This document shows positions 1 to 64,000 of a DNA stretch of 64,000 bases, one piece after another. Positions within the stretch are counted from its first letter, which is position 1. The number at the start of each line of letters is the position of its first letter. Below the pieces are notes generated by a model that ran no database searches, was not told the DNA's origin, and saw only the letters and a program-made list of their open reading frames with translations. Made by a program: the position numbers and the translations under genes. This DNA is from Porphyra umbilicalis (Eukaryota > Rhodophyta > Bangiophyceae > Bangiales > Bangiaceae), in contig KV918887.1 in NCBI GenBank assembly GCA_002049455.2, positions 1-64,000 of the forward strand, read 5' to 3'.

Positions 1-2030
1 AGCCGGAATGTAACAGTCCCTCAGTAGAGCCCGAAAGACGGGACAACTGAAACACAGGGCTGGCAGTTACGGAAAAAACTGGCGACGGAGGCCGCCGATA
101 TGGCGGCAGAGGCGGCCGAAGGCGACGGCGGCCGGGGGCGGCAGCGGAGGCAGCTGAGAACGGCGCCGGCAGAGGCCGGGGGCGGTGGCGGCGGGAGGGG
201 ATGGTGGCGGCGGCGGCCAGGCGCGGCGGCACCGGCAGGAGGCAGAAGCGGTGGCGGCAGGATGCTGCGCCGTCGGAAAGCAGGGGCGGCGGCGACAGGG
301 ACCGGCTGAGGAGGCAGGCGGGGACTGCGTCGGCGGAAGAGGCGGCGACAGGGGGCGGCGGCAGCGGCGGCCGGGGGCGGCGGCGGCGGGAAGTAGCGGT
401 GGCGGCGGCAGGGGCGGCGGAAGCGGCAGCCCCGGGCGGCGATGGCGGCAGCCGGAGGCGGCGGCGGCGGCAGCAGGATGCGGCGACGGTGGTGGCCTGG
501 GGCGGCGGCGACGGCAGACAGGGGCGGCGGCGGCAGCCAACGGCGGCGGCGGCCGAAGGCGCGGGTGGCGGCGGCGGGGGCGGGGGTGGCGGCAGGCGTA
601 GGATGCTGTGGCAGGAGGCGGGAGCGTCGGTGGCGGCAGGCGGGAGCGGCGACGGTGGTAGCCGGGAGCGGTGGGGCGGCATTTAGGGGCGGCGGCGGCG
701 GCGGCAGCTGGCGGCGGCGGCAGCAGACACAAGCGGCGACGGCAGGTGGCGGCGGCGGCGGCCGGAAGGGGCGGGGGCGGCAGCGGGGGACAGCGACGAG
801 GGGGGCAGCGGGCGGCAGCGGCGGCAGCGGCGGCCGGGGGCGTTGGTGGCGGCAATCATGGGCGGAGGCGGCAGCGGGCAGGGGCGGTGGCGGCAGGGGG
901 CGGCGGAACCGGCGGCGGCGGCACCAGCGGCGGCAGAGGCGGCGGCACCAGGGGGACGGCTGCGGCGGCGGCGGCAGGGGCGGCGGCGGCGGCGGCAGCG
1001 GACGGCGGCGACGGCGGCGGCCGGGGGTGGCTGCGGCGCCAGGTAGGGCCGGCGGCGGCAGGGGGCGGCGGAGGCGGCAGGCAAGGGCAGCGGCGCCAGG
1101 GGCGGCGGCGGCAGCAGGCAGGGACGGCGGCGGCGGCGGCAAGCGGGGCGGCGGCGGCAGGGGTGGCGGCGGCGGCGGTGGCGACGGGGGCAGCCGCAGG
1201 CACGGTCGGCCGAGGTGAAAGGGTGCGGCAGTGGCGGCGGCGGCAGTGTTAGGCAGGGGCTGGGGTGGCAGGGGGCGACAGCCGGGAGCTGGGGCGGCAG
1301 CAGGGGGCGGCAGCGGCACGCACAGGCGGCGGCGGCAGCGGGCGGCGGCAACTGCGGCCGCGGCTCGGTGTCGCGGCGGCGGCAGCCAGGAGCTGGGGCG
1401 GTGGCAGCCCGGGGTGGTGGCGACGGCGGTACGCAGGAGTGGCGGCGGCAGGGTGCGGCGGCGTCAGCGGCGGTAGCCGGGGGCTGCGTCGGCGGCACGT
1501 AGGGGCGGCGGCGGCAGGGGGCGGCGGCGGCAGCGGCGACGGCCGGGGGTGGCGGCGGCGGTGGCCGGGAGCGGCGGAGGCGGCGGTGTCAGCCTGTGGG
1601 GCCTGCGATGGCGGCCCGGGGCAGCGCCGGCGGCCGTGAGGTGCGGCGTCGGCCGGGTGCGGCAGCCCGCGGTTGGGGCAGCTGGGGGCGGCGGCGGCCC
1701 GGGGCGGCGGTGGGGGTAGCGGGAGGGAGCGGCGGCGGTACCCGGTGGCAGCGGCAGCCGGGGGCCGTGCCGACTGGGGGCGGCCGCGGTGGCAGCCCGG
1801 GGCGGCAGCGGTTGCAGCCTGGGGCGGCAGCGGCGGCAGCCAGGGGCTGCGGCAGCGGGGGACGCAGGCAGCGGGGGAAGGAGGCAACCGCTGCGGGGGG
1901 GGGGGGGCAGCCAGGTACCGTGGCTGCGGCCGCGGGGGCGGCGGCAGCCAGTGGCGGCGACAGTGGTAGGTGGGTGGGGCGGGGACACCGTGCACGTGTG
2001 CATCACCATCCATACACTCCCTCTCCTCAC
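1..2030. repeat. GGC/GGCAGC-type trinucleotide low-complexity tract
   Basis: The tract is almost entirely degenerate (GGC)n with interspersed GGCAGC, GGCAGG and GGCGAC words. The plus strand is strongly G-rich over C. All frames on both strands are open for long stretches and read as Gly/Ala/Arg or Pro/Ala/Arg homopolymer-like protein, which is what a triplet repeat gives regardless of coding. I see no splice pattern or domain that would make one frame credible. A run of G lies near 1896-1910. The compositional bias ends sharply near 1980-2030. Confidence 0.85.
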
Positions 2031-3482
2031 TAGGAATTCTATCAGAGAGTAAATCCCAGCTGCCCGGCAGTGGAGCGCTGGGCGCCGCTGTGGACGCCAC
2101 GTGATGGACGCTGAGAGAGAATCAGCCACAGGCTTCGAGCGCTCACAGAGCTCCTCAGAGGAACCCAACTGCAAAATTTTGCAATGTGATTGAGATCCTT
2201 GAGTCCTGCATGGCAGAGGCGAGTAGTTGGTACGGTCGAGTCATGACTCGACATGACGTCATGTGGTAGCCGTTGCAGTCTGTGAGAGAGGGTGCAAACG
2301 CGAGTGGTGCTCCAACTACACATCCCGAAAATCTGAGTTTTAATTCCAGGCACGTACGTGCAATACCCTGGCCTTCAGGGCGGTGGCGCGCTCGGCGACG
2401 CATTGACACCAGGCACGCCGGCCGGCCCTATGGCCGCGAGCGCGCACGGGGGCACGTACAGCCACGTTGCCGTGGTGGGGGGGGCGTAGGGTGGGTAAAG
2501 GGGTGCCGCCTCCGCCACCGCAGCGGCGGCGGCCCGCCGGCGTCGCGCGGCGCCCACGGGCGAGGCCGTCACTCCGACGCGCAGCGCACCTGCGCACGGC
2601 GGGCAGGGCGGCCGACAAGGCGCACGGGCGGGCGGGTGGGACTGATCGTCGCGCGACGAGGCGCCTGTAACCGCGCCGCTAGATGGCGTCAGCAACCGCC
2701 GACGCGCCGCCGCAACAGAAGACGGCGCGCAGGCACGATCACCCCCGGGTCATCGTGGGCGCGTCAAGCCCCGGAAGTCGCTGCGCGCGGTCACCGCGCG
2801 CAACTCGGTGCGGTAGAGGGGGCACGGGAGCAGGCGCCGTCCGGGCCCAGTGACCCCTGTGGCAGGACAGTCCTTCTCAGCCACGTAACTATATTCGTTT
2901 TTAGCGTCATCGCGACCCTTCCAACACTGACACGCCCTCAGATCCCTGAGGACACGAATGCAGACTGCCACCTCTGAAACGGAGAGCAAGTTCCTTGATC
3001 TAAGTATATGTGTGCATCACTACACTTTGAGAGCACCCTGTCCTAAAGGCCAGGGAAAAAAACTGAAAATACGGAGATATCGGCACTAAGTCGGTAAATC
3101 GGTATGCTGATCGGGAAACGGTATTGAAAATCGCAACGTTCAGTAAATGCCAACCTTACAAAGACGGACGGAACGAACTTCAGCCACAGACGGCGCAGTC
3201 CCGTAGGCGCACTCAAGCGCTCCTGTGCATCTCCTACCGGGGTGCTGCCGGGCCGCCACTCGGGACAGGCCCTTCGCCGCCGGATGCCTGTGACAGATTG
3301 AAGCGAACCAGCAGCTATGGCGCTGCGCCCTCTTCCCACCATATCGACCGGGACGCTCGGTTTTTTGTTCTAGGCTGACCCGCACTGCACGAGCGACCAT
3401 AGCACACAGCGGAGGGCACGCCGCTTGCGCTGGACCAAACGGCCACGTGGGGGGCCGGGTGGCCCACACCACCGCCCTTAAG
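2031..3482. other. Intergenic stretch, no gene recognised
   Basis: This is mixed-composition DNA with no ORF showing a recognisable domain or balanced amino-acid use. The only local structure noted is a pair of abutting palindromes at 2236-2264, listed separately. Confidence 0.5.
2236..2264. promoter_or_regulatory. Two abutting palindromes, the second containing a CRE-like site
   Basis: TCGAGTCATGACTCGA (2236-2251) is a perfect 16-bp palindrome. It shares its last base with ACATGACGTCATGT (2251-2264), a perfect 14-bp palindrome that contains TGACGTCA, the full cAMP-response-element/bZIP half-site dimer. The first contains TGACTC/GAGTCA AP-1-like half-sites. Both are therefore classical bZIP targets by sequence. 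No gene start is recognised next to them, so function is unproven. Confidence 0.35.
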
Positions 3483-3542
3483 GGCTCTCCGCCAACCGTC
3501 AGGCAAATCACGCTTGATTTGCATGACGGTTGGCGGAGAGCC
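3483..3542. repeat. 60-nt near-perfect hairpin
   Basis: The left arm is 3483-3510 and the right arm is 3515-3542. The 28-bp arms have a single mismatch and are separated by the four bases CGCT. The arms read GGCTCTCCGCCAACCGTCA... on the plus strand. The fold could be a small-RNA hairpin, a very short foldback transposon or a DNA cruciform. Nothing in the flanks distinguishes these. Confidence 0.8.
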
Positions 3543-6500
3543 ATGAACAGCCGACCCGCAAATCAGGCGATTGTCCGACGTGGCACCGTATCGAGTCAAT
3601 CCCCGTCACCGCTGGGGTAGGTGTGTGGTGTGAAGAGTCCCGCGCCTGTGCCTGCTGCAGCGCCATGGGTGGGGGGGGCGTCAACAACGTATCTTTGCGG
3701 CCCCACACGTGACGGCGACGTGATTACGGCTCGACAGGACTCGCCTTGGGTGCAGACGCGCTCTGTCGCTTGGACAATATCGGCGCACCGGTGGGGCCAC
3801 AATCGGCACGACGCGGGGCCGCTGCGAGCCCCTGCGGCAGGTGGGGGCTGCAGCGGGCGTCACCGGCAGGTGGGGGAGATACCGACGCGCCCTGCCACCC
3901 ATCGTTTTCACGGGCCTCTGTGGCGCTGAGGGGCGGCCCCCGCCGCCGCTCCGCCACCAAGGCGGGGCTGCCGATGGCCCAACGGCGGCCATTGGCAGAT
4001 TTGGTTTATGGTTTGACCGCCCCGCCGCCTCTTGACCGGCCTTGTGCGTGTGGGCGCTGACGCGTCGCCATTTTGCGCACCGGTCGACCGCCAACCCCCC
4101 CCGCTCGAGGGCAGAGCAGGGCGGAGGGGTTCCCCGCCAGCCCCACTCGCCCGCGCACGCGCCTGGCCTAGCGGGACAGCGGTGCGCCCGCGTGGGTTGT
4201 GTGCTGCGTGGGGTGCTGCGTGGAGGCGGTCGAGGGCGCGAGGTACCGCGCGGCCATGTGGGTGCAGGGCGGTGCAACGACGCGGCGCCTCACGGGCATC
4301 GTCGCCTTGGACAAAAGTCACCATCCGAACCCCGATTTCGACGGGCGCTGATGGCCCCATCCAAGGGGGGGTACAACGGACATTAAAGCGGCTTCTCGAT
4401 GGGGATTCGTGGATGGGGAGAAGGTCCATCGGCCGATAGGGTTCCAGTCACGAGACAAACGCATCGAACACAATTGCGCGCATCGCACGATCGAGAAGAA
4501 GTATGGAAGCACTAAAATGTAGTACTTGTTAATCGAAACCGTCTGGGAATGATGCTGGATGCTGGACAGCTGGACGTGGCGACGGCAGCTGGCATCTGGT
4601 ACCGGCACGTTTACTACCCCTTTTTCTCTATACATCGCCTTGTAGCGGCGTTGAGAGGTACACCTGGTTAGAGCTGGTGGACCCGGCGCACTGGGCAGTG
4701 CCCGACAGAGTCAACCAAGCCGAAAGTCAAGGAACGAGGCATGGGGAGAAAAAACTACAACGAGGAAAAACGACCCACCAGAACTGCAGAGCATGATATA
4801 GAATAAAAGAAGGCGACACCATTCCAGGGCCCAGAGACCGTCTGGGCTCGGCAGCAGGCTGCTTGGTGCGCACGGGCAACCACGCCACAACTCATCGCAG
4901 TCGTCGTGCTCGTCGCCTCAAGGTGAGTGCGGGCGACAGCGCCACTGCAGGCTCGGGCACGACTGCGACAACCACGCTAGAGAACTGTGCTGTCTCAAGA
5001 ACCCTGTCGGAGTGTCGGAACGCGTAGCAGGAAAACATACGCAAATTGGCAGCGTCAAGCAAGAGGAACGAATCAACATGAAGGGCGCGAGGAGAAGCAG
5101 TACACCGCGTTGAGAAAGAAAGCAGCACAGGACACAAAAATCCACAGCGGTCAGGACCTCTGCTTTCCACCGTCCTCACAGTTGAGAACGAGCACAGGGA
5201 ACACCAAAGTGAGTCGCCTTCACGTCCAAACGACTCGATCATCGGCAGTGATGTCCTCGGAGCACAGCCAGAAGCATCCCCGCCTCCTTCGCTCCCCGTC
5301 AAGCAGAAGCCCTCAAGAAAAAGTGCCTGTCAGCCACGCCGCGGACACGCTCTCTGGCATAGAGAATGTGTGGTCTGCATCGGTGCGCGCTGCGACAGAC
5401 GCGGGGTCGGCGTCATCATGATGATCTGGATTTGGGCGGGCACCTCTGGGCCTGCACGCTGGCACTGATCAGGTACTGAAGGGCGGTCGATCGCCTGTGT
5501 GCGGGATCTCGATCGCATTTAAGGTGTCCCAATTTTCCTTTAATTGTGATGTAAATGCAAGCTGTGAAGGTAAATGGCACGGATGAGCACTTAAATGGCG
5601 ATCGATAGTTCGGCTTACCGACAATCGGTCTCGATCAGCCCTACGATTGAAGACAGATCACGCGCCTCGCTGGCCCCCAGACTTCGCACAGCGCGTGGCC
5701 CACGTGAACAGGAAACAAGTCGATGCCGCGCATGGTTCACAGGGATGCGACGAACACAGATGCAGGTGAGAACGAGCTGGGATGATCACTTCCGCTGCTG
5801 CAGCCTGGGACATTGGTAGCAGTCGCGACAGTCGCGATGAGCGACAATTGGTTCTTTCCTCCTGTTTCTCCCATGTGGTGAGACGACCACCGTGCTTCAA
5901 GAAAGTGTATTGCTTGATCCCTTCTTTTCAATGTTCACCATCAGACAGGGCGAGGGGCGATCACCACATCATGTGTACCCAAGAGGCGGCGCCCACTGTG
6001 CCCACCATGACATCACTGCATGTCATCGACCTACCAGAAACCACAAACGTCACCCGAAAGCAGCACAGCAAACCTGGCACCATCCCGCGCTACGGAAAGA
6101 ACCTGAGATCTCCTACAGAAATTGTCAGCAAGTCGGCGTCGCCCGCCACCCTAAGCAGCCCACCCCCTTTGACGCCGATGCCCACTTGACACAGAAGCCC
6201 GCATTGACGACAGGCAGCCCCCCGCTCAAAACACTCCAGATCGTCGACGCCACCAACCGCCGCCTCCGCCTCCGGCACCTACTGCCGGTGCGCCGTCCCT
6301 CAGCATGTTCCCTCGCTCAACTTTCTTTGTTCTCGTGCCAGAAGCAAAGCAGGACAGCTGCTGCGGGCGCACGACGACTGCATTTCTGCGCCGACGTGCA
6401 GTTTTAATGAAATTAGGCTCCACATCTGTTGTCAGAGCAGAGAGTTGCCGGTTGTCGAAGCGGACTGCGTCCAGTATCCAATCATCATTTGCCGCGTGCA

Positions 6501-6633
6501 TCTCGGCCCGTTGCGGCACTGCATCTACAGCCGTTTTTAACCTCGAGACCCGACCGAATCCACGTCTCGGTGGGTGCTGTTCCCATCCCCGGACGGATTG
6601 GATGGAGTTTTCGATTTGCTGGAATCGCCCATC
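3543..6633. other. Intergenic stretch, no gene recognised
   Basis: Several ORFs of 100-200 codons occur, but none has a recognisable domain, a convincing start context or non-random composition. I see no RNA gene in it. Confidence 0.5.
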
Positions 6634-6769
6634 TACAGCCGTCCTCTCAAAAATCCCGCACACCAAGTGCTGCGCCAGTGTTCCAAATCGGCCTCAGCGG
6701 GGTCGTAGAGGCCTATTTGGAACTCTTTTGCAACAGTTAGAGTGCGGGATTTTTGAGAGAAAGGCTGTA
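6634..6769. mobile_element. Foldback MITE-like inverted repeat
   Basis: Positions 6634-6661 and 6742-6769 are inverted copies that match at 26 of 28 bases; the shared core is TCTCAAAAATCCCGCAC. Homology continues inward: GTTCCAAAT.GGCCTC occurs on both arms. Nearly all of the 136 bp therefore folds on itself. A separate palindrome, CCCATCCAAACG-C-CGTTTGGATGGG, follows at 6773-6797. This resembles a foldback or MITE remnant; no target-site duplication was identified with confidence. Confidence 0.55.
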
Positions 6770-6797
6770 CGTCCCATCCAAACGCCGTTTGGATGGG

Positions 6798-7559
6798 GGA
6801 TGGGGCATGACGTGGGTTGGATGGCGATCTTGTCCTTTCCGACGATGTCCCCACGGCCTCGGGGCTGCTGCACGCACGGCCCAGGGGAGGGCGGCGGGTG
6901 GCCGGCCGGCGCCACCGCCGCGAGTCGGACGTGGCGTGAAAGGGACAGATCGGTCGCCTCTCGTCCCGCTGCCGGGGCCGCCTCTGCGAGGCGCGGCCCA
7001 CGGGATTGACACAAGGGCCTGTACGACGAGGGCAACGGTTGTGCGAGGGGCGGGGGGGGGCGGCGCCGCCGCGCCCCACGATTTGCGCCGCAAGCAACAT
7101 CGTGACAGGGGGGTGGATGAGTCCGTTGAGTGGGCCGCGCCGCTGGTGCCGGGACCGCCGGGGCGACGGCGCTCCCCCACAAAAGGCGCGGCCCGCGGCG
7201 GGGGCGGCGTTTATCGCTTCCGTGAGGGGACCGCCAGCGCCGGTCTTGTCGTTTCCTGACGCCACCCTGCTTGTCTGGCCGCTGTGCAACAGGGGGCGGT
7301 TGTCGAAACAGAAGTCCCGCCAAGCCGGCATTCCGTCCTGGTTCTACTCGTCTTTGGCCGTGGTCGTCTGTCCCTGAACGCGGGACTGCCTGCGGCGGTG
7401 TTCGTCGTGTCTTCTGGCGGTCTGATCGTCCCACGCCTGCGATCTAGAGGACCTGTAGACAAAGCGGACGGTCCGCGGAGTGTTCGTCAAGTCGGGGCAC
7501 GCGCCGTTTGGCGCCTGTCCACTCCAACCGTAGCCGTTCTTGTTTTTGGCGGATTTATC
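6798..7559. other. Upstream region of the bZIP gene
   Basis: The stretch is GC-rich until about 7250 and then mixed. The reading frame is open upstream of the chosen bZIP start, but upstream residues are not convincing. It probably holds the promoter and 5' UTR. No TATA box stands out. Confidence 0.4.
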
Positions 7560-9020
7560 ATGGATCCCATCCCACCTTCCTACACGGCGCAGGCCGGTGG
7601 CCTCTCCGGCATCGACGCCGGTCGCAGCGGAACTGTCCTCTTTCCGTACACAAGTGCCCTCGACTTGAACACGGGGGAGCTGGAGGCGGCGCTGCAGTCG
7701 GCCGAGCGCCCTCTGGCGACGCCGCCGCCGCTGCCGCCGCAGGCGGGCCGCGCGCCGCCGCCCAACCTTGTCCATAGCAATGGCGGTGGCTTTGTCGGCT
7801 TTACAGCGCCGGCCCGTGTCGACGCCGGCGGCTATGGCGTCAACGGTAGCGGGGGCGGGAGCAGCGGCTACAGCGGCGGCGGCGTCGGCGGCCCGCTGGC
7901 ACAACTCGGCGACTTGACGCTCGGGCGAATGGGCGGGGAGGGTGCCACCCCCACCGCCGTCGGCACGAACTACCTGGCCGCCGTGGCGTTTGCCGGTGCC
8001 CCAGGCGCGGCGGCACCGCCGCCCCGCCACCTCCCGTCGGCCGTCGCGTCTCCGCCGCTGCCGACGGCGGCGGCCGGCCGCGGCGGCTACTGCGTGCATC
8101 CGCTGGCGGGCTTGGGCGGCGGCTTGCACGCCCGCGGCTGGGCTCTGCGCCGCGGCGCGCCGCCGCCGCCCTTTGGCGTCGCCGCTGCGCCCCCGCCGCC
8201 CCCCCCGCCGGGCCCCTCGTCCCCGCCGTCGCGGCGACACCGCCGCCGCCGCCGCATCCGGCGACGGCAGCGACGGCGGCAGCCATCGTCATTGGGGGGC
8301 GGTGGACGCCCCCCGGCGGCGCCCGCCGATCTGCCCCGCAGCCGGCTGCGTCGCCGACGGCGCGGTCGGCGGGCACACCGTCGTCGCGCACACCGCCGAC
8401 CGTGCGGTTGCGGGCGGCGGCGATCGCGCCGTCGCCGCCCACCCCGTCCACGTCGTCGGCGGTGGCGCCCGCGTCGCCGCCACGACGACGCGCATCGTCC
8501 TCCCTTTCGGCGTCGGACGCGTCGGGGAGCCCCCAGCGGGGGTCCCCAACGCTTGGCGTGGCGGCGGGGCGGTGTGGGAGGGGGAGAGGCGCGCCTGCCG
8601 CCATGTCCCTTGCGCAGGAGCGCAAACTGAAAAACCGCATGAGCGCCGAACGGTAAGTGGTCGGGCCGCCATCTTTTGGGGGGGGGGTCGTGCGCTCTTG
8701 GCAGCACAGCTGACGCTGGCGGCCATGTAGTGGCCACGCGGCACCCGCGTGTGGGGCTTGGTGGCGTGACTCGCTGACGAGCACGCGTGTTTCTGTGTCG
8801 TTCGCGCACTGTGTCTACATCTATTCTCTCGGATGTCCGTGCCGCCCCTGTCCACAGGAGCCGAGACAAGCTCAAGTACAACTTCCAGACAATGTCGGCG
8901 GAGCTGGCGCAGCTGCGTCTCGATCTTGTCGAACTCAAGCACTTCATCAAAGAGCTGCGGCCGCTGCTGTCGACGCGGGACCAGATCCGCCTGCGGGAGC
9001 GCTTTGTGCACTTCCAGTAA
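7560..9020 (+). CDS. bZIP transcription factor, two exons
   Basis: The protein is predicted to bind DNA as a dimer in the nucleus. It starts MDPIPPSYTAQAGG at 7560 and ends with TAA at 9018-9020, about 418 residues. The N-terminal two thirds is Ala/Pro/Gly-rich and low in complexity. The bZIP is at the C-terminus: exon 1 supplies KLKNRMSAER, and exon 2 supplies SRDKLKYNFQTMSAELAQL followed by a short leucine-rich coil ending LLSTRDQIRLRERFVHFQ. Together these give the N-x7-R basic signature (NRMSAERSR). The intron is 8653-8857 (GTAAGT donor, TCCACAG acceptor), phase 2, and falls between the R and S of the basic region. The frame of the N-terminal part differs from that of the bZIP part. The change falls in the C-rich stretch at about 8195-8230, which suggests a homopolymer indel or sequencing error, or an unrecognised mini-intron. 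The family identity is firm; the exact N-terminal half is not. Confidence 0.82.
8653..8857 (+). other. Intron of the bZIP gene
   Basis: The donor is CG|GTAAGTGG and the acceptor is CCCCTGTCCACAG|G, giving 205 nt. Splicing restores CGG (Arg) and links MSAER to SRDKLKYNF, which completes a canonical bZIP basic region. The link itself is the main evidence for the intron. Confidence 0.85.
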
Positions 9021-10563
9021 GGAGCGGCCCGCCCGCGGCGGTGCCACTCCTTGTGCCCTATTACAATCTGGCCGTCGCGTCGGTGTGTTGGTCGCTGCTC
9101 TTTGTTCTTTTCTCTCTTCGTTTCTCCCCTCGTCTTGCGCCTGCTTGCTTCTGCTGGCCGTGCTCTCTTTCTCCTTCACCATCTGCACTTTTTTTGTTTC
9201 CTCGTTGGCTGGGCACACTCAGACTGTTTTCTGGGGTGCTGCCACGCCCCGCTGTTGCCGTTCAGTATGCAACTATGGACTGGCCTGCGTTGCCTTCCGA
9301 TGCCCGCCTGCCTCTTGGTCACTCGGGGTTTGCATTTGAGCAGAACGAAAGTGCATCTGCTTTTTTCCAACTTGCTCATGCGTCCTACAGCCTCTCGACC
9401 GGCAATGGGCTCCACATCACGCCAGCACTCCTGATGTGGCAGGTTGCATGGACGCCGCCTGGGGCTCATGGTTTATTGCGCGGCGCAAGGGTCTGTCTGG
9501 TGTGCTGGGTTTTGCGGGACACCTGCGGACGATGCTACAGATTGCATGCGTGTGGCTGGGTTGACTCGATTTGATAGCCTCCCAAGCCAAGACTTTTCAC
9601 TGACAGCAAGACCACCACAGCAGCGCTTGAGAATGGGCTGCAAGGTCGCGCAAGAGCGACTCTCACCGAGGCCGGGTGTTGGGAAAACCGCCACTGATTG
9701 CTCGCAGCCCCCAACGAGCGATAGCGCTCGCAGACAGCACGGCTGAGGCCACGTCCAGCCCTATACCCGTCAATGGAGTGGCTGCGCTAGGCACATGTGT
9801 CGTCCAGTCGTAGGCGTACAAGCGTCGGCCAGGCTGCCCGACACGTCTGCGTGGACTCTGCGGGACGCTCGACGGCTTTTTTGTGGTGACGGTGGGTCCA
9901 TCTCCAAAGGGCCTGCGAGCGGGCAGCACGTCGGCACCGCCAATGCTCGCAAGGCGCATGACACAGGTTTTGGCTCGCCCGAGGGCGGTTGCGGACCTGT
10001 GTTCCACGCGAGCCCGTCTCGTCTCACACGGCGGTCCCCGCCTGCCTGAGTACACACAAGTGTTGGACTAGATTGGAATGGTCCCTGCTCTGGATTTTTT
10101 CTCGTCGGACTGGTTGCTATTTGTTCAATCAAGACGTGCCTGCCTGTCTGAAAGTGGCACACGCTAGTCCCTGTGTGCCACTTTGTTCCTCTTTGGGGAC
10201 CATTCGGCAAGAGCCTCTCTGCCACGCCCGACGCTGTGTCCGTGCTGCCTGCCACCGCCCTCGTGGCGCGGACAGGCCACTGTCCGACAGTCGAACACGG
10301 CCGTCCCCGCGGTCGGTTGCTGGTACAAGGCCCTGCCGTCGTTGGCGCTTCCCACCCCCGCGTTTCGTCCTCAAAAGTCTCCAACCGACTCCTCGCTGGA
10401 CTGCCACGCGCCTCTTCTCTGCTCAACAAGCCGCTCCCCATCGTCGCGTCGGCTCTCTGCTCTCCTGCACGCTCGCTCCTCGGCTGGACGCCCCGCCGTG
10501 ACGGCGCCAGTCACCCGCGGCCGCCCTCCTCCTCCCCCCCTCCTCCTCCCCACCTCCCAAACC
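9021..10563. other. Region between two plus-strand genes, no further gene recognised
   Basis: The bZIP 3' region (about 9021-9250) is pyrimidine-rich. The middle shows nothing recognisable. The last 60 bp before 10564 are a C/T tract (CCTCCTCC-type), consistent with a 5' UTR or promoter initiator of the next gene. Confidence 0.45.
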
Positions 10564-11504
10564 ATGTCGGACGCACCCGCCAAGCCCCTCGGCGCCGCCG
10601 CCGCCCGGAGGCAGCGGATGATGGCGGAGCTGGCGCGCAAGGTCGCCGCCGAAGGCGCCGCCGACGGCGCCGGCTCCCCCCCCCCCCCCAGGGTGCCACG
10701 TCGGCCGATGGCGGCGGCAGCGGCGGCGGCGGCGACGAGGCGGCGCTGCGCGCCGCCCTCGCCGACGCCCAAGCGGCCCTCTCCACGTCCCGCGTGGAGA
10801 TGGCGTCGTTGCGGCGCAACCACGCACAAAACCTCAAGGGCATGACGCGGGAGCGGGATTTGGCCCTTGCCGCCGCCGCGCGCGCGCAGGGCGCCGGCTC
10901 GGTCGGCGCGGGGGCGGCAAAGGGCGGGGCGGCGGGCGCCGCCGGCGGCGCCGTCACCGCCGCCCTCAACGAGCGGGTTGCGGACCTCGAGGCGCAGCTG
11001 CGGGCGTCCCGGTTACGGTCGGCCGAAGTCGAGGCGGAAGCCGCGGAGCTTTCGTCGGAAGTCAAGCAGCTCCGCTTCCGCGTGCAGGCGGCGGCGACGA
11101 TGGAGGCGGCCAACGGGGCGTACGACCAGATGATCGAGCAGCTGGTGGAGATGAAGCTTAAAGTGGCCGAGGGCGAGGAAGCTCGCGCCGTCGCTAGCAA
11201 CAGCCTGCGGCAGCTGGAGCGGTCGGTGACGGCGGCGACGGAGCGGGCCGAAGTGGCCGAGTCGGCCAAAAACGACCTCGTCTGGGCCAAGATTGAACTC
11301 GAGCGCGCAGCAGAGGCGGCGGCGGCCAAGCTGGAAGCCGCCACGTCGCGGGTAGAGGAGCTGGAAGGTGCCAACAAGGAGATGAGCGACAAGTTTGTCG
11401 CGCTCAAGATGGCGTCTGACGGGGGGGACTTGCTCGAAGGCGCGTCGCCGTCGGCGCGCATCTCCATGACGTCGAGTGCCATGCAGGAGGTCGAGCTGAA
11501 GTAG
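10564..11504 (+). CDS. Ala-rich coiled-coil protein of unknown function
   Basis: I do not recognise the family. The start is ATG at 10564 (AAACCATGTCGG), preceded by a pyrimidine tract; the stop is TAG at 11502-11504. The N-terminus reads MSDAPAKPLGAAAARRQRMM. The body is a long heptad-type coiled coil rich in Ala, Glu, Leu and Lys, with segments such as LNERVADLEAQLRASRLRS and YDQMIEQLVEMKLKVAEG. It has no membrane segment or enzyme motif. The N-terminal frame and the coiled-coil frame differ across the C-run at 10675-10689. An intron at 10642-10691 (GTCGCC donor, C13AG acceptor, 50 nt) would restore frame exactly and give about 296 residues; a homopolymer error is the alternative. The length and composition suggest a scaffold or tether protein, but this is inference. 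The gene is convergent with dyskerin, whose stop lies 208 bp away. Confidence 0.7.
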
Positions 11505-11712
11505 GGAGTGGCGTTGGTGTTGGGCAGGTGGGGTATCGGACAGACGGCAGTCCCAGTTCTGTGGGGTGCGCTGCTGATGTGGATATAGACGGCACCTTGG
11601 TTTGCTGTGCGAGCAAAACTCTTGTTTTCTTTGCACACGACCACACTGCGCACGAGCTGGGAAAAGAGACAAAAATGTGTGGAATGCATCAGGCACCAAG
11701 CAAGCGGGGCCC

Positions 11713-13631
11713 CTACTCGACCATCGCGTCCTTGGACTTCTTCTTCTTCTTCTTCTCCGACTTTTCTGCACTGTCCCCGCCCTTGGCCGCTTTTTGGGCG
11801 CTCTTGAGGCGCTTCCTCTCCGCCTTGGCCGCGTCCTCGTCGGCGGCACCAGCGGCACCGGCGGCACCGGCGGCGGCAGCCGCCTTGGCGGCCTTCCTGG
11901 CCGACTTATCCTTCTTTAGCCGCTTCTTCTCCTCCTTGGACATGGGCGTCGCCGTTGCCGCCGCGTCGGCGGCCGGCGCCCCATTGGCTGGCGCCTCCCC
12001 GGCGGGCGCCCCCGCCGCCGCCGCCGCCGTCGCGGTCGCCGCCGCCGCTTCCGCCGCCGTCGAGGCCACCACCGCCGCGGCGGCGGCGGTCGACGCCACA
12101 GCGTCGGCGCCGAGCAGCGGCACGGCCGTCCGCCAGTCGGCGGGTGTCGACTCGTTTGGCCGCCCATACTTGTCAAGCGTCCCCGCCTTGATCATCCCCT
12201 TCTTTTTGGCCGCCATGGGGCCGAGCCCCCACTTGCGCGGGTACGTGTCCCGCTCCATGACGACCCGCTTGACGCGCGCCACGACGCCGTGGTCACACGA
12301 CGCCATGACGGCGGTGGCCATTTCGGCGTATGCGAGGGCGATGGCCTCGCCCTTGGTCGTAATGATGACAACCTCCTCGCCAACCTCAATGCCGTCGGCA
12401 AAGCGCAGCAGGCCAGGGATCATGAGCTTGGCGCCGTAGCACACCGCGTTAACCGCCGAGTCCTTGACGACCAGCCGCTTGTGGCCGACGAGGAGGGCCT
12501 CGAGCGGCTGCACGACGCGCCGGAGGTATGCCTCATCCCGCGCATTGTCCAACATCCACTGCGCGTCGAGGACGTCATGGAGGGACACGAGCGCCGGGCC
12601 GGCTTCCGAAAAGGCGCCGGACCGCACCCGCCGCAGCTCCTGCATGTTGGCACCGACGCCGAGCACGTAGCCGAGGTGCACACACAGCGTACGGATGTAC
12701 GTGCCCGCCTCGCACGACACCCAAAAGACGGCCAGCCGCCGCGTCGGGTCGTACTCGATGAGCTTGGCGTCGTAGATGGTGCGGACGCGCAGCTGCCGCT
12801 TGACCGCCGAAATCAGCGGTGGGCGCTGGAAGAGCGCGCCGGTGAGCACCTCCACACCCCGGCGGACGGCCGCCTCGTCCACGTCACTATGGAAGCGGGC
12901 GACCGCCACATACTCCTTGCCAGCCGACTGTTGGGATTTGACGAGCCGCGTCGCCCGGTCGATGCAGACAATGAGGCAGCCGGTAACTTTGGGGTCGAGT
13001 GTCCCCGAGTGGCCCGTCCGCTCCACCCGCAGGATGCGTTTGATCCACGCCACGACCTCATGGGAGGACGGGTTGGCGGGCTTGTCGAGGTTGATGACCC
13101 CATACCGCAGGTACTCCTTGATGGCGCGCTTGAGGGGCGAACACCCAAACGGCAGCGGCGTGAAGTGGCCGGTGCGCACGTGAAGCTGGTCATAGTTTTT
13201 CATAAGCAGCGGCCAGTCCGACGTGTCCAGCTTGGGCGTCTGTGGCACGAACAATGAAAGCACACAGGGCAGGGGTAGGGGGCAGCGTGGGCCAGAAAAA
13301 GACCGAAAGAGAAAGAACGGCAGAACAGAAAGCAATAGCACACAGCAAGACGACCGCATAAAGCGATGAGAGATAACGGCAGCAACACAACCGATAGCTG
13401 GTGAGTCACGCTGTCCAACAGGAGTCCCATTGGCCGCTCGCTGCGGGGACCCACCGTCCTACGAACCGGCTGCCTCTTTGCCGAGTCGCGAAACCAAAAG
13501 GGACCCACACGAGACGCTATGCAAGCACACGCAGACGCCTGAGGCTGGCCACCAGGCCCCAGAGCCCGTACCTTTTCCGGCTTGAGCACGTAGTCCTGCT
13601 CCTCCTCCATGACCGCCACCGACGACGCCAT
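11713..13631 (-). CDS. CBF5: Dyskerin/Cbf5, H/ACA snoRNP pseudouridine synthase
   Basis: This is the catalytic subunit of nuclear and nucleolar H/ACA snoRNPs. It converts rRNA and snRNA uridines to pseudouridine under guide-RNA control. Exon 1 (13572-13631) encodes 20 residues, [20 protein letters not shown]. After the intron, exon 2 (11713-13239) encodes 508, for a total of 528. The dyskerin-like N-terminus, [19 protein letters not shown], begins near residue 23. The TruB catalytic domain includes [20 protein letters not shown] and GTLDPKVTG, with catalytic Asp at about 102, followed by [14 protein letters not shown]. The PUA RNA-binding domain spans about 274-350. The tail beyond 360 is Ala-rich and then Lys-rich ([12 protein letters not shown] at the end), as in other eukaryotic dyskerins with KKE-type nuclear tails. 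The length is typical of the family. The usual H/ACA partners are not in this window. Identity is secure. Confidence 0.97.
13240..13571 (-). other. Intron of dyskerin/CBF5
   Basis: On the minus strand the donor is GAAAAG|GTACGG and the acceptor is GTGCCACAG|ACGCCC. It is 332 nt long and phase 0. Removing it joins KPEK to TPKLD, matching the continuous N-terminus of the dyskerin family. Confidence 0.88.
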
Positions 13632-14009
13632 GGCGGCGATGCACAGAGCCCGGGAGGGCACCACCCACACGAAACGTCTCTGTGGAGCAGCGCTAGTACG
13701 TCAGGGGAAAGGGGGGTAGGGGGAGGTGGGGACTCTGGCGTGGCCGCTGCAACCAGGCACGCGCATGCGACACAGCCGGACGGCCACCGGACTTGGCTGC
13801 GGCGGCGACGGCGTGTTCAGGACGGGACCGAAGCCCCAATCTGATCGAGAATTGTATAGAGGTGCCGGATCAATTGCATAAGTCGGCCTGTGAGCCGGGG
13901 AAAACTCAGGTTGCCATTCAGGGAGTCCTCACGGTGCAGGGTGTTATTCAGGGTTTGCCCATGATTCATGCTGACATTCAGGGGGGTCTTCCCAAACGAG
14001 CCGAGTCCG
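13632..14009. other. Dyskerin upstream region with a short degenerate repeat
   Basis: It contains the probable dyskerin promoter and 5' UTR next to 13631. Three spaced copies of an ATTCAGGG word lie at about 13916-13990 (CCATTCAGGGAG, TTATTCAGGGTT, ACATTCAGGGGG), roughly 30-35 bp apart. No coding signal was seen. Confidence 0.4.
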
Positions 14010-17000
14010 ATACGCCAGTCGTGCACGTTATGGTTTACGGTGGGTGGTCGTGGCCGCGCCACGCCCGCCCTGTATCTTCACGCTCGGGCCCCGCGGGCCG
14101 CCGGGGAATCTCCCGTCACCAATCGCCGACCCCCAATGACACGCGTCACTAAATTCTTTCAAGCTTACACGCAATTCCCTCCAGCCTCGCGGTCACAAGT
14201 AAGGGCACGCAATCCCGCCGCGCGCAATCTCGCCGCGTGTCTGGCCCGTGTGGCGGTGCCCAACACTCCCCCACGGTCGTGGCCATCCCTGCGGGCCGTG
14301 CCAACGCGGCAAAGTCCCCGGGGCGGTACGGCCCGACCGACACCGTCGGCCGCACATTCGGTGGCCACTTGATCGGCCGCGTGCCGGTGCCCGCCGTCCT
14401 CTACTTGGGCGACTGCACGAGGAAGACCATGCCCACGCCGTTCTTGAAATTGGCAGAGGCGGGTCCCGGCAGGGCATTCGTCAGGCCATCCGCGACCACC
14501 TCTACGCCGGGTGTGTAGTAGAACCGCACCTCCCCCATCTCGGTGCGCTCCCGCACCAAGTGGTGGCACACATCTATGTGCTTGGTCCGGCCTGTGCCCT
14601 TGGGGTTGGCAATCAGTGCCAGACAGGCTTGGCCGTCCTCCGCGATGGGTACCGGCGTGATTGGCTCCCCCAGGTCCGCCATGAGCTTTCGCAGCCACAG
14701 GGCCTCCAGTGTGGAGGCCACTCCTGCAATGTACTCCGAATCGGCCGTGAAGGACGACACGGCATGCTGCAGCTTACTCGTCCAGGAGATGAAGCCCCCA
14801 ATCCAGCTAAACACCCAGCCGGTTGTCGAGCACCGTGTAGTTTGGCAGCCGGCGTGGTAGGCATTGGCCGCCCCAGTCAGCTCCGTCTAGCAGCTGTAGC
14901 AGATGACCAGGTCGGTCGTCCCCACCAGGTACCGCAGTACGCCCTTGGCCATGTGCCAGTGCTCATCCTCGGGCGTATCCATAAAGGGGGCGAACAAGCC
15001 CGCCGCGTGCGCCATTTCAGGACGCACAAAGGTGGAGAGATAGAGTAGGCTACCGATCAGCTCAGCGTACGGGTAGTTGCTGGGGATCAGATGCTCTCCC
15101 GTACGCAACCGTGCCGTGTTGGCCGATATGAGTAGTTTGTAGGGGCGGGAGGCCGTCGTGCCAAAATGCCCCAACAGTGCCGTAGTGAGGCCGAGGCATG
15201 CCAGCGTAAGAGTGCTCACCGCCCGGTCGCGGTCGATCTTGTAGCCGAGGAATGTCGTGGCCGCCCCCAAGTTGCGGCCCTTGTACGTGGACAGGATCAT
15301 CACCCTGGCGTAGGCGACAGGGGCCAAGGTCTTTGCCGTGATGTCCATGTCGTCGACACGCACAAGGATGGTGACGATGGCCTCCGACGGAGGCGCCTAC
15401 CGGTGCAGCGTCGGGTCTGCCTGGGAGCGCACAGCACCAAGACCCGTCAGCTTCGCGTGGGAGAGGTTCCCCCAGAGTCTCCCCGCCTGCTTGTAAACGT
15501 ACAGAATATGGGTGAGCAGCGCCACGAGCTAATCCTCTGCCACCTCATATCTTTCTGGATGCCGCACGTATGCGGGCAGGTCTATGGGTGGGTTCAAGTA
15601 CGCATTCTTGATGTCAAAAACGTGCTTCCCTAGGTCTCGGCCGACAACTATGTCCGAGACCGCCCAGACGGTCGCGCGGGCCGGGCATGGTGCCCAAACG
15701 CCTACGTAGTTGATACCTGGGCTCTGGGTGTACCCCTTGGCGACGGAGCGGGCTTTGTAGCGGACGACCCGCCCGGCGGCGTCGCGCTTGTGGTCAAACA
15801 CTCAGCGGCCGCCCGTCATTGTGACCCCAGGAGGAAATCGCACCACTCGGAGCCCTCCCATCTCAGTGCCCACGGCCTACTGCCAGAGGTAAACATCAGG
15901 CCGAGCCAGGGCCTCGGTGAGCGTCTCTGGCCGCGTCTCATTACAGTAGGGTTGCGCGAATGCCTTGTCGACCGTCCCGGGGGGCAGCGGCGCCTGCGTC
16001 AATCGGGCGTGCATCACCATTGCCGCGGCAACGGGCTTGACCGAGTCGGTCCAGTGCCGGAGGAAGTAGTCGTGGCCCGCGGCTGGCTCCGAGGTCTACG
16101 CCGGGTCGAGCTGGTTTGGGGCGGGCGGCGCACTAGGCAGCCCGTCGTCGGTCACCGTACCGGTGCCAACGGCGCCGGACTGGTCACCGGCGCCACCGGC
16201 GCCGGACTAGCCATCGTCGAGTACCTTCCAACCCGGCACAGCTACCTCACACCCCGCGCCCCCATGGCCGTTGGGCGCGTGCCTGGCCAGCACGGCCAGC
16301 CCACCCCCATCGCCCCCATCGCAGCTGCCCGCGGCACCGTCGCCGTCGGCGTGCCAGCTGGGCGGCAGGTTGAGACACACAGGGAGCGCTCTGAAGTAGA
16401 CGGGCGTGCTGGGCAGGGTTTCGTCTGACACCACGTCGCGGAGGATCAGACGGCCTACTGGATGCGCATGGCATGGACGGCGGCGGCATAGCAGTCGATG
16501 GTACCGAGAAGCGTCTTAGAGGCCGATTTGGAGGTTGACCCCGGGGGCTGCAGGGCGTAGGACGTGCTGCCCAGCACCTTGAGAAGCTCCAAGTAGAGCC
16601 TCTTTCTGTAAAAGCGCCCGTACGGGGTGGTTGTCCCATGGCACGTCAGGAAGCGGTCGCGCAGGAAGGACAAGGCCGTCAGGATCTTGGCTCACAGAGA
16701 CTTTCTCAACCGGTACTCCAGCAAGAAGGCACGTAGCCGCACTACGATCGTTCGGTTGAGGCGCTCGGCGCTTCCGTCTATGTGCGGCGTGTAGGGTGCG
16801 GTGATTTCCACCTTAACGCCCGTCCGCGCGAAGAATGCTTTCATGTCGGCACTCCGGCCCCGTCGTACCGGACAATCTTTACCTTGAGTCCCACATGTAT
16901 CATCAGGTGCGCAATCACGTGCTACTGCGCCCGCCCGGCTTGGAAATTCCGCTTCAGCGTGGTGGCGAACCCCAGCTCGGTGTTGTCGTCGACGGCTGAC

Positions 17001-17191
17001 ACGAAGTACGCCGCGCCGCCCATGGAGGGTTCGAACGGTACTATGAGGACCACGTGTAGCTTCTATAATTTTCCCGTCGTGGTGCGGTCGTCGCCATGTG
17101 GGCCACGCGTAATGCGGGCCTCCTCACACGGCACGCACGGCACCCCCTTCATCGTCTTGACGTCTGACGCCGTGAGAATCATGCCGGTAAC
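14010..17191 (-). mobile_element. Degenerate Ty1/copia element, family B (fossil)
   Basis: This is a minus-strand copia-type pol fossil. In element order it shows remnants of the pre-integrase zinc-binding and integrase region (about 17190-16450), reverse transcriptase (about 15800-14890), RNase H with an SEYIAGV-type motif and a TKHIDVCHHLV stretch (about 14815-14400), and then a probable 3' LTR (about 14010-14390). The LTR section near 14040-14140 is clearly homologous, in inverted orientation, to 18880-18985. The element is heavily broken, with many breaks, and is evidently old. The right-hand end stops abruptly at an unrelated LTR. Confidence 0.8.
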
Positions 17192-17734
17192 TGTTGAAAC
17201 GCAGTCGGGGTGGGGCATGGGGGACCACGGTGAGGTGGTTGAGTGGCTTGAGCTTGTGTGTGTGTGTGCGAACGTGCTTTGTTGGTTGTCTCTCCCAAGC
17301 GCCCCTCTTCTTATCAAGGGCACTCCTCAACTAGGCGAAGTCGGACCACTCAAGCCCACCACCCAGCCCGAGCCGCTTGCCCGCGCACGTGCCCGACCAC
17401 ACTCTAAATCAAGACGCTCACCAAGTCCAAGCATCAGGAATCAAAGCAAAGACTACGCAAATCAAAGCATCAGAAGCGCAAGAGCAGAAATTGTGAAATC
17501 GAAACACTTCACTCAAATTCGCACGGGTACAAATCTCGATTGTACCAACGGTCACCAAACCGCGAGGAAGTCGCATGGGTATCCTACTGGGCAGAAGGTC
17601 CCCAGTCTCACTAGGCGAGACCTTCGGGTCGCGTCCGGGGGACGGGGGCTCGAACCCCTGCCAGTACCTGGTTCCTTGAATTTTGCTTTTACAGCAGCAG
17701 GGCTTGCAGCGGCGTTGAGCATGATGCTCCAACA
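17192..17734 (-). repeat. LTR of the copia A family, solo copy
   Basis: It starts TGTTGAAACGCAG and ends GATGCTCCAACA on the plus strand, giving TGTT...AACA termini. It is the reverse complement of the family seen at 36560-37098 and includes the same tRNA-like segment (about 17572-17675). It abuts copia B sequence on the left and gypsy A-type sequence on the right. No internal region is attached and the flanks do not form a target-site duplication. Confidence 0.8.
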
Positions 17735-18607
17735 GGGCGTATGTCACCCGGCTGGTGCTTGGCATCTGAATCGGAGGAGCGCCCCCGTCAAGCGAGGAAG
17801 ATGAGAAAGTTCCGCGAGCCATGGAAGCAGGGCCCGCGTATCGATCGGATGTCCTCCGTCACCGCATCGCGATACAATCAACGAGGGTCCCCCGATTATG
17901 GTACCGATAGAGGCGTCCATCCGCGGCACGCTCCGCGTGCGTACAGCGCGTCTCACCCGGAGCGCCCAATGTATTACCACACTCAGGGGGCATACCTGAG
18001 CAGGAGGGAGGTAACGGCCGCCTGGGCGGCTCGCGCGACACCCGCTTCGAGACTCGAGGTCCGGGAAGTCGGGCCGATCGAAGCGACAAGGCATGAAGAC
18101 ACGGTGTCCTTGCCGGCGTCGACGGTGCCGCTCACCGTCGTCGTCGCCCTTTGTACTAAAAGGGCGGAAACCGTTACCGAGGCTTAATTTCACGCATAGG
18201 AATTGACCTGGGCCGTCGCGAACCACTGCAGATAATTCCCTCCATGCGTATCAAGTTTCCCGAGGCGATCATGACAGGCGAGGGGGAGGGGCCGTTCCAC
18301 GCGTAACACGCGGCACCCGCCGCCCACCGCGTGGCGCCCGGTCGGCCGTTGCCTGCCGCGCCCCCTCGGGCGTGGCAGCCCAGCCCCCCCCCGGGGGCCT
18401 GCGCGTCGGGATGCGGCGGTCGGGTACTCCCCCCCGGTAGCTCGGTCTGGGTCGCGGGGCGGGCCCGTCGTCCTCGCTTCCGCCTCGCCATCCCGCTTGT
18501 GTCTCCAGCCGCCGGCGTCGCCCTCCCCCGCCGGCTGTCCCGCCCCCGGCGCCCCCGCCGTCCACGCGGCGGCCGTCTGGGCGTATACGGGGCCCTGTAG
18601 TACTAGA
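17735..18607 (-). mobile_element. Fragment of a gypsy A-family element: LTR, primer site, start of gag
   Basis: Positions 17970-18607 are a diverged minus-strand copy of the 647-bp gypsy A LTR. The adjoining GTCTCACCCGGAGCGCCCAA is the reverse complement of the gypsy A primer-binding region. 17735-17850 matches the start of gypsy A gag (compare 29619-29715). The piece is a broken old relative of the element at 28824-44984. Confidence 0.8.
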
Positions 18608-19110
18608 CCGCCTCATGAGGCACTGCAGCACGTGCATAGGGGCCCGTGCGGCCTGAAAATTGCAGCCCGCACCGGCGCACTACCGGGGTAGGCGCAATGG
18701 GAAATGCGCTCATGACGCCCATCAGGAGGGGACTTTCGGGGTTTCTATTGGCTTTTGTCACGGAACGGGCCTCCTGGCGGTCACGTGTTGTGCCGAGGTT
18801 CGATTAGAGCTCGGAGAAGCGGCGTTTAGAGTCGGTAACGCCCTGCGGTCACACCGTGCCGAAGAATGTGCAGTCTTCCGGTATACATAAGGGGTCGGCG
18901 ATTGGTGGCAGGGGATTCCCCGGCGACTCGCGGGGCCATATCGGGAAGATATACGGTGGGCATTGCGCGGCCACGACCACCCACTGCGAACGACGACGTC
19001 TACGAATTGACAGGCTACGGGCCCAGAGTCGACGTTGACGATCCAGACGCCGCCGCCATGACCGCTGGGGCTGGTGCGGCGCTATCCACTTAGCACGTTC
19101 AAACCCCCGG
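18608..19110 (+). mobile_element. Copia B-family LTR with adjacent primer-binding site (fragment)
   Basis: 18880-19012 is homologous to the inverted complement of 14010-14140, so it is a copia B LTR in plus orientation. It contains a TATA-like GGTATACATAAGG near 18880 and ends ...GAATTGACA at 19012. Directly after it, GGCTACGGGCCCAGAG (19013-19028) resembles the copia A primer site. The following bases run into a short leader. Bases 18608-18850 may be the LTR upstream part or unrelated; I cannot fix the left edge. Confidence 0.6.
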
Positions 19111-19880
19111 CGCCCTGCTCAAGATCGTCGGCAGCCGCGCCCACCGCATCTCAGCCGCATCTCACTGCACTTCGGCTGCATTTTGCAGACCATCGCATTT
19201 TCGAAAGCTTCGCACGACAGGCCTGCAGATGTCGTCATATGTGAGTCCAGATGCATGGATTCTTTGCAAAGCAATGTGATCCGTTTAACCGGCTGCGGCG
19301 GGGGGATGTGTAATTTGATTAATTTATTTCCTACTTCCTTCAAGCCTTAACGGCTCGCTAATTCTTGTTCAGGCATCCGCCGGTTATCCCGTCACGGATG
19401 GAGCTTGCCGCCACCTGCCGTCACTTGCATTAAGTTGTCGCCACTTGACTTGAGCTGCCTTCCAGGCAGGCCACTTGACAGCCTGACATCAGCGGCCTGC
19501 TGTGTCTGGCACCCGTGTCGGGTGGTCAGACACACTGTCGCAGACACCGGGCACACCGCCCTGACACTGTCGTGTCCGGAAGCACAGCCGTGGCTGCTTC
19601 TGAACTGCGGTGCTGGGGCCCCGGGCGAGTCGGAGCTGTGCAACGGGCCAAGTCGAATTGATCAGGTTGCATTTATACTGCACCTGCACTGCATCTCCGT
19701 TCATGTCAACCTCAGCACAGGTGCGTGCCTTCCACGTATCTCCTGGCCAACTCACCCGCCACAGACGCGGGCGTCATGTCCCCAGCGCGTGAACGAAAAA
19801 AATGGGCTCATCACAGGCAACCAAGAGTAGCACAGGACGAGAAAAGGGCGCAGGAAAGGCGTCAGTTCGTGCGTCCATGA
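19111..19880. other. Intergenic stretch, no gene recognised
   Basis: The composition is lower in GC than its neighbours. No ORF with a recognisable domain, no RNA gene and no clear repeat was found. Confidence 0.5.
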
Positions 19881-19889
19881 AAAGCACAA

Positions 19890-21588
19890 GGTGGCGCCCC
19901 CCCCCCCACACACACCCCCACCCCCCCCCCCGCCCCCACCCCAACTTACGCCAACACCCGTGCCGCTGCCGCCACCGCCGTGGCCACCCGTCCCAGGTGA
20001 GCGGCGGCGCCCAGGGCGGCCTCCCCCCGCCCTCCCCCCCCAACTACGCCCAAACCCGCGGCAGGCCGTGGCCTAACGCCCCCAACCCCCTCCCCCCCAA
20101 ACACACACCGACACCTGCCAGCGGCCTCTTGCCGCCCTCCCCCGCATCCACGCCCAAACCCGCGCGCTGCGCTGCCACCCCAGTGGTCTTACACCCCCCC
20201 CCCCACCCCCCCCCTTCGAACCGGGGTTGCCATCGCCGCAGCCACCGCCGTTGCCGCCGCCGTCGGGGGCGTCGCCGTCGCCGCCGCGACACCCGTTGCC
20301 GCCGAGATCGGCGCCGTCGGCGCCGTCGCTGCCAACACCGCCGTTTCCGCCACCTTTGGGGGCGTTGCCGTTGCCGCCGCAACTTCCATTGCCGCCGCCG
20401 TTGGGGGCGTCGCCGTTGCCGCCGCCACCGCTTTTACCGCCACCGCCGTTGCCGCCGCCGTCGGGGGCGTCGCCGTCGCCGCCGTGACCACCCTTGCGGC
20501 CGACATTGGCACCGTCGGCGCCGTCACTGCCGCCACCGCCGTTGCCGCCTCCTTTCGGGGTGTCGCAGTTGCCGCCGCAAATGCCATTGCCGCCGCCGTT
20601 GGGGGCGTCGCCGATGCCGCCGCCACCGCTTTTACCGCCGCCGTCGGGGGCGTCGCCGTTGACGCCGCGACCGCCCTTGCCGCTGACATCGGCGCCGTCG
20701 GCGCCGTCGCTGCCGCCACTGGCTTTGCCGCCGCCGTTGGGGGCGTTGCCGTTGCCGCCGCCACTGCCATTGCCGCCGCCGTTGAGGACGTCGCCGTTGC
20801 CGCCGCCACTGCCCTTGCCACCGCCGTCGGCGCCGTCGGCGCCGTCGCTGCCGCCACCGTTGCCGCCATTGCCGCGGCCGCTGCCGCCGCCGCAGTCGTC
20901 GTTGCCGCCGTCGGCGCCTATGCCGCCATTGCCGCCGTCACCGCCGTCGCTGCCGCCCCTGCCGCCGCCGCCGCCGCCGCCGTCGCCGCCGTCGCCGCCG
21001 CCGTCGCCCCTCTCGCCACCACCGTCGCCGCCGTCGCCGCCGCCGTTACCGCCGTTGCCCCGCCGCCCCGTGGCTGCTCCACAACCACCGCATGCCTGTG
21101 GCCGGGCGGCCTTGGCGGGCGTCGGGTGGCGGCGGTGGCGGAAGCGGCGGCGGCGGCGGCGGTGGCGGCGGTCGCGGTGGGCGCGGTGGGCGCGCCGACC
21201 ACCCCGCCGCCGACGGCGGGGGATACGTCCGCCACGCCGACGGCGGCCGTGACGGCGGTGGCGGGGAGGGCGGTGAGGAGGGGGCGGCGGCACGAGGCCA
21301 GGGCCGTCCACGTGTGGTGGCGGGGCCGCGCGGGGACGCCACCACCGCCGCCGTCGTCGCCGCCGCCGCCGTTGTGGCAGAGGGCGGGTGGGTGGCACAG
21401 AGGAGGGAGAGGGCGGTGCCAATGCCGGTGGTGGCCGCTGCCGCAAAGGCGGCCGTCGACGGCCGTCGCGTCACGGACGGCGCGGCGCGGCGCGTGGCCG
21501 CCCCGCCGCCGCCGCCGCCGCTGCCGGCCGCCCCGGCGCGCGGGGCGTCACGGCGAGCCGCGTGCGCGGCGGCGGGGCGGGGTGGTGC

Positions 21589-21620
<32 letters not shown>

Positions 21621-21640
21621 AGCCGCCACTTACCATTTTC
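19890..21640. repeat. GC-rich higher-order repeat, possible Gly-rich or Ala-rich coding repeat
   Basis: After C-runs at 19890-20220, the stretch 20220-20870 is built of degenerate GCCGCCGTTGCCGCC units. A higher-order unit is marked by a word close to GCCGTCGGCGCCGTCGCTGCC and recurs near 20310, 20510, 20695 and 20835, a spacing of about 140-200 bp. The minus strand reads as a repeat of the GDAPDGGGNGGG and SDGADGAD type. The plus strand reads AVGGVAVAAAT-type repeats. 20870-21640 is plain GCC/GGC low complexity. Either strand could be coding; neither has a recognised domain or clear start. Confidence 0.6.
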
Positions 21641-22190
21641 TCGCCGTGATCGAGGGGGAGATCCCGCGAGCTCCCTCAAGACATACAGAATTATCCCGAT
21701 CTCCAGTTCGCCACGGAGTTGACAGAACTATTTAGAAAACAACATCGAGCACTGATGTACAAATTACGAGCGATTTCCATTCAAGAACAAGAAATCGGAA
21801 TTCGAAAACGAGAAATAGCCGCCGAAGATGTGAACAAATACTCCGGTAGTGCAATTGTGGGATTCTACGGCCAATGACAGTGCTCATAGAAAACAGTTAC
21901 ACGAAGAAGTACATACTGATAAGCGACTTGTTCAAGGATGCTTAAGAATTGAAATATTCTCAAGAAAGTTTTTGAGCACCTGACTATTCTTGAGATCAGT
22001 TCTATGAATGCTCTTCGGTAGTTCTTTGTGGCGTGCTCGTGCTTGACCGCTGCGGCGGCGGCCGTCCAGACTGTGGCGGCGGCAACGGACGCAGTTGCAA
22101 ACAGCTCGTCAGGCACGGCGACTCTTGTGGGCGAGACGACACACGTGTGGCCGTGACCGTCGTGACAGTCCACCCCATTGTCCGCCATGC
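21641..22190. other. AT-richer intergenic island, no gene recognised
   Basis: 21650-22030 is clearly lower in GC than the surroundings (for example GAAATCGGAATTCGAAAACG). The remainder is mixed. No ORF of note, RNA gene or terminal repeat was seen. Confidence 0.45.
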
Positions 22191-22429
22191 CCCCGCCCGA
22201 CTATCCGCCATCCCTTCGCCCCACTTTCCGCCTCGCCCCACCCCGCCGCGCCTCCCCGCCCCCGCATAACCCCCCTCCCAACCCGCCGCTGCCCCACAGG
22301 TACCGCCGCTCTGGCCGGCCCCCTCTCCCGCATCGCCTGTTTTCCTCCCTCCGCCTCCCTCCGGTTTTGGTGGCGCGCTACCCGCCAAGCCCCATCCCCC
22401 CCGGCACCCCAACCCACCATGGGCGGCGG

Positions 22430-22760
22430 CGGCGGCACCGTCGGCGGCGCCACCCCCCCCCCCCCGCCGCCCCCCTTGTCTGGAGGGGGCGGCTGGACGT
22501 GGCCGCCGCCGACGCGGACCTGGTGCCGCGCGTCGCCACCGTCCGCGTGGGCGACATTGCGGACGAAATTGACCAGGGGGGGTGGGCGGGTGGGGGGAAG
22601 GGGCGGGGGGGGGGGGGTGCTGCGGTTGGTGCACCCTACAGACGCGGACCTCCACGTACACACGTACGTGCTGGAGGGGGGTTCCGGCTGGAGGGAGGTT
22701 CCACCGCCGCCGGCGGGGGGGCGGCGCAGCCGACGGCGACGCGGGCCCCGACGGCGTCGC
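22430..22760 (+). CDS. Possible fragment of a host gene, unrecognised
   Basis: Two short stretches have balanced, protein-like composition amid low complexity. RGRLDVAAADADLVPRV with VATVRVGDIADEIDQ lies at about 22485-22580. VLRLVHPTDADLHVHTYVLE lies at about 22617-22680, in another frame, beyond a G-run. They might be parts of one gene interrupted by a homopolymer error or intron. There is no start, stop or family assignment, and chance remains possible. Confidence 0.22.
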
Positions 22761-22783
22761 CCTTGACGGCGCCGAAATCAGAG

Positions 22784-22893
22784 CCTGAATCACTGCCAAA
22801 CGTGTGATAGAGATGCTCTCAGACAGCCTCGAAGGCCCTTTTTTTGAGGCTCGCGCACAGCCCGAGTCATTCGGGAGTGTCTTGGCCGTGAGA
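22784..22893 (+). repeat. 110-bp direct repeat, copy 1
   Basis: It begins CCTGAATCACTGCCAA and ends GTCTTGGCCGTGAGAC. The second copy is at 23016-23125, 232 bp downstream in the same orientation, with scattered differences. Each copy contains a short internal stem (AGCCTC...GAGGCT). Confidence 0.8.
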
Positions 22894-23015
22894 CCTCTGT
22901 TAGCATCTACATGTTTTTGCTGACATTGTACTGCATTGGATGACATTGGATGACATCTCACCCGTCAGACCTCTTCCACTAGTGGAAGCTCTTCGGGTCC
23001 TTGCCACACCAAAGT
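22894..23015. other. Spacer between the 110-bp direct repeats
   Basis: It contains a tandem GGATGACATT pair and a perfect palindrome, CTTCCACTAGTGGAAG, at 22973-22988. Confidence 0.6.
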
Positions 23016-23125
23016 CCTGAATCACTGCCAAGCGTGTGATGGAAATGCCCACAGACGGCCTCAAAGGCCCTTTTCCGGAGGCTCGCGCACAGGCCAAGTC
23101 ATTCGGGAGTGTCTTGGCCGTGAGA
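23016..23125 (+). repeat. 110-bp direct repeat, copy 2
   Basis: This is the same unit as 22784-22893, in the same orientation. The pair could be the ends of a very small non-autonomous element or a segmental duplication. Primer-site and polypurine features were not identified. Confidence 0.8.
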
Positions 23126-23815
23126 GCTGTTCAACCCAGAATCGTGGTCGCATTAGAGACGCCCGTCCTCGCTGTGGGTCTCTCTGGTGGCGTCGAGAAG
23201 GCACACCTGCGTGATTGGCGATTGTTAGACCATAGGTCCAACGAATCATCTGCAATCAGTCCTGCACGGACTCGGTTTACTTCCTGTAGCCCCCCAGCAC
23301 GTGGTCAAAAAACGTTCCTCGTGCTTGTTTACAGGCACGGCGACGCTCACTTGGGCCACTGGGCGCACTGGGGTGGATTGAGGACCCACCCTAACGCTTG
23401 AGATGCAGATGAAGTGATGTCCTAACCGGATCGGAGAACTCCATCCGACACAGTTGTTGCGGATGGCCGGATGGTTGCACGCATTTGCCTGCCTTTGGTA
23501 TCATTATGGACTGACCTAAGGTCAGGTTGGCGGTCAAATCCTCACGCTCCCAGTCTTAGAATCGACCGGTCGCGGCCGAGGACATTGCAGCAGAGAAATG
23601 ACATATACGGACAAGAAAATGACGAGAAGATGCAAAAAAGTATTTCTTGGAGCACGTCGAGAGCCGTCCCGATGTCATGTACAGCGCTCGAGATGCGGTG
23701 CGATGCAGAAAATGACATCCAGATGCAGGTGGGCACGGCTGCCGACGATCTATCACCGATCTGATAAAGAATTGATAGACCAGACCTCGGCAAGACGGCG
23801 GACTCGGCCCCCTGC
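23126..23815. other. Intergenic stretch, no gene recognised
   Basis: No recognisable gene. The right end probably belongs to the leader of the copia fossil that follows. Confidence 0.4.
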
Positions 23816-25247
23816 GTGTCCAACAAGTACCGGATCCACAAGCTAAACGAGGCTGATGGGACATGGGAGGTGCTCTTTCACGCCATCCCAGAAGACAAGG
23901 AGCTCAAGGAGGCTTTCGCAAAGCCCCAGCCTAACAGGGCGACCGACCCGACCGGCGCCGCGACGTCAGCAACGAATTATCGAAGTGCCTTTGTCCGCCT
24001 CAAGATGAGTGTGGCGCTTCCCCACCTCCCCAAAGTGCCGGCGTGCACTTGAGCCAAGGTAGCGTGGGACGCACTGGAAGCAGCTTTGACGGCCAATAGC
24101 AACGCGTGGTGGCTGCAACTGACACAGAAATTTGGGCCCGTCAAGATACACCCAGGGGAGCTCTGATCGGCTACTTCAGGCGAATAAGGAAGCTCCAAAT
24201 GGAGATGATGGCGAAGGGTCTCCTCTACGACGAAACCTCGGTGCAGATCCAGATCCTCAACGGCCTACCCAACGAGTACAAGATGAAAAAGGAGATGCTC
24301 ATCAACCAGGGCACCGAGTTGTGGTGGGACGCAGTCATGCCGATGCTCTACCACGTCTTTAATGAAAACATGGAGGCCGCGGCCGCTCAGTAGGGCCCGT
24401 CTGTCAGCGCGTACACCGCTTCGGGCAACATCTCTTGGCCGCGCGACGCCCCTATGCCACGGGAGGCGCGGCAGAGGCGCGTCATGTGTTGGACCTGCGG
24501 CGTCAAAGGGCACTACCCGCGACAGTGCAAGAAGGGCGGCGGTGACCGCTCGTCCAGCGCTGGCCGGTCTTTGGCCAGCTTTATGGCCGTCGCTAATCGC
24601 CCCCGCCGCCCATCTATGGCCCCCGCGCGGATATCGTGGACGCTCGTCAGGTGAAGGCAGCTGGTTTGTTTACCTCGTTCGCCTTGGTGGTTGGTGCCCG
24701 CCCGTGCGCCACGCCACCGCGCACGGCGTGGGTGGTTAGCTTGGGGGCCACCAACCACTTGTAGATCGCACGCGCCGGCTTGACGATGCACGGTCCGACG
24801 CCATCGGATGTGACGATTTCCCGCGGCCAGTCAGTCCACTCACAGGGCACGGCTCCGTTCCGCTGTCCTCCTCCCTCGGCGGCGTAGTGACTTTCTGCCA
24901 CTCTCTTTACGTGCCTGGCATCTCCGATAACCCCCTCCACACGCGGGCGAATACCCAGCGGAGTAGGGTTACGCCCCAGGATAATAGCGTCATGATCGAG
25001 CAGGACGGGCGTGTTTTGGCCACGGGGAAATTCGAAGAAAACGACCACTCTATGTTTGAGGGCGCGGCGACCTCCCCTACGTTCATGTCGGCGCGTGCCG
25101 CCACCACGTCCGTATCGCCCGTGGCCGTTGCGTCCGCCTCGGTGGCCGATGGGAAAGCCTGCCCCTTTGGTCACGTCTGGCACCGTCGGCCCGGCCACCC
25201 CGACAAGGTCAATGTGGCCAGGCTGGCGAACCTCGCGACTGTCGAGA
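23816..25247 (+). mobile_element. Copia-type gag and pre-integrase fragment, family D (fossil)
   Basis: The plus strand shows remnants of a copia gag: a stretch starting SNKYRIHKLNEADGTWEV, then a UBN2-like segment with GYFRRIRKLQMEMMAKGL, and a CCHC zinc knuckle (CWTCGVKGHYPRQC, about 24487-24530). A pre-integrase piece with HVWHRRPGHPDKVNVARL follows near 25175-25225. It is a broken, old copy with several breaks, and ends where a copia A LTR fragment begins. Confidence 0.72.
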
Positions 25248-25558
25248 AGTCATGCTGAGCACCGCTGTGAGCTCTGCCACCGTAAAAGCAAAATTCAAGA
25301 ATGCTGGTATTGGCCAGGGTCTGAATTCCCGACTCCCAGACGAGACCGGAAGATCTCGTGTAATGACAGTGGGGGCCATACTTCCCTCTGGGCTATCCAT
25401 GCGTCTTCCTCGCGGTTACGAGACCGCTGGTGCATTCAGCATTATCACCCGTGCGATTTTGAGTGAAATATTTGCAATTTCTCAAGTTCTGTTCTTGCGC
25501 TTCTGATGCTGTGATTTACGTAGGCATTGCTTTGTTCCCTGATGCTTTGATGTTGGTG
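25248..25558 (+). repeat. Copia A-family LTR fragment
   Basis: It aligns with the first part of the 36560-37098 LTR, including the tRNA-like section (about 25300-25405) and the TTTTGAGTGAAAT..TTGC segment. It is more diverged than the copy at 36.6 kb. Confidence 0.75.
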
Positions 25559-26518
25559 CCCCATCGACGGCAATTTCGGAGACCAGGCAGCGAAGGGCAT
25601 TTTCGTGGGCTATCCAGACGGCAGCAAGGCGTACGAGGTCATCCTTGACGATGGCAGCGTCGTCAAGGCGCGAAGCGTCGTTTTCTGGGAGAATAACTCG
25701 AGCAAGACTGCCGAAGTTCCAGAAGACTCACCCGTGGAAAAGGTCGTCGAAGGCGAGAAGGGGTTGGAAGATGGCAGCTACGACCAAGACGTTGACGCTG
25801 AAGATGAAGGCGGAGACGACCAGCACGCACAATGATGGCTCGAACAACTCGGCAGACGACAATCAAGGTTTTGCGGGCTCTCAAGACATGCTGGGTCCGA
25901 GCGGAAGAGCGCGGCGGCCGCCGGTCGACCACTGGTGTCCAGAGAGTCTCGTTGCTCACGAGGCTCCCTTGACGTACACACAGACAGTTCAAGAACAAAA
26001 GTTGGCGAAGTGACGGTCCACAATGGACCAGGAGATGGAGTCCATTCCCACGAGTATGACATGGGGTTTGACGCCCGGTCGGCCGACGCGATCTCAAAGA
26101 GAAGTGGGTTTTCAACGTCTGGGACGCGTCGGACAACGTCGGGAACAACACGACACGGCACAAGGCGCGCCTGTGCTTTATGGGCAACCAGCAGCTCAAG
26201 GGGCTTGACTTCAACTAGACGTTTGCGCCGGTGGCGTAGTTCACTACCATACGCAGCATCCTGGCGATGGCCGCGGCAAACGGGTGGGAGCTACATCAGA
26301 CGGACGTCAAGACGGCCTTCCTGAACGGCGGCTTTGCCGAGGAAGTCTGCATGGAGCAGCCGGGGGGAGACGTCGATCCCACGTATCCAGACACGGTGTG
26401 CCGTCTTCTTCAGGCGCTGTATGGGCTTAAGCAGGCCCCCAAAATGTGGTACGCCGAGCTCGACGCCTTTCTCAAGTCGCAAGGGCTCGACAGCATCGAC
26501 CCGGATGCTTTCTGCTGA
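25559..26518 (+). mobile_element. Diverged copia A-family pol fragment (fossil)
   Basis: It is collinear with 34440-35390 of copia A: the end of the integrase region (the GIFVGYPDGS-like stretch near 25597), the acidic linker and the first half of reverse transcriptase, including an AALYGLKQAPKMWYA-like segment near 26410. It is broken in several places and clearly older than the 32-37 kb copy. Confidence 0.8.
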
Positions 26519-27821
26519 GAAGGGCGTCAAGACTCGCACCATGTCATCCATTAACTCACTTTCTATGGACTTTAGGCGGGCGCCGGGTTTCCCAGTGAAT
26601 GCACGCCTCGTGCGACCTTTGTATTCATGGACCCTGCGCTGTGTTGATGGAGCCACGGCGGGCAACCAGCCAATGTGGTTAGGCAGCGGCTCGTTTCGTG
26701 CCAGAGACCAGCAGAGGTTGATCTCGTCGGCTCGGAGACGGATTCGAGGTTGAGGGGCTGCGCGGGTATTTCCACCCCAGTGTGATTTGAGATCGCAGCA
26801 AAAGGTGTGCCAGTTCATGTTCTTGAACGCCTACCGGAATCGGATTGCAGACTTTTTTGGTTTGGATTTGGAAAGCGGTGGTGGAGTTCCATCGAGAATA
26901 TGTGACGAGTCCCTGGGTGACATTCAATGGTCGAAGACCGGTCGCTGTCGACGTTCCGCGTCTCGCCGCCACCGCGTCCCCCTCCCCCCCCCTCCCCCCC
27001 CCCCCCCCGTCCTGCATCCACAGCCATCGCTGTTGCTGCCGTCGACGACCTCATCCCATCCCCCCCGCCGCTGTCTACTGCTGCTAATGCGGTCCGCGCT
27101 TTAGTGCGGTGTGGTGCGATGTTCTTGTATCGATCTACTCTTAAAGCCTTCTGGATATTTTCTTGCCATATCGCTCGGGCGCTGTTCCTCTTCCCTGTTT
27201 CTACTCCACCCTCCGTGGGACACACTTCATGAAGACGCGCAATGAAGAGAAGGGATGTTTGTGATGACAGCCTTGCCGTAAACATGGAGTCAAGTCCATG
27301 GACGAGAGCACGAAACAGAGTACAGAGAGAACACCTAGTGACTTTATTTTCAATGCGTCAGGAGCAACACAACAGACGAAATACAAAACCGTACCCGTCG
27401 ACTGTGGGAGGGGGAGTGGCGCAGGGGAGATCGTCAGCGGCAGCAACAGCGACGGCGGTGGTAGGAGGACGGGGAAGGGGGGGGACGGGGGAAGGGGGGG
27501 GCGCATCGTCGGCGGTTCTTCCCTCTCGCTTTTTCGGGTTACTTCTTGGTAACTTCGAGGCGACACAGGCGCGAGCTGCGTCGCCGAGAAGTCGCCAACG
27601 GGGGCTACAAAGATAGTCATACGGTGGATCAAAGCGGACACCCAAGCAAACGGATAAGTAACCGGTTTGTCCGGTTTCAGGCATAATCTGCAGAACATAT
27701 TTACCACTGATTCTGGGCATATATTTCAGTACTATTTAGTTGATGCGAATTTGTTAATCCAATTTAGTGCTAATCAATGACTGACACGCCACCAACAATA
27801 TTAGTCAAATGACATTGTCGA
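26519..27821. other. Intergenic stretch with a long C/T tract
   Basis: A C-rich pyrimidine run lies at about 26980-27010, and a G-rich stretch (GGGGAAGGGGGGGG type) lies at 27470-27500. No gene, RNA gene or terminal repeat was recognised. Confidence 0.45.
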
Positions 27822-28122
27822 TCACGCAACGCCGCTGCCGCTGCGGCCGCAGTAGCGGCCGCCCCCCGGCCCCCCCCCTGCGGCCCGCCGCGTCGGCGGG
27901 CCGCAACCCCCGGCGGGAGTCCCCCCCCCCCCAGCCGCCGCCGACCGCGCCGCCGCGTACGCGCGGCGCCCCCGCAGCAGCGCGCTAACGTCGAGGCCCC
28001 CCCCCAGCTGCGCCGCTCCCGCGCCGTAGCGGTGGGCCAAAAACGCCGCGTGAGCGGCGAGCACCGCGTCCTCCCCCCCGGCGGCGAGAACGTAGGCTGT
28101 AGCATATCTCTGCTCCCAATTG
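27822..28122 (-). pseudogene. Possible C-terminal fragment of a host gene, unrecognised
   Basis: The minus strand reads a balanced stretch beginning WEQRYATAYVLAAGGEDAVL, then AAHAAFLAHRYGAGAAQLGG, then an Ala/Gly-rich tail to a stop at 27822. The first part looks protein-like and not like repeat. It lies about 40 bp from the start of a retrotransposon LTR at 28164, so the rest of the gene may have been displaced by insertions. I do not recognise a family, and a chance ORF is possible. Confidence 0.3.
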
Positions 28123-28163
28123 GCAATTGGCCACGAGTAGCCCCCTCGACGGGCCAGAGCCCA

Positions 28164-28823
28164 TGTATTGTGGGAATTGGCCTGTGGCACGCCCTTTGGG
28201 CGGTTACTTCCGCATGGTTCATTTTTTTATTGTTTGTTTGCTTGCCTGTCTTATATGCCTGCCGGCACTCATTACGATCGCTTGTGATCGGACGGTCGAT
28301 CGACCGGTGCCCTCGTTTGTATTAAATCACCGTGGGTCCGGCTTCGCCGTCGTGGGCACCACCCGGCTCCCCATCGGATGCCCTTCAACAAAAGGTCTTC
28401 TTCCTCGCCGCGACGGCGATAGAACTCGCTTTATTGCGTGGCTACGGTCGGTCTCAGTACACTGGTCATTGAACTAACGTTATCAATACCACATTTGGTG
28501 GAGCAGCAGGGGATACCTTCGCCTTCATCGTGCCTCGCGGCACGGTGTCACCGAGAACTTTCCCGCTGCCTCGTGGCATTGTGACGGTGTCGGTACGGTC
28601 GCTTGGCGCGCGGGGCGTGAGCCATCGACTTGTGGGCGTGGTGCCGGGGGCATCACGGTTGAGATCTTCGACGTTGGCGCGCAGGGCGTTAGCTCAGTCG
28701 AAACACTTTGTTCAGGTCCCAGTATGTCTACTGGTGGTACCGGCGGCACTCGGCGAGCCAGAGACGGCAAGGTGCCAGCTGGCTACCGGCCGCCGGGAGG
28801 GGGACAAGGCACTCCTGCCGCCC
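28164..28823 (+). mobile_element. LTR and leader of a second gypsy-like element, family C (fragment)
   Basis: The putative LTR is 28164-28493. It begins TGTATTGTGG, ends CAATACCACA, and carries a TATATG near 28250 and ATTAAA near 28322. It is followed by TTTGGTGGAGCAGCAGG (28494-28510), which has the TGG-N-acceptor-stem form of a tRNA primer site. A gag-like start, MSTGGTGGTRRARDGKVP, opens at 28724. The sequence is cut at 28824 by the gypsy A LTR. No second LTR of this family was found in the window. Confidence 0.6.
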
Positions 28824-29470
28824 TGTAGTACTACGGGGCCCCCTATGCGCCAGGGGGCCACCGCGGGGACGTCGGCGACGACGGGGGACGCGGTCCCCGA
28901 CGTGAGGTGGCGACGCCAGCGGCGGTGGTGGCCGACGGGGCGGCGACGCGGGGGGCGGGGCGAGGGGGCGGCTCCGCTGACCGGCTCGGGCCACCCGGGG
29001 AGCGTACCCGATCCGCCACGCCCGGCACGCGGGCCCCGCGGGAGGCCAGATTGGCGCGCCCGAGAGGGCGCTGGCGCGCCCGAGAGGGCGCGGCAGGCGA
29101 CGGCCGACCGGGCGCCACGCGGCGGGTGCAGCGCGTTGCGCGCGGGACGGTTTCTCCCCCTCGTCTGTAATGATCGCCTCGGGGGACTTGACATGCATGG
29201 ATGGAATTATCTGCATTGGTTTGTGACGGCCCGGGTCAATTCCCATTGGGGGAAATTGGGCCCGTGCGACGGTTTCCGCCCTTTTAGGACGAAGGGCGAC
29301 GACGGTGGGAGGCACCGTCGTCGCCGGCAAGTAAACCGTGTCTTGATGTCTTGGCGTTTCGATCGGCCCGACTTCCCGGACCTCGAGTCCCATAGCGGGT
29401 ATCGCGCGAGCGGCTAAGACGGCCGTTACTTCCCTCCTTCTGAGGTAACCCCCTAGATTGTGGTACTACA
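28824..29470 (+). repeat. Gypsy A 5' LTR
   Basis: It starts TGTAGTACTACGGGG and ends GTGGTACTACA. It is 647 bp long, with internal tandem copies of GCGCGCCCGAGAGGGCG near 29056-29092. It differs from the 3' LTR at about five positions. Confidence 0.92.
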
Positions 29471-29472
29471 TT

Positions 29473-29490
29473 TGGCGCTCCGGGTGAGAC
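29473..29490 (+). promoter_or_regulatory. Gypsy A primer-binding site
   Basis: TGGCGCTCCGGGTGAGAC lies two bases after the LTR. It has the TGG-N-acceptor-stem-complement form expected for a tRNA 3'-end primer. I cannot name the tRNA. Confidence 0.6.
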
Positions 29491-29618
29491 CCGTGGTACG
29501 CACGCCGTGCGTGTCGCGGATCGACACCTCTTTCGGTACCAAGAGTCTGGGGACCCTCGTTGGTTGTATTGCGGTGCGGTGACGGAGGACATCCGATCGA
29601 TACGCGGGACCCGCTTCC

Positions 29619-32064
29619 ATGGCTCTCGGATCTTCCTCATCTTCCCCGCTTGACGGGGGCGCTCCTCCGTTTGAGATGCCTGGCACTAGCCGGGTAACGG
29701 ACGCGCCACCGGCGGGAGACCCCGGGGCAACACCGGCCTTGGGCGCCGTGGCCCCCGTTGGGGGTGGAAGGGCGGTCCCGGTTGGCGGCGGAGGTACGGT
29801 GGCGGGTGAGTTGAACTCTCCGCCCGAGGACCCCGGCCGCACGCCGACCACCGGGGCTCGTCCTCCTCCCGGCGCGGGATGGACGTCCACGCTGATGGAG
29901 CCCCAGGCAGGGGGTGCGGGGGTTCACCCTTCCCCCCTGGACGGGCAGCGCCTGGAAGGGGCGCCGCCCTTTGGCCCTCCCCGCGTGGACGCGGTGGGCA
30001 GTTCATCGGGAACCTTAGTTGGCGGGACCCCCGCGGGCCGGGGGCCGCGTCGACCAATGGACGCGCTGTCGCTGGAGGAGGACGAGCGGCAGCGCCGGGA
30101 ATTACAGCGAGCGTTCGGGGTCACCCCGGAAGAGGTGGCCCGGGCCCGGTGGCAGAGGACTACCCGGGACCACTGGTCCCTGGACGCGCCGTCCGGGGCG
30201 GGCGGGTCGGGGCCCAGCCTGCAGGGGGTCGGCGGAGCCGCGGCTCCAGGACCACCTCGGGCGGCGGCCGACCCCGGGCACCTGCGCCACTTGGCTCAGG
30301 TGTTCCGCGACGCCGTGGAGGAGGCGTCGACCGCGGCATCGGACGGGACCCCGGTCCCGGGGCGAGGCGCGGCCGTGGCCCTGGCCCTGGCGGCGGCCCA
30401 GGGCCCTTCTTCTGGGACCGCGAGCGCGGGTGGACCGGCATTCCCGGAACCCGGGTCAGGCACGTCCGGGGAGCGCCCCCGGACGGGGGGAGCTACCCGG
30501 ACGGGGGGCGCTACCCGGACGGGGTCCGCCTTGACGGTGACTGCCTCGCCGGCCGCGCGCCCTGCGCGGCCGCGGTCCCGGAGGGGCGCCGAGCGTCGAC
30601 ACCAGAAGTCGGTTCCCTCTAAGGGCCACCGACGGCGTCGCCACGCCCGACAGGCGCCGTCACCCCCCTCGTCGGGGCCCCCCTCGTCGACCGAGAGTGA
30701 TGAGAGTCCGTCGAGCTCGTCATCCGCCGCCAGTGGGGCGGAGTCGACGGACAGCAGCGACGGCTCGACCTCGTCCTCCGCCACCGGCAGTGACCCCGGG
30801 GCAACACGCCGCCGACGGCGGGCACGGGCGGCCGACAAGCGGCCACACCGGGCCCTAGTGCAAGAGGCGCTGCGCGCCTTCCGGCGGGAGCAGCGGGATG
30901 ACACGGTGGTCGACCCCCGCTTCAAGGGGCTCCTGTCGCCGGAACGGTACCGGCTCGCACAGCGAGGGGGCCGCCAACACCTCCCGCGAGGCAATTCCAT
31001 CCGCAACATCCGAGCGGACGTCAAGGCCTTGATGCACACCTCGCGGCAGTTTGCGGGCGACACCCCGTTGGGGTTGGTGGCGTTCCTTGGGAACTTCCAG
31101 ACGGCATGCGACGGCAGCGGGCTGAACGAGGGTACGGCAGTGACACTGCTGCAGTACTTCTTCACGAGCGAGGTGCTTGGCGTGCTCCAGCGCGCCAAGG
31201 ACACCCACGCCTCGCGGCAGCTCACGTACAAAAGCGCGGTCCACGCCCTGCTCAACGAGTACCTCGACGGGGACGTCCTGGTGGACCACCTCCAGTCCCT
31301 CATGCAAGCATCCCAAGAGAAGTGGGAAGACGAGTAAGAGTTTGCGAACCGCATCCTCGATGCTAACCGTGCCTTGGGCTCGGTCCTACAAGAAGCCGAG
31401 CTGAAGGGTATCCTACTCAAGGGCGTTGGACGGGAAGTCCGGGCCCTGGGGCGGAACTTCAACACCCAGGGCCGGACCTTCCCCAAGCTGCGCAAGTTCC
31501 TTTCCAAGACGGGAGCAGCCACCCGGGAGGCCCGGGGGGTTAAGCTCCAGGCCAAGCCCAAGGGGAGCACCTCCCGGTCGGTCGGCGGTGAAGAACGGGA
31601 GCCCCGTCGGACCCGGCCGGCAGCATCCGTCGCCCTCCCGGTGGGAGCCGCCTCTCCCGCGGCTGCTCTGTCCGTCCCAGACTACGGAACCGAGGCGGAG
31701 CGGGCTGAGAGGGCCGCGGTGTTGGCCGCGTCGGGGACGCCCGTTGAGTACGGGTCCCCGGGCGACGTCCCGGTATTTCCGGTGGACAGTCTGCCGCGCG
31801 CGTCGGGCTGGCAACAGCAGCCCGCGTCGGGCGGGCGCCCGGAGTTGTACCCCGTTCACACGGGGGCGGGGCGCGGGCGCGGTACCCTGGCGCCGGCCAC
31901 CCCGGTGCCTCCACGGGCGGGAACCGTCTTCTCGCACTCGGATCGCCCCCCGCGGTTTCCCCGCGGCGGGGCGCCTCCACCGCGTGGCGGCGGATGGAGC
32001 GGGGCACCCGAGGCGGGGCCCCCGCCCCGTCGGCGGGGGGCCTGCTCGTTTTGTGGGCACCTGG
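29619..32064 (+). CDS. Gypsy A gag region
   Basis: The gag polyprotein region starts MALGSSSSSPLDGGAPPFEM. The N-terminal part is Gly/Pro/Ala-rich. A Ser-rich linker follows near 30690-30790. The capsid-like region (about 30840-31330) has balanced composition, including NSIRNIRADVKALMHTSRQF and LTYKSAVHALLNEYLDGDVL. The C-terminal part is basic and Pro/Gly-rich, and leads into a zinc-knuckle-like CSFCGH motif just before the copia insertion. Its role is particle assembly and RNA packaging by analogy with Ty3/gypsy elements. Confidence 0.75.
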
Positions 32065-32322
32065 GGGCTTTGCTTTGATCCCTGATGCTTTGATTTGGTG
32101 AGCGTTTTGATTTAGAGTGTGGGCGGGCGCGTGCGCGGGCGAGCTGCTTGGGCTGCGTGGTGGGCTTGAGTGCTCCGACTACTTGAGGAGTGCCCTTGAT
32201 GGGAAGTGGGGCGCTTTGGAGAGACAACCAACAAAGCACGTTCGCACACATACACACAAAGCTCAAGCCACTCAACCACTTCACCGTGGTCCCCCATCCC
32301 CTATCCCCACTGCGTTTCAACA
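32065..32322 (+). repeat. Copia A 5' LTR (portion)
   Basis: It is 258 bp long, matches 36841-37098 with three differences, and ends CTGCGTTTCAACA. Confidence 0.9.
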
Positions 32323-32340
32323 GGTTATGGGCCCAGAGCC
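32323..32340 (+). promoter_or_regulatory. Copia A primer-binding site matching the initiator tRNA-Met anticodon arm
   Basis: GGTTATGGGCCCAG directly follows the LTR. It is the exact complement of CTGGGCCCATAACC, the anticodon stem-loop of typical eukaryotic initiator tRNA-Met, and not of a tRNA 3' end. Drosophila copia and yeast Ty5 are known to prime from such a half-tRNA. A related site is at 19013-19028. Confidence 0.75.
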
Positions 32341-32486
32341 GGGGCTGTGACAAGGGCAAGGCGTGCCAGACGGCGTCGCGGCGGTCGCGACAAGTGCGAA
32401 GAAGACGAGTGCAAGGTGGTTCAAGGACGTGACGGTCAAGGCGCAAGGTTCGGCAAGATCGGGAAGCGCTACGACAAGCAAGCATC

Positions 32487-35400
32487 ATGGACGGTGGCGC
32501 TGCCGGCATGGGCGGCATCAAGATTGACAAGTTGATGGACACGAACTTCCACGAGTGGTGCCAGCGGATCAAGATGATCGACATGCTTGACGAAGACGGC
32601 AAGCCGACGGACGCGGAGGACCGCGAGTTGGCGGTGTGGAAGCGTCGAGACACGAAGGCGAGCGCCATCATCGGGCTCACCCTTGGGTCTGAGCAGCTCG
32701 AGCACGTGTCGGGGTGCAAGACGACGGCGGTAATGTGGTCGACCCTGCAAGGCGTCTTCCAGCGCAAGAGTTTGATGAACAAGATGAAGGCGCGACGCGA
32801 ATTCTACACCGTCGCGATGAACGTCGGCGAGGGCATGCTGGGCTATATCAACCGCGTGCGCAACCTCGGCGAGAACCTCAAGGCCATGGGCGGCGAGGTG
32901 ACGGAGATGGATGTCGCCATGAGGGTTCTGAACGGGCTGACGTCAAAGCATGAGAACCTGCTGGTGGCTCTAGACGCCAAGGGCGAGGACGAGCTAAGCC
33001 TCGACTTTGTCAAGAGCCGCTTGCTTCAGGAGGAGCGGCGTCAGGCGGACAAGTCACCGGCGGTAAAGCGCATTGGTGACATGGCACTCGTCGGCGCCAA
33101 CTATCGAGGTCAAGGCCGCCGTGGTGACCTTTCCAAGATCGAGTGCTACTACTGCCACAAGTTTTGGCACATCGCTTATGATTGCCCAGAGCTAAAGGCC
33201 AAGAAGCAGAGACAGGACAAGGTGGCCGCGATTGCGGCTGATGACGGTAGCGACAGCGACGACGCCATCTGTCTCGTTGGCAACGCGGATGACAACGATG
33301 ACATTTCCAAGTCGTGGCTTATCGACTCTGCGGCGTCTGCACACATGTGCTGGATGCGTGCGTGCTTCGATGACTACAAGACGACCACGGGACGGAGCGT
33401 CACGATTGGTGACAAGGGGTCCGTGGCCACGGCGGGCGTCGGAACCGTCGTCCTCAACGTCATCGTTCAAGGCACGACGCGCAAGATCAAGTTGGAGAAG
33501 GTGCTCCATGTTCCTTCTATGGGCTTCAACCTCATGTCGGTCGGCATGATGGAGGAACGCGGTGCGGAAGTGTCGTTCAAGCGCGGTATGTCCATCATCA
33601 AGATGAACGAGAAGATTGCTGCGTGCGGCACGCGTAAGAACGGGCTCTACCACCTGGACATGGCCCCTTTGTCGGATGTTGCTGCGGTGGCCTCTCTGCA
33701 GCTATGGCATGAGCGTCTTGGCCACGTGAACGTGGCCGGCGTCAAGACGATGATCAAGAACAAGGACGTAGACGGACTCAAGTGCACTTCCATGGTGGTC
33801 AAGGACATCTGCAAGCCGTGCGTGTACGGCAAGGCGGCAATGACGCCTATGCCTAGCGCAAGAGGCGTTCGTGTGACCAGGCGGCTCCAGCTCGTGCACT
33901 CGGACCTCGGTGGACCTATGTCAGAACCCTCTCGCGGCGGAGCGCTCTACTTCGGTACGTTCACCGACGAATTCTCCCGCTGGACGGACGTGGTCTTCTT
34001 GCACAAGAAGAGCGATCTTCTCGCGGAGTACAAGAAATGGCTGACCAAGGCACAGCTGCACACCGGCAACAAGATCAAGGTGCTCCGGTCCGACAACGGC
34101 GGCGAGTACGTGTCGTTCGCATTCAAGGCACTTCACGATGAGAACGGCACGACGCACCAGACGACGGTGCCCGACACGCCGCAGCAGAACCGGGTTGCTG
34201 AGCGACTCAACCGAGTTCTCGTGGAGATGGCTCGCACCATGATGCGACACAAGGACGTCGACCAGGATCTTTGGGAGGATGCCATCAAGACGGAGGTCAA
34301 CATCGAGAACCGCGTCACTAGCCGTGCGCTTCCTGTAGGCAAGACGCCTCATGAGCTATGGACCGGAAACAAGCCTGACGTAAGCCACATGCGGGTGTTT
34401 GGGTCAACATGCTGGGTGGTACTGCACAAGAGCCACGTCGATGGCAAGTTCGGAGACAAGGCGGCAAAGGGCATTTTCGTGGGCTATCCCGACGGCAGCA
34501 ACGCGTACAAGGTCATCCTGGACGACGGCAAGGTCGTCAAGGCGCGAAGCGTCGTTTTCTCCGAGAAGAACTCAAGCAAGGTTGCAGATGTTCCAGAGGA
34601 TTCACCCGTGGACGAAGTCGTGGAAGGCGAGACGGGCTTGGATGCCGGCAGCGACGACCCAGACGTCGACGCTGAAGATGACGGCGGTGACGACCAGCAA
34701 GATGATGGCTCGGACAAATCGGCAGACGACAATCAAGGTTCTGCCGGATCTCAAGACACGCTGCGTCGGAGCGGCAGATCGCGGAGGCCTCCGGTTGAGT
34801 ACTGGCGTCCAGTGAGCCTTGTTGCTCACGAGGCTCCCATGACGTATGGTCAAGCAGTTCAAGGACAAGAGTCGACCAAGTGGCGGGCCGCAATGGACCA
34901 GGAGATGGACTCTATCCGCAAGAACAAGACATGGCGTTTGACGGATCGCCCGGTCGGCCGACGCGTGCTCAAGGGCAAGTGGGTTTACAAAGTCAAGGAC
35001 GAGCTGGACAAGGTCGGGAACAACAAGACGCGGCACAAGGCGCGCCTGTGCTTTATGGGCAATCGGCAGATCAAGGGGCTTGACTTCAACGAGACGTTTG
35101 CGCCGGTGGCCAAGTTCACTACCATCCGATGCATCCTGGCAATGACGGCGGCGAACGGGTGGGAGCTGCATCAGATGGACGTCAAGACGGCCTTCCTGAA
35201 CGGCGACCTTGACGAGGAGGTCTACATGGAGCAGCCGGAGGGATACGTCGATCCCACGTATCTGGACAAGGTGTGCCGTCTTCTCCAAGCGCTGTATGGG
35301 CTTAAGCAAGCCCCCAAGATGTGGTACGCCAAGCTTGACGCCTTCCTCAAGTCGCAAGTGTTTGACAACATCGACCCGGATGCCTGCCTCTACCTCCAGA

Positions 35401-36394
35401 TGGATGACGGTGAGATCATCATCGTCCTGGTGTACGTCGACGATCTTCTTCTGGTCGGGTCAAGCATGGAGGCGATTAACAAAATCAAGAAGGCGCTTCG
35501 CAAGCGCTTCGAGATGAAGGACCTGGGCGAGGCCAAGGTCATCCTCGGGCTAGAGATCAGCCGTGACAAGACGTTGGGCACCCTCAAGCTGTCGCAGGGC
35601 AAGTACGCGGGACAAGTGCTCGAGAAGTTCGGTATGGCGGAGTGCAACCCGATCGCGACTCCGTTGGAGGTCGGGCTGCAGCTGGCTAAGTCGGAGAAGA
35701 GCGACGAGTCTCTTCCTTATCGCGAGGCCGTCGGAAGCCTGATGTACCTGATGGTCGGGACGCGTCCTGATCTCGCCTTTGCGGTCGGCAAGCTAAGCCG
35801 TTTCGTGTCGGGCTACGGGAAGGAGCACTGGGCGGCTGTGAAGCGCGTCCTCCGATATGTCAAAAGGGGTCTGTCGACAAGGGCCTGGTCTACAACAAGT
35901 CCGCGTCGGGCATCCTCCAAGGTTTTAGCGATGCCGACTGGGCAGGTGACTACGAGACGCGGCGGTCTACGACGGGCTTCATGTTCATCTTTGGCGGGGC
36001 GGCCGTCAGCTGGGCTTCGAAGTTGCAGAAGACGGTGGCGCTATCTACCATGAAGGCGGAGTACATGGCTCTTTGCGAGGCCAGCAAGGAAGCTGTTTGG
36101 CTCGACAAGCTCATCCAACGCGTCACCATGCTCGTGACGCAGTCGGACAACTTGGTTGGGCCGGTTAACATCAAGGTCGACAACAGCGGCTGCATCGACT
36201 TCGCCAAGAATCCCGTCGAGCACAAGCGCACCAAGCACATCGACATTCGCTACCACTTTGTGCGGGATGCGATCACGACGGACAAGGTCATCCTCGAGCA
36301 CCGCCCAACGGACGAGATGGCGGCAGACCCGATGACGAAGGAGCTCGCCAAGGTCAAGCATGACAAGCATGTCAAGACGATGGGGATGTGTTGA
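32487..36394 (+). CDS. Copia A gag-pol coding region
   Basis: The retrotransposon polyprotein region begins MDGGAAGMGGIKIDKLMDTN. Domains: UBN2-type gag (about 32500-33060); CCHC zinc knuckle CYYCHKFWHIAYDC (about 33140-33185); aspartic protease with SWLIDSAASAHM (about 33315-33350); integrase zinc-binding motif HERLGHVNV...CKPC (about 33708-33820); catalytic core with HSDLGGP and LRSDNGGEY (about 33895-34205); acidic linker (34590-34740); reverse transcriptase with LVYVDDLLLVG (about 34900-35600, YVDD near 35433); RNase H with TKHIDIRYHFV near 36230. All motifs are typical of Ty1/copia. Confidence 0.9.
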
Positions 36395-36559
36395 CTTCAA
36401 GTACGCGCCGTAAGTACATCCGGATGTAAGTACATTGCTCCTCCAAGGCGGCCATGACGGGCGGCATCGGATTTGGGACGTCAAGATTCCAGGCGGACTT
36501 ACTTCTCGACAAGTACTTCAAGGACGGTCAACTGTCAGGCGGCGTCAAGCAAGGGGGCG

Positions 36560-37098
36560 TGTCAGAACGTCATGCTCAACGCCGCTGTAGGCCCTCCTGC
36601 TGTAATAAGCAAAATTCAAGAAACCAGGTATTGACAGGGTTCGAACCCCCGACTCCCGGACGCGACCCGAAGGTCACGCCTAATGAGAGTGGGTGCCGAC
36701 TGCCCACTAGGCTACCCATGCGACTTCCTCGCGGTTTGGTGACCGCTGGTGCATTCGACATTTGTACCCGTGCGATTTTGAGTGAAATTTTTGCGATGTC
36801 ACATTTTTTGTTCTTGCGTTTCTGATGGTTTGATTTGCATGGGCTTTGCTTTGATCCCTGATGCTTTGATTTGGTGAGCGTTTTGATTTAGAGTGTGGGC
36901 GGGCGCGTGCGCGGGCGAGCTGCTTGGGCTGCGTGGTGGGCTTGAGTGCTCCGACTACTTGAGGAGTGCCCTTGATGGGAAGTGGGGCGCTTTGGAGAGA
37001 CAACCAACAAAGCACGTTCGCACACATACACACAAAGCTCAAGCCACTCAACCACATCACCGTGGTCCCCCATCCCCTATCTTCACTGCGTTTCAACA
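36560..37098 (+). repeat. Copia A 3' LTR
   Basis: It starts TGTCAGAACGTC and ends GCGTTTCAACA, and is 539 bp long. Relatives lie at 17192-17734 (inverted) and 25248-25558. It contains the tRNA-like section at 36632-36722. Confidence 0.85.
36632..36722 (-). other. tRNA-like segment with A and B boxes inside the copia LTR
   Basis: On the minus strand, TAGCCTAGTGGGCAG fits the pol III A-box consensus TRGCNNAGYNGG. About 50 bases on, GGGTTCGAACCC fits the B box and T-arm. Between them CGTGACC-TTCG-GGTCGCG forms a 7-bp stem with a UUCG tetraloop, like the long variable arm of a class II tRNA. A full acceptor stem is not evident, so this is unlikely to be a working tRNA. It is retained in the copies at 17572-17675 and 25300-25405. 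Confidence 0.6.
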
Positions 37099-40000
37099 CC
37101 TGCGCCAGGTCCGCAAGCGGCGGGCCTCGGCGGGCCTCGGCGGGATTCCCGCCAGCGCCCGCCTTCTGCCCCCGCATCCTCGCGCGGCCCGGCGGGGTCA
37201 GCCACGCGACGGCGGACGTGCCGGACCGCCGCCCCGTCCCAGCGACGCCGGTGGCCACCGAGGCCGTCCCTCCGTCTCCGCCGGTCGCCGCGTCAGTCCT
37301 GGCCCTGGGCCACTCCGACCCCCGGCCGTGGGGTGGCGGGGATGGCATCCCGGCGGACTTACCCGCCAACGGGGCGCGCACGGGGCAGGGGCTCCGGCGG
37401 CGCCTCGGGGGACGCGCTCGGCGCGAGCGTACCCGCTTTCGCCGCCACGCCACCGCCGTCGCGGACACCACGCACGCGTCGGGCACCCCGTCCGGGGGCG
37501 GGGAAGTGCTGCTTTTCAGTCTGCACAACTACCGCATCGTGGCCTCGCTGGGGCTGGACAAGCTGTCCCTCCGTGCGTTCGGCGTCGTCGTCGACACGGG
37601 GGCGGGCCCCAACTTTGTCCGCCGGAACGCCCTCGCTCCTGACTGGCTCTGCCAGGTGGTCACCTCCAAGGAGGAGAAACAGGTACGTCTACGAGACGCC
37701 AACAACGCGCGGTTACGCACTAGCGGTACCGTCACGCTGTGGCTCCAGACGGGCGCACGGATCGTCCCGGTTCCCTTCTTCTTCGTCGACGACCTGTCGG
37801 TCCCAGTCATCTTGGGCTGCACGTTCATCGACGACAACGCCCACGCCATCCTGCCTCAGGATAGGTCCATCCGTTGGACGGACGGGTCCGTCACGGCGAT
37901 CCTACGGGGGCCGTTGGACGATGGTGACCGCTCAATGGGCGTCTCCTGCGTTCTCCGCGCGACGCACAAGACGCGGCTTCCGCCGTCGGCGGCCACGGTC
38001 GTCTGGATGCGGACTATGTTGGGGGGCCTGGGCCAGGTGTTCGGCGCCTCGCGCCTCTTCACAACGCATCGGGTCACCATCGCCAACGGCGTGCACGATA
38101 TTGTGCCGGGGCTATCTTTCCCGGTCATCGTGACCAACTTTGGCGCGCGCGAGGTCACCCTCCGGCAGAGGGCCAACATTGGCTACGTCGAGCTGCTGAC
38201 GACGGGTGTCGTACAGGTGCCCCCCGGGGCACCCCCCGGTACACCGCCCGCCCCGGGCTTCACGCCGGCCACAGCCGCCGAGGGCATCGTGGCGGCGGTT
38301 TCAAGCACCCGAGACGACCCCGCGCCGGGGCGGAGCCTGGACCCGACGACGGCCGCGGGCAGTAGGGCTGCGACCCCGCGCGACCCCGGGACCCGGGCGA
38401 AAAAGGCGCCGTGGCGGCCGCAGCGCTGCCCACGTCCCCCCCGCAAGTGGAGGACGTGTACCTGCCGGACGTCGACCCGACGCTGCACACCCGGATCCGC
38501 CGCATTCTGGACCAGCACAAGGCAATGTGGTCGGGCCAGGCGCTCGGCGTCATCAAAGCCACCCAGCACCGCATCGACCTTAACGCCGGCGCCCGGCCCG
38601 TCCGCTTCGCGCCGCGCCGCGCGGGGCACATGGCACGGGAGGCCGAGACGGCCAATGTCAAGCGGCAGCTGGAGGCAGACGTCATCGAACCGACGTCGTC
38701 GGAATGGGGCTTCCCGGTCGTGCTCGTCCCTAAGAAGGATGGCACCCTCCGCTTCTGCGTCGATTATCGACTGCTGAACGTCGTCACCAAGAAGGACTCG
38801 TACCCGCTGCCCCGGATGGACGAGTGCATCGACAGCCTCGGCGAGGCAACCATCTTCTCGACGTTGGATTGCAACGCCGGCTACTGGCAGGTTGCCATCG
38901 CACCCGAAGATCGGGAGAAGACGGCTTTCGTGTGCCACGAGGGCGCGCACCAGTACAAACGGATGCCGTTCGGCCTAACAAACGCCCCGGCGACGTTCCA
39001 GCGGGCGCTGGACATCATCCTCTCCGGGGTGAAGTGGCAAAGCTGCCTCATCTACCTCGACGATGTCATCGTGTACTGCAAGACGGAGGAGGAACACGTC
39101 GGCCACGTCCACAGCGTTCTGCGCCTGCTTCGCGACGCGGGAGTGACACTCCGCCTGCCCAAGTGCCGGTTCTTTCGTCAGACCGTGGAGTACCTCGGGC
39201 ACGAAATCAAGCCGGGCCGGCTCGGCGTGATGGACGCGCACACGCGCGCCCTGCGCGAGGCGCACTTCCCCACGACCCGCACGCAAGTGCGGAGCTTCGT
39301 GAGGATGTGCAACGTCTTCCGCCGGTTCGTGCCGAGCTTCGCAAGGATGGCGGCGCCATTGACGGACCTCATGGGGTCCACGGCCCCTGTCATGGTGCCT
39401 CCCGCCACGCCATTGCAGCAGCAGGCGTTCGACCGACTCAAGGAGGCCCTCACGACCCCGCCGGTCCTCACACTCCCGCGGCGCGGGCGGAAGTACGTCC
39501 TTGACGTGGACGCCTGCGGGACGCAAGTGGGCGCCGCCCTGCTGCAAGAGCAAGACGACGGGAAGCTCCAGCCGGACGCGTATATCAGCCGGCGGCTGGC
39601 AACGAACGAGCTCCCCTACGGAGTCACGGACAAGGAGTGCCTGGCAGTCGTCTGGGCGTCGCTCAAGCTCCGCCTCTACCTCGAGAGTGATCGTTTCCTC
39701 GTGCGCACGGACCACGCCTGCCTGCGGTGGATGCTCATCATCGAGGGGTCCGGGAATCCCCGCTTGGCACGCTGGCGCCTTCGCCTAAGCGAGTTGGAGT
39801 TCGACGACGCCTACAAGCCGGGGATGACGCACTTCATGGCCGACAGCATCTCCCGCCTGGAGTCCGGGGCCAGCGACGAGACCGCGTTCGACGACGCGGT
39901 CCCCGTCTTTGCCGTGCGGGCCAACACGGTCCGGGGGCTCGACGCCGCCAACTACGTTGGCGGCCCTACGGTCCGTGACATTAACCGCGACGCGGTGCTC

Positions 40001-41253
40001 TCGGCCCAAGCCGGCGATGGGTACTGCAAGGAGACCGGGAAGGCCCTGAACGACGGGCAGCGCATCCCGTTCTTCGAGGAACCCGATGGGGTCCTCCGGC
40101 GACGCGCGGCGCCCGATGGCGCCCACCAGGTGGTGGTCCCAACCTCCTTGCAGGAGCAGGTCCTTCATCTGGAGAACGACGCGACCCTCGCCGGGCACCC
40201 TGGGGAGTCCCGCATGTATGCGGCGATGCGGCGGTACTACTACTGGGTGGGGATGGCGGCCGACGTCGTCTCCTATGTTGGGAAATGCGACAGCTGTGCC
40301 CGGCAGCGCGTGCGCCCTCTGGCGCGGCGCTCGCCCCTAACTCTGTTCCCCGCCACCATGCCCTTCCAGGACATTGCTGTGGACCTCTACGGGCCCCTCG
40401 AGCGAACGGCCGCCGGCCACCGGTTCATCCTGGTGATCACCGATCGATTCACCAAGCTGGTGCGCGCCATCCCGATGGACGGTACGTCGGCGGTGGACTG
40501 CACCTCGGCCGTCCTGGACTACTGGATGGGCGCTTATGGTCCGCCGGACCGGCTTCTCTCGGATGGGGGACTCCAGTTCACCAGCCACTTCTGGGGCCAG
40601 GTTTGCAACCTGCTCTCCATCGAGCCTAAGGTGACGTCGCCGTCACACCCGCAGACGAATGGGCAGACGTAGCGGTTCAACCGCACGATGCATACGATCC
40701 TAAACCACTACGTGGTGGAGCATCCGCGGTCCTGGGACCAACTCCTTGGGGCCCTGACGCTGGCGTACAACAGCCGCCACCACCGTAGCACCGGGGTTGC
40801 CCGCTGGAACTGGTCAAACCCATGGGGGTATCCAGCTGGGCTTTCAAGGACATCCCAAAGTCCGGGGCGTACCCCATCACGGCGCAACGCGGCACCGCCG
40901 CCGAGAAGCGGGCCAAAGCCACCCTCCTGACCCGCCTCGTGCAGCTCATCCTGAAGATGCGGGCAACGCTCAAGGCGACGCAGGGGCGCTACAAGCGCGA
41001 CCGCGACAAGTGCCTCGCGCTGCGCGCGGAGAAGCTCACCGTGGGGGGCTGCGCGTGGCTGCGCGACCACGCCAAAAAGGAGGGTGCAGGTGGAAAGTTA
41101 ACACACGTCGCCCGCGGACCGTATCGCGGGGTCTCCACGGACGGCCCGACGGTCCTCCTGGACGTGGACTGGGAGCACCGCCGTGAGAACGTCGCGCACG
41201 TCGTCCGCGCCTCGGGCACGGCCGCCGAGTCCTCTGCCCAACACCCCGCGTAG
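37099..41253 (+). CDS. Gypsy A pol region
   Basis: The Ty3/gypsy pol is in the standard order. Aspartic protease has VVDTGAGPNFV near 37590. Reverse transcriptase spans about 38560-39260, with VPKKDGTLRFCVDYRLLN, FSTLDCNAGYWQV and YLDDVIVYC (near 39050). RNase H has YVLDVDACGTQVGAALLQ near 39495. The integrase zinc-binding region has HLENDATLAGHPGESRMYAA...CDSCARQR (about 40165-40310). The integrase core has FILVITDRFTKLVRAIPM and LLSDGGLQFTSHFW (about 40380-40600). It lies downstream of the nested copia and upstream of the chromodomain-like module. It is largely intact, with few breaks. Confidence 0.9.
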
Positions 41254-41262
41254 CGGGCAGTG

Positions 41263-41568
41263 CGCTCCTTCCATTGGGCGGAGGCCGACGGCCAGCGGTA
41301 CGCCGTGGACCGCATCGCGGACCACGCGACGCTGCCCGACGGCACCCTCCGGGTCCAAGTCTACTGGACCGGATACTCGCAGCCCACCTGGATGGACGCC
41401 GCGGACGCCCCGCACGAGACGCTGCGCGTCTACCTGCGCCGCGCCGCGCGCTTGGGGCTGCCCCAAACGTCCGCCGACCCGCCGCCGGCGGTCCCGCAAG
41501 ACGCGGCTCCCGACGGCGGCGCCGCCTCGGGCGGCGCCGCCACGCCGCCCTCGGCCATCCGTGCCTGA
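41263..41568 (+). CDS. Chromodomain-like module after gypsy A integrase
   Basis: The region reads RYAVDRIADHATLPDGTLRV, then QVYWTGYSQPTWMDAADAPH, ending in a Pro/Ala tail and TGA at 41566-41568. The V-x-I, Y-x-V-x-W-x-G-Y and W spacing matches chromodomains found at the integrase C-terminus of chromoviruses, which target insertion to modified chromatin. About 100 residues are open. Confidence 0.75.
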   Translation, partial: RSFHWAEADGQRYAVDRIADHATLPDGTLRVQVYWTGYSQPTWMDAADAPHETLRVYLRRAARLGLPQTSADPPPAVPQDAAPDGGAASGGAATPPSAIRA

Positions 41569-41810
41569 CCCCTTGGGTCTGAGTGGTGGCCGGGCGCGGC
41601 GGGGGGGAGGGTGGGGTTTTTTGGGGATTTGGGGCCTTGGGGCCGTCGTGGGGGGGGGGAATGCGTACCAGCGGCCAAGGTGTGGCGGGGCCACGACGGG
41701 CAGCGGACGCTGAGTGGTTCTAAGAGCAAGCCCACGGCTTTATTCTACGGCGGACGATGACCTAACGCCGTCGGACTAAGCGCCACACCTACGGGGCCAG
41801 GGCGATGCCC
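41569..41810. other. Spacer between sense pol and the antisense ORFs
   Basis: The spacer is G-run-rich (GGGGTTTTTTGGGG-type near 41615 and GGGGGGGG near 41650). It separates convergent reading frames and would be a logical place for transcript ends. No clear poly(A) signal was found. Confidence 0.45.
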
Positions 41811-42779
41811 TCAGTCGTGACGGCGATACTCCCATACGTGAACAGGGCGGCCCGCCTTGCGTAGGACGCGCCGCAGGGCGGCGCGAAACCGCTTCGCCCG
41901 CGTCCGCGGGGACTCCAGGCAGGGGAAGACGTCGGCGGTGAGCCCGATGCGGGCGTACTCGACCAAAGCGGCGGTGATCTCGCAGGGCCCCACCTCGGAC
42001 CAGTTGATGGACGGGTCGTACCCGAACAAGGCGACAACCTGCCCGGACGTCAGCGAGTCCAGCCACTCCGTGGCCGTCACCGGGGTAGGGGGCGTCCACG
42101 ACGCGGACAACCACCAATCGTAGGCGACGTCCGGTTGCCCCGGAACGGGGTTCACGACGGGGCAGGCAACCCCCAGCTCCATCGGCGCCATGGCGAGACC
42201 GTCGTTGGCGGGGACGGCATCCAAGCGCGCGGGACGCGGACCGGCGGGCGCCGCGGCTTCGCCGGCGGGGCGGTACTCGGACCGCCCGTAGCACCCGCCG
42301 CTAGCGCCGCCATCGCGGCCCTGGCCGCCGTCGAAGGGCCATGCAGGCTCGTCACGGACGGCGGCCATATAGCCGCGGCCATAACTCGGACCGGCCGCCG
42401 ACCACACGCGGTCGTCCCGCACGTCGCCACGGCGGCCAGGGCCGCCCTCCCAGCGTTCGTCGCGGTCGCGACGGGGGGCAGCGGCGCCGCCGCCCGTCTC
42501 GGACGCCCACCCGCGCCCGGGCCGGTCACCGGAAGTGTCGGCGTGGTCGCCGCGCCACGTCGCGTCCCAGCGCTCGCCGTGAGCCGTGCCGGCCCTGTCC
42601 TCGCGGACCGCCGCGCGCGGGCCCCACTCGGCGCTGCCGGCAAGAGTCGACGCCGAGAAGCCGCGGGGGTAGGCGTCGGGACCTCCGGGGTTGCCGGCGT
42701 TGGCCTCCTCCTCATCCCCCTCGGGGTGCCGGGGCCCCGGGCGGTGGGGCACAGGTAGAGCCGGGCCGCCGCGCGCCAT
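41811..42779 (-). CDS. Antisense ORF 1 of gypsy A, unknown function
   Basis: A 322-codon ORF lies on the strand opposite gag-pol, between the chromodomain module and the 3' LTR. It starts MARGGPALPVPHRPGPRHPE. The first two thirds is Gly/Arg/Asp-rich and disordered in character. The last third is balanced, with Trp/Tyr/Phe: DVAYDWWLSASWTPPTPVTA, VVALFGYDPSINWSEVGPCE and a basic end, RRVLRKAGRPVHVWEYRRHD. The start is 57 bp past the stop of the second antisense ORF, so both may share one antisense transcript. I recognise no domain. Antisense ORFs in the same place are known in some plant Ty3/gypsy elements, which supports it being real. Confidence 0.6.
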   Translation of the reverse strand: MARGGPALPVPHRPGPRHPEGDEEEANAGNPGGPDAYPRGFSASTLAGSAEWGPRAAVREDRAGTAHGERWDATWRGDHADTSGDRPGRGWASETGGGAAAPRRDRDERWEGGPGRRGDVRDDRVWSAAGPSYGRGYMAAVRDEPAWPFDGGQGRDGGASGGCYGRSEYRPAGEAAAPAGPRPARLDAVPANDGLAMAPMELGVACPVVNPVPGQPDVAYDWWLSASWTPPTPVTATEWLDSLTSGQVVALFGYDPSINWSEVGPCEITAALVEYARIGLTADVFPCLESPRTRAKRFRAALRRVLRKAGRPVHVWEYRRHD

Positions 42780-42836
42780 GTCGGCGTGGCGCCGCTTCCG
42801 CGCACGGTACGCGGCCGACGCGGCCGCCTCCTCCGT

Positions 42837-44322
42837 CTACGGCGGGACGGCGTCCGGGTCGGCTGAGGTGAAGCTGGCCGGTATCGCCCATGGCTCCGCC
42901 GTCACGGGCAACGCCCGCGGGGCGACGTCCGCAAGCCGCGGCTCCGCGAGCATGACCTCCAACGGGGCCTGCGGCGACCGCAAGACGCTCACGACGCGGA
43001 CGTTGTGGCGCCGGCCGTCCGCCACGGTACCCACTTGGTGGGGCAGCAGGGTGCTGCGGGCTTGACGGGTGGTATCGTGGTGGTAGGGCAGTAGGTAATG
43101 GACGGCCGCCCAGGGCACCACCCTCACGATGGCGTCGTACTCCTCCAAGGCGTCGGCGGCACCGCTGTCTCCCGGCGCGGGGTCGTCGACCTTGAACTTC
43201 CGCGTGAAGTTGTAGTAGCACGGCGACGGCTCGAAGACGCGGTGCGTCTCGCGGTACGCGCGCAGCAACCCCGACAAGATGGCGGCCTTCAGCATGACGA
43301 AGGCCGTGCCCTGGATGGGGTGGCAGGGGAACGCCTGCAGCAGCGACTGCTGCTGGTGCACAACGGGCGGGTACTCGTACGTCAGCAGCCGCGGCGTCGC
43401 ACACCGCGTGGCCATTGCCGGCGGCAAGGGAGAACGCGCCGGCGTCAAGGCAATGCCGGAACGGACGGACAGGACGATGGCCCCGTGCCCCGCCCGTCGG
43501 GCGCTTACGAGCTCGCCGTGCGCGCGGCGCGCGGCCTCCAACGCCAAGTCCGCCGGGGCGGTCGCGGGGCCCACCGACGCCAACGCGATCAGGGGGCCCA
43601 CGCCCCCGAAGTTGGCAAGCGCCAAGGAGTGACCGAACGGGACCGCAGGGCGGTGGCGAAGGCGTGCGTGACAGTCCTCGAGGTAGGCGTACTCCTCTTC
43701 GCCGGCGACGAACGGGAGCTCGGCCGCGGGATGCGGGACCAAGAGCACCCGCCCCGGGTTGCACGGCAACATGCAGCGCAGCCACGCCGCGCTGTCTCCG
43801 ACGGAGCGGACGAAGGAAGCGAAGTCGCGCTCGGCCGCCGGCCGGGTACCGTAACCCGCCACCTTGGCGAACTCCTTGAAGGCCCGCCACACGGCGGCTG
43901 CCTCGCCTGCGTCGTGGGGATGAGCCGGGAGGAAGACGTCGCTGACGTGCGGCCAGTCGGCCGAGGCCACGGCCGGCCCCAGCGGGGCGAGCCACGCTCG
44001 GACGGCGGGCGGCGCCGGGCGTGGCGGGAGCGCGGGGGCCGACTGCCCCAACAACGGCGGGCGCTCCTCCGGCACGACCGCGGGACCCCCGCTGGGGGAG
44101 GCAGCCGGGCAAGCCGCGGACGCGGCCCCGGCGCTGGCTACCCCGCGGCACCGACGGACGGACGGGGACGGTTGGGCGGCGCCCGGGCGGTCCCGACGCG
44201 GGCGGCGCGACGGCCGCCGGCGCCGGCCCCGGAGCGGCGGCCGCCGTGCACGGGCACGCCAGGGGCGCGGGGGACGGAGCCCCGACGGGGCTGGCGGGGG
44301 GCGTCGCCGGGGACGGCTCCAT
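42837..44322 (-). CDS. Antisense ORF 2 of gypsy A, unknown function
   Basis: A long open region on the minus strand begins MEPSPATPPASPVGAPSPAP 16 bp inside the 3' LTR and ends at a stop at 42837-42839. The N-terminal part is Pro/Ala-rich. The main part is globular in composition, with all aromatic residues: AAAVWRAFKEFAKVAGYGTR, SFVRSVGDSAAWLRCMLPCN, FGHSLALANFGGVGPLIALA, LLTYEYPPVVHQQQSLLQAF and ETHRVFEPSPCYYNFTRKFK. The opposing plus-strand frame reads as a typical shadow (Arg/Gly/Val-rich), so the minus strand is the credible one. I see no signal peptide, membrane segment or known motif. The adjacency to the LTR suggests transcription from the LTR in antisense. Treat it as an element-borne gene of unknown role. 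Confidence 0.6.
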
Positions 44323-44337
44323 CTCGTCCGAAGGGGA

Positions 44338-44984
44338 TGTAGTACGACGGGGCCCCCTATGCGCCAGGGGGCCACCGCGGGGACGTCGGCGACGACGGGG
44401 GACGCGGTCCCCGACGTGAGGTGGCGACGCCAGCGGCGGTGGTGGCCGACGGGGCGGCGACGCGGGGGGCGGGGCGAGGGGGCGGCTCCGCTGACCGGCT
44501 CGGGCCACCCGGGGAGCGTACCCGATCCGCCACGCCCGGCACGCGGGCCCCGCGGGAGGCCGGATTGGCGCGCCCGAGAGGGCGCTGGCGCGCCCGAGAG
44601 GGCGCGGCAGGCGACGGCCGACCGGGCGCCACGCGGCGGGTGCAGCGCGTTGCGCGCGGGACGGTTTCTCCCCCTCGTCTGTAATGATCGCCTCGGGGGA
44701 CTTGACATGCATGGATGGAATTATCTGCATTGGTTTGTGACGGCCCGGCTCAATTCCCATTGGGGGAAATTGGGCCCGTGCGACGGTTTCCGCCCTTTTA
44801 GGACGAAGGGCGACGACGGTGGGAGGCACCGTCGTCGCCGGCAAGTAAACCGTGTCTTGATGTCTTGGCGTTTCGATCGGCCCGACTTCCCGGACCTCGA
44901 GTCCCATAGCGGGTGTCGCGCGAGCGGCTAAGACGGCCGTTACTTCCCTCCTTCTGAGGTAACCCCCTAGATTGCGGTACTACA
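44338..44984 (+). repeat. Gypsy A 3' LTR
   Basis: It starts TGTAGTACGACGG and ends TTGCGGTACTACA, 647 bp. It is preceded by GAAGGGGATG, a short polypurine tract. Confidence 0.92.
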
Positions 44985-45886
44985 CCAGAGGATAGAGGAT
45001 TTCCCTCAGAGTGTTGCGACACGTCGACAAGTTCAGCGGGGCCGCCGGGGCCGCCGCAGCCGACGGCGGCGCCGCCGGTGCCGGATCATCCTGCGCCTCT
45101 CGCGGTGGCCGCTCGACAAGCCACTCTGACGAGGACGCGGAGGACGCAGATGCTGGCGGTTACCAATCGCGCCCGCGTGGTCCAAAGGCCGCCAAGCGTG
45201 ACAAGGCGGAGGACATCCAGGCGTCGCGTATGCTGAAGGAAAGCACGGACGCGTTGTCTGTGTTGGCCCGAGCAACGTCTGAGCGTACAACCGTGGCAAT
45301 TTTCAACGGTGCTGAGATGCGGGACACTCCTGAAGCTGTCGCTTTCCGTCGCGCCCATCCCCGCAAGCTGATGGCGGCGGCCGGGTTGGACGTGTCCCCG
45401 CCGGGTACTTTGTCTTCTCTGGCGGGGACGGCCGCCGCCTCCACGCCCGCGACTGGCGCAGATGTGCTGTCGGAAGGACAAGCGACGCCCTTTACACCCG
45501 CCCTCACATCAACCTCGACACCGCGTACGCCGCCGGCGCCGGCGCCGGCGCAGGCACCGGCGGCTGGCGCGGCACTGGTGCCGGCATCTCCGCCGGCGGC
45601 GAGCAGCACAGGACCTGAGCCGCCTGTACGAGCGGACACGGAGGCGGCGGCGAGTACATCTGCACTGCCGGCCTCGGCGGACGGCTCCGGTGCAGCGAGC
45701 CGTGACCGGCGGTAGGCGGCGGCAGCTCTTGCCGCCGCTTCGAAGACGCTCGACGACGAGAACGACGGCGTTTATGTGTTGCCTCTCTGTAACACGCGCG
45801 ACAGTGGCGCGGGCCATGTCGAGGACAAGGATGAAGCTGAGGAGGATGACTCTTGTGAAGACGAGACCAACGCTGAGTACGAATAG
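44985..45886 (+). pseudogene. Remnant of a NAM-associated/MYB-like transposon protein (PIF/Harbinger ORF1 type)
   Basis: An open frame runs from just after the gypsy A LTR. It contains QSRPRGPKAAKRDKAEDIQA, then SRMLKESTDALSVLARATSE, then an Ala/Pro/Thr-rich section. The RP-G-KAAK element followed by a charged helix resembles the C-terminal 'NAM-associated' domain seen in PIF/Harbinger accessory proteins and related plant genes. The frame has one TAG at 45713-45715 and then continues in the same frame with a Ser/Asp/Glu-rich acidic tail (DDENDGVYVLPLC...) to TAG at 45884-45886. The N-terminal DNA-binding part is absent at the LTR junction. The assignment is by motif resemblance only. Confidence 0.42.
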
Positions 45887-46173
45887 TGTGTGGAGAGTGT
45901 ATCGGGCAGCGACTTCAAAGGTGTTTTCTTCCCCGTTGGGCAGGGTTTTGTTCCTACTTCTTTCGTCTTTGCGCGCAACAGTGGCATTACTTTGGCATCT
46001 TTTATACGGCCGCTACGGCGGCTCTTGGCGGGTCCCGCCTCTGTGTCATTTGCGAACAAGGCCTCCGTGACATTTGCGAGTAAGGAGTCAAGACAAAGGC
46101 AAGAGAACAGAGAAGTCGAAGAAAAAAATAACTTGCAAGGGGAAAAAAAAAAAAACCTTTTGTGCTGCCCCGG
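45887..46173. other. Short spacer between convergent ORF remnants
   Basis: It contains an A-run at about 46143-46155 (GGGGAAAAAAAAAAAAACC). No further gene was seen. Confidence 0.5.
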
Positions 46174-46340
46174 TTACAAGTATGGCTTAAGAAGCGTGGC
46201 TCTGTCCGCCCACACATCCTCCGCCATGTCATGTCGCAGCTTGGTGTGCTCCTCCTCACTCCGTGTCTCCGCCCACGCGCCCAGAGCATGCCCAAAAGTG
46301 CCTGCAGGCAGCCAGGCGACAGGCGCAATGACGGGGGGGG
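46174..46340 (-). pseudogene. Possible C-terminal end of a PIF/Harbinger-type transposase
   Basis: The minus strand reads FGHALGAWAETRSEEEHTKL, then RHDMAEDVWADRATLLKPYL and a TAA (46174-46176). The H-T-K-L-R-x-D-M-x-E-x-V-W pattern just before a stop resembles the ends of PIF/Harbinger and related DDE transposases (H-x2-L-x2-D-x3-x-W). Upstream on the minus strand the sequence is Ala/Pro/Gly low complexity, so no DDE core is preserved. Its convergent position with the ORF1-like remnant fits a two-gene Harbinger layout. The evidence is suggestive only. Confidence 0.3.
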
Positions 46341-46660
46341 GGGGGCACCCGCGCTCACGAAGCCCGCCCCAGCGTCGTGGCCATCGCTACCGACGGAACC
46401 ACCGCCGCTAGCACCAGATCCGCCGCGGCCGCCGGCTCCACTGTCACCGGCGGCGCCGACAATCCAACGACACCCAGCTGCCGCTGCACCAACGCGGTGC
46501 CCCAAACGCCCCGAGCCGCCGCTGCCGGCCGCCTGACCGCCGGCGGCGGCGGCGGCAGCAGATCTACCATCGCCCGCCCCGTCTTCACCTGGTGCCGGTC
46601 CTGCCGAGCGGCCGCGATCGGCCGCATGACCGCCGGCGGCGGCAGCAAGAAGTGCACCAA
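46341..46660. other. GC-rich low-complexity stretch
   Basis: This is GCC/GGC-type sequence with a G-run at about 46331-46345. No gene was recognised. Confidence 0.5.
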
Positions 46661-46664
46661 CACC

Positions 46665-47397
46665 AGGGGTTGTCAGGATATGCTTTTTGGGCCGTAATAG
46701 GATATGGATACACGCCGATCCTTCGTATCTGACTACGGACAACCCCCTCAGCTGAGATCCAGATCAGGATACCTGCCTCCGGAACCGGATATTTGTGTGG
46801 AATATATTCGTATCCGGATACGATTATTAGATCCGAATATAATCTCCCAAGTCCGACGGACAGCTCAATTACAGCTCAAGAAGAATGCCATCCATCCGTT
46901 ATTCAAGTGCTAAATGAACGTCAGTACGACTTGAAATCCACACTTGATTTCAACGCCCCAACGGGCGCCGTCGAGGCGGTTCCCCGCCGTTTGTGTGAAC
47001 GGACGTCAGAATGACGGTCCTGAGACTCGTGTTACACTCTGACAACAACGCAATCGGGTCGAGTCGTGTGATTGAACGGCTCCTCCCGGGTCGGGCAGGA
47101 TCGCCGCTTGTCGCTGCCAAAAAGTTCGGACATTAGTTCCGCAATTGTCGGCACGCAAAAAGTGAGGTCGACTGTGTTTAATCAGAACTCGCCAGGCGCG
47201 GAAAGCCTCGTAACCGTATATATCCCTATATCCTGACTCTCATATCTGGGATACGGATCCGATATAATCTTGCAGTTACTGTCGGACCGGATAGATATAT
47301 CCTCACCTCCTTTGGTCATAATGCATTTCGGATATGTGTCCCCGGCTCGTATCCGAAGTGGATACGGATATAATGCACGGATATAATCCAGCAGTAT
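46665..47397. mobile_element. AT-rich element with many GGATAT/GGATAC motifs on both strands
   Basis: A sharp drop in GC is filled with GGATAC, GGATAT and ATATCC words clustered toward both ends. The left side has GGATATGC, TAGGATATGGATAC and GGATACCTGCC. The right side has TATATCCCTATATCC, GTATCCGAAGTGGATACGGAT and CACGGATATAATCC. The opposed orientation of the motifs at the two ends resembles subterminal repeats of a non-autonomous DNA transposon. There is no coding content, and I could not fix the exact ends or the target-site duplication. Confidence 0.5.
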
Positions 47398-50300
47398 GTG
47401 CTCAAGGTGACGCCGGTCCAGGCGTCAGCTAACTCGGCATCCACGCGCCTAGCTGGGGAGGCGGAGCTGTTGCACCGTCGTTTCAACCATTTGGGGTTAG
47501 AGAACCTCAAGCGGGCGGCCGCAATGGTCGACGGCATGCCGGCGTCAGTGGCAGACGCCAAGCGCGTTATTGGGACTGTGTGTGTGCCGTGTGTGGACGG
47601 CAAGATGGTGCAGGCGCCGAGCCCCCGCTCGTCTACAGCGACGATCAAGTGCCAGCTGGTGCACACCGACATTGGTGGCCCACTCACTGAGTCGCTGGGT
47701 TGTTCCATCTACTTTATGACGGCGCTGGAGGACTCCACGGGGTTCATCACGGCAACGCCTATCAAGACGAAAGGGATGGCACCGCAGGTTCTCAAGACGC
47801 GTATCAAGCAGCTTGAGACGCTGACGGGTGTCAAAGTCAAGCGCGTCCGTCATGACGGTGCAAAGGAGTACGTCACCAACGACCTCAAGGCATGGTACGA
47901 GGACAAGGGCATCACGTCGGAGATGATAGCGCCGTACAAGTCACAGCGGAACGGCAAAGCGAAGCGGATTAACCGCACGCTGATGGAGCGCGTGCGTGCT
48001 GCTTTGCTCGATGCCGGTGCGGAGGCAGACCTGTGCGCTGAAGCGTTGGCCTCTGTCGTCCATGTGCTCAACCGGTCCCCCAAGGCGGGGCTGGACGTGA
48101 CACCGCTGGAGGCCCTAACGGGTCGACGGCCCAACGTCGCGGGATTCCGCGTTTGGGGGAGCCGGGCGTGGGCGCTCAAACCCAAGAAGCAGCAACGCAA
48201 GCTGGAGCCAAGGACCGACGTCGGCCGCTTTGTCAGCTACACGGTCGGTGGAAAGGCCTACCGCATCCTCGAAGATGAGACGAACCAAGTCTTCGAGCGT
48301 CGAGACGTGCTGATGGAGGAGAACCTGGCTAAGGTCAAGGCGTCGGCAGTCGGGTCAAGCGCTGGTCCCCGGCTGACGGCGGGCAATGACGGCGGCAAGG
48401 ATGACGCCACGGAAGAGGCAATGGACATGCTCGACGCTGAACGCGGGCGAGAGGACGAGTACGCCCCCGACGACACCTCTGACAGCGACGAAGAAGTCGG
48501 TCCTCCATCCCTTGCTGAAGATAGCGAGGAGGAGGTCGAGGATTGCCCCGATGGCTCGACACCGGCGGGCGGTCAAGGACCTGCTACCTGTGACAGCGCC
48601 GCACCTGGGCCTCGTCGCTCAAAGCGAAAGCCAGCTCCCAAGGTAACATGGTGGGAGAAGGAACCCAAGGCGTACTTGGCAAGCGGTACCAAGAGTGCGG
48701 CTGAGTCCGGCTGCGACCTTCACAAGCCCCCGGCAAACGAGAAAGAGGCGCGTGCTAGTTCTGATTGGCCGCGTTGGAAGCAGGCCATCAAGGAGGAGGT
48801 GGCAGCACACAAGAAGCTTGGCACCTGGTCCAAGATTAAGGTAAACAACAAGAAGCACAACACCATCAAGATGCGTTTCGTGTTCGACATCAAGCACGAC
48901 GCGGAGGGCGAGATGAAGCGCTACAAGGCCCGCCTCGTGGCCGAAGGTTTCAACCAAGTGCCGGGGCGGGACTTTGACGAGACGTGGGCGCCGGTGCCCA
49001 GCGCGGCTACCACACGGGCCCTCTTTGCTGTGGCTGCAGCCACGGGCTGGGAGGTTCACCGTGTCGACGTCAAGACAGCCTTCCTCAACGCCAAGATGGA
49101 CAAGGAGATGTACATCAAACTCCCCGACGGTATCGAGCCGGAGGGCGTGGAGGAGATGTGTCGGCTTAACCTGGCGCTCTACGGGACAAAGCAGGCTGGG
49201 CGGCTGTGGGGCATCAAGCTCGACAAGGAGCTCAAGGAGATCGGTGCACTGCGATCCAAGGTAGACCCGTGCCTCTACGAGTGGTGCCACTCTGTGCACG
49301 GGCGCGTCTTCATCCTCGTGTACGTCGACGACCTTATCGTGGCGGGCGAGAAGCTTTCTGGAGTTGCTGCCGTCAAGCGCTCTGTGTCGGCAAAGATCGA
49401 AGTACGTGACATGGGGGAAGTTAACGACTTCATTGGCATGAAGGTCATGCGTGACCGTGAGTCGAAGACGCTCACTCTGAGAAACCCGGGTCACACGGTG
49501 ACGCTGCTGGAGGCGTTTGGGATTGAGACCTCTACCCCAAACAAGGCGCCAATGGCGTCAGGGGTCAAGCTAGCCAAGACGGGCGAGGACCTGCTGCCAG
49601 AGGGTAACCGGTACGCCGAGTTGGTAGGCTCCCTCCTCTACCTGTCAACCACGACAAGGCCGGACATCGCCTTTGCCGTGGGGGTGCTGTCGCGCTTCAT
49701 GTCGTGCCCTGAGCAGGACTACATGCGCGCAGCAAAGGGGGTATTGCGCTACCTGCGCAGGACAACCCGCCTTGGAGTGGTCTACGACAGGCTTCGTCTT
49801 CACCCTCAATGGCGGGCCCATCGCGTGGGCAAGCAAGCGCCAGTCGACGGTGGCAACCTCAAGGGCTGAAGCGGAGTACGTGGCCGCCGCGATGACCACC
49901 AAGGAGGCGCTGAGGCTACGCAAGCTGCTGTTGGCTCTGGGCTTCGATGGCGGGGCCATGCCGATGGGGGAAGACAACCAGGCTTGCCTCGCCTTCGTCA
50001 ACAACCCCGAAGCCACTGGGCGTACCAAGCACGTGAATGTCGCGTACCACATGGTCAGTGACTACGTGGCGCGCGGGGAGGTGACGTTCTACTTCATCCC
50101 TAGTGTGTAAATGCCGGCAGACGGGCTGACGAAGCCGCTGCCGGCCCAGGCGTTCGTCTTGTTTCGGCGCGTTATTGGCGTTGGCGCCGATCTTGGCAAC
50201 GCGGGGCTGGGCGCTACGCCGGCCACACGTCCTGCTTCCACGTGCTGAGCCCCTCCGTGGTCGGCGGAGGTCTTTTGCGGAGCGACCATGGTGACGGGCC

Positions 50301-51110
50301 GCGTGCCCTTTGCGTTTGGCATCGGGTTTGCGGCGGTTTGGGCCGGTTGTGGTGCTCGGATGGCCGGCTGGGGTATGTCATGTTGCTGTCCGAGTCGGCG
50401 GCAGTCGACTGAGCCCCTTTTGTTTTTGTGCACTAACGGCGATTTTTTGTTTTGGACGGTATCGATACCGTCCACAAGAAAAATCGCGCAGCTTAGGGCG
50501 ATTTGGGCCGGTTCTGGTGGCCGGACGTTCGGCTGGCGTATGTCATCTTGCTGCCCGAGTCGGTGGCAGGCGACTGAGCCCCTTTTGTTTTTGTGCACTA
50601 ACGGCGAATGCTTTTGGTGGACGGTAACGATACCGTCTACAAGAAAAATCGCGCGGAGTGCTTTTGCTGGAATCGATACCAGCCGTTCCGGTGGACTTAC
50701 ATGAACTCCAATGTAATTGGGGGAGTGCTGAGCTCCGCTCGGGAATTTCATTGGAGCTATACTTACACGCGGGCTTTTTGGTGACTCAAGCTCGTGTACT
50801 AGTTGGCATTCCATTGTGTATGACTTGTACTTGTTTGTACTTGATTTGTGTATCTCTTGGTGAGCTCCCCCCTTCTTGTGGTGAGCTCGGGGGGGATTGT
50901 GCGTTGCGTGGTGACTGGATCGTGCGGCGGTGGGCGGCTTACCACCGGGGATGCGCATGCTCCGCTTTGGGAGGTGCGCCGCACGCCCTGCACACGCGGA
51001 GAGTGGAAGTGCCTGGGGGAGCACTGAGAGAGGGTCGTCTCTGGGACTGGCAGAGGGGTCGCCTGGGGTATATCAGGCGGTCCTAGTGGGCCCAAGGCCG
51101 CCATCCAAGT
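47398..51110 (+). mobile_element. Ty1/copia element C, pol and 3' region
   Basis: The plus strand shows a long copia pol. The integrase zinc-binding stretch has LLHRRFNHLGLENLKRAAAM...CVPCVDGKM (about 47465-47610). The integrase core has HTDIGGPL and a YKSQRNGKAKRINRTLMERV stretch (to about 48130). An acidic linker follows. Reverse transcriptase has FVFDIKHDAEGEMKRYKARL and LVYVDDLIVAGE (YVDD near 49321). RNase H with TKHVNVAYHMV lies near 50020. A 3' non-coding region with a tandem repeat follows. The probable 3' LTR is near 50711-51110, with a TATATC at about 51070. No gag or matching 5' LTR was seen in the window. It has few breaks in pol and is of intermediate age. Confidence 0.82.
50340..50657 (+). 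repeat. Tandem duplication (about 165-bp unit, two copies), each with a hairpin
   Basis: Copy 1 is 50340-50504 and copy 2 is 50505-50657; both begin GGGCCGGTT. Both hold GAGCCCCTTTTGTTTTTGTG and CACTAACGGCGA, followed by an inverted repeat. In copy 1 the core GGACGGTATCGATACCGTCC (50454-50473) is a perfect 20-bp palindrome, extended outward by CGATTTTT...AAAAATCG. Copy 2 keeps the same arms with two or three changes. The duplication lies between pol and the putative 3' LTR of copia C. Confidence 0.8.
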
Positions 51111-51159
51111 AAACCAACGCATCCACCGATCTACCTCCCGCTTCATACCGTTCAGCCGG

Positions 51160-51270
51160 CGGCGCCCAGTTGTTGCGCGGTGGCGACGGTGCACGCCCTT
51201 GTCCCCCGACCCAGTGGCCGCCAGCTTGTTGAGGGTGCCGACTAGCTGGCGGCGCCCAGTTGTTGCGCGG
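51160..51270 (+). repeat. Short direct repeat flanking about 60 bp
   Basis: GGCGGCGCCCAGTTGTTGCG occurs at about 51159 and again at about 51247. This may mark the edge of the copia C LTR or a small duplication. Confidence 0.6.
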
Positions 51271-51639
51271 CAAGGATGGCGCCCGTCCGCCGCGCGACGG
51301 TGAAGATGCGGAGCATGGCGGGCACCCCCCGAGATGGCACGAACAGGTGCACCGCGCGAGCACGGCGAGACGCTCTTGGTGCCGCCGACGCTGGTCCCTC
51401 CTCCGCTCCGTGTCGCGCTCCGGGTCGGGCTTTCGGGTCATGGTGAGAGACGAGGGAGACCGGCGGCTCTTGAACAGATTGGCCGAGGGTCAGGGAGTGC
51501 GGGGGGGTGGAGGGGACGAGGCACCGTTGCGCACACGGCACACCGCCGGCGCCCACGCAGCACCGGCGGCGCACGCGGGCAAGGAGCCACACGCGGGTGG
51601 CCGGCGGCAAAAAAAAACCAGGCGGGGGGGAGGGCAGGG

Positions 51640-51900
51640 AACCGCCGCCAGCGTGCCTCGCCCGCGGCAGGGGTTGGAAATGCTCAATGGCAGAAGGGGG
51701 GGTCGGGGAAATGGTCGCCGGCGTGCCACGCCGGCGGCAAGCGCGGACAAATTGCAACGGTAGCAGAGAGGGGGGGGGGGCAGCCGTCGGCGTCCCACGC
51801 CGGCGGCAGAGCGGGAAAAGCTCAACGGTAGCAGGGGGGGGGGCGGGCAGCCGCCGGCGTCCCACGCCGGCGGCAAAGGCGGGAAGAACTCAACTGTGGG
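51640..51900 (+). repeat. Minisatellite, period about 69 bp, four copies
   Basis: The unit is headed by a GCCGGCGTGCCACGCCGGC-type palindrome, which recurs near 51648, 51717, 51786 and 51854. Between heads are AACGGTAGCAG and a G-run. Because 69 is divisible by 3, frames stay open on both strands and read as 23-residue repeats, which alone does not argue for coding. A further degenerate head may lie near 51590. Confidence 0.75.
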
Positions 51901-53099
51901 GGGATGCGTGCGGGAGGTCGTTGGAATGAATGAGCGAGGGAACACGAGCCGCCGGCGGACGGCGTGTTCATAAGCCGTCGCCGACGGCCGACAGCACGCG
52001 ACACGAGAAGCGCGCACACGCGGAGCACGAGCGCGCGACCGCAGCCCGAGGGGCGCCCCTCCGAACAGCCGATGGCGGCCCAGAGGGCGCCCCAACGAGC
52101 CGCGGATGGCACCCCACGCTGCGGCCCCTCGTGCGCGTGCGTGGATGGGGAGGCGCAAGGTGCTGCGGGCCCGCCCGAGCGGGAGGTGTGCCCGAGACCG
52201 CCCAGGGAGGTGCATTTGACGCTCCCCGAACGGCCCTCTCTGCGACACGGCCCCACGCGGCGCTGCCCACGAGGCGGGCCGCACCGACACTGGCACGGGG
52301 CCTCGTGCGTGCCCCTGCGTCGACAAAATCCCCGCCTCGTGGAAGCTGCTGAGGCACCCGCCGCGCCACGCTTGACGTGAGGCTGCCCTATTCTCGCGCG
52401 GGCCCACCGACACTGTCCGTTTCGACGCTTGCGGCAGTGCTCGTTCTGAGCAAGCCAACGCCGCCACCAGCAAAGGCGCCGTCCGCCTCTCGTTCTGGAA
52501 GCATTCGAATCGAAGCATCTGTCGGACCGCGCGGTGCCTGCCGTGGCCGCGTCTTGACAGCGCGTCTCACAGCGCACCCCGTTCCCAGGGTCCTCGACCG
52601 AGAGCCGCGGCTCTGCGCTGTCGCGTGAGGCTCGCCATCTGTCATTAATTCGCCAGGTGTCTTCCCAAAGTGAGATTTTTCTGCGTCGCGCCAGCAGGGC
52701 GACCAGTTTCTGTCAGTTCGTGGCGCTTTATTTCAGACGTGTGAACCTGACTTTCGGTATGTTTACTCAGATAACAAAAGCCTGCACAGACGATTGGAAA
52801 GTGGCGACGCGTTCTTTTCAGGATCGCAGCCTTTTCGTCCCTCCCTCCCTCACCTCGTGACTGCTTGGATATATGTTCGATTTCTGTCCGCTTGGTGGTC
52901 GACGTTGCTAGGCACGCTTCCCCCATCTTCTTGCACCAATCTGTGGACCATGTAGCCCCTGTTCTCGATAACTCCAGGACCGCGGACGGCCCTCTTGGAT
53001 GAGAAAAATGGGGAGCCGCTGAGCGTCCTCCACGTAAGCAAACGTGGCATATTCCGTTTGGGGTTTCAGAACTTCGGGGAGACGTTGTTGGGTGTGCTC
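51901..53099. other. Intergenic stretch, no gene recognised
   Basis: GC-rich to about 52620, then mixed. No domain-bearing ORF was found. The last bases before 53100 (GTTGTTGGGTGTGCTC) resemble the right-hand terminus of the Harbinger-type MITEs that follow, so a third, diverged copy could end here. Confidence 0.45.
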
Positions 53100-53381
53100 T
53101 TAGAGCGTCCCCACCAATGGATCCAAACAGCCAAACGCCAAAACGTGGCACGGTTTTGCCAAACGGGCATTGGTGGCTGGGATGCGACCCAAAACTAGGG
53201 TGTGACGGTCCAAAAATAGACCATCCTCACATATTCTAGTCGTCTAATCGACCTCGTGTCCATGACACGCGATTGCTCTAGTTTTGGATCTTCAACGGCA
53301 GGGCCACTCCAGACGGGCCTGTTTGGAGGCACGCCACTCCAACCAGGCCTGTTTGGAAGCGCCCCCAAACGTTTGGCAATA

Positions 53382-53780
53382 TTGCTGATCCCCGAATTTT
53401 GACCTGGGGGACAGAGACAGAGACTGACTGTGAATAACAGCACTCTATTGGTCTTAAACGACAGTAAGAAGGCATCGAAGCCAATAGACAGCCCGCATTG
53501 GGTGCCAGGACCTTGCATCCAGCAGAACTCACTGTTTGTTGCCGCTTGATCCGACTTTCTTGGCACGGAGCAAGCTGCCCACGGAAGATCTTGAGATTTT
53601 CTACTGTCTCCTTGCCAGAAGTGCAGAAAAAAAGAGGAGCTGAAGTTGATTTCCGGGCTGTATGGGCCCATGTAAGCAATCAAGAGCACCAAGTCAGTCC
53701 TACAGGCGCATCGGATTGGTGGAGAGAGTCGGTCCGCAAGTCAGTCTCTGTCCACCAGGACAAAATTTGGGGATCAGCAA
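53382..53780. mobile_element. Mariner-type MITE A nested in MITE 1
   Basis: It is bounded by TTGCTGATCCCC and GGGGATCAGCAA, with inverted homology extending about 40 bp inward (AATTTTG.CCTGG.GGACAGAGAC). It is flanked by TA at 53380-53381 and 53781-53782. It is 399 bp long. The TA duplication points to the Tc1/mariner superfamily. The interior is non-coding. Confidence 0.85.
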
Positions 53781-53808
53781 TACCCTGGTTCCACTTTGAG
53801 CCAACCTA

Positions 53809-53980
53809 TTGCTGTCTTCCCAATTTTGGCCGATCCCGTCAATGTCAAGAGGGGTGATCAGCCGTGTGAAACAGCGTCTCAGCCATCCTCTCAGCCGGAT
53901 AAAGTCGATTGACCAATGGGCTGTTGACCCAGACCCCTTCTTGACTTTGACCACATCGGCCAAAACTGGAAAGACAGCAA
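53809..53980. mobile_element. Mariner-type MITE B nested in MITE 1
   Basis: The ends are TTGCTGTCTTCCCAATTTTGG and, inverted, CCAAAACTGGAAAGACAGCAA, with TA at 53807-53808 and 53981-53982. It is 172 bp long, with about 50-bp arms. It shares only the TTGCTG start with MITE A, so it is a separate family or subfamily. Confidence 0.85.
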
Positions 53981-54243
53981 TACGCCAATGGAATGCCTGA
54001 CCCGTGGCATGCAAACAGAAATGCGGCGATCGGCCATCCACCGAGGTTCTTTGAACGGCATCTGTGGATTGTTGGTCCGCCACAAAAGAGGCCCACCCGG
54101 AGTGAGCATCCAGGGGAGCCCAAGATTGAGACGTGACCTGTTTAGTTTTGGCTCGACGTTTGGAGAGCCAGTGACAGGGCCACACGTTGGGCACTCGTGA
54201 CGTTTGGCTTTGGCTTTTGACTGCATTGGTGGAGACGCTCTTA

Positions 54244-54787
54244 GAGCATCTCCACCAATGGCTCCAACCGTCCAAACAGCCAAACGTGGCACCGTTTGGC
54301 CAACGGGGGCATTGGTGGAGAAAGCGAGGTCCAAAACTAGTGTGTGACGGTGGTGTGACGGCCCAAAAATAGCACTCCTCACATTTTCTAATCCCTTAAT
54401 GCATCTCGTGGTGGCCTCGCGGGATCGCCCTTCTGTTGGAGGTTAAACGGCAGCGCCACTCCAAACAGGCCTGTTTGTAGACGCCCCGAGTCGTTTGGCC
54501 AACCCCTGGTTCCCCGTTCGGACCACGAAAGCCAATGGAAAGCGTGACCCGTGGCTTGCAGACAGTTGCGAGACGATCTGGCAGTCATGGAGATTCTCCG
54601 TAGTGCATCTGTGGGAATACTGGCGTGCCACAAAAGAGGCCCACCGCCAGAGACGTCGAGGCGAGCCCAAGCTTGAGACGTGATCTGCTTCGTTTTGGCT
54701 CTGCCTTTGGAGAGCCAGTGACAGCGCCACACGTTGCGCACACGTGGCCGTTGGGTTGGACGGTTGGCTCCATTGGTGGAGATGCTC
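54244..54787. mobile_element. PIF/Harbinger-type MITE 2
   Basis: It begins GAGCATCTCCACCAATGG and ends CCATTGGTGGAGATGCTC. The TIRs extend to about 32 bp with two mismatches (CCAACCGTCCAA shared). It is 544 bp long. The left target TTA (54241-54243) is shared with MITE 1. The right flank is GTA, a one-base change from TTA. It is non-coding. Confidence 0.85.
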
Positions 54788-55395
54788 GTAGCATGTCAAG
54801 ACGGCTTGCTTGGCGCCAGCGCTTCAAATTATGATGCGCGGTGCTTTCGGCATCGAAGATCCTTGGATGTGGTCGCGCGAGCATCGCGAGTTGATCGCTT
54901 GTCTCTATTGAATCTGTGTAAAGTAGCCCCTCAAGTTGGAATCAAGCTCAAAATGGATTCGACCGCGTCTGAGATGGTCCGGAACGGACGGTATCGGTGT
55001 GACCAGATCGATGCTGCCGGAGGTGTACACGCCACAGCGGCCGATGAAGTATATAGAAAGACACTCCCCGGACCGTGACCACTCGACGTGCCTCCAGAGG
55101 CTGGAATCGGGGTGTAGAGTAGAGTTCTCTCAATGCGCCCAGGGCACGCTGTCAGCATTGGACCACACCTGTGTCGACCCCGCTGATTCCACCACCGGTA
55201 GGGGGGGGCCTGCGAATGGCCGGGCCAGCCTCACACAGCAGCCACTCATCGCCCGTGCATTCCCGTGGCCACCTGTGCCTGATGAGACGGGATTCTGACA
55301 GTGCCGCACGGGCTTGCACTTGCTCTCGATACTTCAATTGTGGTTTTCAACTCCGCCTGCCTGGGTCGACGTTCCCTATAGGAATACCCAGCGAC
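54788..55395. other. Intergenic stretch, no gene recognised
   Basis: Mixed composition with one G-run near 55201. No domain, RNA gene or repeat was recognised. Confidence 0.5.
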
Positions 55396-55800
55396 GTGCC
55401 CTGCCCCCCCCGCCGCCGGCACCGCCGCCCCCCCCGCCGCCGCCGCCCCCGCCCCCACCGCTGGCCGCCGCCGCCGCCGCCGCTGGCCGCCGCCGCCGCC
55501 CCCGCCCCCTCCGCTGGCCGCCGCCGCCGCCGCCGCTGGCCGCCGCCGCCGCCGCCGCCGCGGCCCCCGCCGCTGGCCGCCGCCGCCGCCGCCGCTGGCC
55601 ACCGCCGCCGCCGCTGGCCGCCGCCGCCGCCGCCGCTGGCCGCCGCCGCCCCCGCAGCCTCCGCCGCTGGCCGCCGCCGCCGCCGCTGGCCGCCGCCGCC
55701 GCCACCCCCGCCCCGGCCGCCGCCGCCGCCACCGCTGCTGGCCGCCGCTCCCGCCGCCGCCCGCCGCCCCCGCCGCGGCCGCCCGTCCCCGCTGCCGCAG
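55396..55800. repeat. CCG-type low-complexity tract
   Basis: The tract is built of CCGCTGGCCGCCGCCGCC-type units on the plus strand, the opposite strand polarity from the tract at 1-2030. Open frames reading Pro/Ala/Arg here are a consequence of the repeat. Pyrimidine-rich, less regular sequence continues to about 56160. Confidence 0.8.
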
Positions 55801-58408
55801 TCAGGCAGCCGCCTCCCCCCCCTCCTGCTGCCCGGTCGCTTTCCCCCCCGGCAACTTGCTACCCCCTGCTGTCGCTTGCGTCTGCCTGACCTTCCCCCTC
55901 CGGCTACAGCTGCTGCTCGGCCGCCACCCACGGCACTGCCGTTTCCCGGCCGCCGCCGCCCGGTCGCCGCCGCTGCTGCAATCTTCCTCGTGCTGCCGCT
56001 GGCTCCAGCCCCAACCATTCTGGCGGCCACCACTCCGCAGTCGTCGCCGTCGTCGGCCCCCCCCCCCACCTCGCTGTCGCGGCTGGGCCGCCGCAGCTGC
56101 CCCGCTGCACCTGCTACCACTGCCCGCCGACGCCCTGCTACCGCCGCCTTCTGGCTGTTGTTGTGCAAGGCTGCCAGCCTCCTCTACTGACTGGCAGCCG
56201 TGCACTCTGCCACTCGCGTCGTTTGGCTCCCCATGGTTGGCGTTTGCTGTCCCTCGCTGCCTGCTGTCCTCCCCCCGCACGCTCGCTGCTGCTGCTTTTA
56301 CCGGTTGCGAGCTGCATTGGGAGTGTGTTGCTTTTGAGTTTGCTGGGAGATCTGGGGGGTGTCGGGACCGACTCTCAGAGGAAGGGAGGCAGGCCGAGGG
56401 CTGGGGGCGGTTCGGATGCTGTTGTACGTTTGGGCCATGTTGGGAGGTAGAAATGAACACGAAGCGGTTGTCTGTGCGCTTAGCCACCTATACCACCATG
56501 CACAGCGCAGTCGTTATACCCAGGAACGACTGAGAACGAAAAATGCGTTACCCATGTTTCGAACAGAATTGTCATGTGTACCCCCCACCTGGATCAATAT
56601 GGGGCCCCTGGCAGAGCAATCCGGAAGGAGAAGACGATGGTGCATGCGACACATCTTGATGACAAATGGGCATAACACGTTTTTCTCGCAGTCCCGTCAG
56701 GGTCTGTTGAAGGCGCTGAGAACAATGGTCCTACAGCCCAAGCTCGCAGACGTCTCCTTCACGTTCTTTTCTACACCCAAGAAAACGATACCTAGTCAGC
56801 TGTACGACTGCAGTCGTACACCACCCCAACACCACCCCTAGCACGGCAACTCTGCGATTGCTGGAGTTGCTCAGACGCATTCAATGCAACTCCCCCGCAC
56901 CCTTCGACAACGTGCTGTCAACAAGCAGGAGAGTCCGTTCGCAAAGCCACCCATAGCCCCGCGTCTACCCGCCACCCCCCCTCCACCACTGCCGCTGACC
57001 CGCTCTCGTCCTCATCCTCCCCCTTCCGTGGCCAGTCGCAAAGTTCAGCGGCACTGGCGGCAGAGGCTCTGGCCACAGCGGCCGGGCGAGCGGCTTCTGA
57101 CGTCGCGGGAGCCCCCCTGCGACCCCGCCGCGGCCACAGCCGCCGCCACACCGCCGCCGCGGCGCCGCTGCCCCTAGGTATTGGCGGGCAAGTGTCGGCA
57201 TCAGGGAGGGGGAGCAACGGCCAACCGTGGCCGAGGCCGTTGGCGGTGGAAGCGGCGGCGGCTGCGGTGGCGGCGGCGGCAGCGACTGTCCCCGTGGCGC
57301 TGGGCGATGGGCACCCAGGAGTGAAGGCAGCCATTCAAGCGCCGCGGGGGACAGCCCAGTGCCATCCAGACAAGTGAGTAGTCAGTGGGGTGGGGAAAAG
57401 CCAGAAAGCGTCAGCAGCTGACGGCTGGCGCCGGCGAAGCGACAGGCGAAGGGGGGGCGTCACAGCAGCCGGCCGGCGATGGTGCGGGCTGCGGCTACCG
57501 CGGAGGAAGGACGTGAGAACGGGTAGGCTGATGTGCCGGGGGCGACCGTCGGCCGGTGGGGCGTGCGACGACGGGGGCGGCATGGCAGCAATGGGGGAGC
57601 TGGGCGCCGATGGCCGACGGTGGTGGCACCGGCAGCCGGCCGCGGCGACGGCCGGACAGCGGCTGCAAGAGGGGAGGGAGCTTGTGCCAGAGAGAAGAAG
57701 GTGGGGACGTCCGAAGGGGAAGAGGGAGGCAGCGGCCGCACCGGGCGGGCGACGGTAGCCAGGGGGGGAAGGGGGCGGCCGGTAGCGGCAGCGGCGGCGG
57801 GTGGTGGCAGCGACGGCCAGGCTAGGCCAGGCAGGCGAGCGGTGGAAGCAATGACGGCTGGGTAGTGGCCACAAAGAGGAGGGGGTGCGGGTGGGGGAGG
57901 CAGGCGGCAGCGAGGGGCTGCAGCGGGGAGCGCGGGCGGGGGGGGCGAGCGGCAGGGGGTGTGGAAGCGTCACGTCGCTGGGTATTCCCAAGGACCGTTA
58001 GGTAATACGAAGGATCAAAGCCTGGCATTTACACGAGCAGTCCAAGTCCCATGTCCAGGTAACTGCACGACGCGACACCCCTGCCACAGTGCATGTGACA
58101 GGGGGGGGGGCTAGCGCCCTGAATGGTGCTGTGAGAGCGTAGAGTAAAGTGCGATTCCAGCCCGTGAGGGCAACTCGACGTAGACCCTTCCGTAAGACCC
58201 ATTGGAGAGCGTCGAGTGACCGAGTGTCTTTCGGCCCTCCGATGAACAGCGCTTCTCGACGTGATTTCGGGTGTGCTCACGCGGAACCCGTCATCAAAGG
58301 AGACTACAAAGTTGGAAACCGTTTGGAGCAAGCACGCCAACGATAGGCTCCAAAACACCAGGTGTCTAATAGAATGGGATAGACTTAAGCTAGCTAGCTT
58401 TGCTCTGA
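55801..58408. other. Intergenic stretch, no gene recognised
   Basis: Moderately GC-rich with C-rich (55801-56160) and G-rich (57420-57960) halves. A perfect 20-bp palindrome lies at 56801-56820. No ORF with a domain was recognised. Confidence 0.45.
56801..56820. other. Perfect 20-bp palindrome
   Basis: TGTACGACTGCAGTCGTACA is identical to its reverse complement. It could be a dimeric protein site or a cruciform. No gene is adjacent. Confidence 0.7.
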
Positions 58409-58447
58409 GGTTTTCCTCGGATCAGAGGCTCTGATCCGCGGAAAACC
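58409..58447. repeat. Short hairpin, 18-bp arms
   Basis: GGTTTTCCTCGGATCAGA (58409-58426) pairs with 58430-58447 with one mismatch across a three-base loop. An AGCTAGCTAGCT run lies just upstream (58389-58400). No coding context. Confidence 0.7.
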
Positions 58448-58479
58448 CCAACGAAAACTCCAGGTTGAGGTTTCCTTGA

Positions 58480-59640
58480 GGTTCTGGTCCCGTAGCGTTG
58501 CGGGGTGCGCCGCGCACCCTTCCCCCCTCCCTCGGCGTGCCGCGCGTCACCCGCGTGGTGCGACCCACCCCCCCCCCGCTACCCGGGCGGCCACTACCCC
58601 CGCCCCCATGCATGGTGCGAGGGGTGGGGCACCCCGTGCCGGGTGGCGCGTCGCCGGCGGCCGCCGGCGGCCCGCGTGGCCGCCGACCGGGCACCCCCGC
58701 CGGGACGTGCCCATACGGGTGCCGCGTGATCCCAGCGAGGGGCGGGGGGCGGGGAGGGGGGGAATGGCCGAACGAGCGCCCCGGCGCCACCACCGCCGCC
58801 CGCCGTGGCGCGGCGGCGGCGGGACCACTTCCACGCCAGCCGGGTCGTGGCGCCGTTCTCGGCGCTGCGTGTCGCGCCGACGAGGGCGGCGGCGGCGGCG
58901 GCGCGGGGGGGCGGCTCGCTCCCCCGGCGGCGGGGGGGGACCGCCCCCCACCACGCGAGGGCCGGACCGTCGCCCGCGCGACCGGTCCCGAGGCCGCCCC
59001 ACCGCGGCGGGGGGAGGGGGGGGGGAACCCCATCGGCGGTGGGGGTCGTGCGCGCGGCCCGCGCGCGCCGACCCAGCCGCCGCCGCGAGCGACGGTCGGT
59101 CGGCGGCGGCGGCGGCGGCCGCGGGCGGGGGCACCTGCGTCGCTGCGCGGCCGCGCCGTCGACGTGCCCCCCCCACCGCCCACCGCGGCCGGCAAGTGCC
59201 GGCCGCAACGACGCGACGTTGCCGCGACGGCAGCGTCTGAGGTCGGCGGCGCGCCCCCGCCCGTGCACCCTGTGCCCGCCTTGTCGGCGCGCGTCGGGCC
59301 AGCGGCGAGCGGCGCGCCGGCCGCCGACCGCCGGCCAGCGGCCGCGCCGGCGCGCCGACCCCCGTCGTCGACGGACGTTGCGGCAGCAGCGGCAGCGAGC
59401 GACGCCGACGGCAACGTCGCTGGCCGGCGCCCGCACACCCACCAGCGAGGGGGCCCCCGAGGGTGGGTGGCGCCTCATTGCCATTGGGTCCCCCCCCCCC
59501 CCCCCCTCCCCACCCTCGCCGGCGCGCTGGTGAAAGCAGCACGCGGCGGCGCCGCCCCGTGCCCGCCGCCCCCGCGTGTGCCGGCGGTCTGCGCGCGGCG
59601 GCGGCGGCGGCGCCCCCCGCCGCCATCATGGCGGTCAGAA
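58480..59640. repeat. GC-rich low-complexity stretch
   Basis: GGC/CCG/CGCC words with several C- and G-runs (for example near 58570, 58940 and 59490). Long open frames on both strands are Arg/Pro/Gly/Ala-rich and mutually overlapping, so I do not call a gene. Confidence 0.6.
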
Positions 59641-61568
59641 AACGACGTATGGAACGGGAGTCTGCACGGGAGTCCTGGTCGCGGGCTGGCTGGACGAGAG
59701 CCAATTCTGCTCACCCTTCCGTTCGACAACACCGGACTGAACGGAAAGAAATCCTGTTCAGGAAAATTCGTGCCAGGCTCTGACCGCCTCCGCGGCATCA
59801 GCAGACCAGACACGAGGTCCTTTTTTAGGCCGTGCCTACAATGGGCCAATGGGGGTACTATGATAGATTGCGTTAAATTGCCCATCTCCCGCTAACCAGG
59901 AGATACCTCCGGCCAGATGCCGTCAGGGCAATGCAATTGCGTCTCGTTGGGGTCCCGAGGCGGGGCATTGGTCGCATTGAGAGAGCCGATTCTCACATTG
60001 TGATCGGTCCGCGGTGTGGCAGGCAACGACAAGAAGAACACGAACCCCGGTGCATGGTGCACTCCGCCGCTTTTGTGGCGACAGCTGCATGCCCTACCTG
60101 CGGAACTGAGCTGCCCCCGCTAGTATGAAACGGGACAGCGGCGCCAGCTCCTCGCAGGTGGTTGTTCTCACCAAGTGAGCTGCAATCGGAGCGACCAAGA
60201 CCATCTCAATGACCAGAACACACTGGTATGCGCTTGACCATGTCGCCCAGCTGCTTGTCAAAGATGTCAATGCCACACACGACAGTGACAATACGAAATC
60301 TACAATACACACACAGACAGCCAACTACACCGCGGCGATCACGAGCTACAAACCGGGAGCCAGCTCGCGACTGGTCCATATATAAAATATGTGAAGTCGT
60401 TGCTGGGCGTGGCAAAGTCCCACGACAAGCGGATGCAACCATACCGCGTCAGGAAGCATCCGGGGCGATGCGCCGCGCGGCGCATGCGCTGCAGCACAAC
60501 GCACAACTGCGGCCCTATGGGAACAGATGCAGGATAAAACCGGGATATCCCAGGATCTGGGGACGCCAGCCTCAAGAAAGGAGCAGTCACCGGGGGTGCT
60601 GTGTGTTTACAGAAAAGCGATGCACGCCAGAGGTGCTTCTGGGCGTCTTCCAGCAGAGAATGACAGCGCGGACGTTTTTTCGGCATCTGATTGGTCGGTC
60701 GGCTCGGTTGCTTGACCCTTGGAGAGCCCAAGTTGGCGACTGCACGACTTGGTCACGGTGTCCCGTCATCGTCCTCATTTGGTCCGAGCGCATCGAAACG
60801 CGATTTCCGATGCGGGCCCCGATTGGGCATACAGTGCATCGCCGATGGCTTTCGCTGCACTTGAGATCGACAAACCGATGCGCATCGGTCGATGCGCAGG
60901 CGATTCGGTCCTCGGAGCAAGTCCTTGAATCCCACTCAATTCTATATACTTTAAATTGCAGGAGTTAATCATGTCGGGCCGGTTGAGACACGTGCCCTTT
61001 CAGGTGTTATTGATTGAATCTATGCTGCGGCATGCGACTCGGATGCGGTACGGCAAGTGGAGTAGCCGCGTACAATAAAACAGACAAGTTGGTCCCCCAG
61101 GGCAGGGACCAGGTAGCGAAGCTTCCACTTGTCGTGAGAACACAGACACACAGTTTGGGAAAAAGCCAGTAGTCACCAGTGCGCATCCTCCAGCTCTTGA
61201 CATTCGATCAGATTGACTTGGAGATAGCCTCACAGGACAGATCTCGATGAGCTGAGTCGAACGTGTGTCCAACTCCAAAACAACGTTTGCTCAAACAATA
61301 AGGATTCTATCCTAAGGCGCCAAATGTGTTTCCCGTCACACGAGCGAGTGCTTCACCCATTCTACAAATATTTTTTGGGATTACTGACAGAGCAATTAAC
61401 TTATCATGTGATGCAGTATTCAGCGTAATGGTTGTACATCGGGGGAGCGTCTCTTTTTGATGCTGCCATAGAATTCCGAGCTTCAGCACTGTAATGAGGC
61501 CTTTCGTTCTGCTCCTTCACTCTTCTGACCACGATGTCGTTGGGTCCCTTTCCTCTTTCCCAGGTGTT
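59641..61568. other. Intergenic stretch, no gene recognised
   Basis: Lower GC than the rest. Clustered GATGCGCATCG-type palindromes lie at 60800-60905. No gene or RNA was recognised. Confidence 0.45.
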
Positions 61569-61950
61569 AGAGAGTTTTTGCAACGCGTGTGAGAAGGGTT
61601 TGTGAGATGTTTGTGAGAATTTCGGCCGGATGAAGCATCTCAAACGCACAACCGGGCACTGGATGTGAGTCGGATACAGCATTCCGTCTCACAGCTTCTC
61701 ACGGGTCGTGATCATTTTCCCGGATCTGTCACGACCGTGAGAAGGCCGACCGGCCTCCACGGACCATTCCCGCGACCTCTCCGTCTCACATCCGCGCCTC
61801 GATCCGCGTGAGAACTCACGGAATAAAGTAGCCCGCTCACCGATACTAGAATTGTGGACAGTCCAGCCCGTTCGGACACAAACCTGTCCGGAAACGAGCT
61901 GTCACGACCGTCTCACGAAGTGCTTCTCGCGCGTGCTGCAAAAACTCTCT
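61569..61950. mobile_element. MITE-like inverted-repeat element
   Basis: Terminal inverted repeats AGAGAGTTTTTGCA (61569-61582) and TGCAAAAACTCTCT (61937-61950) are perfect over 14 bp, with imperfect extension (CGCG.G.GAGAAG). GTT flanks both ends (61566-61568 and 61951-61953), a possible 3-bp target duplication. The interior is non-coding and includes a second inverted pair (CTTCTCACGGGTCGTGA near 61695 and its complement near 61728). Confidence 0.6.
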
Positions 61951-61953
61951 GTT

Positions 61954-64000
61954 GTTGTGTCCCTTTGTCTTCTCCAGTTAAAGCGTCCCCATTCGGTCCC
62001 CATTTGGTATCTTCATCTTTGTCGTATGATTCTCAGCACAAAGAAATGGTCAGCAAGGCAGACAAGCGCAGCAGCCGGCGCGCCGCCACACGCAGGGGGA
62101 GGTCGACAGCAGAGGCGATCAGATGCCTCAAGAAAAGAAGAACAGAAGAGTAAACAACCCGGCTGGGGCTCGGGGGGGGACGGGGAAGGACGAGGAACAC
62201 ATTGAAGAAAAAACGTACCTGAGTGCAGCGCAACGTGCATGGTGTGCGGAGGGGGGGAAGGGGGGGGGGGAAAGAAATGGGCGGATGCGGCGCGCGGGGG
62301 CAAAGAAAGGGGCGGATGTGGCGAGCGCGTCCAAGAGAGAGCACGGTGGTGCGGTGACGACGATGGAGGGGTGCTGCGAAAGGCCCGACGGAGAGGCGAG
62401 ATGGCGAGACGACGGAAGAGCGCGGAGACGCGGTGCTGATATGGCCGCAAAGATGCGCGCTGCTGACCATTTCGGGGCTCTTGTGTGGAGTACAGTGGGG
62501 GTTCCAGGAAGGCATCTGTAAACGCTTTTGGAGGAAGCTGTAATCGCTCGCATGTGTAATCCTTCTGGACCAGAGCGATCGTAGGCCATCGAATGCTGAA
62601 ACGTGGATACGCGTGATTGGGCGTACAGATGGGATCATCCAATCACATGGCCTAGAGGGTGACCATCAAACAGACCAGGGCCATCAATTTCATGCAACGT
62701 GGCCGCCTGAGCGTTGAGAACGCGAATGGATCCCTACTAGAAGCTTCGCTAAAAAGATGAACACGGCAAACCAATGAAGCAATGAAGAGAGAGGAATACC
62801 ACACAGAGCGCACACTCGACTTGCACTGACGTCAGCACAGCGCAAACAGAGCGCGTGTGACGAGCCCGGATCCCACTCGCCGGGACTGATCTGACCACCC
62901 CCAACGACGCCCAGCTCTCCCCCGTCACCCATCCGCTCGCACTCCTCCCCTCCAACCCGCCCGGAGATAACACCGACGCGCCTGTGTGGCAGCGAGACAA
63001 AGAAACCAAGAAACCAAACAGAATAGTGTGCACAAGATCGTCAACATCCACGTCTATCAGCAAAAACACCAAGAGCAACAGCAAAGGCAGTATGATACAT
63101 CGATTGCAAGGGTGCATGCTCCAAGCCCTAGCGCATCGTACGCCCAGGCATAAAGCGGTTGGAAACGCCGACGTCAGAAAAAAAAAAGCCCAGGCGGATC
63201 CATCACGTCCACGGTACACCCAAGCACCGGGACATGCAGAGAACCGATCAGGCAGATACAACCACGTACCGATCACACACGCACGACGAGGTGCACGAAA
63301 AAGACCGTCTTGAAGGAGGTGGTGCGCAAGGTCGCGCACCCAACACGGTGAGGAGCGCGGCCACGGCCAAGTCAACCGAGGGCCACGCACGCCCAAGGAT
63401 CTCGTCGGGTGAATCCGCCGCCGGCGGTCCGCCGGCAAGGAAACGTGGCCTCCTGAAGACGTGGAATCAGGTCACCGTCAGCACTGCTGTTTTCTAACTC
63501 CTCGTCCTTGCGATAACCTTTTCATGGAAGTCCTTTTTTTAGCTCTCTAGCCCCCCCAAACCCCCTGCGTTCAGGCGGGGCCCCTGACTCCCGCATCGGC
63601 GGTCGCCTGTCATCGTGCATCGGAACGATGGCCAGGATCGAACCTTCGATGCGCATCGGAGACTGCATCGAAATCGGTCTCCGATGCGATGATGTGCATC
63701 GGGCGGGAACGATCGGCTTTCGATGCAGAAAACACAAGGGTGGACGATCGGCGAGCAGATCTGCTCCGCACAGCGGTTGCCTTCGTCGTGCTTGTGTGTT
63801 GTGTGTGAGGCTGTTTGAATTGCCTGCCCACCGTGTGTGATATGTCGGGTGCATCTTTGTGCCGCTTTTCGGGGGGGGGGGGGGTGGGGCGCGGATCGTT
63901 GCGGCAGTCGGTGGTCGCGCCTCCATTGCCGCGTCGTCCTCGTGTAGGTCCCGTCTTCACACGCACCTCACCCCCGTCCGCTCCCTTTCATATCCTTTTG
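61954..64000. other. Intergenic stretch, no gene recognised
   Basis: Mixed composition, with a G-run near 62258 and one near 63871. GCATCGGAGAC (63653-63663) and GTCTCCGATGC (63677-63687) form an 11-bp perfect hairpin within a cluster of GATGCGCATCG words similar to 60.8-60.9 kb. No coding gene was recognised. Confidence 0.45.

Follow-up and report, generated by a model that had tools for sequence, protein, structure and literature searches.

An apparently selected antisense gene in a Ty3/gypsy retrotransposon family, very likely of a red alga

Downstream of pol in a Ty3/gypsy retrotransposon family, the strand opposite gag-pol carries a single long frame, and it looks as though purifying selection has kept this frame as a protein-coding gene. 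The copy first noticed lies in the window (the whole stretch of DNA analysed, 64,000 nucleotides, which is part of contig C127), where the element spans 28824 to 44984; 83.8 Mb of genome were searched for further copies. Twelve matches to phycobilisome linkers, four of them on contig C665 (taken to be the plastid) and eight spread over seven other contigs, make a red alga the very likely host, and a bangiophyte would suit the GC content and genome size. We consider it fairly probable that this frame, which lies between the chromodomain-like module and the 3′ LTR and runs against gag-pol, encodes an accessory protein of a red-algal Ty3/gypsy element (probably a chromovirus), and that its product would be nuclear, bind nucleic acid and assist or regulate the element. 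A further-reaching proposal is doubtful and is offered tentatively, namely that red-algal gypsy elements are stably ambisense, with an antisense gene of ancient origin that was present before two families diverged, a new family of nuclear nucleic-acid-binding proteins, a bidirectional LTR and control over the life cycle of the element. Antisense ORFs at this place are known from angiosperm and fungal elements, and whether they yield useful proteins is a debated question (PMC6317226, available in part). Neutral singletons set against constrained shared variants, together with recurrent indels that keep to multiples of three and a homologue in a second family, provide quantitative evidence of a protein that has been kept.

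The element and its antisense gene

Paired LTRs and the order of reverse transcriptase, RNase H and integrase identify the element as a Ty3/gypsy LTR retrotransposon (Table 1). The Pfam matches run in the order RVT_1 (1.5e-35), RT_RNaseH (7.6e-27), Integrase_H2C2 (2e-18) and rve (3.8e-07, which is just under its Pfam cut-off), and the open frame that leads into them gave no match in a Pfam scan. The integrase end and chromodomain-like module are found in a single frame in another copy (L025:5122-7620), which also holds a complete CCHC motif of gag, as read by eye. The Pfam Chromo profile scored 11.6 bits (E 0.28) in L025 and 18.9 bits (E 0.0015) in L038 of a sister family, both below the cut-off of 25.1 bits, and chromovirus is a likely but tentative label for the element. 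The few differences between the LTRs mark the gypsy insertion as young. No target-site duplication is evident at 28811-28823 and 44985-44995, despite the near-identical LTRs. The window holds a recently inserted yet broken instance of the element. The nested copia element contains an ORF of 1188 amino acids at 32487-36053, from which its label was read by eye. Where copia interrupts gag, approximately 424 bp between matching flanks are missing from the window copy relative to copy C5. Elsewhere in the window, a second copia-like polyprotein frame of 781 codons (also labelled by eye) lies beyond the gypsy element at 47524-49869, and the first 2000 nucleotides (1-2000) have a GC content of 0.82, a GC skew of 0.355 and an AT skew of 0.339.

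Table 1. Positions, within the window, of the parts of the Ty3/gypsy element, of the nested copia element and of the antisense gene.
Feature	Position	Strand	Remarks
5′ LTR	28824..29470	+	647 bp; 99.2% identity to 44338-44984, 5 mismatches in 647
gag region	29583..32066	+	open frames 29583-31337 and 31338-32078; zinc-knuckle stretch cut by nested copia
Nested Ty1/copia element	32065..37098	+	outside the gypsy element's own parts; LTRs 32065-32322 and 36841-37098, 99% identical
Protease-like open frame	36975..38777	+	DTGAG motif read by eye; leads into reverse transcriptase
Reverse transcriptase, RNase H and integrase	38525..40672	+	Pfam matches
Integrase end and chromodomain-like module	40822..41500	+	frame broken in window copy; right edge approximate
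Antisense gene	41811..44322	-	860 codons in copy C5; window copy with 71-bp loss and one in-frame stop
Second piece of broken gene	41811..42779	-	322 codons; includes conserved C-terminal domain, homologous in sister type
First piece of broken gene	42837..44708	-	623-codon open frame; 5′ part outside native frame
Start codon of antisense gene	44320..44322	-	16 bp from 3′ LTR
3′ LTR	44338..44984	+	directly upstream of antisense gene on the minus strand

The first-pass annotation had described two separate antisense ORFs between pol and the 3′ LTR, one of 322 codons and the other an open region of roughly 490 codons, only 57 bp apart. The placement, the 322-codon ORF and the gap to the second region, which begins at 42837, were all found as described. 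The second region exists, but its length is really 623 codons and it reaches into the LTR. A closer inspection reveals that the two are not separate ORFs but pieces of a single gene, sharing a frame with one in-frame stop between them. Nor does the gene begin 16 bp inside the 3′ LTR, as had been supposed: the ATG at 44322 is 16 bp outside it.

In copies C5, C41, C55 and C49 the gene is uninterrupted and forms a single minus-strand frame of 1003-1081 codons from stop to stop. Reading toward pol from the ATG equivalent to window position 44322, the C5 copy encodes the 860 residues of protein P0001. A 71-bp loss close to the 5′ end of the gene marks the window copy, whose ATG is out of frame with the 623-codon open region; when this copy is aligned to P0001, one frame covers residues 3-860 with one stop, and the 5′ part falls in another frame because of the missing 71 bp. 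Searching the genome with the C-terminal third of the antisense protein gave at least 112 matching stretches, many of them broken; among those listed, 17 contain no internal stop and stay open for 850 codons or more, and in one of these the match covers only 92 residues. The ATG is conserved in 16 of 19 aligned copies (11/11 of the main group of close relatives, 5/8 of the divergent group), and the position of the stop in 11/11 main copies and 2/8 divergent ones.

Selection on the antisense frame

GC-rich DNA is poor in stops, and the antisense frame might be a compositional shadow, any constraint belonging to a feature of the sense strand. The region 42001-44000 is 74% GC, and when 41511-44622 was shuffled 1000 times with its dinucleotides preserved, an open frame of 636 codons or more appeared 12 times, so that chance alone can match the frame of the window copy. 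The window copy taken alone is weak evidence, and the case depends on conservation between copies. In copy C5, by contrast, the open frame is 960 codons long and was reached in none of 1000 such shuffles. We regard the shadow as extremely improbable, for the reasons that follow.

Conservation among copies and dN/dS were examined with 17 of the 19 aligned sequences in the six-frame, shared/singleton and indel tests; the two left out were L035, which is aligned over 311 codons with 34 indels, and C140, with 14 small indels. Pairwise dN/dS in the antisense frame was 0.61 within the main group (45 pairs), 0.46 between main and divergent copies (70 pairs) and 0.52 within the divergent group (21 pairs), whereas four other frames gave 0.95-1.38. 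The remaining frame is the mirror frame on the sense strand, which has its third positions in common with the antisense frame; its ratios were 0.58, 0.55 and 0.60 in the same order. Among main copies the mirror frame is thus as low as the antisense frame, and this holds for variants shared between them as well (0.40 in both), as a shadow would have it. However, each pair of copies has 20-27 codon pairs with a stop in the mirror frame, compared with 2-6 in the antisense frame (27 against 4 in main-divergent pairs). Moreover, the antisense ratio is the lower of the two for shared variants in the seven divergent copies (0.45 against 0.54) and in all 17 copies (0.52 against 0.63), and for fixed differences between the main and divergent groups (0.52 against 0.73).

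Variants in the antisense frame were also separated by their frequency. Across the 17 copies, singletons had an N/S ratio of 1.08 and were spread over the three codon positions as 251/261/220, an evenness that is the expectation for dead copies. Variants present in at least two copies had a ratio of 0.52 and an excess at position 3 (132/132/190). The seven divergent copies gave 0.96 for singletons and 0.45 for shared variants, and the ten main copies 0.77, which is short of full neutrality, and 0.40. The difference between singleton and shared variants is significant in all three sets (Fisher's test, p = 1.5e-8 for 17 copies, p = 3.3e-8 for the divergent copies, p = 0.02 for the main copies). 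In a control on pol, made with nine copies, some of them partial and forming a different set, the ratio was 0.61 among singletons and fell to 0.13 among shared variants. Constraint acts on the antisense gene too, though more weakly than on pol (0.40 in ten copies against 0.13).

Indels were recounted in 16 copies with C5 as the reference. The five recurrent indels, that is, those of the same place and length in at least two copies, are all multiples of three (24, 81, 21, 3 and 18), compared with 1 of 20 indels found in a single copy. When no rows are dropped, multiples of three account for 21 of 38 indels in the other seven divergent copies and for 12 of 34 in L035. Taken together, the frame ratios, the constraint on shared variants and the indels in threes support antisense coding over a compositional shadow, and the coding claim of the first-pass annotation survived this check. 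The 30% identity with a protein of a sister family, described below, is likewise at odds with a shadow.

A related possibility is that the product which matters is an antisense RNA, controlling the element through dsRNA or small RNA for example, and that the protein is incidental. The gene adjoins the LTR, and the available part of PMC7264820 discusses a regulatory role of antisense transcripts in LTR elements. However, constraint ordered by codon position, indels in threes and protein homology at 30% identity are not predicted by an RNA function, and we hold this explanation to be quite unlikely.

Linkage to the element and homologues in related families

The antisense gene is steadily linked to the element. 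Linkage was counted on 85 of 112 rows of antisense-ORF matches and 92 of 134 integrase rows, with an integrase required in the right direction within 12 kb. Of the 63 matches with an integrase within that distance, 61 run opposite to it, and 46 of these 61 end 0.9-1.5 kb beyond the integrase. A further 22 of the 85 have no integrase within 12 kb. Counting all 112 antisense and 134 integrase rows, so that pieces of the same copy are counted apart, 82 are antisense, 4 are sense and 26 lack an integrase; 82 of the 86 linked matches are therefore antisense. Of the copies behind the 22 unlinked matches, C49, C143 and, partly, C55 lack the stretch of pol that bears the integrase.

A sister family of gypsy elements is present in this genome, its integrase being approximately 60-65% identical to that of the family described here. 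Two copies of it, C13 and C99, have an antisense frame downstream of pol, the C-terminal part of the antisense protein being shifted to another frame in each. The C99 protein matches residues 130-520 of P0001 with 30% identity over 330 amino acids (E 5e-15, composition-corrected); the raw score of 94.4 bits compares with at most 32.7 bits in 100 shuffles and 24.6 bits for the reversed sequence. P0071 (1013 amino acids), a sister-type protein among the database relatives, contains two blocks homologous to P0001 in preserved order: its main domain matches with E 1e-18 and its C-terminal domain with E 3e-6, and a Gly-rich linker lies between them. Given a homologue in the sister family, either the gene was there before the two families separated or it has been exchanged between them. 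The sister family also has a long repeat array of self-similar blocks between pol and the antisense gene (L037:1020-3200, L038:1020-2900); about half of Retand elements have such an array, according to the available part of PMC11963269. In a third gypsy family (integrase approximately 45% identical), one copy, L039, gave low-complexity matches and no convincing homologue in the 4.5 kb past the integrase. Many copies of this third family have open frames of more than 1500 codons, e.g. C24:428648-429517 and C526:25843-26712.

These data bear on whether a separate gene or mobile element was inserted backwards into the gypsy element and has been carried along since. Antisense orientation would fit an acquired gene, as would the absence of similarity to gag (hhalign probability 0.2%, against one gag sequence rather than a gag profile), by which an origin from the element's own gag was rejected; so would the 22 matches without an integrase nearby. 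Against this, the distance from the integrase is held within narrow bounds in most linked matches, and the gene is also present in the sister family, so that any capture preceded the split of the families, or the gene was exchanged, and it has been retained since. Moreover, the genome matches include no clear free-standing host homologue, the 22 unlinked ones having been covered in part. An independent passenger is rather unlikely, and we favour a gene that belongs to the element.

The antisense protein and its counterparts in known systems

P0001 begins with a Pro/Ala-rich N-terminus, followed by a conserved domain at approximately 130-520 and an RKRR basic stretch at 532. Beyond this lie a linker rich in A, G, R and D, which contains no RGG triplet, and a helical basic C-terminal domain at approximately 775-850. 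In P0006, P0011, P0014 and P0015 the linker contains repeated Gly/Ala-rich units of approximately 29 residues, which are absent from P0001. Three database searches, each scoring approximately 8000 candidates, returned at least 22, at least 63 and at least 9 relatives, the 63 including the 22; among the relatives listed, none carries a name or a precomputed Pfam domain. Set A2 omitted P0019, P0020 and P0023, which by eye leave the frame or are pieces, and set A3 comprised residues 130-560 of P0001 and 62 relatives, without P0017, P0019, P0020, P0022, P0023 and P0059-P0064.

The absence of a recognisable domain, remarked on in the first-pass annotation, extends to Pfam, PHROGs, PDB and fold searches, none of which gave a convincing match. 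Pfam found no family in P0001, and among 20 members a sole match, to DUF6021 in one member (E 1.5). Of the sister-type proteins scanned, L041 and P0071 had no match and P0068 one, to TetR_C_14 (E 0.13). PHROGs gave nothing for the two proteins scanned. A sequence search of the PDB returned six chains at E≤10, the top one being methionine aminopeptidase 2 (E 0.0047); here a Lys/Glu/Asp/Ser-rich stretch of the enzyme aligns with the charged, Gly/Pro-rich region after the main domain, and the match was judged to be compositional. Seven pattern matches in viral contigs were followed up and none was confirmed as a relative. AlphaFold models have a mean pLDDT of 34 for the full length and 52 for the domain, moderate confidence being limited to the C-terminal helices (approximately 775-850) and a helical core near 360-435. 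Three Foldseek searches on these low-confidence models gave no match at E≤0.001; sigma-28 fold matches to the full-length model were weak (E>1) and were not used.

An envelope-like protein or a second gag-like structural protein is very unlikely. Env-like ORFs are known in sense orientation (PMC7264820, available in part) and the gene here is antisense, whilst a sense gag bearing a zinc knuckle is already present in the element, and the protein shows no profile similarity to it. The lack of a fold match, albeit on poor models, points the same way. For the accessory protein that we prefer, an antisense promoter within the 3′ LTR or next to it would drive transcription, and the product may work in the nucleus and bind nucleic acid, regulating or assisting the element's own replication or integration as retroviral accessory proteins do. 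The proposed nuclear, nucleic-acid-binding role is a guess based on composition, on an NLS-like reading by eye and on analogy with the Grande antisense protein, for which a nuclear location is reported (PMC7264820, in part).

The arrangement has precedents. As the first-pass annotation had pointed out, antisense ORFs occupy the same position in some plant Ty3/gypsy lineages (available parts of PMC7264820 and PMC11963269); the aORF-3R of plant Retand, Grande and RIRE2 elements is likewise antisense and at the same place in the element. Retand is a non-chromovirus, 97% of whose clusters have antisense ORFs with a TRP28 domain (PF04195), as stated in the part of PMC11963269 available. The protein described here differs in lacking TRP28, which was present in none of 20 family members and nowhere in the genome at E≤1 (a search run without a plant genome as positive control); a relationship was ruled out on these grounds. 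The host differs too, being very likely a red alga. Reverse ORFs at the 3′ end are also among the extra ORFs (eORFs) of at least 250 codons in plant LTR elements, whose proteins are strongly divergent within lineages and whose function the survey questions (PMC6317226, in part). In contrast, the antisense protein here is conserved across two gypsy families.

Among algae, chromoviruses occur in red algae (PMC3605345, in part), and the available part of a paper on the brown alga Ectocarpus (PMC12477816) has nothing on antisense ORFs. A literature search by titles and abstract openings, with subscription journals largely outside its coverage, returned no red-algal antisense gene of this kind. Fungi offer a further likeness, by description rather than by compared sequence, in brtn of the Botrytis Ty3/gypsy element Boty, likewise an extra gene in antisense. 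This gene is reportedly the subject of Zhao et al. 2011. It appears as an antisense gene of Boty in the available part of PMC7264820, and by title in the references of PMC8365987.

A possible functional parallel, with no homology claimed, is HBZ of HTLV-1, likewise a minus-strand protein gene with the 3′ LTR upstream. Retroviral antisense proteins of the HBZ type have a bZIP domain, and no Pfam bZIP match was found in P0001, in 20 members or in the sister-type proteins scanned. HBZ is described as a retroviral antisense gene in the part of PMC11963269 available. As far as the search extended, the arrangement is already known, and the novelty lies in the protein family, in the host group and in the evidence for selection. 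The range of elements bearing antisense genes is thereby widened to what is very likely a red alga, and a defined protein family is now available for tests of its role. If the ambisense reading were true, the gene would stand as an independently evolved counterpart to the antisense regulators of retroviruses, in a lineage distant from both animals and land plants.
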